NCBI RefSeq assembly: GCF_004765815.2
Contig: NZ_SBIS02000007.1
Coordinates: forward strand, 496,001 to 560,000
DNA length: 64,000 bases
Source: Halorussus salinus
GTDB lineage: Archaea; Halobacteriota; Halobacteria; Halobacteriales; Haladaptataceae
Direction of reading: 5' to 3'
Under the pieces are notes generated by a model that saw only the letters and a program-made list of their open reading frames with translations, was not told the DNA's origin and ran no database searches. A program made the position numbers and the translations under genes. This document shows, piece after piece, positions 1 through 64,000 of the stretch (position 1 is its first letter; each line of letters opens with the position of its first letter).

Positions 1-231
1 GCGGGCCTGTTCGGTCATCGCCTCGACGATGGTCTCCTCGCTGTGGCCAGCGTTGACGCAGTACAGTTGCGAGGCGAAATCGAGGTACTCCGTTCCCTCG
101 TCGTCGTAGACGCGAACGCCGTCGCCGCGAACGAGGGTCGGTATCTCGCCGTCGCTATCGGACCAGTGAGGGAGACTTCTCCCTCTCGGGGTCTCCTCGA
201 CCGGCGTCGTCGGTCGGTCGCTTTCGGTCAT
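1..231 (-). CDS. Class III (PLP-dependent) aminotransferase, N-terminal fragment
   Basis: First 77 residues of a gene that runs off the left edge of the window. The ATG is at 231-229. The segment VYDDEGTEYLDFASQLYCVN, followed by AGHSEETIVEAM, matches the N-terminal part of class III aminotransferases (ornithine/GABA/beta-alanine type), where a conserved glycine-histidine region precedes helix packing. The PLP lysine and substrate residues lie outside the window, so the substrate cannot be assigned. The next gene is 64 bases away on the same strand. The family call is good; the specificity is unknown. Confidence 0.8.
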   Translation of the reverse strand, partial: MTESDRPTTPVEETPRGRSLPHWSDSDGEIPTLVRGDGVRVYDDEGTEYLDFASQLYCVNAGHSEETIVEAMTEQAR

Positions 232-294
232 ATCACCCTGTCAGTCCCACCCGTGATAAACGTTCCCGACCGAACAGGTCCCGTCGGGAAGCTG

Positions 295-1059
295 TCAGGC
301 CGGGAGGACGGCGGACGCGACAGCGGCGGCGTCGGGAATCAGGTCCGACGAGAGGACGACGTAGGCGAGTGCGAACAGCAAAGCGTCGTAGAAGCCGTGA
401 ACCAGAACCGGGACGACCAGATTGTCGGTCCAGACGTAGAGATAGCCGAGGAGAATCGAGAGACCGAACAGGACGACGAGCGTCACCGAGACGGCGAGGG
501 GGTCGGGAGTCGCTATCCACGTCGTCGGCAGGTGGACCAGCGCGAACAGGACGCTGGTGAGGACGACCGCGGGACCGCGCGAGAACGCGCCGTCGAGGTA
601 GGGCTGGATGACCCCGCGAAAGAGGAACTCCTCGGCCGGGCCGACCACCAGAACCGAGAGCGGGACGAGAACGAGGAGCGTCGCGAGGACGCCCTCCTCG
701 GCGAGTTGCGTGACCGAGTTACCAGCGAGCGGAAGCCCGAGGGCCTGCACGGCCGCGATGGCGGCGAGTCGGTAAGCGAACAGCGCGACGGTCCCCGCGA
801 CGACGACCCCGAGCGCCCTGAGGTCCGGGATCCGAATCCGGAAGAAGTCGAGACTGTTGCCGGTCGCTCGGAGGAAGACGAGTCCGGCCGCGACGAATCC
901 CAGTTCCGAGAGGACGAGCGCGACGACGAACTGCGCGACGGTGCCCAGCGAGACGACGAGGACGGGGACCGACAGCAGAACGCTGAAGACGACGCCGAGG
1001 AGCGTGAGCGCAGTCGCGACCCCGACGCGCCGGGCAGGGTTGACGGACTGGTGAGACAT
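295..1059 (-). CDS. CPBP family intramembrane metalloprotease
   Basis: A 254-residue polytopic membrane protein with about seven hydrophobic segments. It carries the CPBP (Abi/Rce1-like) signature: EEFLFR near residues 143-148 (EExxxR) and a later LFALVHLP motif supplying the second-site histidine. Family members are membrane glutamate/metal-dependent proteases, some acting on prenylated proteins or bacteriocin immunity; the substrate here is unknown. I chose ATG 1059; an in-frame TTG at 1074 would add five residues. It is divergent from htpX, with 123 bases between the starts, so both promoters share that gap. Confidence 0.88.
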   Translation of the reverse strand: MSHQSVNPARRVGVATALTLLGVVFSVLLSVPVLVVSLGTVAQFVVALVLSELGFVAAGLVFLRATGNSLDFFRIRIPDLRALGVVVAGTVALFAYRLAAIAAVQALGLPLAGNSVTQLAEEGVLATLLVLVPLSVLVVGPAEEFLFRGVIQPYLDGAFSRGPAVVLTSVLFALVHLPTTWIATPDPLAVSVTLVVLFGLSILLGYLYVWTDNLVVPVLVHGFYDALLFALAYVVLSSDLIPDAAAVASAVLPA

Positions 1060-1152
1060 CACGAGTACTGACAACGCCCGATGGCAAGTAGCTTTTCGGG
1101 GGAAATCGCCCGCCGATGTCGGCGTGGTCGCCGGGCGGCGAGCCGACGAACG

Positions 1153-1158
1153 TTTAAA
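1153..1158 (+). promoter_or_regulatory. Putative TATA box of htpX
   Basis: TTTAAA centred about 27 bases before the htpX ATG at 1183. This is the spacing expected for an archaeal promoter giving a leaderless or nearly leaderless transcript. It supports ATG 1183 over the longer in-frame reading from 1081. Confidence 0.6.
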
Positions 1159-1182
1159 CGGTCTCGAACCCTACAGGCGGAT

Positions 1183-2049
1183 ATGAAGTGGAAAACAGAT
1201 TGGGGACTCCGGGGGCGCATGGCCCTGACGATGTTCCTGCTGTTCGCGCTGTACGTCGTCTTCATCGGTATTCTGAGTACGCAGTTTACGAACATCTTCT
1301 TCGCGGTCGCGCTACTGGGCAGTTTCTCCATCGCTCAGTTCTTCTTCAGCGACAAACTGGCGCTGTGGAGCATGGGCGCGAAGGAGGTGACCGAGGACGA
1401 GTATCCGGAACTCCACCGGACGCTCGGCCGCCTCTCCCAGCAGGCCGACCTGCCGAAACCGAAGGTCGCGGTCGTGGACAGTCGCGTCCCGAACGCGTTC
1501 GCCACGGGGCGCTCCCAGAAGAACGCCGCCGTCGCGGTCACGACCGGTCTCATGAACACGCTGGACGACGACGAGTTGGAGGGCGTGCTGGCCCACGAAC
1601 TCGCGCACGTCAAGAACCGCGACGTGATGGTGATGACCATCGCGTCGTTCCTCTCGACCATCGCGTTTCTCGTGGTCCGGTGGGGCTGGTGGTTCGGCGG
1701 TGGCGGCGACAACCGCAATCAGGCTCCGGTCTGGGTCGCCATCGCCGCTTCGCTGGTGGTCTGGATAGTGAGCTTCGTCCTCATCCGGGCGCTCAGCCGC
1801 TACCGCGAGTTCGCCGCCGACCGCGGCGGAGCGACCATCACCGGCAAACCCTCGGCGCTGGCTTCCGCACTGATGACGATCGACGGGAGCATGAGCAAGG
1901 TCCCGAAGGAGGACTTCCGCGAGCAGTCCGAGATGAACGCCTTCTTCATCATCCCGCTGAAGAACGACTTCATCGGCAAGGTGTTCAGCACCCACCCCAG
2001 CACCGAGAAGCGCGTCGAGCGGTTGCGGGACCTCGAACGCCAGCTGTAG
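1183..2049 (+). CDS. htpX: M48 family zinc metalloprotease HtpX
   Basis: A 288-residue membrane-bound zinc endopeptidase for quality control of membrane proteins. Two N-terminal membrane segments (about residues 13-54) precede the HELAH zinc motif at 138-142. A third-ligand glutamate lies in the later YREFAADRGG segment, after a further pair of hydrophobic segments. Length is normal for HtpX. The start at 1183 is set by the alignment of family N-termini and by the TATA box 27 bases upstream. In haloarchaea and actinobacteria htpX commonly sits beside the PspA-associated gene pspAB; here that gene follows after a 0.7 kb interruption holding two small genes. Confidence 0.95.
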   Translation: MKWKTDWGLRGRMALTMFLLFALYVVFIGILSTQFTNIFFAVALLGSFSIAQFFFSDKLALWSMGAKEVTEDEYPELHRTLGRLSQQADLPKPKVAVVDSRVPNAFATGRSQKNAAVAVTTGLMNTLDDDELEGVLAHELAHVKNRDVMVMTIASFLSTIAFLVVRWGWWFGGGGDNRNQAPVWVAIAASLVVWIVSFVLIRALSRYREFAADRGGATITGKPSALASALMTIDGSMSKVPKEDFREQSEMNAFFIIPLKNDFIGKVFSTHPSTEKRVERLRDLERQL

Positions 2050-2141
2050 GCCGACGAGCCGGTGTGCCCGAACACTCTCGCGGTTCGGATTCGAGGTCCA
2101 TCGTCCAAAGGTTTTTGCCACCCGATAAGTTATGTTTGGGT

Positions 2142-2285
2142 ATGGCTACGGAGCAAGACGTCGATTCCTCCGAAGACCCCACGCTCGGCAACGGCGACGA
2201 TCTGAGCGAACGAGTGGAGAAAATCGACGTCGAATCCGAAGAGACGTGCGACACGGACGAGATGCGCGAACTCCTCGACCTCTAA
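2142..2285 (+). CDS. Small acidic protein, possible antitoxin-like partner
   Basis: A 47-residue, very acidic ORF (MATEQDVDSSEDPTLGNG... ending MRELLDL) with a TTTTTG/ATAAGT-type A+T-rich promoter stretch just upstream. No recognised domain. It sits directly before a RelE-like ORF and between htpX and pspAB. Its acidic composition and position would fit a small neutralising partner for the basic downstream protein, but this is inference from layout only. Alternatively it is an unrelated haloarchaeal small protein. Confidence 0.5.
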   Translation: MATEQDVDSSEDPTLGNGDDLSERVEKIDVESEETCDTDEMRELLDL

Positions 2286-2294
2286 TTTTTTCGA

Positions 2295-2302
2295 TTTATT
2301 TA
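2295..2302 (+). promoter_or_regulatory. Putative TATA box of the RelE-like gene
   Basis: TTTATTTA lies about 24-27 bases before GTG 2322. If this is the promoter, the RelE-like gene has its own leaderless transcript starting at the GTG and need not depend on readthrough from the 47-aa ORF. Confidence 0.45.
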
Positions 2303-2321
2303 TCAGGCAGTCGCATCATAT

Positions 2322-2666
2322 GTGCGATGTCTGATGAGTAACGGTATCGGTGACGTCGTTCTCGTCAAGAAGTGGGTGTTCGAAGACCTCTCGTCGTCGT
2401 CGTTCGGCAAGGAGGAGAAGGAGGCGATTCTGGACGGCGTTGACGATATTCGAGAAGACCTCGTAACGTGGAATCGGCCGATTACGAAGTGTCTGAAGAT
2501 TCTCGAAAATACCGGCTCCGAGACGATTTACCGCAGTCGAGACGGGGACCTTCGGTCCTACTACGTTCGCCGTGGCGGAACTATGTACTGCATCGGGGCT
2601 GGAAAACGCAGGAACACGTACGAACGTGACCTTCCACGGATGGTCGAACGCTCGAAAGACTACTGA
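2322..2666 (+). CDS. RelE/ParE-like small protein
   Basis: A 114-residue basic protein from GTG 2322 (110 residues from ATG 2334). The C-terminal half, with IYRSRDGDLRSYYVRRGG and then a short strand and RRNTYERDL, follows the RelE/ParE pattern of a basic strand-turn-strand (YR-x-R-x-GD-x-R) ending in a conserved histidine/arginine-rich RRxxYER element. RelE proteins are ribosome-dependent mRNA interferases; ParE relatives act on gyrase. The catalytic set is not conserved enough here to say which, if either. Third-position GC is lower than in htpX and pspAB, as for a recently acquired gene. The upstream 47-aa ORF is the only candidate antitoxin. Confidence 0.5.
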   Translation: MRCLMSNGIGDVVLVKKWVFEDLSSSSFGKEEKEAILDGVDDIREDLVTWNRPITKCLKILENTGSETIYRSRDGDLRSYYVRRGGTMYCIGAGKRRNTYERDLPRMVERSKDY

Positions 2667-2773
2667 ATCGTTTACTGGTCGTCTATCGATGGCTGGCCTG
2701 TGCCGTCCCCTCGATTAACTCGTTGACTGACGAGGTAGCCGACCTTTTTATCCGAGAACCCGAAGGGAGAGCC

Positions 2774-3397
2774 ATGGGACTGTTCGACGGACTGCGGGAA
2801 GTGCTGGGCATCCGGGCCGAGACCGACGCGACTCGGAAGGCCGACCCCGAGGACCTGTTCGGGATGAGTACGGCCTACGTCACGATGGAGGCCGAACTGG
2901 GCTACGAGGCGGTCGGCGAGGCGGCGCTCTGTTTCTCGGAAGTGGACAGCGCCGACTTCTCGGACGCCGTCGAGGAGGTCCACGAGATTCTGGAGGTCGG
3001 CGCGGAGGAGACCGGTACCGAGACCGAGGCCCACACCGACGACTACGGCTACTCGTGGGTGATTCTGCGCGACGACGACTTCGAGGACCTCGTGACCAGC
3101 CTCAACTTCGCCGCCGACACGCTGATGGAGCGGGGGTACGGCTCGCGGCTCCTCGCGGCCCTCTTTGCCTTCCGGGACACGTCGGGGCGACAGAAGGGCG
3201 GCGAGTACGCCTACTGGGCGTACTCGTTCCGCCGCGGGGCGTACTACCCGCTCGTGCCGAAGGGGACTAGCGACCGCGATTCGAGCGCGGAGTTCAAACT
3301 AGAGAGCAAACTCGACGGCGAACTCGACTTGGAGGAGAACAAGGAGTACTGGTACGCGCTCCTGCCGAGTACGCCCAACAGCCACCCGTGGGAGTAA
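2774..3397 (+). CDS. pspAB: PspA-associated protein PspAB
   Basis: A 207-residue soluble acidic protein beginning MGLFDGLREVLGIR, a typical PspAB start, with the conserved middle SWVILRDDDFEDLVTSLNFA and a C-terminal YWAYSFRRGAYYPLVP stretch. PspAB proteins are linked by gene neighbourhood with HtpX and PspA-type membrane-stress systems in actinobacteria and haloarchaea; the biochemical role is not established. ATG 2774 is preferred over the longer reading from 2723 because the family begins at MGLF. htpX lies upstream, separated by two small genes, so any htpX-pspAB operon has been interrupted here. Confidence 0.75.
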   Translation: MGLFDGLREVLGIRAETDATRKADPEDLFGMSTAYVTMEAELGYEAVGEAALCFSEVDSADFSDAVEEVHEILEVGAEETGTETEAHTDDYGYSWVILRDDDFEDLVTSLNFAADTLMERGYGSRLLAALFAFRDTSGRQKGGEYAYWAYSFRRGAYYPLVPKGTSDRDSSAEFKLESKLDGELDLEENKEYWYALLPSTPNSHPWE

Positions 3398-3517
3398 CGA
3401 CCCGCTGACTCGACCGGGACCGCTCCCTCGAATCTCCTCGTTTTAAACTGCGTCAGACGAGCGTCGTTACCCCGCCGCCCGCATCCAATTTCACTTTCAC
3501 TGCACTGTTAACGGGGG

Positions 3518-3523
3518 TTTATA
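3518..3523 (+). promoter_or_regulatory. Putative TATA box of radA
   Basis: TTTATA centred 30 bases before the radA ATG at 3551, with a purine-rich stretch ahead of it. Consistent with a short or absent 5' leader. Confidence 0.6.
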
Positions 3524-3550
3524 TGACGAGGCGCACAAGGCAGGCATACG

Positions 3551-4585
3551 ATGGCAGCAGACGTAGACCTCGAAGAACTGCCGGGCGTCGGTCCGGCGAC
3601 CGCAGAAAAGCTCCGAGACGCAGGCTTCGACTCCTACGAGGGTCTCGCAGTAGCAAGCCCCAGCGAACTGTCGAACACCGCCGACGTGGGCGACTCGACG
3701 GCCTCCGACATCGTGCAGGCGGCCCGCGAGGCCGCCGACGTGGGCGGGTTCGAGACCGGCGCGGCCGTGCTGGAGCGCCGCGAGAAGATTGGCAAACTCA
3801 AGTGGAAGATAGACGAGGTGGACGACCTGCTGGGCGGCGGCGTCGAGACCCAGTCGATTACGGAAGTCTACGGCGAGTTCGGTGCCGGGAAGTCCCAAGT
3901 CACCCACCAGCTCGCGGTCAACGTCCAACTGCCGCGCGAACACGGCGGCCTCGGCGGGAGCGCCATGTTCGTGGACAGCGAGGACACGTTCCGCCCCGAG
4001 CGTATCGACGACATGGTGAAAGGCCTGCCCGACGAGGCGATTCAGGCCGCGATGGACGAGCGGGAAATCGAGGGCACGCCCGACGACGACGAGGCGATGG
4101 AGGCGCTGGTCGAGGACTTCCTCGACAAGATTCACGTCGCCAAGGCGTTCAACTCCAACCACCAGATGCTCCTCGCGGAGAAGGCCCAAGAACTCGCCAA
4201 CGAGACCCAAGACGACGAGTACCCCGTGCGGCTCCTCTGCGTGGACTCGCTGACCGCCCACTTCCGCGCGGAGTACGTCGGCCGAGGAGAACTCGCCGAG
4301 CGCCAGCAGAAGCTCAACAAGCACCTCCACGACCTCGACAAGGTGGGCAACCTCCACAACACCGCGGTCGTCGTGACGAATCAGGTCGCGTCGAACCCCG
4401 ACTCGTTCTTCGGCGACCCGACCCAGCCCATCGGTGGCAACATCCTCGGTCACAAGTCCACGTTCCGCATCTACCTCCGCAAGTCGAAGGGCGACAAGCG
4501 TATCGTCCGACTGGTGGACGCGCCGAACCTCGCCGACGGCGAGGCCGTGATGCGCGTCGAGGACGCTGGCCTGAAACCCGAGTGA
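3551..4585 (+). CDS. radA: DNA repair and recombination protein RadA
   Basis: A 344-residue archaeal RecA/Rad51 homologue that forms filaments on single-stranded DNA and drives strand exchange in homologous recombination. The N-terminal helix-hairpin-helix domain (residues about 8-60, with [18 protein letters not shown]) is followed by the ATPase core: Walker A GEFGAGKS at 108-115 and Walker B around [11 protein letters not shown]. The L1/L2 region and the C-terminal [19 protein letters not shown] segment are intact. No intein is present, although archaeal radA is a known intein site. Monocistronic: own promoter and a pyrimidine-rich region after the stop. Confidence 0.98.
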
Positions 4586-4912
4586 GCGCCTCGGCGTAGC
4601 GATTCGGTTTTCAGTTCTCGGCGGTTCTCCTCTCTTCTTTCTCTCGCTCGTCTCTCCTCTCGGTCGCTCCCGAGGCGCAGGTCAGGGTGCCGATAGAAAT
4701 ACGCAACGATGTTTGAAACAGCAAAAGGATGCTTTTGGAAATGCAGAGGAGGTGTGCTGTTTCGTCGGAAGCGACCCGCGCCGAACGAGGAGTCCGGCGG
4801 TCGGAACGGACCGCGACCCCAATCGGTGAGGGACGACCGGGCCACGAATCGGAGCGTGACCCGCCGAGTCGGCCACTTCCCCTTTACCCGCTGATATACT
4901 CTGTACGAGCGT
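4586..4912 (+). other. Intergenic region radA to permease gene, no gene recognised
   Basis: 327 bases. The first ~80 form a pyrimidine-rich tract (4604-4670, many TCTC runs) suitable for radA termination. An A+T-richer patch around 4690-4760 follows. Short ORFs on both strands lack family features and haloarchaeal codon pattern. An A+T-rich stretch near 4886-4896 may be the promoter for the gene at 4913. Confidence 0.5.
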
Positions 4913-5902
4913 ATGAAGGCGCGGACCGCGTTCGCGACCGTTCTGGTTGGCGTTCTCGCCGTGTTGTCCCTCCTCGTCGTCAGGCCCTTCCTCGATTACG
5001 TCCTCGGCGCGATGCTGTTGGCGTTCGTCCTGACGCCGCTCCAGCGCCGCCTCGCGCCCGAGGTCGGTTCACGGCTCTCGGCGTTCTCGCTCGTCTCGCT
5101 GACCGTCCTGCTGTTCGTCGGGCCGATCGGTCTCTTCTTGCAGGTCGCGTTGAGTGACGTTGGCGAGTTACCGACCGAGGTCAGCGACCTGCCGACCTAC
5201 CAGTCCGTCGAGCGAGTGGTCGAGCGCGTCGTCGGCGTCCAAATCGGCACGCGCTTCGACCAGCTCTTGGGGAGTTTCTCCTCGGCGCTCGCCGAGCGGA
5301 GTTCCGGGCTGGCCAGTGCCGGAGTCCACTTCACGCTCGGTGTCCTCCTACTGCTGTTTCTGCTGTACTACCTGCTCAAGGACGGCGACACGCTGGTCAA
5401 CTGGGCCAAGCACGTCACGCCGCTCCCCCGAAGAGTCCAGAACGACCTCTACGCCGAGGCCGAAGAGGCCACGTGGGCGGTCCTGAAGGGGCACGTCTTC
5501 GTCGCTACCGTGCAGGGGTTCGTCTCCGGGCTCGGTCTCATCGCGCTCGGGATTCCGAACGCGGCGTTCTGGACCGTCGTGATGATGTTTCTGGCGATGG
5601 TCCCCATCGTCGGCGTCTCGCCGGTGTTGGGCGGCGCGACCATCTACCTCGTCGTGAACGGTCGAGTCCTCGAAGCCGCGCTGTTGGTCGTCTACGGCAT
5701 GACCGTCGTCGCCGTGACCGACGACTACCTCCGGGCGCTGGTCATCGACAAGGAGTCGTCGCTCCACTCGGGGGTCATCCTGCTGGGCGTGTTCGGCGCG
5801 GCGTACTTCCTCGGAGCCGTCGGCATCTTCGTCGGTCCCATCGTCCTCGCGCTGTTCAAGGAGACCGTCGAAGTGTTCACCGACTACTACGACCTCGCGT
5901 AG
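4913..5902 (+). CDS. AI-2E family transporter (PerM/TqsA-like permease)
   Basis: A 329-residue integral membrane protein with about seven to eight hydrophobic segments. It has the family's layout: two N-terminal helices, a central soluble segment (about residues 75-135), then a membrane half ending in IFVGPIVLALFKETVEVF, the conserved C-terminal GPxxxAL motif. The family (formerly UPF0118) includes exporters of autoinducer-2 and possibly Na+/H+ antiporters; the substrate in archaea is unknown. Own start at ATG 4913. No functional partners adjacent. Confidence 0.88.
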   Translation: MKARTAFATVLVGVLAVLSLLVVRPFLDYVLGAMLLAFVLTPLQRRLAPEVGSRLSAFSLVSLTVLLFVGPIGLFLQVALSDVGELPTEVSDLPTYQSVERVVERVVGVQIGTRFDQLLGSFSSALAERSSGLASAGVHFTLGVLLLLFLLYYLLKDGDTLVNWAKHVTPLPRRVQNDLYAEAEEATWAVLKGHVFVATVQGFVSGLGLIALGIPNAAFWTVVMMFLAMVPIVGVSPVLGGATIYLVVNGRVLEAALLVVYGMTVVAVTDDYLRALVIDKESSLHSGVILLGVFGAAYFLGAVGIFVGPIVLALFKETVEVFTDYYDLA

Positions 5903-5965
5903 GCGAGAATCCCCGGACTGCGAGCCGATAGCTATCGGCGTCGGAAAAAGCGAAAACGGGTCCGC

Positions 5966-6394
5966 TCACTCGTCGTCTTCTTCGGTCGTCGTCTTGTCCA
6001 GTTCCTTCTCGCCCTCGTAGATGTCCGCGCCGTCCTGTACCACCTTCTCGGCGAGGACCGCGCACTTGACCCGCATCGGGCTGATGTCCACCCCGAGCAT
6101 GTCGATCACGTCGTCGCGGTCTAGCTCCTGCATCTCCTCGACGGTCATGCCCTGCAACTCGCCGGTCAGCATGCTCGCGCTGGCCTGACTGATGGCACAG
6201 CCGTCGCCCCGGAAGGCGACGGCGTTGATGACCTCCTCGTCGTCGTCGAGTTGCACGTCTATCCGTATCTCGTCGCCGCACATCGGGTTCTCGCCAGCGT
6301 GAGTGAACGTCTTCTCGTCCAGTTCCCCGTAGTTGCGGGGACTCTTGTAGTGGTCGAGAATCTGCTGGCGGTACATGTCCGAGCCCATGCCCAT
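5966..6394 (-). CDS. sufU: Iron-sulfur cluster assembly scaffold SufU/IscU
   Basis: A 142-residue U-type scaffold on which Fe-S clusters are built before transfer to target proteins. The three cluster cysteines are visible: C39 in NPMCGDEI, C66 in GDGCAIS and C111 in RVKCAVL, with the conserved D41 after the first. The N-terminus (MYRQQILDHYKSPRNYG) is diagnostic. The acidic tail EKELDKTTTEEDDE is haloarchaeal. Its sulfur donor SufS lies 1.3 kb upstream on the same strand, separated by a membrane protein and an HD hydrolase. Confidence 0.95.
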   Translation of the reverse strand: MGMGSDMYRQQILDHYKSPRNYGELDEKTFTHAGENPMCGDEIRIDVQLDDDEEVINAVAFRGDGCAISQASASMLTGELQGMTVEEMQELDRDDVIDMLGVDISPMRVKCAVLAEKVVQDGADIYEGEKELDKTTTEEDDE

Positions 6395-6485
6395 TGTTAC
6401 TGCACGATAGGCGAGTCGGGCGTAAAAGCGTTCCGCAGGCGCAATCGGCCGTCTCAGCCCATGTGTCGTCAGACCACGCGCCGTC

Positions 6486-6932
6486 TCAGACCACGTATCC
6501 GATGAGTGCGGCGTCCAGCACCAGCAGGATTGCGACCAGCGAGTTCGTCCGGAACGACATCTTGAGTCGGGTCGGGAGTTCCCGGACGTTCTCCTCGCGG
6601 GCGCTCTTGGTCTCGTACCACGACCAGACGCTCGTCAGCGCGAAGATGCCGTACAGCGTCATCATGGCGATGAGCGCGGTCCCGCGCTGGCCGCCGGGCA
6701 GTTCGTTGTTGTAGAGGAGCCAAAGCGCGCCGCCACCCGAGGCACCCATCACGACGATGCCGCCGAGCGCGAACCACTTCAGCGAGTCCAGCACGTCGAG
6801 GGCGAACTCCGGCGAATCGTTGCGCCGGGCCGCGGGCAGGACCAACATTCCGGTCACGAGGTAGCCGCCGGTCCAGAGAACCGCCATCAGTACGTGAATC
6901 CCCATCACGGCCGCAATCGTCCAGTCTACCAT
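6486..6932 (-). CDS. Four-helix membrane protein, CopD-like
   Basis: A 148-residue membrane protein with four hydrophobic segments: IAAVMGIHVLMAVLWTGGY, KWFALGGIVVMGASGGGALW, a third near TALIAMMTLYGIFAL, and the C-terminal LVAILLVLDAALIGYVV. The histidine and tryptophan in the first helix and the general layout resemble CopD/DUF2269-type proteins, a weak assignment. I used ATG 6932 (MVDWT) rather than 6959, which would add a polar nine-residue extension. Between sufU and the HD hydrolase; no evidence it takes part in Fe-S assembly. Confidence 0.65.
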   Translation of the reverse strand: MVDWTIAAVMGIHVLMAVLWTGGYLVTGMLVLPAARRNDSPEFALDVLDSLKWFALGGIVVMGASGGGALWLLYNNELPGGQRGTALIAMMTLYGIFALTSVWSWYETKSAREENVRELPTRLKMSFRTNSLVAILLVLDAALIGYVV

Positions 6933-6995
6933 GTCGGAAGGGTGTGACGGAACCGCCAAAAAGCGGCCGATTCTGGGCAGACCTCTCGAACGGAC

Positions 6996-7628
6996 CTACA
7001 GTTCGCCCGCGGCCTCGCGCTCGAACCGGTCGGCGAACGCCGCGACGTACGCGGCGCGGTCGTCGGCCAGTTCCCAGCCAGCGTCGGTGTACATCCGGTC
7101 GGGGAGGTCGAGAATCTTCTCGTGAATGTGGTTGAACTGGGTCTCCCCGGCGGCCGAGTCGTCGGCTTCCGGCGGCAGGTCGGGGTCGTACAGCGGTTGG
7201 CCGAGTTCCCCGCCGTAGGCGAAGACGCGCGCGATTCCGACCGCGCCGAGGGCGTCGAGGTTGTCGGCGTCGGAGAGAATCTTCGCCTCGCGGGTCTCGG
7301 GGGCCACGTCGTTGGAGTAGCGATGCGCCCGGATGCAGTGTCGGACCTCCTCGATGGTCTCGGCGTCCGCGTCGAGTTCACGAAGAACGTCGTCGGCCTC
7401 GTCGGCACCCCACTCGGCGTGGTCCTCGATTTCGCCGCAGTCCTCCTTCGAACGACCGATATCGTGGAGCCAGACCGCCGCGAAGAGTACGTCTTCGTCT
7501 ATCTGTTTCCCGTCCGCCTCGACCAGCGTCTCGGCGAGTCTGGCGACGCGCCGGACGTGATGCCAGTCGTGGGCTGGCGAGGCTCCGTCGAAGTAGGTCC
7601 GTGCGCGTTCGCGTACGTCGTCTCGCAT
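6996..7628 (-). CDS. HD domain metal-dependent phosphohydrolase
   Basis: A 210-residue HD-superfamily enzyme. The metal-site pattern is complete: an early H in ASPAHDWHHVRRVARLA, the HD pair in AAVWLHDIGRSKED, a later H in EVRHCIRAHRYS, and the final D in KILSDADNLDALGAVG. These enzymes remove phosphate from nucleotides or (p)ppGpp-type substrates; the closest bacterial relatives are YedJ-like proteins. I used ATG 7628 (MRDDVRERA); a start at 7655 would add nine residues without family support. The 40-base gap to sufS upstream suggests possible co-transcription. Confidence 0.88.
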   Translation of the reverse strand: MRDDVRERARTYFDGASPAHDWHHVRRVARLAETLVEADGKQIDEDVLFAAVWLHDIGRSKEDCGEIEDHAEWGADEADDVLRELDADAETIEEVRHCIRAHRYSNDVAPETREAKILSDADNLDALGAVGIARVFAYGGELGQPLYDPDLPPEADDSAAGETQFNHIHEKILDLPDRMYTDAGWELADDRAAYVAAFADRFEREAAGEL

Positions 7629-7668
7629 GGCTGGCCGGACGCAGGGCGGTCGCAAAAACGGTTGGAAA

Positions 7669-8913
7669 TCAGGCGAACAGTTCGCGGGCGCTGTCGAGGG
7701 CGTCGATCAGCGCGTCTATCTCGTCGGTCGTGTTGTAGAGGTAGAACGACGCGCGCGCCGAGGCCGCCACGCCCAACTTGTCGTGGAGCGGTTGCGTGCA
7801 GTGGTCGCCCGCCCGGATGGCGACGGCGTGGTCGTTCATGATGGACGCGAGGTCGTGGGCGTGGACCGAATCGAGGTTGAACGAGACCAGTCCGCCGCGG
7901 TCAGTCGGGTTCGTCGGGCCGTAGAGTTCGATGTCGTCGAACTCGGCCATCCGGTCGAGGGCGTATTCGGCCAGCGACTCCTCGTGGCGCTGAATCGCGG
8001 TCATGCCGATGTCGTCCAGATACTCGACCGCCTCGGCGAAGCCGACGCCTTGGGCGATGAGCGGCGTGCCGGGTTCGAACTTCCACGGCAGGTCGTGCCA
8101 CGTCGAGTCCTCGAACTCGACTTTCCGAATCATGCCGCCGCCGTACTGGAACGGCTCCATCTCGTCCAGAATCTCCTGTTTGCCGTAGAGGCCGCCGATG
8201 CCGGTCGGTCCGGCCATCTTGTGCGCCGAGAAGGCGTAGAAGTCGGCGTCGATGTCCTTCACGTCCACCGGGCGGTTCGGAACCGCTTGGGCACCGTCCA
8301 CGAAGATGTACGAATCGTGGTCGTGGGCGAGGTCCGCGAGTTCGGCGACGGGGTTGACGGTCCCGAGCGTGTTCGAGACGTGGACGACGCTGACCATCTC
8401 GGTGTCGTCGGTGATGAGGTCCGCGGCGGCGTCCATGTCGAGATACCCCTCGTCGGTGACGGGGATGTACTTCACGTCCGCGCCGGTTCGCTTGCCGATC
8501 TGTTGCCACGTCACCAGCGAAGCGTGGTGTTCCATCTCGGTCAGGACGATTTCGTCGCCCGGCCCGAGTTCGTTCAGCCCCCACGCGTAGGCCACCAAGT
8601 TCTCGGCCTCGGTGGTGTTCTTCGTGAATATCATCTCCTCGCGGCCGTCGGCACCGACGAACTCCGCCACCGTGTCGTGGGCCTCCTCGTAGGCCTCGGA
8701 GGCCTCTTGGCTCAGTTGGTGGATGCCCCGGTGGACGTTCGCGTTGTAGTGGCGGTAGTAGTCGGCGATGGCGTCGATGACCCGATTCGGCGTCTGACTC
8801 GTCGCGCCGTTGTCGAGGTAGACGAGTTGCTCGCCGTCGAACTCCCGCTGGAGAATCGGGAAGTCCTCCCGAATCCGCGCCACGTCGAGCGCGTCCGATT
8901 GTTGCAGTCCCAT
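7669..8913 (-). CDS. sufS: Cysteine desulfurase SufS
   Basis: A 414-residue PLP enzyme that takes sulfur from cysteine as a persulfide for Fe-S cluster assembly. The PLP lysine is K232 in AFSAHKMAGPTGIGG and the sulfur-carrying cysteine is C372 in RAGDHCTQP, typical of group II (SufS) desulfurases. The N-terminal VYLDNGATSQTP motif is also present. It probably works with the SufU scaffold at 5966-6394. No SufBCD genes are within the window, so the remaining machinery is elsewhere. Confidence 0.96.
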   Translation of the reverse strand: MGLQQSDALDVARIREDFPILQREFDGEQLVYLDNGATSQTPNRVIDAIADYYRHYNANVHRGIHQLSQEASEAYEEAHDTVAEFVGADGREEMIFTKNTTEAENLVAYAWGLNELGPGDEIVLTEMEHHASLVTWQQIGKRTGADVKYIPVTDEGYLDMDAAADLITDDTEMVSVVHVSNTLGTVNPVAELADLAHDHDSYIFVDGAQAVPNRPVDVKDIDADFYAFSAHKMAGPTGIGGLYGKQEILDEMEPFQYGGGMIRKVEFEDSTWHDLPWKFEPGTPLIAQGVGFAEAVEYLDDIGMTAIQRHEESLAEYALDRMAEFDDIELYGPTNPTDRGGLVSFNLDSVHAHDLASIMNDHAVAIRAGDHCTQPLHDKLGVAASARASFYLYNTTDEIDALIDALDSARELFA

Positions 8914-8985
8914 TGTCGGTAAGTAGGGTTTCGAGCAAGAACATTCCTTCGGTCCCGACGGCAGTGCGTAACCGGAACCGGTTTC

Positions 8986-9045
8986 GTCCGCGCGTCTCCC
9001 GCCGGGAACGGCCGATGCCGTCCGCGCGTCTCCCGTCGGGGACGG
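8986..9045. repeat. Imperfect 26-base direct repeat upstream of sufS
   Basis: Two copies at 8986-9011 and 9020-9045 share GTCCGCGCGTCTCCC plus a near-identical tail, differing at two positions. They lie between the divergent sufS and the small membrane protein gene, so they could hold duplicated regulatory sequence or be a local slip duplication. Confidence 0.6.
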
Positions 9046-9075
9046 GGTTAATAGCCTGCGCCCCTACCTCACGAT

Positions 9076-9309
9076 ATGGTCTCGAAACGACGACTCGGCG
9101 CGAGTCTCCTCCTGCTGGGGTTGGCGTTCGTCGGCGCGTTCCACGCCGTCGCCGCCATCGCATTCGACACCGGATTGGCCTCGGTGGGCGCGGGACTGGC
9201 GGGCATCTCGGTGCTGTCGCTGATGGTCGTCAATCTCCCGATGCTCGGCGAGGGAAGCGGAGACGAAACCGAGGAGGACGACGCGGACGCCGACGCCGCG
9301 GACGACTGA
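9076..9309 (+). CDS. Small two-helix membrane protein with acidic tail (copy 1)
   Basis: A 77-residue protein: basic start MVSKRRLGAS, two hydrophobic helices (about residues 9-31 and 35-55), and a tail rich in Asp and Glu. No known domain. The next gene begins with an almost identical N-terminus and the same helix-helix-acidic tail plan, so the two are tandem paralogues. The gene is divergent from sufS and has an A+T-rich GGTTAATAG stretch about 28 bases before the ATG. Confidence 0.65.
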   Translation: MVSKRRLGASLLLLGLAFVGAFHAVAAIAFDTGLASVGAGLAGISVLSLMVVNLPMLGEGSGDETEEDDADADAADD

Positions 9310-9392
9310 GATAGACGCGGACGACCGAGACGGACTGTCCACGAAGACGGACGTTCTAGGGGAACTACGTCCCGAGCGTCCGAAATCCCAGT

Positions 9393-9749
9393 ATGGTCTC
9401 GACTCCTCGACTCGGCGCGACCGCACTGCTCGGCGGCGGCGCACTGGTCGGCACGCTCTCGCTGACGACGCCGCTGTTCGGCGACGGACTGGGCGACGCT
9501 GGCCTGACTCTCCTCGGACTCCTCGTGTTGGCGTCGCTCGGCGTGCCCCTCCTCTTCTGGAACGACGGAGAGAGCGGCGACGACGTAGATAGCGACGAGA
9601 ACGACGAGGATAGTGACGAAGACGACGAGGAGGACAACGACGACGAAAATAGCGACGCAGACAGCGATGATGAAGACAGGGACAGCGACGACGAAGACGA
9701 TGACGACGACGTAGACAGCGACGGGAACGAGGCGGGCGACGACGATTGA
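9393..9749 (+). CDS. Small two-helix membrane protein with long poly-acidic tail (copy 2)
   Basis: A 118-residue paralogue of the gene at 9076: MVSTPRLGA start and two hydrophobic helices, then from about residue 60 an almost pure Asp/Glu/Ser tail of ~58 residues made of GAC/GAT/GAA codons interspersed with AGC. The tail DNA is a degenerate trinucleotide repeat, so length variation by slippage is likely. The function is unknown. An acidic cytoplasmic or extracellular brush anchored by a hairpin membrane domain is the simplest reading. Confidence 0.62.
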   Translation: MVSTPRLGATALLGGGALVGTLSLTTPLFGDGLGDAGLTLLGLLVLASLGVPLLFWNDGESGDDVDSDENDEDSDEDDEEDNDDENSDADSDDEDRDSDDEDDDDDVDSDGNEAGDDD

Positions 9750-9784
9750 ATCGGTTCGGAAATCCCGCTACACCCCCTTCGAGC

Positions 9785-10075
9785 CTACATCCGGAGGAGT
9801 TGCGCGTGGCGCGTCGTCTCGACGTTCAAGACGTTCTCCTCGTCCACGAACCCCTCCCGAATCGCCAACTCGACCGCCTCGGTTCCCACGAGGTTCGCCA
9901 CCGAGGCGCGAGCGAGACTGTCCACGACGGTCTGCTCGTCTACTTCGTCGCCGCCGTAGAACTCCTCGGTGACGGTCAGCGAGACGCCGTCCTCCTCGAA
10001 AGTCTCGCCCAGCACGTCGTCGTCGCAGACGGCCACGAGGAGTCCCTCGTCGGTCTCGCGCTCGTTGAGTATCAT
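9785..10075 (-). CDS. DUF424 family protein
   Basis: A 96-residue protein with the archaeal DUF424 pattern: MILNERETDEGLLVAVCD, LGETFEEDGVSLTV and SVANLVGTEAVELAIREGF. Members are small conserved archaeal proteins of undetermined function, sometimes found near translation genes. The ATG at 10075 overlaps the stop of the upstream TPR gene by four bases (ATGA), so the pair is probably translated together. Confidence 0.88.
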   Translation of the reverse strand: MILNERETDEGLLVAVCDDDVLGETFEEDGVSLTVTEEFYGGDEVDEQTVVDSLARASVANLVGTEAVELAIREGFVDEENVLNVETTRHAQLLRM

Positions 10076-10824
10076 CGCTCCTGTCGCTGTTCCTCTTGGT
10101 CGATGAGTTCCTGCTCGGCCTGCTCGCGGAGGTCTTCGGCTTCTTCGGCTATCTCCTCGGCCTCGTCGTACTGGCCGAGTTCTTCGAGCGCGCGGGCCTT
10201 CTCGTCTAACACCTGCGAGTTGCGGAGACCGAGGCGAATGGCGTTTTCGAGGCTGTTCAGCGCGTCCTCGGCGAGACCGCGTTCCAGTAGGAAGAACCCG
10301 CGGTTGAACCACGCTTCGGCGAATCGCTCGTCAATCTCGACGGCCTTCTCGGCGTGTTCGAGCGCCTGCTCGCTCCGGCCCGACTCCCAGAGCGCGTAGG
10401 CCAGATTCGTCTCGGCGGTCGCGGCGTGTTCGCTCTCGGCGTCGATGTTGATGGCTTCGCGGTAGTCACCGATGGCGGCGTCCCACTCGTCGAGTTCGGC
10501 GTGGGCCGCGCCCTTGTTCGTCCACGCTTCCTGTTCGAGTTTGCTGTCCTCAGGGGCGTACTGGGCCGCGCGCTCGAAGGTGTCGGCGGCCTGCTCGAAC
10601 CGGTTTATCTGCATGTAGTTCAGGCCCACGTCGATGAGTTGCGCGACATCTATCTCGTCGTCGTTGACGTTCTGGTCGTCCAGCAGGTCGGCGACGACGC
10701 GCGAGTCCACCGGGTCCACCTTGTCGGGGTCCACGTCCAGTTCGGGCGGGTCGAGGTCGAACCCCTCGTAGGGGTCGTCGAACCGCTCGTCCTCGGAGAA
10801 GTCGTGGTCCTCGGGGTCAGTCAT
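10072..10824 (-). CDS. Tetratricopeptide repeat protein
   Basis: A 250-residue acidic soluble protein. After an Asp/Glu-rich N-terminus (about 60 residues) it has roughly four TPR units (residues about 65-215) with the A-x-A/G-x8-A spacing, for example QINRFEQAADTFERAAQYAP and ESGRSEQALEHAEKAVEI. A glutamate/glutamine-rich helix ends the protein. TPR domains are protein-binding scaffolds; the partner is unknown. Its stop overlaps the DUF424 start. Confidence 0.88.
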   Translation of the reverse strand: MTDPEDHDFSEDERFDDPYEGFDLDPPELDVDPDKVDPVDSRVVADLLDDQNVNDDEIDVAQLIDVGLNYMQINRFEQAADTFERAAQYAPEDSKLEQEAWTNKGAAHAELDEWDAAIGDYREAINIDAESEHAATAETNLAYALWESGRSEQALEHAEKAVEIDERFAEAWFNRGFFLLERGLAEDALNSLENAIRLGLRNSQVLDEKARALEELGQYDEAEEIAEEAEDLREQAEQELIDQEEQRQER

Positions 10825-10862
10825 GTCTCGGTGTTTGGCGTTCGGCGGGGTTAAGAACTACG

Positions 10863-11078
10863 CTATCGAGATTCCGGACGTGCATGTTCGAAGCCCTCTC
10901 GGGAGCGTTTCACCGTCTCGCTTATTTTCTCGGCTTCGTCCGTGGACCACGCGCCGACATTGATAGGGGCTTCCTCGTCGGCCAGTCGGCGCAGAAGTTC
11001 GTCCCACGTCTCGTCTTCTTCTTTCATCCGAGAGAGCCTATCCTTCGTGCCCTCGGTGATTGGGATGGTCGCACTCAT
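10863..11078 (-). CDS. DUF7557-type / VapB-like small protein
   Basis: A 71-residue protein starting MSATIPITEGTKDRLSRMKE, then ETWDELLRRLAD. This is the usual N-terminal pattern of haloarchaeal VapB-like antitoxins: a short beta strand for DNA binding, then helices. Relatives usually precede a PIN-domain VapC toxin, but no PIN gene is adjacent; the downstream gene on this strand is the TPR protein. It is therefore an orphan antitoxin-like regulator, or acts on a toxin encoded elsewhere. Confidence 0.65.
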   Translation of the reverse strand: MSATIPITEGTKDRLSRMKEEDETWDELLRRLADEEAPINVGAWSTDEAEKISETVKRSREGFEHARPESR

Positions 11079-11151
11079 TTACTCACGCCGTGTACGTGAA
11101 GACACAGAATCGTTTCGCTGTCGAGAATCGTTCGTACCGGACAGCGGCCCG

Positions 11152-11481
11152 TTACTCGCTTCGCGTCCGGACCGCGGTGCCCGAGAGGTTGACCCACAGC
11201 ATCCCCTCGGCCATCTCCTCGTAGTCGAACGACGCGCCCACCACGGCGTCGGCACCGAGGTCTTCCGCTTCCGCGCGGAGGTCGGCGACGGCCTCCTCGC
11301 GGCCCGTCTCTATCTTCTTCTCGTAAGACCCGCTCCGGCCGCCGACCACGTCGCGGATGCCCGCCGCGATGTCGCTGACGACGTTCGCGCCGATGACCGC
11401 CTCGCCCGAGACGACGCCGAGGTACTCCGAGACTTCGCGGCCGTCGAGACCGTCCGTGGTCGTGATAGTGACTTCTGTCAT
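11152..11481 (-). CDS. YbjQ/UPF0145 family protein
   Basis: A 109-residue YbjQ-type (heavy-metal-binding fold) protein. The signature SGEAVIGANVVSDIAAGIRD and the second half LGADAVVGASFDYEEM are typical, and the length is standard. Family members form pentameric rings; the role is unknown. Monocistronic on the minus strand, with an A+T-rich promoter-like segment just upstream near 11500. Confidence 0.9.
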   Translation of the reverse strand: MTEVTITTTDGLDGREVSEYLGVVSGEAVIGANVVSDIAAGIRDVVGGRSGSYEKKIETGREEAVADLRAEAEDLGADAVVGASFDYEEMAEGMLWVNLSGTAVRTRSE

Positions 11482-11609
11482 ACAGTTCTAATTTCGAGGA
11501 GTGCGGAGATAAAGACGCCGTGAAGCTTGCAGACACGACGCACGGAACTGGGCGGTGAGACCGCTCCTCGACACCTAGGTTCAAGCCCGCGGACGACCAG
11601 TAGCCGACC

Positions 11610-12176
11610 ATGCGACTGTTCGTCAGCATCGACCTCCCCGAGGAGTTCGCCGCGGAAGTCGAGGCGGTCCAAGACGAGTTCGCCGACGCCTCGGGGCTGA
11701 GCTTCACCGACCCCGAGCAGGCCCACGTCACCGTCAAGTTCCTCGGCGACGTGACCCGCGGAGAACTCCCGCGGGTGAAAAACGCCCTCCGGCGGGCAAT
11801 CGAGGAGTCCGGGGTCGAACCGTTCGAGGCCACCTACGAGGGACTGGGCGTGTTTCCCGGTCTCGGCTACATCCAAGTCCTCTGGCTCGGCGTCGGCGCG
11901 GGGAGCGACGAGATGACCAGCCTCCACGAGGCCGTCGAGCGCGAGGTGACGCGTCTGGGCTTCGACCCCGAGGACCACGACTTCACGCCCCACGTCACCC
12001 TCGCGCGGATGGAACACGCCGGGGGCAAGGAGCTGGTACAGGAGAACGTCGAGGAACTGGCCCCGACCGTGGGCACGACCGACGTGACCGAGATTCGACT
12101 GACCGAGAGCGTCCTGACCGACGACGGCCCGGAGTACTCGACGGTCGAGTCGTTCGCGCTCGGCGACGGCGAGTGA
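11610..12176 (+). CDS. thpR: RNA 2',3'-cyclic phosphodiesterase ThpR (LigT)
   Basis: A 188-residue 2H phosphoesterase. Both catalytic HxT motifs are present: HVT at 39-41 and HVT at 128-130. The N-terminus [13 protein letters not shown] is diagnostic. The enzyme opens 2',3'-cyclic phosphates on RNA and can join tRNA halves in vitro. It lies immediately before the rpl39e cluster. A second, more divergent 2H-type protein is at 54722-55237. Confidence 0.95.
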
Positions 12177-12241
12177 CGAGTCGGGGGAGCGCGACGAACC
12201 GGCGGACGCGCCGGAGCGCGACCGGCCGCAAAGCAACACGA

Positions 12242-12247
12242 TTTTAA
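12242..12247 (+). promoter_or_regulatory. Putative TATA box of the rpl39e-rpl31e-tif6 operon
   Basis: TTTTAA about 29 bases before the rpl39e ATG at 12274. It is the only promoter-like element ahead of the three tightly packed translation genes. Confidence 0.55.
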
Positions 12248-12273
12248 GCTACGGCGGGAAAGAGCATGGTACC

Positions 12274-12426
12274 ATGAGTAAGAAATCGAAGGCGAAGAAA
12301 AAGCGCCTGTCTAAGCTCGACCGGCAGAACAGCCGCGTTCCCGCGTGGGTCATCATGAAGACCGACCGCGAGACGCAGCGCAACCCCAAGCGCCGAAACT
12401 GGCGGCGTAACGACACCGACGAATAA
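12274..12426 (+). CDS. rpl39e: Ribosomal protein eL39
   Basis: A 50-residue large-subunit protein that lines the exit tunnel. The sequence [20 protein letters not shown] and the end [15 protein letters not shown] are full-length eL39. The stop overlaps the next start by one base (TAATG), so rpl31e is coupled to it. Its basic composition contrasts with the acidic proteome, as is usual for ribosomal proteins here. Confidence 0.97.
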
Positions 12427-12704
12427 TGAGCGCCAACGACTTCGAGGAGCGCGTCATCACGGTGCCGCTCCGCGACGCCAAGGCCGCGGCGAAACACGAG
12501 CGCGCCGACAAGGCGATGACGCTCGTCCGCGACCATCTCGCACAGCACTTCAAAGTAGACGACGACGAAGTCCGCCTCGACCCCTCGATAAACGAGGCCG
12601 TCTGGTCGCGCGGTCGCAAGAAGCCCCCGAGCAAGCTTCGCGTCCGCGCCGCCCGGTTCGAGGAGGAAGGCGAGACGGTCGTCGAAGCGGAACACGCCGA
12701 GTAG
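12426..12704 (+). CDS. rpl31e: Ribosomal protein eL31
   Basis: A 92-residue archaeal/eukaryotic-type large-subunit protein near the tunnel exit. Recognised by [40 protein letters not shown] and the C-terminal [18 protein letters not shown]. It starts within the rpl39e stop codon and is followed four bases later by the aIF6 start. Confidence 0.97.
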
Positions 12705-12708
12705 AGCT

Positions 12709-13374
12709 TTGCTCCGCGCCGCTTTCGTCGGGTCGTCGTACGTCGGTGTCTTCGCACGCGCTACCGACGAGTATCTGCTGGTTCGCCCCGACTTGGACGA
12801 CGATATCGTCGCCGACGTGAGCGACGAACTGGAGGTGGACGCCATCGAGACGACGGTCGGAGGCTCCTCGACCGTCGGCGCGCTGGCGGTCGGCAACGAG
12901 AACGGCCTGCTGGTCAGCAGTCGCGTCACCGACCGCGAGCGCGACCGCATCGCCGAGGCCGCAGACGCCGAAGTAGTCGAACTGCCGGGCAAAATCAACG
13001 CCGCGGGCAACGTCGTCCTCGCCAACGACGAGGGTGCCTACGTCCACCCGGACCTGCCCCGCGAGGCGATGCAGGCAGTCGAGGAGGCCCTCGAAGTGGA
13101 CGTGGAGCGCGGCGAACTCGCCGACGTGCGGACGGTCGGCACCGCCGCGGTCGCCACGAACCACGGCGTCCTCTGTCACCCGAAGGCGACCGACGCCCAA
13201 CTCGACCGACTGGAGGAGGTGCTGGGCGTGCCCGCCGACATCGGCACCATCAACTACGGCGCGCCGCTGGTCGGGTCGGGCCTGCTGGCCAACGAACACG
13301 GCTACGTCGTCGGACAGGAGACGACCGGGCCGGAGTTAGGCCGCATCGAGCAGTCGCTCGGTTACATCGAGTAG
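12709..13374 (+). CDS. tif6: Translation initiation factor aIF6
   Basis: A 221-residue factor that binds the large ribosomal subunit and blocks subunit joining. The fivefold pseudo-symmetric beta-alpha repeats are visible as recurring VGNENGLLV / [11 protein letters not shown] / [11 protein letters not shown] / [10 protein letters not shown] units. The start is TTG 12709 ([10 protein letters not shown]): no ATG or GTG fits the conserved N-terminus, and the TTG sits four bases after the rpl31e stop, consistent with translational coupling. The last 14 codons ([14 protein letters not shown] plus stop) recur in diverged form at 14351-14395, which suggests use of the gene end as an integration site. 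Confidence 0.95.
13331..13374 (+). repeat. aIF6 3'-end repeat, left copy (possible attachment site)
   Basis: The final ~14 codons of tif6. The same segment recurs 1,020 bases downstream with mainly synonymous changes and identical amino acids in IEQSLGYIE plus the stop. A gene-end repeat bracketing foreign-looking DNA is what integration into a gene 3' end leaves behind. Confidence 0.65.
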
Positions 13375-13486
13375 CGCCTTCGTCAGGCTGTCGGGACAGC
13401 GTATCGTCTGATTTCTCTTCCAAATCGCTCCTCGGTGGTGTCTTCACGACAAGAATTATGATTAAGGAGACGATAGTCAAGTATAT

Positions 13487-13597
13487 ATGAAACAGTCGAA
13501 AGACATCCCGACTGCCGAGGAGGTCGCATCGGCGGCGGGTGGAGACGTGGACACCGCCGAGGATGCACTGCGTGCAGTCCAGTTCAAAGACGAATAG
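13487..13597 (+). CDS. 36-residue small protein of the aIF6-flanked cassette
   Basis: Short ORF beginning MKQSKDIPTAEEVASAAGGD and ending VQFKDE, preceded directly by GTATAT and an A+T-rich stretch. It is lower in GC than the flanking ribosomal genes. No recognised domain; the ...IPTAEEVASAAGGDVDTAEDALRA part could form a helix-turn-helix-like pair of short helices. Located 37 bases before the HEPN-like gene, so it could be a small partner or antidote. This is inference from position. Confidence 0.5.
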   Translation: MKQSKDIPTAEEVASAAGGDVDTAEDALRAVQFKDE

Positions 13598-13634
13598 AGA
13601 TATTCGAGGCTAGTTCTAGTTGCCGAATTTATAT

Positions 13635-14279
13635 ATGAGTTCGTACGAGTACGAGATACAGGCACTCTACGAAGCAAACGTTCTGCCAGCGAACACGCTT
13701 TCTCAGTCGGCCGCAACGCGACTTACGGCCGCGAAGCGCGTACTCGACCAGAACTACTACGAAGTCAAACAGTACATCAACGGTGACCTCGAAACCAATC
13801 CGGTGTACATCTGTCCGGAAGACTCACGCGAAGATGCGGGATTCGAGGTACTCCGTCTACTCCACAACTATCTCTCGTCTCTCTACTCGTTCAACGAGAC
13901 GATACGGGTCGTTTTCAACCAGAACACGGCGGATGGAGTCGAACTTACGAGCGGTTCGTTTACCCCTGCTACCGGTGGCACCGAAGAGTCGTACTACGCT
14001 CGGAAGCTAAGTTTCCTGAGAGGACTGCGAACTGATTTTCAGCACGGGGGATTCTCCAGTCTTTCGTTCGAAAAAGTGGGTGACCTAGGCAACTTCGCAG
14101 GGTATCACGTCGAATTTGACAGCGAGACGTTCGTCGAGGACAGTGGTCTCCGCGACCCCAAACGATTTTTGCGGCACACGAACGGCAACGAACAGCGATA
14201 CCCACTGTGCTTCATCGAACAGTTCCAGACCGGTCAGTTGCAATCGTTTTACCACGATGTCGAAGAGTGGTTCGACTGA
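13635..14279 (+). CDS. HEPN-like protein of the aIF6-flanked cassette
   Basis: A 214-residue protein from ATG 13635 (a TTG at 13620 would add five residues). Mostly helical N-terminal half with LLHNYLSSLYSFNETIRVVF (residues 75-94), then YYARKLSFLRGLRTDFQHGGF, which contains R132-x4-H137. That fits the RX4-6H catalytic pattern of HEPN ribonucleases found in toxin-antitoxin and abortive-infection systems. A C-terminal beta-rich part (YHVEFDSETF) follows. GC content is clearly lower than in the neighbours. I see no other domain. The HEPN assignment rests on the motif and helical context and is moderate. Confidence 0.55.
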   Translation: MSSYEYEIQALYEANVLPANTLSQSAATRLTAAKRVLDQNYYEVKQYINGDLETNPVYICPEDSREDAGFEVLRLLHNYLSSLYSFNETIRVVFNQNTADGVELTSGSFTPATGGTEESYYARKLSFLRGLRTDFQHGGFSSLSFEKVGDLGNFAGYHVEFDSETFVEDSGLRDPKRFLRHTNGNEQRYPLCFIEQFQTGQLQSFYHDVEEWFD

Positions 14280-14350
14280 ACTCTCGAAGAGAAACCCTTG
14301 TTTCCCAGCAACTTCGTCATTCTCGTTGACTCGTCCTCGAAGTGGTCGAA

Positions 14351-14395
14351 CCGAAGTTGGGCGGTATCGAGCAGTCGCTCGGCTACATCGAGTAG
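14351..14395 (+). repeat. Diverged copy of the aIF6 3' end (right copy)
   Basis: Reading in frame to the TAG at 14393-14395 gives [14 protein letters not shown], against [14 protein letters not shown] in the real gene. Third codon positions differ (TTG for TTA, GGC for GGT), so this is not a recent slip duplication but a copy with its own history, as expected for an element-carried or displaced native gene end. A stop at 14327 shows it is only a fragment. Confidence 0.7.
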
Positions 14396-14614
14396 TCAAT
14401 CGGCGTGCCAGACGAGACTGTTTCCGATTTTCTCGCTTCTAACGACACCGTCCTCTTCGAGTTTGTTCAGGTAGTAGTAGGCAGAATCGTATCCACAGCC
14501 TACTCTCTCGGCGACGGTCGTCGTCGCGGTGTCGAGGTATTCGACCGCGCTCGCAAAGTCCTCTTCAGAGGGCTGTTCGTCTCGATTCGAGGGGTGCGGG
14601 TCGAGGTTTACCAC
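14396..14614 (-). CDS. Small winged helix-turn-helix protein
   Basis: A 72-residue protein from GTG 14614. It has a wHTH core: SAVEYLDTATTTVAERVGC, then YDSAYYYLNKLEEDGVVRSE and a short wing GNSLVWHAD, like MarR/FaeA-type or haloarchaeal phage-repressor-like regulators. A TACTTATC stretch about 28 bases upstream of the GTG supports this start. The stop codon directly abuts the diverged aIF6 end, so the gene marks the right border of the cassette or lies just outside it. Confidence 0.65.
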   Translation of the reverse strand: MVNLDPHPSNRDEQPSEEDFASAVEYLDTATTTVAERVGCGYDSAYYYLNKLEEDGVVRSEKIGNSLVWHAD

Positions 14615-14703
14615 GCTTCGATGTCGTAGCGGCCGAGAGATAAGTATCAGCTAAATATATATTGAAGGGACGGGGATTCCGTGCCTCGTCACGAAACAAC
14701 CAC

Positions 14704-14871
14704 TCACTCCTCGTCGTCCCCGTCCTCGCGGCGCTCGCTGAGGTGTTCCCAAATCTCCGTACACCCCGCCCCGTCCTCCACGTCCGAGAGGTGGCTCCGT
14801 TCCCGGTCGGCGTCGCTGTCCTCGGACTCGTCGGCGGCGGCCTGCTCGTCGAGTGTCTCCTCGGCGGTCAT
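14704..14871 (-). CDS. Small acidic protein with CTEIWEHLSE motif
   Basis: A 55-residue acidic protein starting MTAEETLDEQAAADESEDSD and ending ERREDGDDEE, with a single conserved-looking core VEDGAGCTEIWEHLSE. A TTTAA element about 27 bases upstream (near 14898-14902) supports it as a real leaderless gene. No known domain. The one cysteine before a predicted amphipathic helix could bind a partner or metal in a dimer; this is inference. Confidence 0.6.
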   Translation of the reverse strand: MTAEETLDEQAAADESEDSDADRERSHLSDVEDGAGCTEIWEHLSERREDGDDEE

Positions 14872-15129
14872 TACCGGTCGATAAGCGGACGACGCGGTTA
14901 AACCCGCGCTCAGGCGTAATCGCTACCGATGCTCCCTTTCGGAGGCGGTTCTTTCCGGTAGTCGTGACGCGGATGAATCGTCGCTGGCGGGCCGGAGACG
15001 GCCGGAGAGCTTCGTCTGGCGGCGTTCGAACGTCTCGGCGGCGAGTCGGAGCGTCAACGAATCCGACGACACTCGGCAACAGTCGCGGGCGACGACAGTC
15101 TTACTCGCTGGCTGGGCGTCCGTGTGAGC

Positions 15130-15468
15130 ATGGTCGTCTCCATCCACCAGTTAGACGACGGCGCGTGGCTCAGCGTCAACGACTCGCGGTCGGTCCCCGT
15201 GAGCGAACTCTGGCTCCTCGCGCGCCACGACTTCTGTGACTGCGAACCCGCCGACTTCCTCGCGGAGGGGTTCGTGGAGGTCGGCGTCGATTGGCCCGAC
15301 GTGGAGGGCCGCATCGCCGGGCAGTGCGTACAGTGCGGCGCGAGCGGTGTCACCGACTGGCTGGCGCTGGGTCGCGTCGAGCGCGGGACCGAGGAGTTCC
15401 GCCGAGTGGACCCGTCGGGCGTCCACGTCCCCGAGCGTCGGCGGCGACTGGCCACCGCCTCGGAGTAG
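15130..15468 (+). CDS. Conserved hypothetical protein with paired cysteines
   Basis: A 112-residue protein from ATG 15130 (GTG 15124 adds two residues). Contains HDFCDCEPADF and then GQCVQCGASG, together a CxC...CxxC set that could bind zinc or a cluster. An imperfect all-beta N-terminal part (MVVSIHQLDDGAWLSVND) precedes it. It lies 124 bases before the reductase operon on the same strand; a CCTCCTC/GAGGAGG inverted repeat at 15471-15485 follows its stop and may end its transcript. Confidence 0.6.
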   Translation: MVVSIHQLDDGAWLSVNDSRSVPVSELWLLARHDFCDCEPADFLAEGFVEVGVDWPDVEGRIAGQCVQCGASGVTDWLALGRVERGTEEFRRVDPSGVHVPERRRRLATASE

Positions 15469-15470
15469 GC

Positions 15471-15485
15471 CCTCCTCGGAGGAGG
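15471..15485 (+). terminator. Perfect 7-base inverted repeat after the cysteine-rich gene
   Basis: CCTCCTC, one base, GAGGAGG, directly after the stop codon of the gene at 15130. No T-run follows, so it is only a weak terminator candidate; it could equally be a processing or regulatory site ahead of the reductase operon. Confidence 0.35.
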
Positions 15486-15592
15486 CCGACGAGGGCGTCT
15501 CCGACCCCGGCAATCCCCGCCGGTTGGCGGGAGCCTCGGGGAAGTTTGACGGGGGAATCGCGCCTTTAGGGTCTCCTCGCGTTGGAACGCTC

Positions 15593-17410
15593 ATGCCGAG
15601 CAAAGTCGAAAGCTGGAAGGACGAACTCTACGGGGTGGAGATTCGGGACCACCTCGAACGCTTCGCCGACGAGGGGTGGGACGCCATCCCGGAGGACGAA
15701 CACGACGCGTGGTTCGAGCGGTTCAAGTGGTGGGGCCTGTACCACCAGCGGAAGGGCCAAGAGTCGTACTTCATGATGCGCGTCGGCGTGCCGATGGGTC
15801 GCCTGACGCCCGAGCAGTTGCGCGTCGTCGGCGAGGTGGCCCGCGAGTACGCCACCGGCCCGGTGGACAATCCGGAGTTCGGCGACGCCTACGCCGACTT
15901 CACGACGCGCCAGTCGATTCAGCTCCACTGGATAAAGGTCGAGGACGTGCCCGACATCTTCGAGAAGTTGGAGTCGGTGGGTCTCGGCACGATTCAGGCC
16001 TGCGGCGACTCGTGGCGCAACATCGTCGGTTCCCCCGTCGCAGGTCGGGACGCCGACGAACTGCTGGACGTGTGGCCCGTCGTGCAGGAACTCCACGACG
16101 AGTTCAAGGGCAACGACCTCTACGAGAACCTGCCCCGCAAGTGGAAGGTCGCGGTCACGGGCGACACCCGCGGCGCGGGACAGGGCGACATCAACGACCT
16201 CGCCTTCGAGCCAGCGCTCAAGGAAGTCGAGAGCGAGGAGGGAGACAGCGAGAACGGAGACGGCGAGGGAACCACCGAAGAAATCGCCGGGTTCAACGTC
16301 CGGGTCGGCGGCGGTCTCGCCCGGAAGGAACCCCGGTTCGCCCGCGACATCGACGTGTTCTGCCGCCCGGAGAACGCCAGCGAGGTCGCCGCGGGCCTCT
16401 CGGGGCTGTTCCGGGACTACGGCGACCGCGACGACCGGTTCAGCGCCCGCATGAAGTTCCTCGTGGACGAGTGGGGCACCGAGAAGGTCCGCGAGACCTT
16501 GCAGGACGAGTACGTCGAGTACGACCTCCCGACCGCGGGCGAGAATCTGCGCGAGCAGTACGACTACAACGCCGGACGCGCCGACTCGCCCGGCGACTAC
16601 GTGGGCGTCCACGACCAGCACGACGGCGACAACTTCGTCGGTCTCTCGGTGCTGGTCGGCCGGATGGCCGCCGAGGACGTAATCGCACTCGCCGACCTCG
16701 CGGAATCCTACGGCTCGGAGATGATAGGCGTCACCCAGCGCCAGAACCTCATCGTCGGCGACATCGCCGACGACGACTTGGACGACTTTCTCGACGAATC
16801 GCTCCTCGACGAGTACTCGCCGGACCCCCATCCCTTCCTCCGCGGGTCCATCGCCTGCACCGGGACCGAGTACTGCTCGCTGTCCATCGTGGAGACGAAA
16901 AACCGGATGGTCCGCTACGGCCGCTGGCTCAAGGAGAACGTCTCGGTTCCCGAGGGCGTCGAGGACTTCCACATCCACCTCTCGGGCTGTACGGCCTCCT
17001 GCGCGCAACCGCAAATCGCGGACATCTCGCTCCGCGGGATGAAGGCGCGCAAGGACGGCGAACCGGTCGAGGCCTTCGACGTTGGTCTGGGCGGCGGACT
17101 CGGCGAGAATCCGGAGTTCGCCGACTGGGTCGAGATGCGCGTCCCCGCCGACGAGATTCCGGGGTACGTTCGCAACCTCCTCTCGACGTTCGAGGAGCAA
17201 CGCGACGAGGGCGAGAGCTTCCGGGACTTCGTTCGGGACCGCGACGAGGAGGAGATGCAGGCCCTCGCCGACCCCGAGGAGACCGACTACGAGGACCCCT
17301 ACATGCACAACACGAAGATGACGTGGTATCCCTACGCCGACGAGGACGAGATGGCCGACTCGCCCGCGCCGACCGACGGGCAGGGAGCGCCGCTTTCGGG
17401 GGACGACTGA
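15593..17410 (+). CDS. Ferredoxin-dependent nitrite or sulfite reductase (siroheme, 4Fe-4S)
   Basis: A 605-residue assimilatory six-electron reductase with two tandem NirA/SiR half-repeats. The siroheme/4Fe-4S cysteines are C422 and C428 in IACTGTEYC and C466 and C470 in SGCTASC, all intact. The start MPSKVESWKDELYG and the tail DYEDPYMHNTKMTWYPYA match haloarchaeal assimilatory nitrite reductases (NirA/NasD), so nitrite is the likelier substrate, but no nitrate reductase or transporter is nearby to settle it. An acidic low-complexity insert (about residues 208-222) separates the halves. First gene of a five-gene operon making its own siroheme. Confidence 0.88.
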   Translation: MPSKVESWKDELYGVEIRDHLERFADEGWDAIPEDEHDAWFERFKWWGLYHQRKGQESYFMMRVGVPMGRLTPEQLRVVGEVAREYATGPVDNPEFGDAYADFTTRQSIQLHWIKVEDVPDIFEKLESVGLGTIQACGDSWRNIVGSPVAGRDADELLDVWPVVQELHDEFKGNDLYENLPRKWKVAVTGDTRGAGQGDINDLAFEPALKEVESEEGDSENGDGEGTTEEIAGFNVRVGGGLARKEPRFARDIDVFCRPENASEVAAGLSGLFRDYGDRDDRFSARMKFLVDEWGTEKVRETLQDEYVEYDLPTAGENLREQYDYNAGRADSPGDYVGVHDQHDGDNFVGLSVLVGRMAAEDVIALADLAESYGSEMIGVTQRQNLIVGDIADDDLDDFLDESLLDEYSPDPHPFLRGSIACTGTEYCSLSIVETKNRMVRYGRWLKENVSVPEGVEDFHIHLSGCTASCAQPQIADISLRGMKARKDGEPVEAFDVGLGGGLGENPEFADWVEMRVPADEIPGYVRNLLSTFEEQRDEGESFRDFVRDRDEEEMQALADPEETDYEDPYMHNTKMTWYPYADEDEMADSPAPTDGQGAPLSGDD

Positions 17411-17411
17411 G

Positions 17412-17741
17412 ATGGCCGACCGCGTGCTGAAGGTCAACGCGTACACGACGCTGGACCTCGTGGACGCCACCGCCGAGGGCCACGACTTCGAGGAGTCGGC
17501 CTACGCCACGCTGAACGCGACCGCGGCCCGAAACGACCCCGACAGCGTGGCCCTCCAGTTGGAACTCGACAACACGGAACTGGACGCGCTCCCGACCCAC
17601 GCCGACAAGGTAGACCTCTCGCCCGAGCAGGCCCGCACCCTCGCCGCCGACTTGAAGAAACACGCCGAGCGAGTCGAGCAGGCCCAGAACCGCACCGACG
17701 CCGACGAGACCGAACCCCGAGCCACCGCCGACGATGACTGA
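17412..17741 (+). CDS. DUF6360 family protein
   Basis: A 109-residue small protein with the start MADRVLKVNAYTTLDLVDAT and an acidic, helical C-terminus. This haloarchaeal family tends to occur next to nitrite reductase genes. Function unknown; a small subunit or an assembly factor is possible. It starts two bases after the reductase stop and overlaps the CbiX start by eight bases, so it is translated as part of the operon. Confidence 0.75.
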   Translation: MADRVLKVNAYTTLDLVDATAEGHDFEESAYATLNATAARNDPDSVALQLELDNTELDALPTHADKVDLSPEQARTLAADLKKHAERVEQAQNRTDADETEPRATADDD

Positions 17742-19404
17742 GCAGGCGACGACCGAGCGGGCGCTGATAATCGCGGGCCACGGCTCCCACCGGAATCCCG
17801 ATTCCGCCGCGCCGGTCCACCGCGCGGTCGATGCGGCCCGCGAAGACGGCTCCTTCGCCGAGGTCCGCCCGGCGTTCTGGAAGGAAGCCCCGTCGTTTCG
17901 GGACGTACTTCACACCGTGGATGCCGACGAGGCAATCGTCGTCCCGTTGTTCGTCAGCGAGGGCTACTTCGTCCAGCAGGTCCTGCCCCGCGAGTTCGGA
18001 CTGGGTGTCGAGGACCGCGGCGACGACGCGCCGACGCTCAGATACGCCGACCCCATCGGCACTCACCCCGAGATGACCGACGTTATCGCGGCCCGCGCCC
18101 GCCGGATGCTGGCGGGCGAGTCCGCCGACGGCACGTCGGCGGACGCTGGGGGGGCTGTTCTCCCGGAAGAAACCGCGCTCGCGGTAATCGGTCACGGCAC
18201 CGAGCGCAACCCCAACAGCGCAGAAGCCATCTACGACCACGTCGCGGCGCTCCGCGAAGAGTACGACTTCGCCGAGGTCGGCGCGCTGTTCATGGACGAA
18301 GCGCCCTACGTCGAGGACGTTCTGGACGAGTTTTCGGCCGACGAAATCGCGGTCGTCCCGCTGTTCACCGCCGACGGGTTCCACACCCGAGACGAGATTC
18401 CGGAACTCCTCGGCCTGACCGACGACCCGACGACGGGCTACCCCGTTCCGGGGACGGTGGAGGGACGGCGCGTCTGGTACTCCTCGGCGGTCGGCACGGA
18501 CCCGCTCGTCGTGGACGTGGTGTTAGAGCGCGCCGCGGAGGCTGGCGCGGACCTCGACGCCGACGCGGAGAACGGGAACTCCGGATTCGTCCGCCAGCGG
18601 GCGGCAGACACCTTCGTCTCGTGGGTCGAGCAGGCCGGAGCCGAGTCGAGCCACGCGGCCCGCGAATCCCGGAAGTGCCGCAACTCCCGCGTCTGGGGCG
18701 AACTCGCCGTCGGCGCGACCGACGGCGAGACCGAGAGCGACCGGCCCGGAAACCGGAGCTATCACCTGCGCCACCGTAGCGACCGCGGCGTGCCCGCGTC
18801 GGACCTCGAATCGCTGGCGGTCGGCGACCTGCGCGAGGAGGTCCGGTACGCCGACGACGGCCGCTACCGACCGTTCTCCGGCGAGGAGACCCTGCCGACT
18901 GGCTGGGTCTGTGCGGGCCTCGACCGCGAGGAGTTCCTGCACGCGGTTTCGACCGTCTACCCCGCGGGCGTCGAACACTGGGCCGCCGAGCGAGCGGGCG
19001 ACCTCGACCCGGTTCCGTTCCGGGCGGTCGCCGACCGCCAGACCGGCATCTACGACTGCGTGAGCGACTGCTCGCCCGCGGAGGTGTCCGGAACCATCGA
19101 CGCGGCCTGCGGCAACTGCGCGAAGCGCCGGGCGTGGGACGCCGAGGGCGTCTCGCCGGAATCCGCTAGCGCGGATTCGGCCGGGACCGGAGGAGACTCC
19201 CTTCCCTGCCGAGAGCCGTGTTCGTTCCTCGTCGCGGCGGCACGCGAGTTCCACCAGCACGAGGACCCAGAAGCATCGACTTCCGACCGACCCACCGAGA
19301 GCGACCCGTCCGTGCCCCGCGGCGACGCGACCGACCCGGCGAACGTCTACCGGGTGCGGTACCGCCGGGCGCGAGACGACCTCCGACAGCGACCAGACCC
19401 ATGA
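17734..19404 (+). CDS. CbiX-type sirohydrochlorin chelatase fused to a DR2241-like domain
   Basis: A 556-residue protein. Two CbiX/SirB halves carry the catalytic histidine motifs: AGHGSHRNPDSAAPV near residue 15 and VIGHGTERNPNSAEA near residue 150. The C-terminal half (about residues 290-480) is DR2241-like, with a cysteine cluster (CVSDCSPAEV, CGNCAKR, LPCREPCSF) suited to an iron-sulfur centre. CbiX chelatases insert Fe2+ (siroheme) or Co2+ into sirohydrochlorin; next to SUMT and a siroheme enzyme, iron is the likely metal. Overlaps DUF6360 by 8 bases and SUMT by 4 (ATGA). Confidence 0.85.
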   Translation: MTEQATTERALIIAGHGSHRNPDSAAPVHRAVDAAREDGSFAEVRPAFWKEAPSFRDVLHTVDADEAIVVPLFVSEGYFVQQVLPREFGLGVEDRGDDAPTLRYADPIGTHPEMTDVIAARARRMLAGESADGTSADAGGAVLPEETALAVIGHGTERNPNSAEAIYDHVAALREEYDFAEVGALFMDEAPYVEDVLDEFSADEIAVVPLFTADGFHTRDEIPELLGLTDDPTTGYPVPGTVEGRRVWYSSAVGTDPLVVDVVLERAAEAGADLDADAENGNSGFVRQRAADTFVSWVEQAGAESSHAARESRKCRNSRVWGELAVGATDGETESDRPGNRSYHLRHRSDRGVPASDLESLAVGDLREEVRYADDGRYRPFSGEETLPTGWVCAGLDREEFLHAVSTVYPAGVEHWAAERAGDLDPVPFRAVADRQTGIYDCVSDCSPAEVSGTIDAACGNCAKRRAWDAEGVSPESASADSAGTGGDSLPCREPCSFLVAAAREFHQHEDPEASTSDRPTESDPSVPRGDATDPANVYRVRYRRARDDLRQRPDP

Positions 19405-20252
19405 GCTATCCGAACCAGAACGCGACCACCGGCACCGCCTACCTCGTCGGCGCGGGACCGGGCGACCCCGAACTGCTGACCGTGAAAGCCCGGCGTCTCC
19501 TCGACGAGGCTGACACCGTCTTCCACGACAACCTCGTGGGCGACGACCTCGTGGAGACGATTCCCGAGTGTACGACCGTCGAAAACGTCGGCAAGCGACC
19601 CGGCGGGGAGCGGACGCCGCAGGCCGAAATCAACGACCTGCTGGTCCGCGAGGCCAAGGCGGGCCGCGACGTGGTGCGCCTGAAGGGCGGCGACCCGACC
19701 ACCTTCGGCCGCGGCGGCGAGGAGGCCGAGTACCTCGCGCGCCACGGCGTCCCCTTCGAGTTCGTGCCCGGCGTCTCCAGCGCCATCGCCGGGCCGAGCG
19801 CCGCCGGAATTCCGGCGACTCACCGCGACCACGCCTCGGCGCTCGCGGTCGTCACGGGTCACGAGGACCCGACGAAGGAGGACAGCGCCATCGACTGGGA
19901 CGCGCTCGCGGACATCGTCTCGGCGGGCGGGACGCTCGTCGTCCTGATGGGCGTCGGGCGACTTCCGGACAACGTGGCCGCGCTCAGGCAGAACGGCGTC
20001 GATTCGGACACGCCGGTCGCCATGGTCGAGCGCGCGACGCTCCCGACCGAGCGCACCGTCACCGGGACGCTCGATTCCATCGTGGAGCGCGCCCGAGCGG
20101 TCGATATCGAACCCCCGGCGGTCACCGTCGTCGGCGACGTGGTGAACGTCCGCGAGACGGTCGCCGACTGCCTCGGCGGTGCCGCGGGCGAGTTGGGTCC
20201 GGCGGTCGTCGGCGGCCGAGCGGACGAGGAGGTCGAGGTGAACCAGCGATGA
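19401..20252 (+). CDS. cobA: Uroporphyrinogen-III C-methyltransferase (SUMT)
   Basis: A 283-residue SAM-dependent methylase that turns uroporphyrinogen III into precorrin-2, the first step of the siroheme/cobalamin branch. Family motifs: YLVGAGPGDPELLTVKA (SAM-site loop), VVRLKGGDPTTFGRGGEEAE and VPGVSSAIAGPSAAGIPATH. No CysG-type dehydrogenase domain is fused. ATG 19401 overlaps the CbiX stop and its own stop overlaps the next start (both ATGA), so it is coupled on both sides. Confidence 0.95.
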   Translation: MSYPNQNATTGTAYLVGAGPGDPELLTVKARRLLDEADTVFHDNLVGDDLVETIPECTTVENVGKRPGGERTPQAEINDLLVREAKAGRDVVRLKGGDPTTFGRGGEEAEYLARHGVPFEFVPGVSSAIAGPSAAGIPATHRDHASALAVVTGHEDPTKEDSAIDWDALADIVSAGGTLVVLMGVGRLPDNVAALRQNGVDSDTPVAMVERATLPTERTVTGTLDSIVERARAVDIEPPAVTVVGDVVNVRETVADCLGGAAGELGPAVVGGRADEEVEVNQR

Positions 20253-21358
20253 GCGGCGAGCAGTTGCGCGACGACGCGACCGAAATCGACGGCGAGTGGC
20301 CGCTGAAGCGCCTCCTGACCGAAGGGGGAGTCGGCTCCGGGCCGAAGACCGCCGACGACATGAGCTACGAGCAATCGCGCGAGGCGTTCGACCGCGTGCT
20401 GGTCGGGGACCCCGACCCCGCCACGCTCGGCGCGTTCCTGCTGGCGAACCGCTGGAAGGAGAGTACGCCCGACGAGTTGGCCGGATTCGCCGATTCGATG
20501 CGCGAGCGGTCGGTCGTGGCGGCGACGCCCGACGCCGACCCGGTAGACTGCGGCGGCAACTACGACGGCAAACAGAAGACGGCGGTGCTGGGCGTCGCCG
20601 CCGGACTGGTCGCCGCGGCCGCGGGGACGCCCGTGGTCGCCCACAGCGGGCCGTCGCTCCCCGCGAAGCACGGCACGACCTACGGCGACGTGCTGGCGGA
20701 GCTGGGCGTCCCGACGGAATTGGACCCCGCGGACAGCGCGGCGATGACGGACGAGGTCGGCTTCGGCTTCTACGCCCAGTCGCGGTTCAACCCGGTCGTC
20801 CACGACCTGCGGGCGACCCGCGAGGAGGTCGGCGTCCGGACCTCGGTCAACACCGTCGAGACGCTGGCGAACCCCGCGAACGCGAGCGTCCACTTCGGGA
20901 GCTTCTACCACCTCTCGTACGCCGAGCGCATCGCGGGCACCGTCCGCGAGAGCCGGGAACTCCCCTTCGAGCGCGTCGTGATGGCTCAGGGCATGGAGGG
21001 CTACGACGACGTGCGCCCCGGCACGACCCGCGTCGCCGAGTGGGACGCCGAGGAGGGCACCGAGGGCGGCCGAATCGAGGACGGCGAGGTCGAGACGGCC
21101 GACTCCGGCGCGGACTTCGAGCGCGAGGAGTTGCAGGTCGAGGACCTGCCCGCCGACTCCGCGCGCGTCACCGAGGAGGTACTGACCGGGGAACGAGACG
21201 GCCCCTTCGCCGACGCGGTGGCGCTCAACGCCGGGTTCCGAATCTACGCGGGCGGCGACGCAGATTCGGTCGGCGAGGGAGTCGAGCGAGCGCGCGACGC
21301 GCTCGCCGACGGGCGTGCGGCAGAGCGATTCGACGCGCTCCTCGGGTTCGAGCCGTGA
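20249..21358 (+). CDS. Anthranilate phosphoribosyltransferase-like protein (TrpD2/YbiB type)
   Basis: A 369-residue member of the glycosyltransferase family 3 fold: N-terminal helical part with SYEQSREAFDRVL, then the glycine-rich phosphate site. The canonical TrpD GTGGD is replaced by VDCGGNYDGKQKT (near residue 95). Later HSGPSLPAKHGTTYGDVLAELG and RFNPVVHDLRATREEVGVRT follow TrpD order. Last gene of the reductase/siroheme operon, overlapped by ATGA with SUMT, and no trp genes nearby. That context argues against a role in tryptophan synthesis; TrpD2 relatives can bind nucleic acid. Its real role is open. Confidence 0.75.
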   Translation: MSGEQLRDDATEIDGEWPLKRLLTEGGVGSGPKTADDMSYEQSREAFDRVLVGDPDPATLGAFLLANRWKESTPDELAGFADSMRERSVVAATPDADPVDCGGNYDGKQKTAVLGVAAGLVAAAAGTPVVAHSGPSLPAKHGTTYGDVLAELGVPTELDPADSAAMTDEVGFGFYAQSRFNPVVHDLRATREEVGVRTSVNTVETLANPANASVHFGSFYHLSYAERIAGTVRESRELPFERVVMAQGMEGYDDVRPGTTRVAEWDAEEGTEGGRIEDGEVETADSGADFEREELQVEDLPADSARVTEEVLTGERDGPFADAVALNAGFRIYAGGDADSVGEGVERARDALADGRAAERFDALLGFEP

Positions 21359-21402
21359 AGAACGTCGCTTCGGAGTCCGTCGAGTACGACGACAACGCTT
21401 AT

Positions 21403-21418
21403 TTGAACGCTAATTCAA
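21403..21418 (+). promoter_or_regulatory. Inverted repeat TTGAA-N6-TTCAA, possible operator
   Basis: TTGAACGCTAATTCAA lies 10 bases before ATG 21429 and overlaps the downstream part of a CTTATTT TATA-like stretch (21398-21404). Position across a promoter and the TTGAA/TTCAA arms resemble ArsR-family operators, which fits the ArsC-type gene that follows. Confidence 0.5.
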
Positions 21419-21428
21419 TTGGCTCTCG

Positions 21429-21509
21429 ATGGCCGAATCCGCCGACCGCGAGGGTGACGCACTAGACGGGAGAACGAACGGCGAAACGGCGACGCGAGGA
21501 GACCGATGA
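21429..21509 (+). CDS. 26-residue ORF upstream of the ArsC-type gene
   Basis: MAESADREGDALDGRTNGET... ending in TGA that overlaps the next ATG by ATGA. Placed ~28 bases after a TATA-like element, it would be the first codon of the transcript. It has no domain. It may be a coupling leader peptide or the remnant start of an ArsR regulator that has been deleted. Confidence 0.35.
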   Translation: MAESADREGDALDGRTNGETATRGDR

Positions 21510-22021
21510 CGACGGTCGCGTTCGTCTGCGTCCAGAACGCCGGGCGGAGTCAGATGGCGACCGCGTTTGCAGAGCGCGAGGTCCGCGAGCGACGCGAAGC
21601 GTCCGAGCCGACCTCGGTACGGCGAGCGGGGAGGACAGCGAGCGGCGAAGCCGGGAGCGACGACCCGCGAGCAGACGAGCGCGAAGCGTCCGAGGAGGGA
21701 GCCGAGTCGGTCGAAATTCTCACCGGCGGCACCGACCCCGCCGACCACGTCCACGACGAGGTGGTCGAGGTGATGGCCGAGCGCGGGTTCGACCTCTCGG
21801 AGCGGACTCCTCGGGAGATTACCCACGACGAGTTGCAGGACTGCGACTACGTCATCACGATGGGATGTTCTGCCAAGGACGTGTGTCCGGCGACGTGGGC
21901 GGGCGAGAACCGCGACTGGGGGCTGGACGACCCCGACGGCGAGGAGTTGGACGCGGTGCGGGCGATTCGTGACGAAATCGAGGAGCGCGTGGCCGACCTG
22001 TTCGCGGAACTCGCCGCCTGA
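21506..22021 (+). CDS. Low-molecular-weight phosphatase / ArsC-type arsenate reductase family protein
   Basis: A 171-residue protein with the LMW-PTP/ArsC signature: V-CVQNAGRS catalytic loop (C8-x5-R14), then ILTGGTDPADHVH and the acid motif region ITMGCSAKDVCPATW with C residues suited to arsenate reduction. Normal family proteins go from ATAFAER almost straight into the ILTGGT strand; here about 40 charged residues (roughly 25-66) are inserted, containing the in-frame direct repeat REASE. The loop lies on the surface in known structures, so the enzyme may remain active. Distance to the operator above suggests metal(loid) control. Confidence 0.8.
   Translation: MTTVAFVCVQNAGRSQMATAFAEREVRERREASEPTSVRRAGRTASGEAGSDDPRADEREASEEGAESVEILTGGTDPADHVHDEVVEVMAERGFDLSERTPREITHDELQDCDYVITMGCSAKDVCPATWAGENRDWGLDDPDGEELDAVRAIRDEIEERVADLFAELAA
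21593..21694 (+). repeat. In-frame low-complexity insertion with 15-base direct repeat
   Basis: CGCGAAGCGTCCGAG occurs at 21593-21607 and 21680-21694, 87 bases (29 codons) apart, inside the ArsC-type gene. The stretch between is rich in CGAGCG/GCGAAG words typical of haloarchaeal repeat expansions. It explains the extra residues in the protein. Confidence 0.65.
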
Positions 22022-22080
22022 GTTCGGTCCGTCGTTCCCGAGTAGGAAGATTCTTCCCTGCGCGTGTCCCAGATTGCCCC

Positions 22081-22257
22081 ATGAGTTCGTTTACTGTACG
22101 CGGTAAGTTCCAGTCCCGAGACGGCTGGCAGGAGTTCGAGACGAGTATCGAGGCCGACAACGAGGAGGTCGCCGAGGAGCGGACCTACACCAACTTCGGC
22201 AGTTACCACGGCGTGAAGCGCACGCAGCTCGAAGTCGAGGAGGTCGAAGCACAATGA
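22081..22257 (+). CDS. rpl20e: Ribosomal protein eL20/LX
   Basis: A 58-residue archaeal large-subunit protein (LX, L18a-like): MSSFTVRGKFQSRDGWQEFE and SYHGVKRTQLEVEEVEAQ. Full length. In many Euryarchaeota it directly follows aIF6; here 8.7 kb separate them. Its stop overlaps the prefoldin start (ATGATG). Confidence 0.96.
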   Translation: MSSFTVRGKFQSRDGWQEFETSIEADNEEVAEERTYTNFGSYHGVKRTQLEVEEVEAQ

Positions 22258-22715
22258 TGGGTGGCGGCGGCAACCCCGAGCTTCAGGAGCTGTCCCAGCA
22301 GCTACAGGAACTCGAAGAGCAGCAGGACGAACTCGAAAGCGAAATCGAGGAGCTGAAAGACGAGAAGGGAGACATCGACGAGGCCATCGAGGCCATCGAC
22401 GCCCTCGAAACCGGGTCCATCGTGCAGGTCCCGCTCGGCGGCGGCGCACACGTCCGCGCGGAGGTTCAGGACCTCGACGAAATCGTCGTGGAGTTGGGCG
22501 GCGGCTACGCCGCCGAGCGCGAGGAGGACGACGCGGTCGAGACCCTCGAAAACAAGCAGGACACCCTCGACGACCGCATCTCGGACCTCGAAGACGAGGT
22601 TAGCGAGGTCGAAGACGAGAGCCAGCAGTTGGAGCAGAAGGCCCAGCAACTCCAGCAACAGCAGATGCAACAGCAGATGCAGCAGATGCAGGGCGAGCAG
22701 AGCGACGAGGAGTAA
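22254..22715 (+). CDS. pfdA: Prefoldin subunit alpha
   Basis: A 153-residue chaperone subunit. Two long coiled-coil helices (about residues 6-48 and 95-145) flank the beta-hairpin core TGSIVQVPLGGGAHVRAEVQ, the expected alpha-prefoldin plan. The C-terminus is glutamine-rich (QQLQQQQMQQQMQQMQGEQ). It pairs with the beta subunit encoded elsewhere to hand unfolded proteins to the thermosome. It lies in the rpl20e-pfdA-ftsY run with overlap on the left and six bases to ftsY. Confidence 0.96.
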   Translation: MMGGGGNPELQELSQQLQELEEQQDELESEIEELKDEKGDIDEAIEAIDALETGSIVQVPLGGGAHVRAEVQDLDEIVVELGGGYAAEREEDDAVETLENKQDTLDDRISDLEDEVSEVEDESQQLEQKAQQLQQQQMQQQMQQMQGEQSDEE

Positions 22716-22721
22716 CCGGCG

Positions 22722-23861
22722 ATGTTCGACAGCCTGAAGGACAAACTCGGGAGTTTCCGGAAGGACGTAGAGGAGACGACCGAAGAGAAGGCCGAAGAAG
22801 CCGAGGCGGAAGCGGAAGCCGACGCCGAAGCGACCGCCGACACGGAAGCGGACGCGACTGCCGAAGCGGAAGCAGGGGCGACCGCCGAGGCGACGGCGGA
22901 CGCCGGGGCGGAGGCGGCGGCCGAACCTGAAACGGCGGAGTCCGACGAAGGCGACGAGGACGACTCGTCCGGTCGGAGCTTCGCGCAGAAGGCCAAGTCG
23001 TTCGCCAAAGGCGAAATCGTCATCGAAGAGCAGGACGTAGAAGACCCCCTCTGGGAGTTGGAGATGGCCCTGCTGGAGAGCGACGTGGAGATGAACGTCG
23101 CCAAGGAGATTCTGGAGAGCATCCGCGAGGACCTCGTGGGCGCGACTCGCTCGTTCAACAGCGAGACCGCCGACGTGGTCGAGGAGGCGCTCGCCGACTC
23201 GCTCCTGAAGGTCATCTCGGTCGGTCAGTTCGACTTCGACCAGCGCATCGCGCAGGCCGACAAGCCCGTCACCATCATCTTCACGGGCGTCAACGGCGTC
23301 GGCAAGACGACGACCATCGCCAAGCTCTCGAAGTACTTCGAGAAGCAGGGTCTCTCGACGGTGCTGGCCAACGGCGACACCTACCGCGCCGGTGCCAACG
23401 AGCAGATTCAGGAACACGCCGACAACCTCGGCAAGAAGCTCATCTCCCACGAACAGGGCGGCGACCCCGCGGCGGTCATTTACGACGCCGTGGAGTACGC
23501 CGACTCGAACGACATCGACGTGGTACTGGGCGACACCGCGGGTCGGCTCCACACCGACGAGGGGCTGATGGACCAGTTGGAGAAGATCGGTCGCGTCGTT
23601 GACCCGGACATGACGCTGTTCGTGGACGAGGCCGTGGCCGGACAGGACGCGGTCCAGCGCGCCAAGCAGTTCAACGAGGCCGCGGAGATCGACGGTGCGG
23701 TGCTGACGAAGGCCGACGCCGACTCGCAGGGCGGCGCGGCCATCTCCATCGCGCACGTCACGGGCAAGCCCATCCTCTTCCTCGGCGTCGGGCAGGGCTA
23801 CGACGACGTAGAGAAGTTCGAACCCGAGGAGCTAGTCGAGAGTCTCCTCGGCGACGAGTAG
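22722..23861 (+). CDS. ftsY: Signal recognition particle receptor FtsY
   Basis: A 379-residue SRP receptor GTPase. The N-terminal A domain (to about residue 85) is an alternating Ala/Glu low-complexity tract that reaches the membrane or ribosome. The NG domain follows, with G1 GVNGVGKTTT, the G3 DTAGRLHTDEG, and the later TKADADSQGG. It binds SRP54 (24781-26175) at the membrane and stimulates reciprocal GTP hydrolysis. A TTTTT stretch at 23872-23876 may end the transcript. Confidence 0.97.
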   Translation: MFDSLKDKLGSFRKDVEETTEEKAEEAEAEAEADAEATADTEADATAEAEAGATAEATADAGAEAAAEPETAESDEGDEDDSSGRSFAQKAKSFAKGEIVIEEQDVEDPLWELEMALLESDVEMNVAKEILESIREDLVGATRSFNSETADVVEEALADSLLKVISVGQFDFDQRIAQADKPVTIIFTGVNGVGKTTTIAKLSKYFEKQGLSTVLANGDTYRAGANEQIQEHADNLGKKLISHEQGGDPAAVIYDAVEYADSNDIDVVLGDTAGRLHTDEGLMDQLEKIGRVVDPDMTLFVDEAVAGQDAVQRAKQFNEAAEIDGAVLTKADADSQGGAAISIAHVTGKPILFLGVGQGYDDVEKFEPEELVESLLGDE

Positions 23862-23871
23862 TCCGACGCGC

Positions 23872-23876
23872 TTTTT
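23872..23876 (+). terminator. T-run after ftsY
   Basis: Five T residues 11 bases after the ftsY stop, in GC-rich surroundings. Archaeal transcription commonly ends at such runs without a hairpin. Confidence 0.4.
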
Positions 23877-23902
23877 CGCCGCCGGTTCGGCGACGGACCG
23901 AT

Positions 23903-24169
23903 TCAGTACCGACGTTTCACCGCGACGACGACGTTCACCGCGATGAGCGCCGTCGTCACCAACCCGAGCGTGAACAGTTCGACCGGGAGATTTCGGAAGA
24001 TGAGCCAGTACGCCGTCAGCAGGAGGCCGAGCGCGGCGACGATGTTGTACGCGTCGGCCGCCAGTTCGCCCGCCAGTCCGGTGTCGCCGCTCGCGTCGCC
24101 TGCCGCGTCGGTGCGTTCGCGCGTCGTTCCCACCGAGTTATCGCGTGTCTTGTTTAAATCGCGTGCCAT
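23903..24169 (-). CDS. Small two-helix membrane protein
   Basis: An 88-residue protein: a polar N-terminus of about 38 residues, then two hydrophobic helices (AYNIVAALGLLLTAYWLIF and ELFTLGLVTTALIAVNVVVAV) and a basic end KRRY. No recognised family. Convergent with ftsY. A TTTAAAT/CTTAC-type A+T-rich stretch precedes its start. Confidence 0.6.
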   Translation of the reverse strand: MARDLNKTRDNSVGTTRERTDAAGDASGDTGLAGELAADAYNIVAALGLLLTAYWLIFRNLPVELFTLGLVTTALIAVNVVVAVKRRY

Positions 24170-24504
24170 GCATTGAACTTACGCGGTCGGGGATTTCTAC
24201 CGGCTTCTAATAAGCGTATCGGCCGATTCGAGCGTCGTACCGTTCTCCTCGGCGGAACGTTTCGCAGACGGAACTGTGGAACTCCTCGTTCGGGAAAAAG
24301 GACGCGACGCTAGGACGCCGCGCAACCGTGACGTGGATAGTCCTCTGGTCGCGACGACCGAGACGCTCTCGGCCTTCGACTACAACAATCGCTACCCCTC
24401 CCATTCGTATATGGTTTTTGGTTTTTACCTATTTCAGGATATTTAAGTATATAGTCGAAAATCCACAGGTGCGCGGCGCTAGGACGCCGCGCGTGAGAAA
24501 TAGC
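24170..24504 (+). other. Intergenic region with A+T-rich core and repeat copy
   Basis: 335 bases without a supported gene: a promoter-like stretch for the minus-strand gene at 24169, the degenerate left repeat copy (24309-24345), a markedly A+T-rich block (24410-24465, including TATTTAAGTATATAG), and the hairpin at 24471. Confidence 0.5.
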
Positions 24505-24523
24505 ATGTCGTGGATAGTTCTCT
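24309..24523. repeat. Degenerate direct repeat around a small membrane gene start
   Basis: GCTAGGACGCCGCGC occurs at 24309-24323 and 24478-24492. After each there is GTGGATAGT-C/T-CTCT (24333-24345 and 24510-24523). The second copy leads into the real ATG at 24505; the first reads V/M-T-W-I-V-L before degenerating, against M-S-W-I-V-L. This is a partial copy of the promoter-proximal and 5' coding region. Confidence 0.6.
24471..24492 (+). promoter_or_regulatory. Strong hairpin just before a small membrane gene
   Basis: GCGCGGCG-CTAGGA-CGCCGCGC, a perfect 8-base GC stem with a 6-base loop, ending 12 bases before ATG 24505. It would mask or set the 5' end of the transcript, and it has a weaker counterpart in the upstream repeat copy. 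Confidence 0.45.
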
Positions 24524-24657
24524 CGTTGGTAGCGATGGCCGTAGTCGGCGTTCTCGCCCTTCGACTCGTGCCGAGGCGTTGGGACAGCATCGACCTGAAG
24601 GTTAGACCGTGGGGTCTGGCCGTGTCGGCGGACAGCGACACCGACGAAGCCGAGTAG
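24505..24657 (+). CDS. 50-residue membrane protein
   Basis: Starts MSWIVLSLVAMAVVGVLALR: one hydrophobic helix, then a short basic patch (RLVPRRWD) and an acidic tail SADSDTDEAE. A+T-rich sequence at 24420-24465 may include its promoter. No known family. A degenerate copy of its first codons lies 170 bases upstream. It precedes srp54 by 123 bases. Confidence 0.5.
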   Translation: MSWIVLSLVAMAVVGVLALRLVPRRWDSIDLKVRPWGLAVSADSDTDEAE

Positions 24658-24780
24658 GGAGCGACGTTCCCTCCTCGGTCGCACTCTCGGTCGAATCGGA
24701 GTTTCGCGCTCGGTAGCTCGCGCATCTCTGTGAAGGTAGAAAAAGGCTTTAACGGCCACGCGGTCTATCCCACGGTAACA

Positions 24781-26175
24781 ATGGTACTCGACGACTTGGG
24801 AAGTTCCCTCCGCGACTCCCTCGGCAAACTCAGCGGGCAGTCCCGCGTGACCGAGGAGGACGTAGAGGAGATCGTCAAGGAGATTCAGCGGTCGCTCCTG
24901 CAGGCCGACGTGGAAGTCAGCCTCGTGATGGACCTCTCGGACTCCATCAAGGAGCGCGCGCTGGAAGAGGAGTCCCCGGCGGGCACCTCCGCGCGGGACC
25001 ACGTCCTGAGCATCGTCTACGAGGAGATGGTAGACCTCGTGGGCGACAGCACGGAGATTCCCCTCGAAAATCAGACCATCCTGCTGGCTGGCTTGCAGGG
25101 GTCCGGGAAGACCACCACGTCCGCGAAGATGGCGTGGTGGTTCGCCAAGAAGGGCCTGCGACCGGCAATCGTCCAGACCGACACCTTCCGGCCCGGCGCG
25201 TACGACCAAGCCAAGGAGATGGCGAGTCGCGCCGAGGTGGACTTCTACGGCGACCCCGACGAGGAGGACCCCGTGGAAATCGCCCGGAAGGGTCTCGAAG
25301 AGACGAGCGAGGCCGACGTTCACATCGTGGACACCGCGGGTCGCCACGCGCTCGAAGACGACCTCATCGCCGAAATCGAGGAGATAGAGCGCGCGGTCGA
25401 ACCCGACCGGAACCTGCTGGTCCTCGACGCCGCCATCGGGCAGGGCGCGAAAGACCAAGCCCGCCAGTTCGACGACTCCATCGGCATCGACGGCGTGGCC
25501 ATCACGAAACTCGACGGGACCGCGAAGGGTGGCGGGGCGCTGACCGCGGTCAACGAGACGGATTCGTCTATCGCCTTCCTCGGGACCGGCGAGGAGGTCC
25601 GCGACATCGAGCGATTCGAGCCGTCGGGGTTCATCTCGCGGCTCCTCGGGATGGGCGACCTGAAGCAACTCACCGAGCGCGTCGAGCGCGCGATGGAGGA
25701 GACCCAGCAGGAAGAGGAGGACTGGGACCCCGAGGACATGCTCAAGGGCGAGTTCACGCTCAAGGACATGCGCCGCCAGATGCAGGCGATGAACAACATG
25801 GGACCGCTCGACCAAGTGATGGACATGATTCCCGGTATGGGCGGCGGCCTGATGGACGAACTCCCCGACGACGCGATGGACGTGACCCAAGACCGGATGC
25901 GGGACTTCGAGGTCGTCATGGACTCGATGACCGAGTTGGAACTGGAGAACCCCCGCGCCATCGGCGCGAATCAGGTCGAGCGCATCGCCCGCGGGAGCGG
26001 GAAAGACGAGGAGCGCGTCCGGGAACTCCTCGAACAGCACAAGATGATGTCCCAGACGCTCAAGCAGTTCCAAGGCATGGGCCAAGGCAACATGGAGCGC
26101 ATGATGAAGAAGATGCAGGGCGGCGGTGGAGGCGGCGGTGGCGGCATGGGTGGGATGGGTCCGTTCGGCGACTAA
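24781..26175 (+). CDS. srp54: Signal recognition particle protein SRP54
   Basis: A 464-residue GTPase that binds signal peptides and 7S RNA. N domain (residues 1-85), G domain with [15 protein letters not shown] and [13 protein letters not shown], then the methionine-rich M domain (about 300-440) with [20 protein letters not shown]. The C-terminus is a Gly/Met run ([18 protein letters not shown]). A TTTAA element at 24748-24752 precedes the ATG by ~30 bases. Works with FtsY just upstream. Confidence 0.98.
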
Positions 26176-26213
26176 TCCGACCGTCAGCGTCGCCGTAATC
26201 GACGTTCGGTTCA

Positions 26214-26228
26214 GTTTCTTTACTTTTC
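26214..26228 (+). terminator. T-rich tract after srp54
   Basis: A pyrimidine tract (TTTCTTTACTTTT) about 40 bases after the srp54 stop, suitable for archaeal termination. Confidence 0.4.
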
Positions 26229-26286
26229 CGTGAAGCCATCTGTAAATACCGAATAATTAACTTCCGCGACTTGTAAGCCGATTCGC

Positions 26287-27267
26287 ATGAGCAAACACGG
26301 CGACCCGGACGCCCAAGTAGACGAGTTCCTCGAACTCGAACAGGAACTCAGCTCCGGGCACAAGACCCGCCGAACCTACGAGCAGGGGAACGTCGCCGAG
26401 GCCGCGAAGATTCCCGCCTCGGAGGTCCCCGACGACTACCCGGTCCCCATCGAGACCCGACGCGCCCTCCAGTTGAACGTCGAGACGCCCGACGGCGAGA
26501 CGGTGGCGACGTATCTGGAGTGGCCCGAGGAGGGCGAGGAGAGCGACCACATCGACCAACTCCTCGACGCGCTCGGGCGGAGCCATGACGAGTTCGCCAA
26601 CGTCTACGGCGACCGCGTGGCGCTCGCCGCCGAAGACGGCTGGCACGGCATCGACGCCGAGAAGACCGCGGCGATGCGCGGCGCGGAGCGAGCCAGCGGC
26701 GACGACTCGCTCGACACGTCGCGGAATCTCGTCGCGGGTGCGGTCGCGCTCGGCGCGCTCGGGTTCGTCCTCACGCAACCGCTCGCGACCGTGGGTGCGT
26801 GGCTAGCGATACTATCGTGGGCCGCCGTCCCGGCGACCATCTACTACGACGCCAACCGCGTGGAGGACGCGACCGGCTGGTCCCCGGAGACGACGCGATG
26901 GGTGGTCGGCGGATTCGTGCCTATCTTCAACGTCTCGGTCGGACTCGCGTACCTCGTGGACCGCCACGTCAGGCTCTCCGGGACCGCGCCCGGCGAGGTG
27001 TCCGAGACGTGGTTCAAAGGCGTCCTCGTCGGTCTCCTCGCACCCCTCGTCGGGACGGGACTGGTCCTCGTCTCGACGGCGGTCGGCGCGCTCGTGTTCT
27101 TCTACGGGGCGCTGTTCCTCCCGTTCGCGGTCTACTTCGACGCCGAGTACGTCGAGGACGCGACCGACTGGGACCCCAACGAGGAGTTGTGGGCCGTCGC
27201 CTCGCTGTTCCTCGGCCCGCTGGCCGGAGGCGCGTACCTCCTGCGGCGCAGTCAGGCGCTCGACTGA
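26287..27267 (+). CDS. Membrane protein with duplicated YYDA/VEDATxW units
   Basis: A 326-residue protein. The first ~140 residues are soluble and acidic (includes LQLNVETPDGETVATYLEWP). The rest has about five hydrophobic helices arranged as two similar halves, each with a signature: TIYYDANRVEDATGWSPETT and VYFDAEYVEDATDWDPNEEL. This internal duplication is common in a group of haloarchaeal membrane proteins of unknown function. Followed by a T6 run (27287-27292). Confidence 0.65.
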   Translation: MSKHGDPDAQVDEFLELEQELSSGHKTRRTYEQGNVAEAAKIPASEVPDDYPVPIETRRALQLNVETPDGETVATYLEWPEEGEESDHIDQLLDALGRSHDEFANVYGDRVALAAEDGWHGIDAEKTAAMRGAERASGDDSLDTSRNLVAGAVALGALGFVLTQPLATVGAWLAILSWAAVPATIYYDANRVEDATGWSPETTRWVVGGFVPIFNVSVGLAYLVDRHVRLSGTAPGEVSETWFKGVLVGLLAPLVGTGLVLVSTAVGALVFFYGALFLPFAVYFDAEYVEDATDWDPNEELWAVASLFLGPLAGGAYLLRRSQALD

Positions 27268-27286
27268 CGACGACCGACCCACCCGC

Positions 27287-27292
27287 TTTTTT
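27287..27292 (+). terminator. T6 run after the duplicated membrane protein
   Basis: TTTTTT 20 bases after the stop at 27267 in GC-rich DNA. It separates this gene from the MgtE-type pair starting at 27319. Confidence 0.45.
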
Positions 27293-27318
27293 GCCTCGGG
27301 ACCGCCTGTTCACGATAG

Positions 27319-27894
27319 ATGTCCGTCCGCGAAGTCGCCGCCCGAGCGTACCGAGAGGCGCTCCCCGCGCTAGCCGCGAGCGTGGTCGGCGGCCTGTTCG
27401 CCGGGGTCGTCCTCGGCGGGATGCGCGCGGAGTTGCGCGCCGTGCCGGGCCTCCTCGTCCTCGTGCCCGCGCTACTCGCTACTCGCGGGAACGTCTACGG
27501 CTCGCTCGGCGCGCGCCTCTCGACCGGACTCCATCAGGGACTGGTCGAACCCGCGTTCGACTACGACGAGCGACTCGCGGCGGCCGTGGCCGCGGCGCTG
27601 GCCAACGGCATCGCGGCCAGCCTCTTCGCGGCGACCGTCGCGGTGCTGGTCCTCACCCTCCTCGGCGAACCGGTCGCGCCGCTGGCGACGCTGGTGGCCA
27701 TCGCGCTCGTCGCGGGCCTGCTGTCGGGCGTCGCGCTGACCGTCGCGGTCGTCTCGGTCGTCGTCGTCGGCTTCCGGCGCGGGTACAACCCCGACACGCT
27801 GGTCGGTCCGCTGGTGACGACGACCGGCGACGTGTTCGGTATCGCCTTCCTCCTGCTGGCGGTCCGGTTCGTCTTGGCGCTCGGGGGGATGTGA
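27319..27894 (+). CDS. MgtE/SLC41-type magnesium transporter half, first protein
   Basis: A 191-residue membrane protein with five predicted helices, equivalent to the MgtE transmembrane domain alone. LLVLVPALLATRGNVYGSLGARLSTGLHQG is the family pore motif (P-x-L-x-x-x-x-G-N-x-G-S-x-x-x-x-R) in this half. The cytoplasmic N and CBS domains of bacterial MgtE are missing, as in archaeal and SLC41-like relatives. It is followed at once by a second half-protein (GTG start one base after the stop), so the pair likely forms a heterodimer carrying Mg2+ or another divalent cation. Confidence 0.88.
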   Translation: MSVREVAARAYREALPALAASVVGGLFAGVVLGGMRAELRAVPGLLVLVPALLATRGNVYGSLGARLSTGLHQGLVEPAFDYDERLAAAVAAALANGIAASLFAATVAVLVLTLLGEPVAPLATLVAIALVAGLLSGVALTVAVVSVVVVGFRRGYNPDTLVGPLVTTTGDVFGIAFLLLAVRFVLALGGM

Positions 27895-28452
27895 GTGCAG
27901 ACCGAGTGGAGCGTCCGGGCCATCACGCGGGCGACCCTGCCGGTACTCCTCGGACTCACGGTGGTCGAAATCGGGAGCGGCCTCGTCTTGGGGAGTTTCG
28001 AGAACGCGCTGTTGACCTACCCCTCGTTGCTGACGCTCGTGCCCGTGACCATCGGGACCGCCGGGAACCTCGGAAGCGTGCTGGCCGCGCGCCTCTCGAC
28101 GGCGTTCCACCTCGGGACCCTCTCCTTCGACCCGACCGACGACCAGCTCGCGGGCAACGCGGTGGCGACGGTCGCGCTCGCGCTGACCATCTTCCCGGTC
28201 GTGGGCGCGGGCGCGTGGGCGCTGTCGCTCGCGCTCGGGAACGCGCGACTGCCGCTCCGGACCGTCGTCGCGGTGGCGCTGGCCAGCGGCGCGGCGCTCG
28301 CGGTCGTCGCCGTCGCCGTGACGCTGGTGGCGACCTACGCGGCGTACCGCTTCGAGTTGGACCCCGACGACGTGGTGATTCCGATCGTCACGAACGTCTG
28401 TGACGTGCTGGGCGTCGTGGTGCTGTTCGTCGTGGTGCAGGTGCTGGTCTGA
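27895..28452 (+). CDS. MgtE/SLC41-type magnesium transporter half, second protein
   Basis: A 185-residue partner of the previous gene from GTG 27895. It has the same five-helix domain with LVPVTIGTAGNLGSVLAARLSTAF as pore motif and VIPIVTNVCDVLGVVVLF in the last helix. The sequences have diverged enough that two specialised halves are more likely than a recent duplication. Translation is probably coupled to the first gene. Confidence 0.88.
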   Translation: MQTEWSVRAITRATLPVLLGLTVVEIGSGLVLGSFENALLTYPSLLTLVPVTIGTAGNLGSVLAARLSTAFHLGTLSFDPTDDQLAGNAVATVALALTIFPVVGAGAWALSLALGNARLPLRTVVAVALASGAALAVVAVAVTLVATYAAYRFELDPDDVVIPIVTNVCDVLGVVVLFVVVQVLV

Positions 28453-28539
28453 GTTCGCAGTCGCGTCGTCCGTTGGCGGACGAGCCGCCGTCGTGTCGCC
28501 GACACAAGAGGTTTATAGAATCGGAAAGCAGTCACCGCT

Positions 28540-29120
28540 ATGCGCCGCCGAACCGTCCTGACGCTCCTCGCCAGCGCGCCGGTCGGCCTCTCGACGGCTG
28601 GCTGTCTCGGAACCGAGGAGACCGGCTCCGACCGGACGCTCACGACCACCCGCGGCTGTCCGTCCGCTGACGCCTCCGCCCCGGACTGCGGCGAGGAGTT
28701 CGAGCGCGTGAACGCGTACACCGACGGCGACGTGCGACTCGGGAGCGGCGCGGGGTTCGAGCTGACGGTCACGCCGACGACGCTCTCGCTCGGCGACTGC
28801 GTGACGGTCCGGCTCACGAATCGGACCGACGAGAAGCAGATGACCGGAATCGAGGAGAAGTACGATATCCACAGACGGACGGACGACGGCTGGCAGTCGG
28901 TGCTGTTCACGAAGTGGCGGGGTACGAGGACCTCGGCGTCTCCCAGCAACCGGGCGAGGGGTTCGTCTGGCGGCGACGGCTCTCGCGGGGCGGCCTCTCA
29001 GTCGAGGGCGACAAACACGTCGCCTGCGAACCGCTCGAATCGGGAACCTACCGATTCGTCTACTGGGGCGTCGGCGACGGTTTCGACGCGTTGGGCGTCG
29101 AGTTCGAGGTCGCGAAGTGA
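28540..29120 (+). pseudogene. Tat-type lipoprotein with a one-base frameshift
   Basis: The N-terminal part MRRRTVLTLLASAPVGLSTA with GCLG is a twin-arginine signal with lipobox (cysteine near residue 22). It reads in one frame to SVLFT near 28910, then protein similarity in composition and continuity shifts to the frame giving EVAGYEDLGVSQQPGEGFVW, ending at the TGA near 29120. Adding one base between 28910 and 28911 restores SVLFTEVAGYEDLG and a 193-residue protein. Either the gene is broken, or the base was lost in sequencing. An immunoglobulin-like extracellular domain is likely; function unknown. Confidence 0.7.
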
Positions 29121-29150
29121 AACGACCGAGACGAGCGCGTCGGTTCCCCG

Positions 29151-30521
29151 CTACGTCACGCCGCCGCCCCGCGTCTCGAAGGTCGCGTACTCCTCGTTGT
29201 CCACGACCCGTCGCAACTGCTCGACGACCTCCCACACGTCCTCGAAACTCGTGTACAGCGGTGAGGGACAGAGACGGACGACGTTCGGCGGGCGGAAGTC
29301 CACGACGACGCCGCGGTCTTTCAGCGCCTCGCTGACCCGGTAGGCCTCGGGATGCTCGATTGCGACGTGGCCGCCGCGACGCTCGGGGTCCCGAGGAGTC
29401 CCGACTGCACACTCGGGCAGGCGCTCGTCCGCGAGGAACGTGAGGTAGTCGGTGAGTCGGAGGGACTTCGCGCGGACCGCCTCGATGCCAGCGGTCGCGG
29501 CGTCGGCCGAGTCGGTCGGCGTCGCGTCGGCGATATCGGTCGCCGCGGCGAGACCCGCCGCACCGGCCTCCTCGAAAATCTCCAGCGACCCGGCGAGCGG
29601 CGCGGACGAGAGAATCGGAATCGTGCCGATCTGGTAGGCTCCGGCGTCGTCGGCGGGGGTGTACGTCTGGTTCATCTCGAACTGGGTCTCCTTGTCGTGG
29701 CCCCACCAGCCAGCGAGCGCCGGGGTCTCGCCGAAATGCTTCTCGTTGACGTAGAGGCCAGCGATAGCTCCCGGTCCGGCGTTGAGGTACTTGTAGCTAC
29801 ACCAGACCGCGAAATCGACGCCGATTCGCGAGAGGTCGTGGGGCACGACGCCGACCGAATGGGCGAGGTCGAACCCCGCGAGAATCGCCCGGTCGTGGGC
29901 GGCCTCCGTGATTCGCTCGATGTCGAGCAACTGCCCGCTCCGGTAGAGGACCGACGGGAGGAACACCAGCGCGGTCTCGTCGTCCAGCGCGTCGATAACG
30001 TCCTCGGTCTCGATGGTCCGGCCGTCGCGGCTCTCGACCACGGTGAGGGCCTCATCGGGGTCCACGCCGCGCTGGCGCAACTGGGCACGGACCGCGTAGT
30101 GGTCGGTCGGGAAGTCGAGGTCGTCCACGACGATTTTCGTCCGCTCGGGATGCTCGTCCCGAACGCGGTCGTAGAAGGTGCCCACCAGCGTGTGGATGTT
30201 GACCGTCGTGGAGTTGGCGACGACGACCTCGGACTTCTCGGCACCGACGAGCGGCGCGAGTCGGTCGCCCAACCGCTCGCCGTAGTAGAACCACGGCGGG
30301 TCGGCGTCGGTCCACCCGCGGATGGCGAGGTCCTTCCACTCGGCGACCGCTCGGTCTACGGCCTCCTCGGCCTCCTCGGAGCAGAGACCCAGCGAGTTGC
30401 CGTCCATGTACCACTCGTCGTCGGGGTCGTGGAACCGGTCGGCGAGGTGGGCCAGCGGGTCGGCCGCGTCCAGTTCGGCGGCGTAGTCGGCCCCGAGTTC
30501 GAACTCGTGGTCTGCGTTCAT
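29151..30521 (-). CDS. kynU: Kynureninase
   Basis: A 456-residue PLP enzyme that splits kynurenine to anthranilate and alanine. PLP lysine in VDFAVWCSYKYLNAGPGAIA, aspartate contact in AGFDLAHSVGVVPHDL, and the N-terminal WYMDGNSLGL motif all fit. The C-terminus RRVVDNEEYATFETRGGGVT is longer than in bacterial enzymes. ATG 30521 (MNADHEFELG) is chosen over upstream in-frame starts that would enter the neighbour's promoter region. No tryptophan dioxygenase gene is nearby. Confidence 0.95.
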   Translation of the reverse strand: MNADHEFELGADYAAELDAADPLAHLADRFHDPDDEWYMDGNSLGLCSEEAEEAVDRAVAEWKDLAIRGWTDADPPWFYYGERLGDRLAPLVGAEKSEVVVANSTTVNIHTLVGTFYDRVRDEHPERTKIVVDDLDFPTDHYAVRAQLRQRGVDPDEALTVVESRDGRTIETEDVIDALDDETALVFLPSVLYRSGQLLDIERITEAAHDRAILAGFDLAHSVGVVPHDLSRIGVDFAVWCSYKYLNAGPGAIAGLYVNEKHFGETPALAGWWGHDKETQFEMNQTYTPADDAGAYQIGTIPILSSAPLAGSLEIFEEAGAAGLAAATDIADATPTDSADAATAGIEAVRAKSLRLTDYLTFLADERLPECAVGTPRDPERRGGHVAIEHPEAYRVSEALKDRGVVVDFRPPNVVRLCPSPLYTSFEDVWEVVEQLRRVVDNEEYATFETRGGGVT

Positions 30522-30630
30522 GTGGTGAGCGAGCGGTGGAATCGAGTTAGTCGTTTGGACTTCGAGAGGTGGACTTCCGGCGTCACGCCGACCACCGCCT
30601 ACTTTCCCGCCCGCCTTCCAAGTCGCGTGC

Positions 30631-31659
30631 ATGACCGAACCCCTGCGAACCGAGTTGGACCCCGAGACCGAGGAGGTAATCGCGGACATCGAATCCGCGG
30701 GCGTGCCCGAGTGGTCGGCCATGTCGGTCGCGTCGGCCCGGCGCGTCGAGGACGAGGTGTTCTCGGGCGGCGACCCGCCGGAGGTCGGCTTCGTCCGGGA
30801 CCTGTCGATTCCCGGCCCCGACTCGGCGGGCGCTCCGGACGCCCCGGCGGGCGACCCCGACGGAGAAATTCCGATTCGAGTCTACCGGCACGCGGAACCC
30901 GGCGAAGACGATGACTCCGGCGGAGACACCGACCCCGCGCCGGTACTCGTCTACTACCACGGCGGCGGGTGGGTGCTGGGCACGCTCGACTCCATCGACG
31001 GGGTGTGCCGCCGTCTCGCCCGGCGCGGGGAGTGCGTCGTCGTCTCGGTCGATTACCGACTCGCGCCCGAACACCCCTTCCCCGCCGCGGTGGACGACGC
31101 CGACGCCGCGCTCCGGTGGGTCGCCGACCACGCCCCGTCGTTCGGCGGCGACTCCGAGCGAATCGCTGTCGGCGGCACCAGCGCGGGCGGGAATCTGGCC
31201 GCCGTGACCGCCCTGCGAGCGAGGGACGCGCGACGGGACCCCGAGCGCGACGACCCGCCGGACCTCGCGCGCCAGTTCCTCCTGTACCCCATCACCGACT
31301 ACGCCTTCGACACCGACTCGTACGCCGAGAACGGCGACGGCCCGCTCCTGACCGAGGAGGACATGCGCTGGTTCTGGGACCGCTACCTCCGGAGCGAGGT
31401 GGACGGCGCGAACCCCTACGCTTCGCCGGTTCGCGCGCCCGACCTCGCCGACCTCCCGCCCGCGACGGTCGTGACCTGCGGGTTCGACCCGCTCCGCGAC
31501 GAGGGCGTGGCCTACGCCGACCGACTCGCGGGCGCTGGCGTCGAAGTTCGCCACGACCACCACCCCGACCAGCCCCACGGTTTCCTGAGTACGTCCGAGT
31601 CGGTGGCCGCGGCGGACGCCGCGCTGGACGACATCGCCGACGAGTTGCGGTCGCTGTAG
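30631..31659 (+). CDS. Alpha/beta hydrolase (hormone-sensitive-lipase-like esterase)
   Basis: A 342-residue family IV esterase. Oxyanion-hole motif YYHGGGWVLG, nucleophile elbow GGTSAGGN with the catalytic Ser, the catalytic Asp in TCGFDPLRDEG, and the catalytic His in DHHPDQPHGF. It hydrolyses short acyl esters; the natural substrate is unknown. Divergent from kynureninase, with 109 bases between starts, so the two may share a promoter region, though no functional link is evident. Confidence 0.93.
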   Translation: MTEPLRTELDPETEEVIADIESAGVPEWSAMSVASARRVEDEVFSGGDPPEVGFVRDLSIPGPDSAGAPDAPAGDPDGEIPIRVYRHAEPGEDDDSGGDTDPAPVLVYYHGGGWVLGTLDSIDGVCRRLARRGECVVVSVDYRLAPEHPFPAAVDDADAALRWVADHAPSFGGDSERIAVGGTSAGGNLAAVTALRARDARRDPERDDPPDLARQFLLYPITDYAFDTDSYAENGDGPLLTEEDMRWFWDRYLRSEVDGANPYASPVRAPDLADLPPATVVTCGFDPLRDEGVAYADRLAGAGVEVRHDHHPDQPHGFLSTSESVAAADAALDDIADELRSL

Positions 31660-31730
31660 GTCGTCGTCGGGGACGGTCGTTGGTTCCACGAAGGTAACTG
31701 CTCGCAAGTCCGCGGAATCGGCGGCACCCT

Positions 31731-31800
31731 GAACTGTTACGGACCGCGACGGCACCGAACTGTTACGGACCGCGACAGCACCGCGAACTGCGACTGCACC
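31731..31800 (+). repeat. Short tandem repeats after the hydrolase gene
   Basis: The unit GAACTGTTACGGACCGCGAC plus GGCACC occurs twice back to back (about 31733-31785), followed by a degraded third unit (GCGAACTGCGACTGCACC). The related word CGCACAGCACCGC reappears at 31833-31845 and at 54520-54532, so this may be a dispersed intergenic repeat family. The whole 249-base gap 31660-31908 holds no supported gene. Confidence 0.6.
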
Positions 31801-31908
31801 ACGAACCGTACTGAAGCCGACACCGATTATACCGCACAGCACCGCCCCGCACCGCGCCGAGTCCTCCGCAGAACGAGACCAAAAACCGTCGGCGTGACCG
31901 GCCGAGCG

Positions 31909-34900
31909 TTACGCGAGTCGGCGAGCGGCGACCAGACCGGCCACGAGCGCCGCGAGCGCGGTCGAGACGCCGAAGCCGGGGATACCGCCGCTCCCGCCCT
32001 CGTCGGCGGTCGTTTCTGTCCCGGCGGTCTCCTCGGCCGAGTCGCCGTCGCCGTCCGACCCGCCGGAGTCGTCACCGGCGATCGACACCGACCCGGCCGA
32101 AGCGCCGTTCACCGCGAGGTCGTACTCGCCCGGCGACTCGAACGAGACCTCGAAGGCGAGCGTCCTCGACTCGCCGCCCGCGAGTTCGACGGATTTCTGC
32201 GCGAGGGCGTCGCCGCCGACCGAGACCGTCACGGTCTCGCTGGCGGTGCCCGACCCGTCGTTTTCGACCGTCGCGGTGACTTCGACCGGTTCGCCCGGTT
32301 CGACGCTCGTCGCGCCGACCGCGGCGTCGGTCACTGCGAGCGCACCGCTCCGGACGCCGACCGCGAAAGTGCCGGTGTCCGCGGCCGCGCCGCGCAGGAC
32401 GTACTGCCCGCCGCCGGTCTCGACGACAGTCGTCTCGACCGCCTGCCACGACCCGCCGTCGAGTCGGTAGAGCGCGACGTTCTCGGGCGCGGCGGCCGCA
32501 CTCGCGGGCACCGCGAACTCGATTCCGACTTCCGAGAGCGTCGCCGACGAGATGTAGGTCGTGGTGACCTCGGCGTAGCCGAGCGTCCGCACGTCGGGCG
32601 CGCTCGCGCCGCTCGGTGCGTCGGTCGCCACGCTGGCGTCCGCGTAGAACCGCGCTTGCGCGTCCGCGGTGTTGGGGCGGAGCGTCAGGCGCTGGAGCGT
32701 CACGTCGCCCGCGGCGATGCCGCCCTCGGGGGCGACGCGACCGGGCGAGTCCGCGCGGGCGCTCGTTACCTTGGCCCGGAAGCTACTCGGCGTCAGTTCC
32801 ACGACCTCCTCTTGGACCGACGGCGGCGGAATGTTGGCACCGCCACCGCCGCCTCCGCCACCACCGCCGCCGCCGTTACCGCCACCACTGCCGCCGCTCC
32901 CGCCAGCGGAGGCGTTGACGACCGTGAACGAGACCGTCTTCGCCTGCGTCAGCGAGTTGCCCGCGTCGTCGGTCACGTCGAGCGTCGCGTTGTAGGTCCC
33001 CGCCGAGAGGTTCCGCGTGAAGGTGACGTTGCCGTCGGCTATCGTCGCGTCGCCGGTCACCTCCTCGACGCCGCGCTCGCTCTCGAACGTGAGCGTCACG
33101 TTCGCCGGGTCCACGCCGGAGTAGCCGTCACTGTACGACCCGGTCAGCGTCACGTCGCCGGGCGTCAACGTCTCGGTCGCCACGGCGAGCGAGGCGTTCG
33201 GGGCTCTCGACTCCTGCGTGCCGGTGACGGCGTACGTCGAGAAGTGCGGGGCCTCGATTTCGTAGGTGTAAGTCCCGTCGGAGGAGTCGGTGGCGATTCG
33301 CGTCGCGTCCACTTTCTCCCAGCCGGTCGATCTGTTCTCCTCTTCGACCCAGAACTTCACCGTGCCGGGTTCGATGTACTTCTGGCGGACGCGGGACTGC
33401 TCGACGGTCACCGTGACCGTCGCGTCCGCGATGTCGTCGTTCGAGACCGAGGTGTCTATCTGCGGGAAATAGAGCGAGGTGTTCGCGGGGGTCCCTCGGT
33501 CGGGTTCCGGGTTCGTCGTCGCGGTCCCGACCGTCACGTTCGCCTCGGCGGTCTCGTCGTCCGTCTCGATTTCGACTCCGTTCACGTTGGTATCGTCGGT
33601 CTCGGCCGAGAGCGTGTCGTTTTCGACCGTCATCTCGACCTGCTGGCCGACGCTGTAGGCGGTCGATTCGTTGCTGACCCGGCGTTCGTTGCCCGCCGCG
33701 TCGCGGACGACCACCTCGAAGGAGTGGTTGCCGAGCGCGGGTGCAGGTGCGACCGGACCGCGCCCGTCAGCGCCGATGGCCTGCCCATCGACCAGAATCT
33801 CGCTGACCCTGCTGTGGTCGTCGGTCGCGTTCACGAAGAGTCGAATCGCCTGCCGGGGCAACACCTCGTCGGTCCGGTTGAGTCCCGGCGGGGAAGTCAC
33901 GACCGGCTTCGTCGTGTCGATGCGAATCGTCTCGCTGTGGTGGGTCTCGTCGTTGCCCGCAGCGTCCGCGCTGTAGAACTCGATGGTGTGGTTGCCGTCG
34001 CCGGAGACCGAGATGCTTCCGGTGTAGTCCTGCCACGCGGTCTCGTCGCCGCGTCGGTATTTCGTGACGGACACGCCGCTGTGTTCGTCCGCGGCGTCGA
34101 GCGAGACGGTCACGTCCGAAGTGTACCAGCCGTTCTCGCCCTCGTCGCCGGAGACGCTCGCCGTCGTGTTCGAGGCGCTCGCGTCGATTTTGAACGAAGT
34201 GGCCCCCTCCTCGACGTTACCCGCACGGTCGGCGGTTCGGTAGTAGACCGTGTGCTGGCCGTCTGCGGAGACGGTGACGTTCCCGGCGTAGGACTGCCAA
34301 TCGCCGCTACCGACGCGATACTCGATTTCGGCGACGCCGGACCCGCCGTCGGACGCCGAGAGGTTCACCGTGACTGCGCCGGTGTGCCATCCGTTCGTCG
34401 TGCCCTCCGAATCCGTCAGGACCGTCGTGTTCGGCGCGTGGGTGTCGATAGCGACCTCGCGGAGACGCTTCGACTCGCGGTTGCCCGCCGCGTCCGTGCT
34501 GTAGAACTCGACGGTGCGGTTACCGTCGGCGGTGAGCGTGACGTTCCCGCCCTCGTAGACGTGCCACGTCGCCTCGTCGTCAACGCGGTACTCCGTGGCG
34601 GACACGCCGCTTCCGTCGGTCGCGTCGCTGGCGTCGAAGGTGACGTTCACGTCGGAGTCGTACCAGCCGTACTCGTTCGCGGACGCGTTGGCCGCGAGGT
34701 CGGTCTCGGGAGCGGTCCGGTCGATTTCGAACGAGGAGGACTCGTTCTCGACGTTCCCGGCCGCGTCGGTCGTCCGGTACCGGACGGTGTGGCTCCCGCC
34801 GGTCGAGACGGTGACGTTCCCGTCGTAGACTTGCCAGTCGCCGCCGTCCACGCGGTACTCGATTTCGGCGACGCCGGACCCGCCGTCGGACGCCGAGAGG

Positions 34901-37900
34901 TTCACCGTGACCGCCGAGTCGTACCAGTCACCGTTCCGGGTCCCGGACAGCGTGACAGTCGCGTTCGGCGCGCGCGTGTCGAGCGTGAGGGTGGCCGCCT
35001 CGCGGACGACCTCGTTCGCGCCGCCGTCGGCGACGGTGACGTTCAGGGGGTGGTCGCCGTCGGCCAGTGCGCGCGAGGAGTTCGCCTCGAACTGTCCGCG
35101 GTACACGCCGTCGTCGTCGGTGTCGTTCAGCGCGACCGTGCCAGCGCCGAACGCGGAGGCGTTCGCCGTGACCGTCTCGATTCCGGTCGCGGCGTCGGCG
35201 GCTTCGACCGCGACCGCGACCTCCTCGTTCGGGCCGACGAGTCCGTCGCTCGGGTCGGTCACACGGGCGTCGGTCACGCTCGGGTCGTCGGTGTCCGCGA
35301 ACACGGTCCGGGTCGTTTGGGTCGTCCTGTATCCCGCCGAGTCGTCGGCTATCCTGCTGAGTTCCACGATATACTCGCCGTCGTCGTCGTTGCCGTCGAG
35401 CGAGTACGTCGCTTCGTACGTCGTGCCCGCGACGTGCGAGAGACCGATTTCCGAGTAAAGCAGTTTCCCGCCGTCACCGAGGACCGTGAGGTACGACTCG
35501 TCCGTCGAGAGTCGTTCGTCGGTCGTGATCGTCGCCGTGATGGTTCCGTCGGCGTACGTCGCGTCGAACTCCTCGACGGTCGGCGGAATCGTATCGACGT
35601 GTAGCGTGACGTTCTGACCGACTTCCGCGTCGTTGTTGCTTTCGTCGGCGGCGTAGTCCAGTTCCACGGTCCACGTCTCGTTGACTCCGTCGGACAGTTC
35701 GTGGACGCCCCGATACTCGTTCGGGCCGACTTCGTAGAAGTCGAAATAGGCGGCGACAGGGTCGCCGCTTCCGTTCTCGACATCGAGCAGGATGGTGTCG
35801 GTGTCGAGCGACTCGTTGGCTTCGAGGGTGACGACGACGCGGTCGGGTTCGGTGAACACCGAGAAGTTCGAAATCGTCGGCGCGTGCGTGTCGATTTCGA
35901 CCGAGTCGGTCTGGTCGGACGCGCCGTCGTTGCCGTACGAATCGGTGGCGCTGTGGAGCGTCGCCTCGAAGGTGCCGTCGGTGCCGTTCGAGACGTTGGC
36001 GCGATAGGTGTACTGCTGGCCGTACCGGTCGTCTCTCTCGAAGTCGGCGAACGAGAGCGTCCCGGTCGCATCGCCACCGACCGAGACGTTCAGTCCGTCG
36101 AGCCTCTCGTCGCTTTCGACGACGACATCGGCGTTCTGGCCGTCAACGTCGACCTCGAAGTTCGTCACCACCGGCGCGCGCGTATCGACGTACTCGTTGG
36201 CCGAATCGGGGTACGCGCGATTCCCGGCCGCGTCCGCTACGTTCGTCAGTTCGGCGACGTACCGCTCTTCGACGCCGGACGGCACCTCGTAGGTCGCGGT
36301 GTACGCGTCCGACCCGGACTCCTCGAACGAGTCGAGCGTCGTCACCACGTCGCCGTCCGCTTGGATTTCTACCGTCATCGCGCTCCGGTCCAGTGTCTCG
36401 TCGGAGTCGAACGTGACGGTGAACGTCCCCTCCTCGAAGGTCGCGTTCAGGTTCGAGACCGTCGGCGAAACCGTATCGACCGGCGTCGTGTCGTTCTGCC
36501 CAGTCGCGCCGTCGAGACCGTGGTCGTCTTCGGCCCGCGTCAGGTTCGCGGACCACGTCTCCTCCACGTCCGCCGATACGTCGTAGGTAGCGGCGTACTC
36601 GCCCGCCGTGGCGGTCTCGGAGAACGACGTGAGGGTCGTCACGGTCCGATTCGAGGAGTCCCGCAGTTCGACGGCCACCGAATCGGTGGGTAGCTCCTCG
36701 CTGGCGTCGAACACGACCGTCACCGTCCCGGAGTCGGTCGTCGCCTCGAAGTCCGAAATCGTCGGCGGGGTGGTATCGACCAGCGTCGTGTCCGTCGTCG
36801 CTCCGGTGAACTCCTCGTTGCCCGTGGCATCGGTGGCTTCCTTCAGCGTCGCTCGATACTCACCGTCTGCGGGCACGCTAAAGCTTGCACGATACTCGTA
36901 AGGCGCAGTCGCTAGAAGCTCGAATTTCGTTGCGTCGGTCACTACATTTCCATCGCTGTCGGTGACGACGACGCGAGCGTTCTCCAACTTCTCGTCTGCT
37001 TCGAACGCGACTACTAATTCCCGCTCGGAATTGACGAACGACCGAAGGTTGAAAGAGGAGATTGTAGGCGCGTCGTTGTCCACGACGATGGAACCGGCCC
37101 CGGAGTTCTCGTTTCCGCTACCGTCGGTCGCCGCCACCGTGACGCTCCGAGAGCCGTTGGCCGCGCCATCGACCGTGACGGTCGTCTCGTAGGTACCGTC
37201 GCTCACGCGGTCGAGCGAGACCGTTCCAGCGCCGAGAGCCGTCGCGTCCGCGGTCACCGACTCGACGCCGGTTCCGTTCTCGGTGACTGTCGCCGCGATG
37301 CGGACTCGGTCGCCGTCGTTGACCACGCCGTCGGCGTCGGTGGCGTCGGTCAGCGTCGCGTCCACCGACGGAGCGTCGAGGTCCACGGCGAGCGAGTCGG
37401 TCTGCCCGCTCGACCCGTCGTTACCGCTGGCGTCGCTGGCGTTCAGGAGCGTCGCCGCGAAGGTGCCGTCCGAGTCGTCCGAGACGTTCGCGCGGTAGAC
37501 GTAGGTTTCCGATTCGACGGTCTCGGTGAAGTTCGCGGACGAGAGCGTCCCAGAGACCTCCTCGCCGAGGCCGACCGTGAGGTTCCGGACCTGCGCGGAG
37601 GTGTTTACCACCACGTCGACGTTCTGGCCGTCCGCGGTCACGTCGAAGTCGGTGACGGTCGGGGGGAGAGTGTCCACCGCGAGCGTGGTGTTGTAGTGGG
37701 TGTCGTTCCCGTTGCCCCGCGTGTCGGTGATGCTCGTGAGTTCGATTCGGAAGGTCTCCTCGACCTGTCCGGGCGGGGCCGACGCCTCGTATCCGTCGCC
37801 GCGGCGGTTCCATCGGTCGAGGTAGTCCGCTCTGGTGCCGTCCTCCCAGACGATAGCGGTGATGTCGTCCTCGTCGGTGCCGAGGAGTTCGTCGGCCTCG

Positions 37901-40900
37901 ACCCGGACGGTGATGCGACCGTCGTCGAGCGTCGCGTCGAAGTCCGTGACCGCCGGGTCGTCCGCGTCGACGAACAGATTCGCCGTCTGTCCGGTCGCGC
38001 CGTCGTTGCCGTACTCGTCTTCGGCGCGTTCGAGGGTGACGGTCCACGTCTCGTTAGTTCCCGGCGGAATCGTGGCGGTCGCGTCGTACGTCTCGCCTCC
38101 GGCCTTTTCGGGCGCGAACGAGGAGACCGTCGTCACCGTCCGGCCGGATTCGTTGGTCACGACCGCGTTCACCGACGTGGCGTCTAACTCCTCGTCGGTG
38201 TCGAACGACACCCTGAGTTGGTCTTCGTAGGAGAGTCGTTCGACGCTCGCCGAGAACTCCGTCAGCGTCGGCGCGGTCGTATCGACCGCCACCGAGTCGG
38301 TCTCGCCCGCCGACCCGTCGTTGCCGAACTCGTCGGTGGCGTTGCGGAGCGTGACCTCGAAGGTACCGTCGAGTCCGTCCGAGACGTTCGCGCGGTAGCT
38401 ATAGGTGCCGTCCGACAGGGAGCGTCCGGTGAAACTCTCGTTGCCTACCGTGGCGGTCGCGGCACCGCCGACGCCGACCGTGACGTTCGACAGCGGTTCG
38501 CTGGCGTTCACGGTCACGTCCACGTCCTGTCCGTCGGCGGTGACGTTCAGGTCGTGAATTTCGGGGGCGACGGTGTCCCACTCGTGGTAGTCGTACTGAC
38601 CGGACGCGCCGTCGAAGCCGTGGCCGTCCACCGCCTCGGTCAACGTCACCTCGACCCACGACTCGTCGATACTGTCGTGGAGGTCGGCGACGTACCGATA
38701 GCTCCCGTTGTCCTGCTCGTACGCCGTGAAGTCCTCTAGATAGTAGGGGGTGGGCGGCCCGCCCCCATCGAACGTGACGGTGGCGTTGCTCAAGCCCTCG
38801 GAGACGAACAGCACCACGTCCACGTCCGTCCCGTCGTTCGTCGCCCGGAAGTCCAAGACGGTCGGCGGCGTGGTGTCCACGTCCACCCAGTCGGTGGTCC
38901 GACCGGTGAACTCGTCGTTGCCGTGGGAGTCGCTGGCGTTCACGAGCGTCACGTCGTACTCGCCGTCCGCGGCGGTGTAGTACGCGCTGTACTCGTAGAA
39001 GTTCTCGGAGTCGTTGTAGGTCTCCGTTAGGTCGCTCTTCGTGAGGTTGGCGACCGTGGTCCCGCTCGCGTCGGTCAGTTCGACGCGCAGCGACGCGAGT
39101 TGCTCGTGGGCGCGGAACGAGATGGAGACGTTGCGTTCGTCGCTCGGCGTCGAGGAGGCCTCGAACGCGCTAATCTCGGGGGACTTGGGGTCGGTGAGTA
39201 TCGGAACTCCTCGGACCTTCCAGTTCCCGCGTTCGTCGGTGGCTTTGACCGGGACGTTCTCCTCGAAGTTCTCCCTGTCGAGTTGCGAGACCTCGAAGGT
39301 TCTGGCGTAGGTGTCGTCGCCGACGGCGTAGAGTTCGTGGTTGTACTCGTCCGTGATGTCGCTAATCAACGCCTCTACGTCCGCCACGCCGGACCCCTCG
39401 TCCACCACGGTCGCGGTCACGTTCACTCGGTCGCCGTTCGTCACCACGCCGTCGCCGTCGGTGATGTCGGTGACACTCACCGAGAGCGTCGGCGCAGTCG
39501 TGTCCACGAGGACCTCGTCGGTTTGGTCGGTCGCACCGTCGTTGCCGTCGGCGTCTTCGGCGTCACGGAGCGTGGCCGTGAAGGTGCCGTCCGAGTCGTC
39601 CGAGACGTTCGCACGGTAGACGTAGGCCTCCCCATCGGTCGTCTCCGTAAATTCCGCGAGCGTCAGAGTCCCCGAGGAGTCCCCGCCGAGTCGGACCGTG
39701 ACGTTCGCCAACTCCTCGTCGGACGCCAAGCGCACGTCCACGTCCTGTCCGTCGGCGGTCACGTCGAACGCCGAGACGGTCGGCGCGGCGGTCTCCAACG
39801 TGACCGTGACGTTCCGGTCGGCGTCGTCCATCGTGAGCGACCGGCGGTGGGCCTGCGACGAGAAGCGCGTGCTGTTGGCGGGCGGCCTGACTTCCAGCGA
39901 GACGTTACCGACGAACTCCATCCCGCGGCGACCGGACGCCTGCGGGACCATGTAGCCCTCGGCGTCCGTCGGCGTGAAGACGAAGTCGGCGGTCGCGCTC
40001 CCGTGCGAGTGCGTAAGATTCACGCTCGCGTCCTCGACCGGATTGCCCGCCTCGTCCACGACTCTGACGTTCAACAGCGACGCGTTCGGCAGGTCGAACT
40101 GCCCGAGGTCGGCGTCGCTGGTCGCGTTCACGCGGTCCAGCGCGTACACGTCGGGCACGCCGTCGCGGGGGTACGACTCGCCCTCGGGCGGAGTCTGGTA
40201 GAATTTGACGTTGTAGGGCTGTTTCGCGTAGAGATCCTCCGCGGTGAAGTTCCCCGTTGCGTTGGTGTAGCTGTAGGACCAATGGTCGGCCGACTGGTTG
40301 ATGACGGAGACGAAGCCGTCGGTCACGGAATTCCCGTCGGCGTCGCGTATCTGCCCGGAGGCGTCGACCACCCGATGTAGCGTGACCGTGACGTTGGTGT
40401 CGCTCGTCACCGTGAGGTTGCGCACGGCGGTTTCGCCCGCGAACTCGTCGCCGTCCGGCGGACTGACCTTCACCGACACGTCGCCGGTGACCTCGACGCC
40501 ACGGGCCGCGCTGGTCGGCCTGAGATAGCCCTCGGGGTCGGTCGTCATCCTGCTGAACGTCGCGTTCTCGCCGAGTCGGTGGTGGGTGACGTTGACCGTC
40601 GCGTTCTCCACCGGGTCGCCGTACTGGTCGACGACGGCCACGTTCAGGACCGACGCGCTCGGCACGGAGAGGTCGCCGAGCGAGGAGTCCCCGCTGACGT
40701 TCAGCGCGTCGAGGACGTAGATGTCCGCGGTCCCGTCTCGGGGGAACGTCGTAACGTTGTCCCTGAAGTTCTGGTAGTATCTGACCGCGTAGGAGTCGCC
40801 CTCCTCGACGCCGGTCGCCGAGAAGTTCCCCGTCGCGTTCGTGTAGACGAACTCGAAGTCTCCGGTCAGGTCGCTGGCGAGGGCGACGGCGTCGTCTGCG

Positions 40901-43473
40901 GAGGGGTCGCCGTCGGCGTCGGTGACGTGTCCGGAGACGGAAACGCCTTCGTTCTGTAGCGTGACGGTGACGTTCCTGTCGTCCTGCACGTCGATGATGC
41001 GAGTGTACTCCACCCCTGCAAATCGGGAACTCCCGTCGGGCGGGGCCGCCATGACTCGCACCTGACCGACGACTTCGATACCCGCCTCGGAACCGACGAC
41101 GAGTCGTCCGTCGCCGTCCGCTTCGGTAGTGTACCTGACGTAGCCGTGATCGTCGTTCTCGTGGACGAAGTCGGCAACTTCGACCCCCGCGTTCGGCACT
41201 GGGTCGCCGCTCTCGTCCACGACAGTCACGTTCAGAACGTGTGCCTGCGGAAGCGTGGTCGTCCCGATATCCGACGAACTGGTACCGTTCACTATTTCGA
41301 GCGCCTGCACGTCTGGGGAGCCGTCTTCGAGAGCCGACCCGGAATCACCCTGATAGTAGCCGACGACGTAACTTTCGTTGGCGCTGGGAGCCACGACGGA
41401 GAAGTCCCCCGCGTCGTCGGTGACAGTAGCATTGTGCGTCTGGCCGTATTGGGTCTCGTAGACCACCACCTCGTCGCCGACCGCCGGGTCGCCGTCGGCC
41501 TCGACGATTCGCCCCGAGTACGCCACGCGGTCGGGGTACTCCTCGGCGACCGACGGTATCGCGCCGTCGGCGTCCACGAGCCCGTACCCGGTTTCGGAGT
41601 TGGGTTCGGTGCCACGCAGGGGGACCGCTGAGGATTCCAGCTTCGAGCGAATCTCCTCGGGCGTAAGAGTACCGTCGTCTGAGAGCATCAGCGCCGCGAC
41701 GCCAGCGGTGTACGGTGACGAAGCCGACGTTCCGGAGAACCCATCCGGATAAACCGAAGTCGTCACACCGGCAGGTGCGACTACGTCGGGTTTGATTCGA
41801 CCGTCGACCGTCGGTCCACGGGACGAGTAGTCGGCGAGGTCGTTGCTCCAGTAATCGACCGCGCCGACGGAGACAATGTTTCGTCCGGTGGCAGGAACCG
41901 TGATGGTCCGTGACCGAGTACCATATTCGGGGTCCGAGTCGCCGCGGAAGAACACGTTGAACCTCGCGGTACCGTTGGCGCTGTGGTTACGGATGGCGAG
42001 ATGGACGGGTCCGGTCGCGTAGTAGTCGATATGTTCGACCGGTCGTTGCGAACCGCTCTGGACCGTCTTCGAATCGGCGACGATATCGCCATCGGAGTTG
42101 TAGAGGTACGCGTTGTAGTCCTCGTTTCTTGCGTCCCAGTCGCTCCAACTAACGTCGATATCGACGTATCCCTCCCCACCGGGAGGCGTGACCTCCACGA
42201 ACTCGTCGTTACCGCTAAAGTTCAGCCAGCGATTGGAGTCGGGGTCCGACCACGTTCCACCCCAGTATTCGTCTTCACCGTCGTTCCCGGCCGAGGTGAA
42301 CCACGTCGTACCGCTCCGGACCGACTCGTTGATGTCGCGATTTATTTGGTCGGTGCCGTCGAGAGGACCGACACCGTACCAACCCAGCGACATAGTCACT
42401 ACGTCGGTCGAAGTGCTGGACTCCAGCCAGTCGGTCGCCTCGTAGAACTCGGTGAGGGTTCCGACCTTCACGGCGATAATCGAGGCGTTCGGCGCGGTGT
42501 CGGCGACGAGTTCGGCGGTCGCGGTGCCGTGTTCGCCCGACTGGTTGCTCATCGACCGCGGGTCGGAGGCGCTGAAGTTTCGCCAATCGACGAGTTGCTC
42601 CTCGATTTCCGGGTTCGTCACGTCGAAGCCCGTGTCGATGACCGCGACGGTGACGCCGTCGCCGGTCACGCCCGCATCGTGGACGTTGCCCACGTCCATG
42701 TTCGAGATGCCTTCACTGACGATTTCGTCGGTCTCGGGGCGTCGGGGGAGACGGGCGAACTCGACGGCCGAGGAGTCCGCGAGCGCCTGCACGGCTGGCG
42801 CGGGCACGCGGGCTTGGACGAGCGTTTCGTGACGGACCTGTACCTCGCCGCCGACGTTGCCGACCAGTCCGGCGACGGCGTCGCTCCGGCCGACGGTCGA
42901 GCGGACGACGACCTGCACGAACTCGGTGTCTCCCGTGCTGTCGGTCGACGGTCCGCTCGCGGCCGATTCGACTCTATCGAGGAGCGACGAGGAGATTTTG
43001 GGGTTCGACTTCGCCGCCGAAGGCGTGGCCCGCGTCGTCTCGTTCGTCGCCCCGCCCGTCGTCTCGTTTGCCGTCTGGTTGGTAGCCGTCTCGTTCGTCG
43101 TCTGGTTGGCTGTCGTCGTAGCCGTCGCGTTCGTCGTCGTGGTCTCGCCGCCGACCGTCGTCGCGGTCGTTTCGGCCGCCGTCGTCTCGGCGACAGTGGT
43201 GTCGTCGTCCACGCTCGTCGCCGTAATCGTTATCGGCGTCTCGCTCGCCGTCGTGGTCGTCGCCGCGTCCGTGGTCGCGGTACGTGTCGTGGCGTCGCCG
43301 ACGGTCGTCGTCTCCGCGAGCGTCGTGGTCGCGTTCCCCGCCGTATTCCCGGCGGTGTTCCCGGCCGTGAGTGGGCCGACGGACGTGACGGCCGAGGCCG
43401 GGACCGCGGCGGTCGTTGCCGAGACGACCAACAGGACGGAGAGGAAGACCGCAGAGACGCGGTCCCCCGTCAT
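31909..43473 (-). CDS. Giant secreted subtilisin-like (S8) protein with Ig-like and OmpL47-like repeats and PGF-CTERM
   Basis: A 3,854-residue secreted protein. Residues 1-28 are a signal peptide; a Thr-rich mucin-like stretch follows to about 165; a propeptide-like segment precedes the S8 domain with D280 (VIDTGFD), H315 (GEHGTA), N397 (SAGND) and S583 (GTSASSP). Three carboxypeptidase-regulatory-like units (about 650, 850 and 1035) alternate with VVDEAGNPV-type units. About 1,600 residues (1230-2830) are Ig-like repeats with DTTAPTVSDF and ANVSDGSDGTFTATL patterns. OmpL47-like repeats (2830-3165), a Gly run, a PGF-pre-PGF domain (about 3550-3710), a CARDB domain and a C-terminal PGF-CTERM anchor (GIPGFGVSTALAALVAG) finish it. 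All catalytic residues are intact, so a surface-anchored protease/adhesin is likely. Monocistronic. Confidence 0.9.
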   Translation of the reverse strand: MTGDRVSAVFLSVLLVVSATTAAVPASAVTSVGPLTAGNTAGNTAGNATTTLAETTTVGDATTRTATTDAATTTTASETPITITATSVDDDTTVAETTAAETTATTVGGETTTTNATATTTANQTTNETATNQTANETTGGATNETTRATPSAAKSNPKISSSLLDRVESAASGPSTDSTGDTEFVQVVVRSTVGRSDAVAGLVGNVGGEVQVRHETLVQARVPAPAVQALADSSAVEFARLPRRPETDEIVSEGISNMDVGNVHDAGVTGDGVTVAVIDTGFDVTNPEIEEQLVDWRNFSASDPRSMSNQSGEHGTATAELVADTAPNASIIAVKVGTLTEFYEATDWLESSTSTDVVTMSLGWYGVGPLDGTDQINRDINESVRSGTTWFTSAGNDGEDEYWGGTWSDPDSNRWLNFSGNDEFVEVTPPGGEGYVDIDVSWSDWDARNEDYNAYLYNSDGDIVADSKTVQSGSQRPVEHIDYYATGPVHLAIRNHSANGTARFNVFFRGDSDPEYGTRSRTITVPATGRNIVSVGAVDYWSNDLADYSSRGPTVDGRIKPDVVAPAGVTTSVYPDGFSGTSASSPYTAGVAALMLSDDGTLTPEEIRSKLESSAVPLRGTEPNSETGYGLVDADGAIPSVAEEYPDRVAYSGRIVEADGDPAVGDEVVVYETQYGQTHNATVTDDAGDFSVVAPSANESYVVGYYQGDSGSALEDGSPDVQALEIVNGTSSSDIGTTTLPQAHVLNVTVVDESGDPVPNAGVEVADFVHENDDHGYVRYTTEADGDGRLVVGSEAGIEVVGQVRVMAAPPDGSSRFAGVEYTRIIDVQDDRNVTVTLQNEGVSVSGHVTDADGDPSADDAVALASDLTGDFEFVYTNATGNFSATGVEEGDSYAVRYYQNFRDNVTTFPRDGTADIYVLDALNVSGDSSLGDLSVPSASVLNVAVVDQYGDPVENATVNVTHHRLGENATFSRMTTDPEGYLRPTSAARGVEVTGDVSVKVSPPDGDEFAGETAVRNLTVTSDTNVTVTLHRVVDASGQIRDADGNSVTDGFVSVINQSADHWSYSYTNATGNFTAEDLYAKQPYNVKFYQTPPEGESYPRDGVPDVYALDRVNATSDADLGQFDLPNASLLNVRVVDEAGNPVEDASVNLTHSHGSATADFVFTPTDAEGYMVPQASGRRGMEFVGNVSLEVRPPANSTRFSSQAHRRSLTMDDADRNVTVTLETAAPTVSAFDVTADGQDVDVRLASDEELANVTVRLGGDSSGTLTLAEFTETTDGEAYVYRANVSDDSDGTFTATLRDAEDADGNDGATDQTDEVLVDTTAPTLSVSVTDITDGDGVVTNGDRVNVTATVVDEGSGVADVEALISDITDEYNHELYAVGDDTYARTFEVSQLDRENFEENVPVKATDERGNWKVRGVPILTDPKSPEISAFEASSTPSDERNVSISFRAHEQLASLRVELTDASGTTVANLTKSDLTETYNDSENFYEYSAYYTAADGEYDVTLVNASDSHGNDEFTGRTTDWVDVDTTPPTVLDFRATNDGTDVDVVLFVSEGLSNATVTFDGGGPPTPYYLEDFTAYEQDNGSYRYVADLHDSIDESWVEVTLTEAVDGHGFDGASGQYDYHEWDTVAPEIHDLNVTADGQDVDVTVNASEPLSNVTVGVGGAATATVGNESFTGRSLSDGTYSYRANVSDGLDGTFEVTLRNATDEFGNDGSAGETDSVAVDTTAPTLTEFSASVERLSYEDQLRVSFDTDEELDATSVNAVVTNESGRTVTTVSSFAPEKAGGETYDATATIPPGTNETWTVTLERAEDEYGNDGATGQTANLFVDADDPAVTDFDATLDDGRITVRVEADELLGTDEDDITAIVWEDGTRADYLDRWNRRGDGYEASAPPGQVEETFRIELTSITDTRGNGNDTHYNTTLAVDTLPPTVTDFDVTADGQNVDVVVNTSAQVRNLTVGLGEEVSGTLSSANFTETVESETYVYRANVSDDSDGTFAATLLNASDASGNDGSSGQTDSLAVDLDAPSVDATLTDATDADGVVNDGDRVRIAATVTENGTGVESVTADATALGAGTVSLDRVSDGTYETTVTVDGAANGSRSVTVAATDGSGNENSGAGSIVVDNDAPTISSFNLRSFVNSERELVVAFEADEKLENARVVVTDSDGNVVTDATKFELLATAPYEYRASFSVPADGEYRATLKEATDATGNEEFTGATTDTTLVDTTPPTISDFEATTDSGTVTVVFDASEELPTDSVAVELRDSSNRTVTTLTSFSETATAGEYAATYDVSADVEETWSANLTRAEDDHGLDGATGQNDTTPVDTVSPTVSNLNATFEEGTFTVTFDSDETLDRSAMTVEIQADGDVVTTLDSFEESGSDAYTATYEVPSGVEERYVAELTNVADAAGNRAYPDSANEYVDTRAPVVTNFEVDVDGQNADVVVESDERLDGLNVSVGGDATGTLSFADFERDDRYGQQYTYRANVSNGTDGTFEATLHSATDSYGNDGASDQTDSVEIDTHAPTISNFSVFTEPDRVVVTLEANESLDTDTILLDVENGSGDPVAAYFDFYEVGPNEYRGVHELSDGVNETWTVELDYAADESNNDAEVGQNVTLHVDTIPPTVEEFDATYADGTITATITTDERLSTDESYLTVLGDGGKLLYSEIGLSHVAGTTYEATYSLDGNDDDGEYIVELSRIADDSAGYRTTQTTRTVFADTDDPSVTDARVTDPSDGLVGPNEEVAVAVEAADAATGIETVTANASAFGAGTVALNDTDDDGVYRGQFEANSSRALADGDHPLNVTVADGGANEVVREAATLTLDTRAPNATVTLSGTRNGDWYDSAVTVNLSASDGGSGVAEIEYRVDGGDWQVYDGNVTVSTGGSHTVRYRTTDAAGNVENESSSFEIDRTAPETDLAANASANEYGWYDSDVNVTFDASDATDGSGVSATEYRVDDEATWHVYEGGNVTLTADGNRTVEFYSTDAAGNRESKRLREVAIDTHAPNTTVLTDSEGTTNGWHTGAVTVNLSASDGGSGVAEIEYRVGSGDWQSYAGNVTVSADGQHTVYYRTADRAGNVEEGATSFKIDASASNTTASVSGDEGENGWYTSDVTVSLDAADEHSGVSVTKYRRGDETAWQDYTGSISVSGDGNHTIEFYSADAAGNDETHHSETIRIDTTKPVVTSPPGLNRTDEVLPRQAIRLFVNATDDHSRVSEILVDGQAIGADGRGPVAPAPALGNHSFEVVVRDAAGNERRVSNESTAYSVGQQVEMTVENDTLSAETDDTNVNGVEIETDDETAEANVTVGTATTNPEPDRGTPANTSLYFPQIDTSVSNDDIADATVTVTVEQSRVRQKYIEPGTVKFWVEEENRSTGWEKVDATRIATDSSDGTYTYEIEAPHFSTYAVTGTQESRAPNASLAVATETLTPGDVTLTGSYSDGYSGVDPANVTLTFESERGVEEVTGDATIADGNVTFTRNLSAGTYNATLDVTDDAGNSLTQAKTVSFTVVNASAGGSGGSGGGNGGGGGGGGGGGGANIPPPSVQEEVVELTPSSFRAKVTSARADSPGRVAPEGGIAAGDVTLQRLTLRPNTADAQARFYADASVATDAPSGASAPDVRTLGYAEVTTTYISSATLSEVGIEFAVPASAAAAPENVALYRLDGGSWQAVETTVVETGGGQYVLRGAAADTGTFAVGVRSGALAVTDAAVGATSVEPGEPVEVTATVENDGSGTASETVTVSVGGDALAQKSVELAGGESRTLAFEVSFESPGEYDLAVNGASAGSVSIAGDDSGGSDGDGDSAEETAGTETTADEGGSGGIPGFGVSTALAALVAGLVAARRLA

Positions 43474-43747
43474 GTTAGCCCTCCGGGGAGAGAAGCCGCC
43501 GGAATTTTAGTAAATATCCTAATATGTATGTCTGAATTCATTATAGTAGAATTATATCAGGAACTGATAAATTTTTGTAATTGGAGGTTTGAGTCTATAG
43601 AGACTACATAGACTATCGCCGCGACCGAATCGAGCCGGTCGTCTCACCGTGAAGACGGCCGGTTCAGTTCGAGGAGGGCCGGAGATTCGCGGCCGTCCGG
43701 CGAAGCGATGGTGACTCGACTCTCGAAAAACAGGGTATCTGACTGCG
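43474..43747 (-). promoter_or_regulatory. A+T-rich upstream region of the giant protease
   Basis: 274 bases without a gene. The 90 bases next to the protease start (43500-43590) are strongly A+T-rich on a GC-rich chromosome; on the minus strand TTTACTAAA near 43507-43515 could be the TATA box, 35-40 bases before the ATG. The remainder contains the 3' side of the next gene. Confidence 0.4.
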
Positions 43748-44167
43748 CTACTCGAAGTCGTCCTGCGTGACAGGTTGGCCCTCCTCGGTCGGCGGGGCGA
43801 CGTGGTCCACGAACTCCTCGACGGTCGGTTGCTCGACGCGGACGCGGACGTGGATGTCGCCGAGTTCGTCGGGGTTGCCGACCGCGAAGTTGACGACGCC
43901 CTCGAAGGCGGCCTGCTTCTTCAGGTCGAACGAGAAGGTGTCGCCCCGGCGCGACCCGAAGAACTCCCCGCGGGCGGTGTCGAGAATCTCCTGCCGGTGG
44001 AGGAGTTCCGAGAAGTGGTCGAGCGAGTGAGCCTCGGCGACGACTTCGCCGTGCTGTTGGGCCGGGTCCGCGTCGGGGAAGAGGTTGGCGACGGCCGTGG
44101 CGACGCGGTCGGCGATTTCGGTGTCTTGGACTGGTGCCGTAATCTGCACGTCGATGCTGTATATCAT
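43748..44167 (-). CDS. UPF0201 family RNA-binding domain protein
   Basis: A 139-residue archaeal protein of the UPF0201/COG1325 group. Features: MIYSIDVQITAPVQDTEIAD start, HSLDHFSELLHRQEILDTAR and the late GDIHVRVRVEQPTVEEFVDH. Structures in the family are RL5-like RNA-binding folds. It follows the AAA/kinase gene with a 31-base gap, an arrangement seen in other archaea. Confidence 0.82.
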   Translation of the reverse strand: MIYSIDVQITAPVQDTEIADRVATAVANLFPDADPAQQHGEVVAEAHSLDHFSELLHRQEILDTARGEFFGSRRGDTFSFDLKKQAAFEGVVNFAVGNPDELGDIHVRVRVEQPTVEEFVDHVAPPTEEGQPVTQDDFE

Positions 44168-44198
44168 GGTAGTGGTCGAAGGTCGTAGTCGGTCGAAA

Positions 44199-44771
44199 TC
44201 AGGCTTCTCGGGCGCGTTCGCGTTCGAGTCCTGCGACGCCCTCGGTTAGCAGGGCGCGAATCTTCTCGTGGAACGCCTCCAAGCTGTCGGTGTTGTCGAT
44301 GGAGGCGTCGGCGCGGGCGATGGCCTCGTCCATGCCGAACCCGCGCTCGCGCTCGTCGCGTTCGCGCAGGGTCTCGGCGTCGGTGGCGTCCCGACCGCGC
44401 GACTGGACGCGCTCGGCCCGGACCTCGAAGGGGGCTTCGATGCTGACCAGCGTGAAGTCGTCGCCGAACGCCTCCACGAACCGCTCGACTTCGACGCCCG
44501 CCCGGATGCCGTCCACGAGGACGGTATCGCTCTCTTCGAGGGCTTCCTCGATTATCGGGAGCGACCGCTGGGCGATGGCGTCCGGGCCGTTTTCGTCGCG
44601 GAGCGCGCCCGCGATTTCGCCGTGGTGTTCCGCCGGGTCCAGCCCCCGGTCGCGACACTCCGCGCGAATCACGTCGCCCATGGTCACGACGGGAATGTCT
44701 AGCTCCTCGGCGACCGAGGCGGCCTCGCCCTTGCCGCTCCCCGGCAACCCCACGGTTCCGATTACTCTCAT
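44199..44771 (-). CDS. Adenylate-kinase-like/dephospho-CoA-kinase-like P-loop protein (UPF0200)
   Basis: A 190-residue P-loop kinase. Walker A GLPGSGKGEAA is near residue 8; the motif TVLVDGIRAGVEVERF and the ERDERERGFGMDEAI helix follow the UPF0200/COG0237-like archaeal group. The phosphate acceptor is not settled: dephospho-CoA kinase or another nucleotide-like substrate. ATG 44771 (MRVIGTVGLP) was chosen because the longer reading to 44888 crosses promoter-like sequence. Probable operon with UPF0201. Confidence 0.82.
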   Translation of the reverse strand: MRVIGTVGLPGSGKGEAASVAEELDIPVVTMGDVIRAECRDRGLDPAEHHGEIAGALRDENGPDAIAQRSLPIIEEALEESDTVLVDGIRAGVEVERFVEAFGDDFTLVSIEAPFEVRAERVQSRGRDATDAETLRERDERERGFGMDEAIARADASIDNTDSLEAFHEKIRALLTEGVAGLERERAREA

Positions 44772-44904
44772 TGGATTCAGGTAGTGGTGATTGGTGCTTA
44801 AGCACTGTGTTCCATCGAGAACGCACCGAAAACGATGTTTGAGCGGTGCATAGCCGAGGTGAATCCTAAGACCTTTTGGGAAGGCCACTCCAAGGAATCG
44901 GCAA

Positions 44905-44979
44905 GGGCACGTAGCTCAGTCTGGAAAGAGCGTCGGACTTCTAATCCGACGGTCGTGGGTTCAAATCCCATCGTGCCCG
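44905..44979 (+). tRNA. tRNA-Arg (anticodon TCT)
   Basis: Complete cloverleaf: acceptor GGGCACG pairs with CGTGCCC (44972-44978) and discriminator G44979. The D arm (GCTCAGTCTGGAAAGAGC) and T arm (GTGGGTTCAAATCCCAT) are regular. The anticodon stem GTCGGA/TCCGAC encloses CTTCTAA, so the anticodon is TCT (Arg, AGA). No intron. The 3' half is duplicated downstream (see repeat). Confidence 0.93.
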
Positions 44980-45157
44980 TACAGCGACGAGTGCGAGGCG
45001 CGTCGCGCCTCGAACGCGAACGGCGACGCCGTGAGCGAAATGAGGAGCGAACCGGCGCGAAAGGCGATTTGAACCCCGCGAGTCGCAGGCCCGCGCAACG
45101 CAGTGAGCAGGAACGTCTCGCTCCGGTTCAAATCCCATCGTGCCCGCACAGCGACGA
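44960..45157 (+). repeat. Duplicated 3' end of tRNA-Arg
   Basis: GTTCAAATCCCATCGTGCCC plus about 12 more bases occurs at 44960-44991 and again at 45126-45157, differing at one position. The two copies flank ~135 bases (44992-45125) without a gene. Repetition of a tRNA 3' end is the usual mark of past tyrosine-integrase integration. No integrase gene remains. Confidence 0.75.
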
Positions 45158-45228
45158 ACGTTTGTACTTCACGTTCTTCGGTCGCGGTGTATCGGTAGCG
45201 ACGAGACGGAAAATCCAGACGTACTCGC

Positions 45229-45384
45229 TCAGAAGAGGTCGCCGACATCGTTGATGTCGGACCGACAGAAGGGGCACCGATAGTTCGTCTGGAAGTCGTT
45301 GCGTTGGGCAACGGTTCGAGTTTCGAGTTCGTGCATTGCGATACTGCGACCACAGTCGGGACACGCTACCTTCGTCACGGGCAT
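45229..45384 (-). CDS. Small zinc-ribbon protein (two CPxCG-type knuckles)
   Basis: A 51-residue protein: MPVTKVACPDCGRSIAMHEL and then NYRCPFCRSDINDVGDLF. The two CxxC pairs form a single zinc ribbon, typical of haloarchaeal small CPxCG proteins, which act in stress, motility or translation contexts. ATG 45384 is backed by a TTTAA element (near 45402-45408) about 25 bases before it on the minus strand; the 10-residue longer reading to 45414 would include this element. Confidence 0.75.
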   Translation of the reverse strand: MPVTKVACPDCGRSIAMHELETRTVAQRNDFQTNYRCPFCRSDINDVGDLF

Positions 45385-45825
45385 GGGTCTATGGCCCAAA
45401 CACTTAAATTGCATTGTAAGGTCAGTAGAGAAATCTTACGGCCGAGACGTACGAAACGTCCGAGCTGACTCACCTCGCGCGCAAAGGAGATTGAAATAAA
45501 CTCCCGAACTCCGAATCGACTTTCGAATTGAAGGTTGTTAGCTCGTCTCGTACGTGGATTGTGACCCGCAGTGCCGTGGTACGGTCTCGACTAGAAACGC
45601 TACAGGGAGACGTGGACGCTACTTATCGAAGCGGAACGTCGGTTAAAAAGTCGGTCGCTCACCGTCTCCGCTCGCGGTCAAACCGACCTCTACTCCTCGA
45701 ACCCGTCCTCGAATCGGAACGTCCCAGTTCGACCTTTTTCTTCGTCGGGTGCCCTGCGGGCACCCTTCTTCGAAAAACGTCGATGAAAAAGCCGCTCGCT
45801 CACTTCGTTCGCTCGCGGTCGAGTC
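45385..45825 (-). other. Intergenic region with duplicated gene end and hairpin
   Basis: 441 bases without a supported gene. It contains the promoter of the zinc-ribbon gene, an A+T-richer part (45420-45540), the upstream copy of the aminopeptidase 3' end (45645-45725), and a hairpin GGGTGCCC-TGC-GGGCACCC (45747-45765). Confidence 0.55.
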
Positions 45826-45861
45826 CTACCCCTCGAAGCCGTCCTCGAACCGGAACGTCCC
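45645..45861 (-). repeat. Duplicated 3' end and terminator of the M29 aminopeptidase gene
   Basis: Copies at 45785-45861 (the real gene end) and 45645-45725. On the minus strand both read [12 protein letters not shown]-stop, using partly different codons, then a CGCGAGCG-rich stretch and a T5 run. The distal copy is therefore a diverged, orphan C-terminus plus terminator: either the remains of a tandem paralogue or a gene-end integration scar. Confidence 0.7.
45747..45765 (-). terminator. Hairpin between the two aminopeptidase gene ends
   Basis: GGGTGCCC-TGC-GGGCACCC, a perfect 8-base stem. On the minus strand it is followed by an A-rich/AAAAAGG stretch rather than a T-run, so it is a possible pausing or processing structure, not a canonical terminator. 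Confidence 0.35.
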
Positions 45862-46920
45862 GTTTCGCTGGACGACCTCGCCGTCGATTTCGATGTAGGA
45901 GTCGTCGGCCATGTCCACGATCATGTCCACGTGGACCGCGCTCTCGTTGCCGGTCTCACCCTCGGGCAGACACTCGTCGTACGCGCGGCCGACCGCGAGG
46001 TGGATGGTGTCGCCCATCTTCTCGTCGAACAGCATGTTGTAGGTGAACTGGTCGATGTCGCGGTTCATCCCGATGCCGAGTTCCCCGAGTCGCTTCGCGC
46101 CCTCGTCGGTGTCCAGAATCTGGCCGAGGACCTCCTCGTTCTTGCTGGCACCGTACTCCACGACTTCGCCCTCCTCGAACCGGAGGTAGCCATCGTTGAC
46201 CTCGTGGCCCTCGTGGACGAGCGGCTTGTCGAAGAGGACTTCGCCCTCCACCGAGTCGGCGACCGGCGCGGTGAACACCTCGCCACCGGGCAGGTTGTTC
46301 TTCGCATGGTCGTTGATGGTGGTCATCCCCTCGATGCTCATCCGGAGGTCCGTGGTGTCGCCCGAGACGATGCGGACCTCCTCGCCCGCGTCCAGAATCT
46401 CGACCATCTGCTGTTGGTGGGCCTTCTGTTCCTCCCAGTCCTTGCCGATGGCCGACCAGACGAACTCCTCGTACTCCTCGGTGGACATCTCGGCGTTCTG
46501 GGCGTCGGCGGGCGCGGGGTACTGGGTCAACACCCACGTCGTGTCGAGTATCTCCTCGCGGACGGGAAGCTGGGCCTTCCGGAAGGCCGACATGGTGTCG
46601 CTATCGACCGCGCTCATCTCGGCGACGTTGTCGTGGGCGCGAACGTGAATCCACACGTCGGCGGCCTCCGCCAGCGCGAGTTCGTGGTCGGGCGTGTCGA
46701 GGTCGTCGGGGGCGACCGCTTCGAGGAACGCCGCGCGCGTCCGGTCCTTGCGGAACGAGACGTGGAACGGGAACGCGCCGCGCTCGCCGACGGCCTCACA
46801 GAGCGCGAGCGTCAGGTCCTCGGCGGCCGACGAGGCACTGACGACGACGTTGTCGCCCTCCTCGATTTCGGTAGAGTGGTCAACGACGATCTCGGCGTGT
46901 TCCGTGACTCGGGGGTCCAT
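45826..46920 (-). CDS. M29 family aminopeptidase
   Basis: A 364-residue thermophilic-type (AmpT/PepS) metallo-aminopeptidase that trims N-terminal residues from peptides. Metal/active-site region: [15 protein letters not shown], then the characteristic [31 protein letters not shown] segment and [23 protein letters not shown] 46920 ([11 protein letters not shown]) is chosen; a longer reading to 47307 is antisense to the threonine aldolase promoter. Divergent from threonine aldolase. Confidence 0.93.
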
Positions 46921-47058
46921 ACCGGAAGATGACGGGGAAAGCCGCAAACCGCTTTCGGTCCGGGACAGCGAGGCGGTCGCCGCCGCGACTTCGATTCGTC
47001 GAGAAGACGTATCGCCGCCACCGCGGGGTATTTGATGCGCCGCGAGCAAGAGGTTCCT

Positions 47059-48087
47059 ATGATAGACCTCCGGAGCGACACGGTGACGACGCCCGACGAG
47101 GAGATGCGCGATGCCGCCCACGATGCCGAGGTTGGTGACGACGTGTACGGCGAGGACCCGACCGTCAACCGATTGGAAGACGAGGCCGCCGACCTCGTGG
47201 GGATGGAAGACGCCCTCTACGTGCCGACCGGGACGATGGGCAATCAGGTCGCGGTCCGGACCCACACCGAACGCGGCCAAGAGGTGCTGACCGAGCGCGA
47301 GAGCCACGTCGTCAAGTGGGAACTGGGCGGGATGGCACAGCTCTCGACCCTACAGGTCCGGACGCTCGACGGCGGCGAGCGCGGGGTGCCGACCCCCGAG
47401 CAGGTCCGCGAGGAGTACGTCGAGGAGGACCTCCACCGGCCCGGAACCGGGCTACTGACGCTCGAAAACACGCACAACAGCAAGGGCGGCGTCGCCGTCG
47501 CTCCGGCGAAGATAGACGCCGCGGCCGAGGCCGCCCGCGAGTTGGGGATTCCAGTTCACTTGGACGGCGCGCGAGTGATGAACGCCGCCGTGGCCCACGA
47601 CGTGCCCCCGGAACGGATGACCGAGGCGGTCGATTCGGTGATGTTCTGTCTCTCGAAGGGACTCGGCGCGCCGGTCGGGTCGATACTGGCCGGAAGCGAG
47701 GAGTTTATCGCTCGCGCCCGACGCAACCGCAAGCTGTTCGGCGGCGGGATGCGACAGGTCGGCGTCATCGCGGGACCGGGGCGACTCGCGCTGGAGAACG
47801 TCGAGCGACTCGCCGAGGACCACGAGAACGCCCGCGTGCTGGCCGAGCGAGTGGCGGGCGTGGAGGGGTTGTCGGTTCAGGAGCCGGAGACGAACATTCT
47901 CCTCGTGGACACGGAGGGGACGGGACACGAAGCCGACGAGTTCCTCGACGCGTGCGCCGACGAAGGAGTGCAGGGAACACAATTCGACGCGCACGTCGCG
48001 CGGTTCTGCACGCACTGGGACGTGAACCGAGAAGACGTAGAGGAGGCGGCCGAGCGCGTCGGCGAAGCGGTCAGTAAGCTGGACTGA
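47059..48087 (+). CDS. ltaE: Low-specificity L-threonine aldolase
   Basis: A 342-residue PLP enzyme (fold type I) that splits threonine or allo-threonine to glycine and acetaldehyde. N-terminus [19 protein letters not shown] with [13 protein letters not shown] is diagnostic, and the PLP lysine lies in [18 protein letters not shown] 47059 starts the conserved MIDLRSDT; the reading from 47032 adds nine residues. It may supply glycine. Confidence 0.93.
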
Positions 48088-48140
48088 GTACAGTAGTCCG
48101 GGTCGAGCGCGCGGTCGTCCCGATATCTACGCGACGGCGA

Positions 48141-48281
48141 CTACCGGCGACCGTTCTGGACGCCCTCTTGGAACCCGGTGATAGTCCGCCGGACGAACAG
48201 GTACATGAAGAGGACGAACCCGAGCAGGATGGCGACGAAGCCGACCACGAGCGGGTTGTTGAAGACGAAGCTGAGATCCAT
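48141..48281 (-). CDS. 46-residue single-helix membrane protein
   Basis: MDLSFVFNNPLVVGFVAILL then GFVLFMYLFVRRTITG and a polar end. One long or two short hydrophobic helices followed by RR, consistent with N-out topology. Small conserved-looking haloarchaeal protein of unknown function. Divergent from the HTH gene at 48377, 95 bases between starts. Confidence 0.6.
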   Translation of the reverse strand: MDLSFVFNNPLVVGFVAILLGFVLFMYLFVRRTITGFQEGVQNGRR

Positions 48282-48376
48282 ATCCTACACATTCGCTCGC
48301 TGCCTCAAATTCGTTTCGACGTACCCGACCCGCGCAGGGAACAACCTTCTTGAGACGGGGGCGTCAACTGCGACCC

Positions 48377-49021
48377 ATGGCTGACCTGCTGCCCTCCACC
48401 TCGGACGCGACCGGCCCCCAGTCCGCCGACCCGCGGGTCATCGGCGTCGACAGCGACGACGCCGAGGAGTTGCTCGGGGCGCTCTCGTCGTCGACCGCGC
48501 GCGAACTGCTGGCCGCCCTCCACGAGGACCCCGCGACCCCCTCGGACCTCGCGGACGCCGTCGATACCTCGCTCCAGAACGCCCAGTACCACCTCAAGAA
48601 ACTGGCGGACGCGGACGTGATTCAGGTCGTGGACACCGTCTACTCCGAGAAGGGCCGCGAGATGAAGGTGTACGCGCCCGCCGACCAACCGCTGGTCGTC
48701 TTCGCGGGCAACGAAGAGAAGACGACCGGGCTGAAGTCCGCGCTCTCCCGGCTGTTGGGCGCGTTCGGCGCGCTCGGTCTCCTCAGCGTCGCGGTACAGG
48801 AGTTCTACGGCGACGGCGTGGGCACGCTGTTGGGCGGTTCGGGCGGCGACGCCGCCGAGACGGGCGGCGGCGGGATGACGGTCCAGTCCACCGACACCGC
48901 CGGGCAGGCCGCCGACGCCGCGGCCAACGCCCTCCCGCCGGGGCTGGTCTTCTTCGCCGGGGGCGCGCTCGTCCTCGCGCTCGGGTTCGCGTGGTGGTAC
49001 TACTCGAACAGCGGCGAGTGA
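48377..49021 (+). CDS. Membrane-anchored ArsR-like HTH regulator
   Basis: A 214-residue protein. Winged HTH (residues about 28-100) with LLGALSSSTARELLAALHED, PSDLADAVDTSLQNAQYHLK and a wing GREMKVYAPADQPLVVF. After it come a short hydrophobic segment (LGAFGALGLLSVAVQEF), a Gly/Ala linker and a second helix LVFFAGGALVLALGFAWWYY. DNA-binding domain plus membrane helices suggests a signalling repressor responding to the envelope. The ligand is unknown. Confidence 0.85.
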   Translation: MADLLPSTSDATGPQSADPRVIGVDSDDAEELLGALSSSTARELLAALHEDPATPSDLADAVDTSLQNAQYHLKKLADADVIQVVDTVYSEKGREMKVYAPADQPLVVFAGNEEKTTGLKSALSRLLGAFGALGLLSVAVQEFYGDGVGTLLGGSGGDAAETGGGGMTVQSTDTAGQAADAAANALPPGLVFFAGGALVLALGFAWWYYSNSGE

Positions 49022-49460
49022 GTCGGTCTCGGGCGCGATTCGCTCGGCCATGCGGATAACTAAAATGGCTGTTTGAGCTTACGGGAAGTATTTGATACGC
49101 CAGAGTGTAGGGGGTAGTGTACCGCCCCGCTTCGGCCCTCCACCACCGCGGGAGTCCGCCGCCGCCCAGTGCGTTCCCGCCCGCCGACCGCGCTCCACCG
49201 ACTCCGTCACGGTCCCGGTACGCCGTACGGTCTGTGCCCCGTACGGTTCCGACGCCCTGAACGGTCTTCGTCCGGTCCCCGCCGCGGTCCCGGTGGCTTC
49301 CACGGTCCCGGTTTGCCTCCGCCGAATCGCGGCTCATCGGTTCGCGGTGCCCTCCACCGCACCGTCCGCCGCACCCTCCACTGCCCACCCACCCTCTCAC
49401 CGCCGACCGCCACCGAACTGCCACCGGGGACGAAGCGGGGCGGTCGTCCGATATTTCGAC
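49022..49460 (+). other. Intergenic region, C-rich on the plus strand, G4-capable on the minus strand
   Basis: 439 bases with no supported gene. An A+T-rich start (49070-49100) is followed by ~300 bases built from CCG/CACGGTCCCGG-like words (for example 49207-49315) and a block of C-runs. On the minus strand CCC runs at 49374-49394 read as GGG-N1-GGG-N1-GGG-N7-GGG, a canonical quadruplex motif. ORFs on both strands here lack any family pattern. Confidence 0.55.
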
Positions 49461-49991
49461 TCACTCGACTTCGAGCGTCTCCACGACGGAGCCGTCGCGC
49501 CGACGAATCTCGCCGACGAGTCTCGCGTCGGTCGTCTCGTTCTCGCCGTCTTCGGCTACCCGAAGCTCCGCGTGCGTCGGAATCCCGCCGCGCGGGTCGG
49601 CGTGACTGCCGGGATTGAGCAGTAGCACGTCTTCGGCGTCGGTGGCGGCGTGGCGGTGGGAGTGGCCGAACACCACCACGTCGGCGGCCTGTTGGCGACC
49701 CAACAGCGAGAGGCCGGTCGCGCCGCGGTCGTCGCCGTGGGTCAGGACGAAGCGCACGCCCTCGATTTCGAAGGTGCGCTCGGGCGGGAGTCGGTCGCGG
49801 ACCCCCGGCGTCGCGTTGTTGCCGTAGACGGCGTAGAGTCTGTCCGCGACCTCCTCGAAGGCGTCGAGGACGCTCTCGGTCGTGAAGTCGCCAGCGTGGA
49901 CGACCGCGCGGCTCTCCTCGACGGCCTCCTTCGCGCGACCGGCGAGTTCGTGGCCTGACCGACTGTGCGTGTCCGAGAGGACGGTAATCAT
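49461..49991 (-). CDS. YfcE/MJ0936-type phosphodiesterase
   Basis: A 176-residue calcineurin-like phosphoesterase. Metal-ligand motifs in order: VLSDTHSR, VVHAGDF, AVYGNNA, LTHGDDRG and GHSHRHA, all intact. Members cleave phosphodiesters such as cyclic nucleotides or model substrates; the physiological target is unknown. Divergent from the efflux gene with 136 bases between the starts. Confidence 0.94.
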   Translation of the reverse strand: MITVLSDTHSRSGHELAGRAKEAVEESRAVVHAGDFTTESVLDAFEEVADRLYAVYGNNATPGVRDRLPPERTFEIEGVRFVLTHGDDRGATGLSLLGRQQAADVVVFGHSHRHAATDAEDVLLLNPGSHADPRGGIPTHAELRVAEDGENETTDARLVGEIRRRDGSVVETLEVE

Positions 49992-50127
49992 GGTCGAAGG
50001 TAGGGACGGCGGGGTCCTGAGCGTTTCCGTCCGGATTTCGGCCGAGCGACCTCCTTCGGGCTTCCGAGGAACGGTCCCGTCCGGATTGCAACCAGTTTCT
50101 TATCCGGTGGCCGAGAAGGTACGACAA

Positions 50128-51099
50128 ATGGCCGAAAGTAAGTCCGTCGTCATCGCCGCGTTGATCGCTAACGGCGCGATAGCGATACTGAAGTTCTTCG
50201 GATTCCTACTGACCGGGAGCGCCGCGATGCTCTCGGAGACGTACCACTCGGTGTCCGACACCGGCAATCAGGTGTTCCTGCTCATCGGCATTCGATACGG
50301 CGGGAAAGACGCGAGTCGCGGCCACCCCTTCGGCTACGGGAAAGCCGAGTTCTTCTACAGCTTTCTGGTGAGCGTCCTGCTGTTCGGCATCGCCGGGTGG
50401 GAGAGCGCCAAGCACGGGTACAACGCCATCATGCACCCACACCCCGTCGAACAGGGGTCGGCGACCCTGCTGGGTGCGACGTTCCCGGCGGTCTGGGTCA
50501 ACTACAGCGTGCTACTCGGAGCTATCGTCTTCGAAGCCTACGCGCTGAAGAAGGCCTACGCCGGGATGCAGAAGGACATCCAAGAACACGAGTGGAGCGG
50601 ACTGGTCGAGGCGTTCAAGAAGACCAGCAACGTGACCACGCTGACCGCGTTCACCGAGGACACCATCGCGATGGCCGGGGCCGGATTCGCGCTCGTAGGC
50701 GTCTACCTCTCGCGATTCACCGGCAACCCCATCTACGACGCGGTGGCGGCACTACTCATCGGCCTCATGCTCATGGGCTTCGCGGTGGCGTTGGCGTGGG
50801 AGAACAAGCGCCTCCTCATCGGCGAGAGCCTGCCGAAGAGCGAGGAGCAGGAACTCCGTCGCATCATCGAGGAGTTCGACGGCGTACGTCGCATCGTGGA
50901 CTTCCGGACAGTCATCTTCGGTCCCGACGACGTGCTGGTCACGGCGGACGTGGCCTTCGAGAAGGGCATCGCGACTGCCGAGATGGACCAGAAGATAACG
51001 GAACTGGAAGACGCGCTCATCGAGGCGAACGCGAGCGTGTTCAAAGTGTACGTCGAACCCGAGAAGGGGCGGCAGAGTCGGCGAGAAGCCGCGGAGTAG
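50128..51099 (+). CDS. Cation diffusion facilitator (CDF) family efflux protein
   Basis: A 323-residue divalent-metal/proton antiporter of the CDF family (zinc or iron class). Metal-site motif SETYHSVSDTGNQ (HxxxD) in helix II and FTEDTIAMAG (D) in helix V are visible. Six helices, then the cytoplasmic domain (about residues 215-305) with VVDFRTVIFGPDDVLVTADV. ATG 50128 is chosen over longer readings through the divergent promoter. Metal not determinable. Confidence 0.92.
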   Translation: MAESKSVVIAALIANGAIAILKFFGFLLTGSAAMLSETYHSVSDTGNQVFLLIGIRYGGKDASRGHPFGYGKAEFFYSFLVSVLLFGIAGWESAKHGYNAIMHPHPVEQGSATLLGATFPAVWVNYSVLLGAIVFEAYALKKAYAGMQKDIQEHEWSGLVEAFKKTSNVTTLTAFTEDTIAMAGAGFALVGVYLSRFTGNPIYDAVAALLIGLMLMGFAVALAWENKRLLIGESLPKSEEQELRRIIEEFDGVRRIVDFRTVIFGPDDVLVTADVAFEKGIATAEMDQKITELEDALIEANASVFKVYVEPEKGRQSRREAAE

Positions 51100-51103
51100 G
51101 AAG

Positions 51104-51352
51104 TTAGCGGTAGACGGTGTCTCTGGTGTCGAGTTCCAAGACTCTGAGTTCGTCACCCTGCCGAACCCAGTCGATGATAGCACGACGTTTCCCGATACGG
51201 AGCGAGTAGTCGTCTCTGCCCTTCAACGGTTTCAGATGACGCTGGGGGTCGTTCGCGGCGTCTTCGAGCTTCGAACGAACGCGCGATTCTACGTCGTTCG
51301 GAAGCGACTGAAGTTTCGACTCGACGCGAGGGTGAAGTAGAACAGTCGCCAT
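51104..51352 (-). CDS. RelE-family toxin
   Basis: An 82-residue RelE/ParE-type protein: MATVLLHPRVESKLQSLPND, LKPLKGRDDYSLRIGKRRAI and VLELDTRDTVYR follow the RelE strand order including the basic R-x-G-K-R-R segment. RelE toxins cut mRNA on the ribosome. Its ATG is eight bases after the stop of the upstream HTH gene on this strand, so HTH (possible antitoxin) and toxin form one unit. Confidence 0.85.
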   Translation of the reverse strand: MATVLLHPRVESKLQSLPNDVESRVRSKLEDAANDPQRHLKPLKGRDDYSLRIGKRRAIIDWVRQGDELRVLELDTRDTVYR

Positions 51353-51360
51353 CGAGTCCG

Positions 51361-51681
51361 TTAGAGTTCTGTCCAGTCGCCGGACTCGCGCCGGGACTCG
51401 ACGGTCTCTGCGGTATCCGGGTCGAGTTCGGGCGCGACCGTCGCCCACCAGCCGACCGCTCGCGCACCGAACTGCTTGCGTTCTACCAGTCCCTCGTCGT
51501 GCATCCGACCGAGACGATTCCGGACGCCTTCGTTCGTCATCTGCTTGCCGAACTGTCTGAGCCCGTCGGCGACCTCCTGTACCGTCAGAACCGGGTCGTC
51601 GTAGTAGTCGAACACCTTGAGAACGTCTTGGTCGGAGACGGTCTCGGTGAATCGACCGGCGTCGTCTCGGCCTTGGCTCAT
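51361..51681 (-). CDS. wHTH protein, probable regulator/antitoxin partner of RelE
   Basis: A 106-residue protein: DAGRFTETVSDQDVLKVFDY, LTVQEVADGLRQFGKQMTNE and LGRMHDEGLVERKQFGARAV, a winged helix-turn-helix. The arrangement (DNA-binding gene first, then RelE) is that of an autoregulated TA operon. A TTTAT element 25 bases upstream (near 51706-51710) supports ATG 51681. The palindrome at 51751-51772 lies further upstream. Confidence 0.8.
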   Translation of the reverse strand: MSQGRDDAGRFTETVSDQDVLKVFDYYDDPVLTVQEVADGLRQFGKQMTNEGVRNRLGRMHDEGLVERKQFGARAVGWWATVAPELDPDTAETVESRRESGDWTEL

Positions 51682-51750
51682 GGGTCGAAATACGGGGAAG
51701 TGGCATAAATCCGCTTTGCTCGTGCAAACCGGTGTCGAGTTAGGAATCCG

Positions 51751-51772
51751 TTGTAGTCAATTTAGACTACAA
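51751..51772 (-). promoter_or_regulatory. Perfect 8-6-8 palindrome, probable operator
   Basis: TTGTAGTC-AATTTA-GACTACAA: eight-base arms perfectly complementary, six-base spacer, A+T-rich core. It lies between the end of the wHTH gene at 51801 and the start of the HTH-RelE pair, 70 bases before ATG 51681. A dimeric wHTH protein, from either neighbouring gene, is the obvious candidate ligand. Confidence 0.65.
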
Positions 51773-51800
51773 ATAAATGCTTTTCTATCGAATATTGCAG

Positions 51801-52148
51801 CTACTCCTCGCTCATCTCGAACAACCGATTCAGCGTCACGCCCTCCAATCGAACTAACTCCTCTGCAATCTCGCTCCCCTCGTTCAGTTGGTACATCGGG
51901 CTTCCGCCCACGTCGCGGGTGTGTTCGATTACGCCGAGGACCTGCAAGTCGTCCAGATGGTCGTAGACAGTACTTCTGGCGACCCCCACGAGTTCGGCGA
52001 CGTAGCTCACGTTCAAGTCGCGGCCGCGTTCGCTCACGAACGCGGCCAGAATCTTGGTTCGCGCTGGCTGGCCGAAGAGTGGCACGAAGGGGCTATCTTC
52101 GGCGTACGCATCCGAAGTCACGAACGACTCGACTTTCGGGGACGGCAA
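51801..52148 (-). CDS. wHTH transcriptional regulator
   Basis: A 115-residue regulator with the core DSPFVPLFGQPARTKILAAF, GVARSTVYDHLDDLQVLGVI and a wing SPMYQLNEGS. This pattern is common in haloarchaeal repressors, often 110-125 residues. The indicated start is a TTG at 52148; GTG near 52118 (VTSDAYAEDS) is a good alternative since relatives begin around VTSDAF. Divergent from the XPD-like helicase. Confidence 0.82.
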   Translation of the reverse strand: MPSPKVESFVTSDAYAEDSPFVPLFGQPARTKILAAFVSERGRDLNVSYVAELVGVARSTVYDHLDDLQVLGVIEHTRDVGGSPMYQLNEGSEIAEELVRLEGVTLNRLFEMSEE

Positions 52149-52189
52149 GTGTCTTCTGCTAATCCGACACTTTCGCTCGCAAGCGAGAA

Positions 52190-52195
52190 TTTAAA
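52190..52195 (+). promoter_or_regulatory. Putative TATA box of the XPD-like helicase gene
   Basis: TTTAAA centred 27 bases before GTG 52220; the CTCGC-AA-GCGAG repeat overlaps its upstream side. Supports the GTG start. Confidence 0.55.
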
Positions 52196-52219
52196 CCCGA
52201 AGCCGAGCAAACGACTCCC

Positions 52220-54415
52220 GTGGCAGAGACGAACGGGTACATGCGCTTTTTCCCCTACGAGGAGCCGTACGACAACCAGCGGGAGGCGATGGACCGCATC
52301 TACAACGCCTTCTCGCGCGGGCAGGACGTGCTGTTCGAGGGGGCCTGCGGGACGGGCAAGACCCTGTCGTCGCTCGTGCCTGCGCTGGAGTACGCCCGCG
52401 AGGAGGACAAGACGGTCGTCATCACGACCAACGTCCACCAGCAGATGCGCCAGTTCGTGGCCGACGCGCGGGCGATTACCCAAGAGGAGTCTATCCGCGC
52501 GGTCGTGTTCCGGGGGAAGGGGTCGATGTGCCACATCGACGTGGGCTACGAGGAGTGCCAAGTCCTGCGGGACAACACCTACGAGGTCGTGGATGCCGAG
52601 AGCGACCTCGCGGAGCTAGAGGAGAGACAGGAGGAACTCCTCGAAGCGAGCCAAGAGGGCGACGACCGGGCGACCGAGGCCCGGAGCGCGGTCATGGACG
52701 AGTTAGAGCAGGTCCAAGAGCGCGTCGAGAGTCTCGAAGAGCAGAACACCTGCGAGTACTACTACAACAACCTCGTCGGCGACAACGACGAGTTCTACTC
52801 GTGGCTGTACGACGACGTGCGCACGCCCGACGACATCTACGAGTTCGCCGAGGAGCAGACGCTCTGTGGCTACGAGTTGCTGAAAGACGGGATGGAGGGC
52901 GTGGACTTGGTGGTCTGTAACTACCACCACCTGCTGGACCCGATGATACGCGAGCAGTTCTTCCGGTGGCTCGACCGGGACCCCGAAGACGTGATTACCA
53001 TCTTCGACGAGGCGCACAACGTCGAGGACACCGCCCGCGAACACGCGACCCGGACGCTGACCGAGAACACCCTCGACTCGGCGTTGGACGAGCTACAGGA
53101 CTCCGACGACGCCCGGAGCGAACCCGCGTACAACGTGATTTCGGCGTTCCGGTCGGCGCTCGAAGAGACCTACGAGGACAACTTCGGCTTCGGCGACCGC
53201 GAGAAAGTCGGCGGCGACTGGGAGGACGTGTCCATCGCCAACGACGACAAGCGCGACGACCTGACGCTCAACTTTCTCCAGCAGTACACGGGGAAGGGCA
53301 TCGACACGGAGTTGGAACTCGCGGTCCACCTCGGCCGGGAGTTGGACGACGAGTACGAAGACGCCTACAAGAACGGCGAGTCCACGACCCGCGAGGAGTG
53401 CCAGACGCTCCAAGCGGCAACGTTCATCCAGTCGTTCATGGACGAGAGCGCGGAGTTGGGCCAGTACCCGGTAGTCTCGGTCCGGCGCGACGAGGCGACC
53501 GAGGAGGTCTACGGTCGCGCGGAGTTGTACACCTGCATCCCGCGGGAGGTCACGGAAGACCTCTTCGGCGAGGTGTACGCCACGGTGCTGATGAGCGCGA
53601 CCTTGCGGCCCTTCGACGTGAGCGCGGCCGTGCTGGGGCTGGACGACCCCGTGGAAATCGCCTACGGGTTGCAGTTCCCCGAGGAGAACCGCCGGACGTT
53701 CGCGGTCGAGACCCCCGCGCTGTTCTCCAGCGAGCGCGACGACCCCGACACGCAGGACGCCATCGCGGGCGTTCTCCGCGATTCCGTGGAGTTCACCGCG
53801 GGGAACAGCTTGCTGTTCTTCCCGAGTTACGCCGAGGCCGAACGCTACTACGACCGCCTGAACAGCGACCTCGGCGGCGAGAACTCGGAGACGACGCTCT
53901 ACATGGACGAACCCGGCACCTCCGTCGAGGAGCTACGCCAGCGGTTCGTCGCCGACGACGACGCCGCGATGTTCACCTCGCTGTGGGGCACACTCGCGGA
54001 GGGCGTGAGCTTCGACGGCGACGAGGCCCGGAGCGTGGTCGTCGTCGGCGTGCCCTATCCGCACCTCGACGACCGGATGGAAGCGGTCCAAGAGGCCTAC
54101 GACCGCACCTTCGCCGACCGCTCGGGCCGCGATTCCGGTTGGGAGTACGCCGTCGAGATTCCGACGATTCGCAAGACCCGGCAGGCGCTCGGCCGGGTGA
54201 TTCGCTCGCCCGACGACTTCGGCGTCCGCGTGCTGGTGGACAAACGCTACACCGAGACCGGCGAGCGCGAGATGGGCAAGTACAGCGTCCGCGGGACGTT
54301 CCCACCCGAGGAGCGCGCCGAGATGCTGGACCTCCAACCCCAGAAGCTGAAGTTCGCGATGTTGAACTTCTACTCGGACAAGGACGCGTGGAACGGCGCG
54401 CCGCCGACGCCGTGA
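52220..54415 (+). CDS. XPD/Rad3-family DNA helicase with 4Fe-4S cluster
   Basis: A 731-residue superfamily 2 5'-3' DNA helicase from GTG 52220. Motif I GACGTGKT is at residues 41-48 and the DEAH box FDEAHN at 263-266. Cys104, Cys113, Cys178 and Cys216 (in GSMCH, EECQ, NTCEYY and LCGYE) are the four ligands of the XPD Fe-S cluster. C-terminal helicase motifs VLMSATL and QALGRVIRSPDDFGVRVLVD are intact. Archaeal members act in nucleotide-excision-like repair and R-loop or replication-fork repair. The SufU/SufS system in this window makes such clusters. Monocistronic. Confidence 0.95.
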   Translation: MAETNGYMRFFPYEEPYDNQREAMDRIYNAFSRGQDVLFEGACGTGKTLSSLVPALEYAREEDKTVVITTNVHQQMRQFVADARAITQEESIRAVVFRGKGSMCHIDVGYEECQVLRDNTYEVVDAESDLAELEERQEELLEASQEGDDRATEARSAVMDELEQVQERVESLEEQNTCEYYYNNLVGDNDEFYSWLYDDVRTPDDIYEFAEEQTLCGYELLKDGMEGVDLVVCNYHHLLDPMIREQFFRWLDRDPEDVITIFDEAHNVEDTAREHATRTLTENTLDSALDELQDSDDARSEPAYNVISAFRSALEETYEDNFGFGDREKVGGDWEDVSIANDDKRDDLTLNFLQQYTGKGIDTELELAVHLGRELDDEYEDAYKNGESTTREECQTLQAATFIQSFMDESAELGQYPVVSVRRDEATEEVYGRAELYTCIPREVTEDLFGEVYATVLMSATLRPFDVSAAVLGLDDPVEIAYGLQFPEENRRTFAVETPALFSSERDDPDTQDAIAGVLRDSVEFTAGNSLLFFPSYAEAERYYDRLNSDLGGENSETTLYMDEPGTSVEELRQRFVADDDAAMFTSLWGTLAEGVSFDGDEARSVVVVGVPYPHLDDRMEAVQEAYDRTFADRSGRDSGWEYAVEIPTIRKTRQALGRVIRSPDDFGVRVLVDKRYTETGEREMGKYSVRGTFPPEERAEMLDLQPQKLKFAMLNFYSDKDAWNGAPPTP

Positions 54416-54721
54416 GAACCGAGCGTAGCTGAATTTTCGAGTCAGGAAGCCGCGGACAGCACCGTGACCGCACAGCGGTCTCTCGCCGACAAAAAGGAGT
54501 CTGCCGCACCACAACGCCCCGCACAGCACCGCGACCGCCTCACGCCTCCCCAACCTCGCAGTCGCTTCGCTCCTGCGTCCCTCGCGCGCATCGGCGCGGC
54601 GCACGAGCGCCGCGCCCCACGCGCCACGATGGAAGACTTGCAGGGCGATGCTTTAAGGTCATAAATGTTTCTTAGAGGCAGAAAATTATATCTTTGATCG
54701 TCCGCGGCTCGACGCCGAGAC
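54416..54721 (+). other. Intergenic region with hairpin and repeat words
   Basis: 306 bases without a gene. Holds the word ACAGCACCG-T/C-GACCGC twice (54457-54473 and 54523-54538), a perfect hairpin at 54593-54616, and an A+T-rich stretch (54650-54690, including ATAAATGTTTCTTAG) typical of promoters or terminators. Confidence 0.5.
54593..54616 (+). repeat. Perfect 10-base hairpin
   Basis: GGCGCGGCGC-ACGA-GCGCCGCGCC: ten-base arms and a four-base loop. It is between the convergent helicase and 2'-5' ligase-like genes. No T-run follows, so it is not a canonical terminator. It could be a bidirectional processing or REP-like element. Confidence 0.6.
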
Positions 54722-55237
54722 CTACCCCGGAAGCGAGAAGGTGGCGACTTCCTCGTCGTAGGTCGCGTCCCAGAGCGCGAGGCGGTTCACGGTCCACGTC
54801 ACCGGCTCGATTTCCCGGTCGGCGAGACGGCGGGCCGTCCTCTCAGCCGCAACGCCGCCGCCCCGCGCGAGCGTGACGTGGGGCACGTAGTCGTCACCCT
54901 CGAACTCCTCGACCGCGGAGAAGTCGCCGACCAATCGCTCGTGAACCCGCTTGAGGCCCGGACTCTCGACGGCGAGGTAGACCACCGGCCCCTCCCCGAG
55001 CGGCGGATGCTCGAAGCAGTCGATGCCGGTGACGCGGGCCTCGAAGGCTGGCGCGCCCGCGAGTCGGGTTCGGACCTGCTCGCGCAGGCGGGCGATCCCG
55101 CCCGGCGGTTCGTCGCCGAGGCGCTTGCAGAGGAGACCGTGACGCTCCCGGATGGTGTCGAAGTCGAGGAGTTGGGGCCGTAGCTCCTCGGCCAGTCGCT
55201 CGACTTCGCCGGGAACCGGGACGTTCAGGCTGTACAC
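54722..55237 (-). CDS. 2'-5' RNA ligase superfamily protein, divergent
   Basis: A 171-residue 2H-fold protein starting MYSLNVPVPGEVERLAEELR. Only the second motif is clear: DDYVPHVTLARGGG. At the place of the first HxT it has ERHGLLCKRLG, which lacks an obvious H-x-T. If that reading is right, the enzyme is altered or acts as a binding protein. Distinct from ThpR at 11610, which has both motifs. Confidence 0.75.
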   Translation of the reverse strand: MYSLNVPVPGEVERLAEELRPQLLDFDTIRERHGLLCKRLGDEPPGGIARLREQVRTRLAGAPAFEARVTGIDCFEHPPLGEGPVVYLAVESPGLKRVHERLVGDFSAVEEFEGDDYVPHVTLARGGGVAAERTARRLADREIEPVTWTVNRLALWDATYDEEVATFSLPG

Positions 55238-55299
55238 TGCCTGACGGTCGGGCGCGGCGATACAAGAGGATAGCGGTCGGTCGGTCGGTTTGAGCGACG

Positions 55300-56166
55300 T
55301 TACAGGCCACCCGAGCCGGGATCGTTTCCGACCACGATGTCGTGGGTGAGAGTCGAGCTTAGGCCGTACCCGTCGATACCGGTTTCGAGGTGGAGCGTAC
55401 CGGTTTCCAGATCGGTCGGAATGCCGAGACGAATATCCGTGAGATAGATAGTCGCAGCGTACGTTTGGTCTGTTTCATCGTACTCGGGTTCGTTGGGGTC
55501 CAGATGGGAGACCGTCGGGACCGTGTAGTCCCACCGGTACGTTTTCCCATCGTCTTCCGTGCCGAGGTCAAGGATGCTGTACGCGAGACTTGCGAGACTT
55601 ATAAGGGCACCGCCGTAGACCGTCGTCTTACCGAGTGCAAATTCACTGAGTCCGAGAAGCGTATCGCCGTAGTCGCTTGAATCCGTAATCTGTTCGGCGG
55701 TTTCGTCGATCTGGCTCTCGTCGCGCGCCGGGCCACTTAGTACTGTATCTGTATTGCCGTCTTGCCACGCTTGTAGGTCGGCACCGCCCTCTCCCGAGAG
55801 GGTAACACTTACTTCGGATATTTGTTGCGCCTGTTTGTCCTGCCAGAGTTGGTACGAGGACGTGAGCAGAATTTCGATGTCGAATTCATGAATTCGAATG
55901 TCGTCGCCAGGAGTCTCTTCAAAGTCGTTGTCGGTTTTCTCTGCAACAACTTGAATGCTAGAATCCACCGGCGCGTTCGCGGTGATATCTGGCGGATACG
56001 GGCAATTATCGGCATGGTAGGTGTCACCCTTCTCCCACCGTTCGCCGATGCTGGAGTAGTACGCGGAACCGAGACCAGTGGCCGACCGGAGACCGGCAAT
56101 CGTGGTCGCACCGACGCCAAAAGACTTGAGCACAGTTCGACGGTTACTACGGGATGGGTCTTCCAT
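55300..56166 (-). CDS. Tat-exported hypothetical protein
   Basis: A 288-residue protein. The N-terminus has the twin-arginine NRRTVLKSFGVGATTIAGL and no lipobox cysteine, so it is secreted in folded form. The mature part has no recognised family; segments such as HADNCPYPPDITANAPVD, a Ser/Gly-rich middle and beta-rich C-terminal half (ATIYLTDIRLGIPTDLETG) are visible. GC content is lower than its neighbours. Preceded by a very A+T-rich region (56180-56270). Confidence 0.65.
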   Translation of the reverse strand: MEDPSRSNRRTVLKSFGVGATTIAGLRSATGLGSAYYSSIGERWEKGDTYHADNCPYPPDITANAPVDSSIQVVAEKTDNDFEETPGDDIRIHEFDIEILLTSSYQLWQDKQAQQISEVSVTLSGEGGADLQAWQDGNTDTVLSGPARDESQIDETAEQITDSSDYGDTLLGLSEFALGKTTVYGGALISLASLAYSILDLGTEDDGKTYRWDYTVPTVSHLDPNEPEYDETDQTYAATIYLTDIRLGIPTDLETGTLHLETGIDGYGLSSTLTHDIVVGNDPGSGGL

Positions 56167-56291
56167 GAAATGTAGACTCTGTACGAAGGGAATAAATTAT
56201 TCTATCACAATATAGTAAATATTATTATTTGATATGTTATAATGATTTTGTGTTATTTACCTGAGTCCGAAATATTGCCACCCCGAAAGAG

Positions 56292-56297
56292 TTTAAA
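56292..56297 (+). promoter_or_regulatory. Putative TATA box of the argG leader transcript
   Basis: TTTAAA centred 28-29 bases before the ATG at 56323 of the Arg-rich leader ORF, leaving argG itself with about 235 bases of 5' RNA, unusual in haloarchaea where most promoters sit next to the first codon. Confidence 0.65.
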
Positions 56298-56322
56298 ACC
56301 CTCGGCGTTCTACGAAAGTGTG

Positions 56323-56418
56323 ATGACCGAAACTCGCGGACTGGGAGTGCGCGCCATTCCCCAGAGCCGCGAGTCTACCCTCGTTCTCGCGCCGCGACGA
56401 CGACCGGGGTCTCTCTAG
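56323..56418 (+). CDS. Arg-rich 31-residue leader ORF (argG leader)
   Basis: Reads MTETRGLGVRAIPQSREST followed by LVLAPRRRPGSL. Six of 31 residues are Arg, with three consecutive CGA codons (56395-56403). The ATG is ~25 bases after the TATA box, so it would be leaderless and translated first. The hairpin at 56406-56423 overlaps its stop. It has no other homology. This looks like a regulatory leader peptide in which ribosome position at the Arg codons would change the folding of the following RNA; existence as a protein is not proven. Confidence 0.6.
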   Translation: MTETRGLGVRAIPQSRESTLVLAPRRRPGSL

Positions 56419-56423
56419 ACCCC
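56406..56423 (+). promoter_or_regulatory. Hairpin overlapping the leader ORF stop
   Basis: GGGGTCT-CTCT-AGACCCC: perfect 7-base stem, 4-base loop. The stop codon is inside the 3' arm, and the three Arg codons end at the base before the 5' arm starts (two codons away). A ribosome stalled on the Arg codons would cover the 5' arm. The following pyrimidine stretch (ACTCTATCCTCATTCC) is only moderately T-rich. Confidence 0.6.
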
Positions 56424-56465
56424 ACTCTATCCTCATTCCACGACTTCACCGCGTTTGCCGCTGAC

Positions 56466-56483
56466 GACGACACTCGTGTCGTC
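56466..56483 (+). promoter_or_regulatory. Second perfect hairpin in the argG leader
   Basis: GACGACAC-TC-GTGTCGTC, an 8-base arm pair with 2 unpaired bases (7-base stem with tetraloop in practice), 72 bases before the argG ATG. Could be a terminator, antiterminator partner or protein-binding element. Confidence 0.5.
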
Positions 56484-56555
56484 CGTCTATCCTGACACGC
56501 GCTCGCCGGTGCATCGTAATCCGAACACGCTACCCGACAACACACCACACCCAAC

Positions 56556-57824
56556 ATGACAGAACAAACGAAAGTCGCGCTCGCCTTCTCGGGCGGACTC
56601 GACACCACAGTATGCGTCCCGCTGCTCGAAGAGGAGTACGAACACGACGAAGTAATCGGTGTCACCGTGGACGTGGGCCAACCGGCCGAGGAGTTCGACG
56701 AGGCCGAGGAGACCGCCGAAGCGTTGGACCTCGACCACTACGTCGTGGACGCCAAGGACGCCTTCGCCGAGCAGTGCCTCGACGCGGTGAAGGCCAACGC
56801 GACGTATCAGGGCTACCCACTCGGAACCGCACTCGCGCGTCCCGTCATCGCCGAGGCCATCCTCGACGTGGCCCAAGAGAACGACTGCGACGCCATCGCT
56901 CACGGCTGTACCGGCAAAGGCAACGACCAACTGCGCTTCGAGGCGGTCTGGCGCGAGTCCGACTTGGAGGTCATCGCGCCCGTCCGCGAACTCGGCCTGA
57001 CCCGCGAGTGGGAGATGGAGTACGCCGAGAAGAAAGACCTCCCCGTCGAGGGCGGCAACGAGGGCGACTGGTCCATCGACACGAACCTCTGGAGTCGCTC
57101 GGTCGAGGGCGACGACCTCGAAGACCCCGGCTACGTCCCGCCGGAGGACATCTACGAGTGGACCGACGCGCCCGGCCAGAAGGAGACCGAAGACGGCGAG
57201 TTCGAGACCATCGAAATCGCCTTCGAGGAGGGCACGCCGGTCGCAATCGACGGTGAGGAGCTACCCGCGGTCCAACTCATCGAGTACCTCAACGACCTCG
57301 CGGGGAGTTACGGCGTCGGCCGCACTGACATGATGGAAGACCGCATGCTCGGCCTGAAGGTCCGCGAGAACTACGAGCATCCCGCCGCGACGACGCTCCT
57401 GAACGCCCACGAAGCCCTCGAAGGACTCGTCCTGACCGAGGAGGAACGCGCCTTCAAGAAGCAGGTGGACCAGCAGTGGGCCGAGAAGGCTTACGAAGGA
57501 CTCCTGTCGGCACCGCTCGTGGACGCCCTCGACGGCTTCGTGGACACGACCCAACAGAAGGTCACGGGCACCGTCACCGTCAAGTTCGAGGGCGGGCAGG
57601 CCCGCCCGGTCGGCCGCGAGAGCGAGTACGCGGTCTACTCGGAGTCGGCCGCCTCGTTCAACACCGAGTCGGTGGACGGCATCGCCCAGTCCGACGCGAC
57701 CGGCGTGGCGAAGTACCACGGCTTCCAGTCCAGACTCGCCAACGAGGTCACCGCGAACGTCGAGGCGAAGAAGGCGGAACTCCTCGCCGACGGCGGCGAC
57801 GACGCGGAGACGGAGGAGCAGTAG
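56556..57824 (+). CDS. argG: Argininosuccinate synthase
   Basis: A 422-residue enzyme that joins citrulline and aspartate using ATP. ATP-site motif ALAFSGGLDTTVCV near residues 8-20; HGCTGKGNDQLRFE and DWSIDTNLWSRSVEG are also diagnostic. The C-terminus has a haloarchaeal acidic extension. Argininosuccinate goes to ArgH, whose gene starts two bases after the stop. Likely controlled through the long leader above. Confidence 0.97.
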   Translation: MTEQTKVALAFSGGLDTTVCVPLLEEEYEHDEVIGVTVDVGQPAEEFDEAEETAEALDLDHYVVDAKDAFAEQCLDAVKANATYQGYPLGTALARPVIAEAILDVAQENDCDAIAHGCTGKGNDQLRFEAVWRESDLEVIAPVRELGLTREWEMEYAEKKDLPVEGGNEGDWSIDTNLWSRSVEGDDLEDPGYVPPEDIYEWTDAPGQKETEDGEFETIEIAFEEGTPVAIDGEELPAVQLIEYLNDLAGSYGVGRTDMMEDRMLGLKVRENYEHPAATTLLNAHEALEGLVLTEEERAFKKQVDQQWAEKAYEGLLSAPLVDALDGFVDTTQQKVTGTVTVKFEGGQARPVGRESEYAVYSESAASFNTESVDGIAQSDATGVAKYHGFQSRLANEVTANVEAKKAELLADGGDDAETEEQ

Positions 57825-57825
57825 A

Positions 57826-59280
57826 ATGGCCGAGGAGGAACCCACCAGCGACGTGGTGCGCCGCGACCGCTTCAGCGGCGGCCCCGCCCGCGGGTTCCTC
57901 TCCTCGATGGCCGACGACGAGCGCATCTTCGCGGCCGACCTCGCTACCGACCGCGCCCACGTCGTGATGCTGGCCGAGCAGGGCATCGTGGACGACGAGG
58001 AAGCGACCGCCATCCTCTCGGCGCTCGACGGCGTGGAGCGGGCCGGATTCGACGCGCTCCCCGACGGCGAGGACGTTCACGCCGCCATCGAGACCGCGGT
58101 CATCGACCGCGTGGGCGACGTGGGCGGGAAGATGCACACCGCCCGCTCGCGCAACGACGAGGTGGCGACCTGCATCCGCTACCGCCTGCGCGAGGACGTG
58201 CTGGACGCGATAGAAGCGACCCTCGGGCTTCGCAAATCGCTCGCGGAGGTCGCCGCCGAGCATACGGAGACCGTGATGCCCGGCTACACGCACCTCCAGC
58301 CCGCACAGCCGACCACCGTGGGCCACTACCTGCTCTCCTACGAGCAGGCGGTCGCCCGCGACACCGGCAGACTCTTCGACGCCTACGCTCGCGTCAACCG
58401 CTCGCCCCTCGGCGCGGCCGCGTTCGCGGGCACGCCCTTCGACGTAGATAGGGAGCGCACCGCGGAACTACTCGGTTTCGACGGACTGGTCGCCAACTCG
58501 ATGGACGCGGTTTCGACCCGCGACTTCCTCGTGGAGGTCGTCGCCGCGCTTGCCAACCTCGCCACGACGGTTTCGGGACTGGCGGAAGACCTCGTGGTGT
58601 TCTCGAACAAGGGGCTGGTGGAACTGTCGGACGACTACTCGTCCACGTCGTCCATCATGCCCCAGAAGAAGAACCCCGACACGCTCGAACTCGTCCGCGC
58701 GACCGCGGGCGACGCCGCGGCGGGACTGAACGGTCTCCTCACGACGCTGAAGGGCCTGCCCCGCGCGTACAACCGCGACTTGCAGAACGCCACTCCTCAC
58801 GCGTGGGAGACCGTCGATGCCGTGAGCGAAGCGGTCGCGGTCGCGGCCGGAGCGGTCGGGACCGCGACGTGGGACGACGACGCGCTCGCCGAGGAGGCGG
58901 GCGAGGGATTCTCGACCGCGACCGGCGTGGCCGACCTGTTGGCGATGGCCGGGGTTCCCTTCCGGAAAGCGCACGAACTGGTCGCCGAAGCTTCCGAGAA
59001 GGGGACCGACTACGACGCCCTCGACGCGGCCGCCGAGGAGGTACTGGACTCGCCGCTGTCGGCCTACGTCGAGCGCGAGGCGGTCGAGGACGCGCTCGAC
59101 CCCGCCGCGAGCGCGGCGTCGCGCGACTCCGCGGGCGGTCCCGCGCCCGAGTCGGTCGCCGCGGGCCTGACTGCGGTCGAGGAGACCGCCGCGGCCGACG
59201 AGGCGGCGCTGGCCGACGCCCGCGAGTCGCTGGCGGAAGCCGCCGACCTCCTCTCGACGGAGGTGAGTAGTCGTGCCTGA
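57826..59280 (+). CDS. argH: Argininosuccinate lyase
   Basis: A 484-residue lyase that releases arginine and fumarate. Signature SSIMPQKKNPD in the fumarase/aspartase superfamily loop, with GGKMHTARSRNDEVAT, GYTHLQPAQPTTVGHYLLSY and FSNKGLVELSDDYSSTSS around it. One base after argG. The C-terminal ~80 residues are Ala/Asp-rich, as in other haloarchaea. Confidence 0.97.
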   Translation: MAEEEPTSDVVRRDRFSGGPARGFLSSMADDERIFAADLATDRAHVVMLAEQGIVDDEEATAILSALDGVERAGFDALPDGEDVHAAIETAVIDRVGDVGGKMHTARSRNDEVATCIRYRLREDVLDAIEATLGLRKSLAEVAAEHTETVMPGYTHLQPAQPTTVGHYLLSYEQAVARDTGRLFDAYARVNRSPLGAAAFAGTPFDVDRERTAELLGFDGLVANSMDAVSTRDFLVEVVAALANLATTVSGLAEDLVVFSNKGLVELSDDYSSTSSIMPQKKNPDTLELVRATAGDAAAGLNGLLTTLKGLPRAYNRDLQNATPHAWETVDAVSEAVAVAAGAVGTATWDDDALAEEAGEGFSTATGVADLLAMAGVPFRKAHELVAEASEKGTDYDALDAAAEEVLDSPLSAYVEREAVEDALDPAASAASRDSAGGPAPESVAAGLTAVEETAAADEAALADARESLAEAADLLSTEVSSRA

Positions 59281-59352
59281 CCCGCGACCGGTCCCCTCCG
59301 GGACCATATTTATAAACTACCGAAGTCCGAAGCCGGATTTCGTTTGACGCGG

Positions 59353-59365
59353 ATTTTGCCTTTTT
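59353..59365 (+). terminator. T-rich tract between argGH and argW
   Basis: TTTTGCCTTTTTG about 80 bases after argH, followed by a separate promoter for argW. Likely the end of the argGH transcript. Confidence 0.45.
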
Positions 59366-59417
59366 GCGCCCTTAGAGCCGACTTTGCGCGATGAAAATAT
59401 ATTGACACGTTCGATGG

Positions 59418-59423
59418 TTTTAA
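59418..59423 (+). promoter_or_regulatory. Putative TATA box of argW operon
   Basis: TTTTAA centred about 31 bases before the argW ATG at 59452. The argW-argX-argC-argB-argD-argE genes are tightly packed from here, with start/stop gaps of 0-4 bases. Confidence 0.5.
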
Positions 59424-59451
59424 GTGGTACTGCGGAATACAATGGATTGCT

Positions 59452-59616
59452 ATGACCGAATGCGTCGAGTGCGGGGCGGACGTGACCCTGCACGAGAATG
59501 CGGAAGTAGGAGAGATACTCGACTGCACGACCTGCGGCGCGGAACTGGAACTCGTCGAGCGGAACCCGCCAGTCCTCCAGCGAGCCCCGGAGCTCGAAGA
59601 GGACTGGGGGGAGTAA
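59452..59616 (+). CDS. lysW: LysW/ArgW amino-group carrier protein
   Basis: A 54-residue carrier with two CxxC zinc ligands (CVECG and CTTCG) and the conserved C-terminal acidic EEDWGE. Glutamate is attached to the gamma-carboxyl of the last Glu so that intermediates in ornithine (and in some species lysine) synthesis remain bound through the pathway. The last residue is Glu as required. argX begins one base after the stop. Confidence 0.95.
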   Translation: MTECVECGADVTLHENAEVGEILDCTTCGAELELVERNPPVLQRAPELEEDWGE

Positions 59617-59617
59617 G

Positions 59618-60502
59618 TTGCAGGTCGGACTCCTCTACTCCCGGATTCGGAAAGACGAGAAGCTCCTGCTCTCCGAACTCCGCGAGCGCGGCCACGACGT
59701 AGTGAAAATCGACGTGCGGGATCTGCAGTTCGGGCTGACCGAAGCCCCCGAAATCTTCGCGGACCTCGACGTGGTGGTGGACCGTTGTCTCGCCACGAGC
59801 CGGAGCCTCTACGCCACGAAGTTCTGCGAGGCGTACGGCGTTCCCGTGGTCAACTCCGCGGAGACCGCCCAAATCTGCGCCGACAAGGTGCAAAACTCCC
59901 TCGCGCTCGCCGGGGCTGGCGTGCCCACGCCCGCGACCGACGTGGCGTTCACCAAGGAAGCCGCGATGGAGAGCATCGAAAAGTTCGGTTACCCCTGCGT
60001 CCTCAAGCCCGTCGTCGGGTCGTGGGGTCGCCTGATGGCGAAAATCGACTCCAAGAGCGCCGCCGAAGCGATTCTCGAACACAAGGCCACGCTCGGCCAC
60101 TACGAACACAAAGTGTTCTACGTCCAACAGTTCGTGGACAAGCCCGGCCGCGATATTCGCGTGCTGGCCGCCGACGGCGAACCGGTCGCCGCGATGGTGC
60201 GCTCGTCGGACCACTGGCTCACGAACGCCGCGAAAGGTGCCGAGACCGAGCAGTTCGAGTTGGACGACGAGGCGAAAGACCTCGTCCAGCGGGCCAGCGA
60301 CGCCGTGGGCGGTGGTCTTCTGGGCGTCGACCTGATGGAGACCAGCGGTGAGAGCGAGGAGAACTACACCGTCCACGAGGTCAACCACACCGTCGAGTTC
60401 AAGGCGCTGAACGACGCCACCGACGCGGACGTGCCCGCGACGGTGGTCGATTGGCTCGAAGCGACGGCCGCGGCGGCGACGAAACAGGAGGTGGTCGCCT
60501 GA
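59618..60502 (+). CDS. argX: Glutamate--LysW ligase ArgX
   Basis: A 294-residue ATP-grasp (RimK/LysX-like) enzyme that attaches glutamate to the C-terminus of ArgW/LysW. TTG start at 59618 (MQVGLLYSRIRKDEKLLL); no better start is available. ATP-grasp pattern: DVAFTKEAAMESIEKFGYPC, VVGSWGRLMAKIDSK and FVDKPGRDIRVLAADG, then EVNHTVEFKALND. Overlaps argC by one base. Confidence 0.95.
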   Translation: MQVGLLYSRIRKDEKLLLSELRERGHDVVKIDVRDLQFGLTEAPEIFADLDVVVDRCLATSRSLYATKFCEAYGVPVVNSAETAQICADKVQNSLALAGAGVPTPATDVAFTKEAAMESIEKFGYPCVLKPVVGSWGRLMAKIDSKSAAEAILEHKATLGHYEHKVFYVQQFVDKPGRDIRVLAADGEPVAAMVRSSDHWLTNAAKGAETEQFELDDEAKDLVQRASDAVGGGLLGVDLMETSGESEENYTVHEVNHTVEFKALNDATDADVPATVVDWLEATAAAATKQEVVA

Positions 60503-61575
60503 TGGCCGCCGAAGTGGAACCGAAAAACGCGACGAGCGAAACCCTCACCGCCACCGTCGTCGGCGGGAGCGGCTTCGCTGGCGGCGAACTCCTGCGCCTG
60601 CTGGCGGGCCACCCCAACTTCGACCTCGCGGGCGCGACCAGCCGCGAGTACGCGGGCAAGTCGGTCGGCTCGGTCCACCCGAACCTGCGCGGGACCGATC
60701 TGCGCTTCTCGGACCCCGCGGACCTCGACTCGGTGGACGTGCTGTTCGCGGCGACGCCCCACGGCGTCTCGATGGCACAGATAGACGACTTCTACGAGGC
60801 GGCCGACACCGTTGTGGACCTGAGCGCGGACTTCCGGCTGAACACGCAAGCCCAGTACGACGAGTGGTACGACGGCCACGACGCGTCCGAGTATCTGGAC
60901 GAAGCGGTCTACGCCCTGCCGGAACTCCACCGCGAGGAGCTTCCCGGTTCCAGCCTCGTCGCGGCTGGCGGCTGTAACGCCACTGCCACGATTCTGGGAC
61001 TGTATCCCCTGTTCGACGGCGGCCTCCTCTCGGGCGACGAGCAAATCGTCGCCGACGTAAAAGTCGGTTCTTCGGAGGGTGGCGCGACCGCCAGCAAGGC
61101 CGGAAGCCACGCCGAGCGTTCGGGCGTCGTCAGACCCTACGCGCCGACCGGCCACCGCCACGAGGCCGAAATCGAGCAGGAACTGGGCGCGTCGGTCTCG
61201 TTCTCGGCCCACGCGGTGGACATGGTTCGGGGCGCGGCCGCGACCTGCCACGTTTTTCCGGACGGCCCGGTCTCGAAGGGCGACCTCTGGTCGGCCTTCC
61301 GCGGGGCCTACGACGACGAACCGTTCGTCCGCCTCCAGTCGGGCGGGTCGGGCGTGTATCGCTACCCCGAACCGAAGGCCGTGGCGGGCACGAACTACGC
61401 CGAGGTCGGGTTCGAGTTGGACCCGAGCAACGAGCGCATCGTGGTCTTCAGCGCCATCGACAATCTGGTGAAGGGCACGGCCGGACAGGCGGTCCACGCC
61501 GCCAACCTCGCGCTCGGCTTCGAGGAGACCGCGGGACTCGACTTTCAGGGACTGCACCCGGTGGGAAGCCCATGA
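60502..61575 (+). CDS. argC: LysW-gamma-L-glutamyl-phosphate reductase ArgC
   Basis: A 357-residue NADPH-dependent reductase. NADP fold start ATVVGGSGFAGGELLRLL, catalytic cysteine in AAGGCNATATILGLYPL, and the conserved HRHEAEIEQELG. It reduces the ArgW-bound acyl phosphate to the semialdehyde. N-terminal polar extension of about 16 residues precedes the fold. Overlaps argX by one base and argB by four. Confidence 0.96.
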   Translation: MAAEVEPKNATSETLTATVVGGSGFAGGELLRLLAGHPNFDLAGATSREYAGKSVGSVHPNLRGTDLRFSDPADLDSVDVLFAATPHGVSMAQIDDFYEAADTVVDLSADFRLNTQAQYDEWYDGHDASEYLDEAVYALPELHREELPGSSLVAAGGCNATATILGLYPLFDGGLLSGDEQIVADVKVGSSEGGATASKAGSHAERSGVVRPYAPTGHRHEAEIEQELGASVSFSAHAVDMVRGAAATCHVFPDGPVSKGDLWSAFRGAYDDEPFVRLQSGGSGVYRYPEPKAVAGTNYAEVGFELDPSNERIVVFSAIDNLVKGTAGQAVHAANLALGFEETAGLDFQGLHPVGSP

Positions 61576-62546
61576 CCGAGAACGGAGACGCGTACACCAC
61601 GGCGGAACTCGAAGCGGCCCACGAACAGCTCATCGACAACGACCTCGGCGACGACGGCCTCCGGACCGACGGGGGAATCGCCGGGGAAGAAGACCAGAGC
61701 GCGCCCATCGTCGTCAAAATCGGCGGCGCGCGCGCCGTCGAACCCGAGGGTGCGCTCGCGGACATCGCGCACCTCGTCGCCAATGGCGAGGAGGTCGTGG
61801 TCGTCCACGGCGGTTCGACCGCGGTGGACGAGACGCTCGAACAACTGGGCGAGGAGCCCGAGTACGTCGAGACGCCCGGCGGCGTCGTCGGGCGCTTCAC
61901 CGACGAGACGACGATGGAGGTCTTCGAGATGGTCCTGCCCGGCAAGCTCAACACCGACCTCGTAGCGGGGTTGCAGAATCAGGGCGTGAACGCGGTCGGA
62001 CTCTCGGGAACCGACGGCAAGCTTCTGACCGGCCCGCGCAAGTCGGCGGTCAAGGTCCTCGAAGACGGTCGCAAGAAGATAAAGCGCGGCGACCACTCGG
62101 GCAAAATCGAGGCGGTCAACGACGACCTCCTCGGGACCCTGCTCGCTGGGAGCTACGTCCCGGTCGTCACGGTGCCGATGCTCGCGGAAGAGAGCAACGA
62201 GGGGACTGGGACCGAGTACACTCCCGTCAACGCCGACGCCGACCGCGCGGCCGCCGCGATTGCGGGCGCGTTGGGCGGCGAGTTGGTCGTCCTGACCGAC
62301 GTGACGGGCGTCTACGAGGACCCCGAGGATTCGGACTCGCTCATCGAATCGGTCGGGACCCCCGAGGAGTTAGACGCCGCCGAGGAGGCCGCGGAGGGGT
62401 TCATGACCAAGAAGGTCATGGCGGCGGTCGAGGCGCTGGAGGGCGGCGCGGCCTCGGTGACGGTCGCGGACGCGAACAACCGCGACCCCATCACCGCGGC
62501 CCGGACCGGCCACGGGACGACCTTCGAACCGGAGGCGGTGAGGTAA
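61572..62546 (+). CDS. argB: LysW-gamma-L-glutamate kinase ArgB
   Basis: A 324-residue amino-acid-kinase-fold enzyme that phosphorylates the ArgW-bound glutamate. Phosphate-site motif VVKIGGARAVEPEG is near residue 46, with VVVHGGSTAVDETLEQLG and the late VTVADANNRDPI. A 40-residue acidic N-terminal tail is haloarchaea-specific. Overlaps argC (ATGA) and argD (TAATG). Confidence 0.96.
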   Translation: MTENGDAYTTAELEAAHEQLIDNDLGDDGLRTDGGIAGEEDQSAPIVVKIGGARAVEPEGALADIAHLVANGEEVVVVHGGSTAVDETLEQLGEEPEYVETPGGVVGRFTDETTMEVFEMVLPGKLNTDLVAGLQNQGVNAVGLSGTDGKLLTGPRKSAVKVLEDGRKKIKRGDHSGKIEAVNDDLLGTLLAGSYVPVVTVPMLAEESNEGTGTEYTPVNADADRAAAAIAGALGGELVVLTDVTGVYEDPEDSDSLIESVGTPEELDAAEEAAEGFMTKKVMAAVEALEGGAASVTVADANNRDPITAARTGHGTTFEPEAVR

Positions 62547-63682
62547 TGTCGGGGTTCGTCTACTCCGAGAAACCCATCCAAATAGAGTCGGGCGAGGACG
62601 TGTATCTCTACGACGACTCGGGCGACGAGTATCTGGACTTCGGCGCGAGCTACGGCGTCGCCGCGGTCGGCCACTGCCACCCCGAGGTCGTCTCGGCAGT
62701 CCAGTCGCAGGTCGAGAAACTGACCTTCGTGCAGGCCAGCTACCCCAACTCGGCCCGCGACGCGCTCTACGAGAAGTTAGCCGCGGTCGCGCCCGGCGAC
62801 GTGGAGAACGTCTGGCTCTGCAACTCCGGGACCGAGGCCAACGAGGCGGCGCTCAAGTTCGCCCGGAGTGCAACCGGCAACTCCAAAATCGTCGCGGCCC
62901 AGCGCGGCTTCCACGGCCGGACGATGGGGTCGCTCTCGGCGACGTGGAAACCGAAGTACAAGAAGCCCTTCGAGCCGCTTGCGGGCGATTTCGAGTTCGT
63001 CCCCTACGGCGACGACGAGGCCTTGAGCGAAGCGGTGGACGACGAGACGGCCGCGGTCCTGCTGGAACCGATTCAGGGCGAGGGCGGCGTCAATCCCGCG
63101 CCCGAGGGCTACCTCCAAACCGCCCGCGAGGTGACCGAGGAGACCGGTTCGGCCCTGATTCTGGACGAGATTCAGACCGGCTTGGGTAGAACAGGCGCGC
63201 TCTGGGCCTGCGAGAAGCGCGGCGTCGTGCCCGACGTACTCACGTCGGCGAAGGGGTTGGGCGGCGGCCTCCCCGTCGGCGCGACGCTCTGTGCCGACTG
63301 GGTAGCCGAGGAGTCCGGGCCTCACGGCTCGACGTTCTCTGGCGGCCCGGTCGTCAGCGCGGCCGCCGACGCGACGCTCTCGGTCGTCGCCGACGAGAAT
63401 CTGGCCGAAAACGCCGCGCAGGTCGGCGACTATCTCCAGTCGAAACTGAGGGGTTCCGAGCTGCCGATTCGCACGGTCCGCGGCGAGGGCCTCATGCTCG
63501 GCGCGGAGGTCGGCCGCGGCGCGAACCGCGCCCTGAAGCAACTGGCGATGAACCACGGAATTCTGGCGCTCCCCGCCGGTCGGACCGTGGTGCGCCTGCT
63601 CCCGCCGCTGACGGTCACGGAGTCGCACGCCGACGAGGTGGTCGCCGCGCTCGAAACGATTCTCGCGGGGGCCGAGACGTGA
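62546..63682 (+). CDS. argD: LysW-gamma-L-glutamate-semialdehyde aminotransferase ArgD
   Basis: A 378-residue class III PLP aminotransferase, transferring amino groups to form ArgW-bound ornithine. PLP lysine in VLTSAKGLGGGLPVGA, aromatic/Asp contacts in LILDEIQTGLGRTGAL. N-terminus MSGFVYSEKPIQIESG. Overlaps argE's start. Note that a partial class III aminotransferase is also at the left edge of the window. Confidence 0.96.
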   Translation: MSGFVYSEKPIQIESGEDVYLYDDSGDEYLDFGASYGVAAVGHCHPEVVSAVQSQVEKLTFVQASYPNSARDALYEKLAAVAPGDVENVWLCNSGTEANEAALKFARSATGNSKIVAAQRGFHGRTMGSLSATWKPKYKKPFEPLAGDFEFVPYGDDEALSEAVDDETAAVLLEPIQGEGGVNPAPEGYLQTAREVTEETGSALILDEIQTGLGRTGALWACEKRGVVPDVLTSAKGLGGGLPVGATLCADWVAEESGPHGSTFSGGPVVSAAADATLSVVADENLAENAAQVGDYLQSKLRGSELPIRTVRGEGLMLGAEVGRGANRALKQLAMNHGILALPAGRTVVRLLPPLTVTESHADEVVAALETILAGAET

Positions 63683-64000
63683 GCCAGAGCGCCGACGTGA
63701 GCGTCGGCGAGGAGGCCGCCCGCGACCTCCTCGTGAGCCTCGTGGACACTCCCTCACCGACCGGCGACGAGGAGGAATGTGCGGACCTCCTCGCGGCGTT
63801 CTTCGAGGAGCGCGGCCGCGAGGTCTGGCGGGACGAGGCGGGCAACGTCCGCGCGCCCGCCGACGACTCGGTGCTGTTGACCTCGCACATCGACACCGTG
63901 CCGGGCGACATTCCCGTCCGCGTCGAAGACGACGGGGACGGCGAGTCCGCGACGCTCTGGGGTCGCGGAAGCGTGGACGCCAAAGGCCCGCTCGCGGCGA
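63679..64000 (+). CDS. argE: LysW-ornithine hydrolase ArgE, N-terminal part (cut by window)
   Basis: First 107 codons of an M20-type metallohydrolase from GTG 63679 (GTGA overlap with the argD stop). DTPSPTGDEEECADLL and the metal motif LLTSHIDTVPGDIPV (H, D) followed by WGRGSVDAKGPLAA fit LysK/ArgE. The enzyme releases ornithine and frees the carrier, closing the pathway of the operon. The C-terminal metal ligands are outside the window. Confidence 0.93.
   Translation, partial: MSQSADVSVGEEAARDLLVSLVDTPSPTGDEEECADLLAAFFEERGREVWRDEAGNVRAPADDSVLLTSHIDTVPGDIPVRVEDDGDGESATLWGRGSVDAKGPLAA

Follow-up and report, generated by a model that had tools for sequence, protein, structure and literature searches.

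Does the arginine-rich open reading frame (ORF) ahead of argG in Halorussus salinus sense arginine on behalf of the operon that follows it? The window, the whole 64,000-nucleotide stretch of DNA analysed here, is part of the 4.75 Mb genome of this species. A first-pass annotation had placed a TATA box, an ATG, a short ORF with an Arg run and two hairpins in front of argG, and had proposed that progress of the ribosome through the Arg codons controls argG. All of these coordinates check in the sequence (Table 1), and the proposal itself gains support from the conserved ORF, the Arg run and the covarying hairpin, as far as sequence comparison can speak to it. A divergent gene on the minus strand (window 55300-56166) encodes 288 aa with a Tat-like signal, RRTVLKSFGVGATT; its protein has no NCBIfam match.

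Table 1. Elements of the argG leader and the arginine cluster in the window.
Feature	Position	Strand	Description	Basis
TATA box TTTAAA	56292..56297	+	leader promoter	sequence; TATA-ATG spacing 29-34 nt in 119 loci
Leaderless leader ORF	56323..56418	+	31 codons and TAG (56416-56418), end APRRRPGSL	sequence, conservation, frame, indels
Hairpin I within ORF	56332..56374	+	arms ACTCGCGG (56332-56339) and CCGCGAGT (56367-56374)	fold, compensatory changes
Arg run CGA CGA CGA	56395..56403	+	presumed sensing codons	codon bias
Hairpin II (GGGGTCT-CTCT-AGACCCC)	56406..56423	+	presumed attenuator hairpin of 7 bp (loop CTCT), its 3' arm overlapping the ORF stop	sequence, local fold, compensatory stem changes
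G-free tract	56424..56441	+	directly 3' of hairpin II	base composition, RNA:DNA hybrid calculation
Second perfect hairpin GACGACAC-TC-GTGTCGTC	56466..56483	+	genus-level only	sequence
argG, argininosuccinate synthase	56556..57824	+	operon gene 1; start codon ATG at 56556	NCBIfam NF010392, TIGR00032 over cut-off
argH, argW (lysW), argX, argC, argB, argD	57826..63682	+	remaining arginine cluster in window	NCBIfam

A leaderless ORF with an arginine run of biased codon choice

The position of the TATA box puts the transcription start at, or within a few nucleotides of, the leader ATG, from which the ORF translates as MTETRGLGVRAIPQSRESTLVLAPRRRPGSL with six Arg residues. For comparison, 124 distinct upstream regions, duplicates removed, were assembled from the argG loci of 18 Halorussus, 10 more family members, 80 named records of haloarchaea and additional members of the class; one large genus (g8) and other archaeal classes were left out. 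Because loci were picked by argG similarity, they sample the lineages unevenly, and those of related species are not independent of one another. A scan of these regions for a TATA box followed after 29-34 nt by an ATG, with an ORF holding at least three Arg in six codons, was positive in 118 of the 124, compared with 17 of 1680 genes of one Halorussus chromosome and 14 of 620 dinucleotide-shuffled regions. The short ORF with an Arg run before a hairpin, whose conservation in related haloarchaea the first-pass annotation had named as support, is thus found at nearly every argG locus sampled; G048, a divergent member of the class, is without a leader upstream of argG. ORF lengths range from 21 to 57 codons and are mostly 25-31, and the peptide ends include RRRPGSL, RRRPGLF, RRRRPAL, RRPRPGL, RRRRPGR and RRRAL.

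The reading frame carries the coding signal. Of 113 loci, 111 have the ATG that is set by the TATA box alone, without regard to arginine, in the same frame as the CGN run, and all 113 are open from that ATG to the hairpin. Aligned Halorussus leaders show only 3-nt gaps within the ORF (34 of 34), and past the stop codon gaps of 1, 2, 3 and 4 nt occur. The frame together with the 3-nt indel pattern forms a strong coding signature, so the leader ORF is presumably coding, and by this comparison an arginine leader peptide with attenuator parts is real and conserved class-wide in haloarchaea. In the leaders of L084, L093 and L105 the Arg run and the hairpin are kept, but the ORF reads across the hairpin in a different frame and stops some 22 codons further on; these are either real variants with the stop outside the hairpin or sequence errors.

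Codon choice in the run differs sharply from that in the operon. Arg in the nine codons before the hairpin is encoded by CGA at 75.5%, CGG at 21.3% and CGC at 1.9% (470 codons); Arg in argG of the same loci is 2.0% CGA and 75.5% CGC (1680 codons). The codon directly before the hairpin is Arg in 111/111 loci, all of which had been selected for an Arg-rich run. When all run codons were swapped in silico to CGC, the mean predicted probability of hairpin II fell only from 0.90 to 0.85, and hairpin II is therefore not the reason for the CGA bias. Genes for tRNA-Arg with anticodons UCG, CCG, GCG and CCU are present once each in the 87% of one Halorussus chromosome that was covered. The bias points to decoding as the sensed step, and the run may be tuned to a sensitive isoacceptor. 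The minimum-energy fold of window positions 56381-56403 also pairs TCGTT..CGCG with the Arg codons (CGCGACGACGA) as a third leader hairpin, which a translating ribosome would open and which is not clearly kept beyond some lineages.

Hairpin II, the G-free tract and other leader structures

The hairpin that encloses the stop codon is conserved across haloarchaea. In 115 ORFs picked without reference to it, a 27-nt stretch around the stop has a mean fold z of -2.38, and 93% fall below -1; in the window, the sequence from the leader ATG to 56440 has a fold z of -3.3. The stems differ by lineage (GGGGTC/GACCCC, GGGGCT/AGCCCC and AGTCCC, GGGCC/GGCCC, GGCCC/GGGCC, GGGCTC/GAGCCC), and the differences are compensating changes, so that the compensatory base changes which the first reading of the locus had named as support behind the Arg run are indeed seen between haloarchaeal lineages. 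Pair 3 is G-C in 95 and C-G in 14 loci and pair 4 is C-G in 79 and G-C in 27, where full pairing at pairs 1-4 was demanded by the search and holds by construction, whereas the variety of pairs does not. By ribosome geometry, a ribosome halted at the last Arg codon would cover the 5' arm of this hairpin.

Directly behind hairpin II the transcript is nearly devoid of G (about 3% at +2 to +18, compared with 17% for the spacer overall and 33% for the first part of argG). By nearest-neighbour values, the 9-nt RNA:DNA hybrid is weakest, at about -9.3 kcal/mol, with its 3' end 8-14 nt beyond hairpin II, compared with -12.96 kcal/mol in argG and -10.95 kcal/mol in the rest of the spacer. Judged from base composition and these energies, the arrangement is that of release driven by a hairpin, with the G-free tract standing where a U-run would be, and release of the transcript is predicted at about 56431-56437. 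The spacer contains no U-run, its longest T run being 2-5, in agreement with the earlier remark that neither hairpin is followed by a strong T-run, and an intrinsic U-run terminator was rejected for this reason. Termination reached 95% at a T stretch and 59% at one hairpin assayed in Haloferax volcanii (PMC7237163). T stretches being the efficient terminator of haloarchaea, the lack of one here counts against a terminating leader, and the activity of that hairpin counts in its favour.

Within the ORF of 16 Halorussus leaders, hairpin I is a 10-pair helix joining codons 3-6 with codons of about 15-19; 88.8% of its cells are paired, versus 25-43% when the arms are slid, and five pairs are altered on both sides. 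Across the class, the body of the ORF has a slightly stronger fold than its shuffled versions (mean z -1.18). By analogy with bacterial leaders, we would guess that hairpin I serves polymerase pausing. The second hairpin reported by the first-pass annotation is present in the window, yet perfect copies occur in just a few species of Halorussus, and it was rejected as a general element because it is a genus-level feature. A search for pairing between the Arg run and the spacer, as an antiterminator would need, gave none that holds across the class. A candidate antiterminator partner in Halorussus, GTATCGTCCGCGAACT, was rejected as it does not covary with the leader; this block lies about 50 nt past the stop hairpin (for example in L028, L030 and L034) and is kept more strictly within the genus than the hairpin of which it is part in the window.

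Promoters before argG bear on how far the leader can govern the operon. A transcription start downstream of 56423 would speak against the leader as a switch, as was recognized at the outset; no promoter-like TATA lies between hairpin II and argG in any Halorussus examined, and in this genus, by sequence, no promoter but that of the leader is seen ahead of the operon. A second TATA sits directly before argG, at a leaderless or near-leaderless distance, in at least 66 of 111 loci (Natrialbaceae and Haladaptatus among them), and the leader is therefore not the sole control in those lineages. Upstream of the second TATA, loci L063, L081, L101, L103, L118 and L127 carry a conserved block TATAGGCATCTCT or GGTTAGCAGCCGCTCT followed by TTTAATTTC, which may belong to a second, regulated promoter or terminate the leader RNA.

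A proposed ribosome-position switch and its alternatives

The ORF, its frame, the run and its bias, the hairpins, the tract and the link to the operon come from comparative sequence, and from them we infer stalling, hairpin switching and termination in the following order. Transcription would start at or adjoining the leader ATG, where leaderless translation begins. Under a shortage of charged tRNA-Arg for CGA, the ribosome would pause in the CGA run, its footprint covering the 5' arm of hairpin II about 2 nt further on, and with hairpin II masked RNA polymerase would read on into argG. With ample arginine, the ribosome would reach the stop codon inside hairpin II and leave, allowing hairpin II to form, and the polymerase, over a G-free weak hybrid, would most likely stop or be released about 8-14 nt downstream. 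That the leader senses arginine through ribosome stalling is very probable. We also lean towards the leader being an arginine-sensing, ribosome-position attenuator of the arg operon, and, with the same modest preference, towards transcription as the controlled step. The fullest reading, a class-wide archaeal ribosome-mediated transcription attenuator in which the stop-enclosing hairpin and the G-free weak-hybrid tract, and no U-run, act as a conditional terminator that is turned off by ribosome stalling at the rare CGA codons, may be right or wrong with about equal chance.

The strongest competitor, which we regard as unlikely but worth serious weight, keeps the sensing by Arg codons and moves its effect to translation or mRNA stability, such that the position of the ribosome sets mRNA cutting or protection at hairpin II, or the delivery of ribosomes to argG. 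The missing U-run is in its favour, and delivery could matter given that argG lacks a Shine-Dalgarno sequence in nearly all loci (a similar sequence precedes it in 5 of 111) behind an unstructured, G-poor spacer. That same spacer, unfolded class-wide (z +0.16), nevertheless holds no conserved structure hiding the argG start, its length from hairpin to argG varies from about 70 to 170 nt, and a translational model has no need of a weak-hybrid tract placed exactly behind the hairpin.

The remaining alternatives dispense with codon sensing, and the synonymous CGA bias counts against each of them. For an arrest peptide with free arginine bound inside the tunnel of the ribosome, as in the fungal arginine attenuator peptide, making the peptide and not the codons the sensor, such a bias would be irrelevant; the RRRPG end does recur across many lineages, but there is little peptide likeness beyond the Arg run, and PGL, PAL and AL are the hairpin arm in different frames. 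The RPG motif was accordingly rejected as an arrest signal, being explained by the hairpin arm read in frame, and we hold this explanation to be highly improbable. We think equally little of a stand-alone small basic protein or sRNA beside argG with the hairpin as its own terminator: the frequent second TATA would permit independent transcription of argG, but Halorussus and others show the leader promoter alone before the operon, the peptide sequence is not conserved, and the CGA bias would be without reason. Least credible of all is a DNA operator for an arginine repressor, formed by the dyad and repeats around an incidental ORF. Hairpin II is also a perfect DNA dyad, yet its stem changes by compensating pairs while the fold stays, and an operator would leave unexplained both the bias and the retention of a frame with a TATA-placed ATG.

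Known systems and distribution of the leader

Leader-peptide attenuation is a textbook bacterial mechanism. Like the trp, his and leu attenuators of bacteria, the argG leader is a short ORF rich in the product amino acid before a biosynthetic operon, with RNA hairpins whose folding is presumably set by ribosome position; unlike them, it is archaeal and leaderless, encloses its stop codon in a hairpin, and has a G-free tract instead of a U-run and a conserved antiterminator. Since both the U-run after the terminator hairpin and the exclusive antiterminator pairing of the trp type are absent, the leader would work like a trp-type attenuator and is not classed as one. In the pyrBI and ampC attenuators of E. 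coli the ribosome on the leader directly occludes the hairpin without a separate antiterminator, as is presumed here, though those systems have U-run terminators and other signals. The fungal arginine attenuator peptide (arg-2/CPA1) is a conserved upstream arrest peptide that senses free arginine. It too precedes an arginine gene, but the argG leader conserves only the Arg run, beyond which its ends differ with the hairpin, and codon choice seems to matter.

The nearest analogue, by likeness of design, is the leaderless cysteine-rich uORF of mycobacteria, proposed as an attenuator (Shell et al. 2015, PMC4633059). Both have a leaderless ORF conserved in relatives, presumed sensing codons at its C-terminal end and genes for the same amino acid downstream; the mycobacterial uORFs are bacterial, concern cysteine and have other RNA structures, whereas the argG leader concerns arginine, has a stop-enclosing hairpin and spans a whole archaeal class, and so is neither of the cysteine nor of the actinobacterial type. 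No archaeal leader-peptide attenuator was found in the open literature, consistent with the first-pass annotation, which knew of no archaeal arginine attenuator of such design; most subscription journals lie outside that literature, and a description there is possible. If the transcriptional reading is correct, this would be, in the literature searchable, the first ribosome-mediated transcription attenuator described outside bacteria and the first control mechanism proposed for the haloarchaeal arginine operon. Coupled transcription and translation would then serve archaea as an amino-acid sensor, and the leader would offer a natural switchable element for the study of how archaeal RNA polymerase stops without a U-run. 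Because the leader occurs in Haloferax species, an established laboratory genus is at hand for testing it.

R1, a covariance model of the leader built from haloarchaea, ranks the argG leader first in its own genome (E 1e-7; next site 0.14). Compared by position, its sites at E < 0.03 adjoin argG in 16 of the 24 genomes of haloarchaea, and three more such sites are weaker. None of its matches in other classes adjoins argG among those compared by position, and, as R1 was trained on haloarchaea, diverged leaders may exist elsewhere. A search of the leader against the Rfam covariance models matched no family, and plasmid records gave no leader match above 60% identity and none from haloarchaea among the matches listed.

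In Haloferax volcanii, 16 genes with uORFs in long 5'-UTRs have been described, among them pheS and a tryptophan--tRNA ligase gene; argG is not one of the 16, the peptides all have a low isoelectric point, and an attenuation mechanism is not mentioned (Babski et al. 2016, PMC4983044). A scan for sister leaders in 2.6 Mb of Halorussus chromosome returned one Phe-rich candidate, before pheS: a TATA-preceded 27-codon ORF, MSSESRVGGTVRQSRHPRAGFGFFFAV, on the plus strand at L232:5650-5733 (G010:C1:1385650), 164 nt before the likely pheS gene. It is a possible phenylalanine leader, on the evidence of its sequence and place. The exact motif does not occur in any of 59 further haloarchaeal genomes, although most Halorussus align over this region, and pheS of Haloferax volcanii is preceded by a uORF of 26 aa (PMC4983044).
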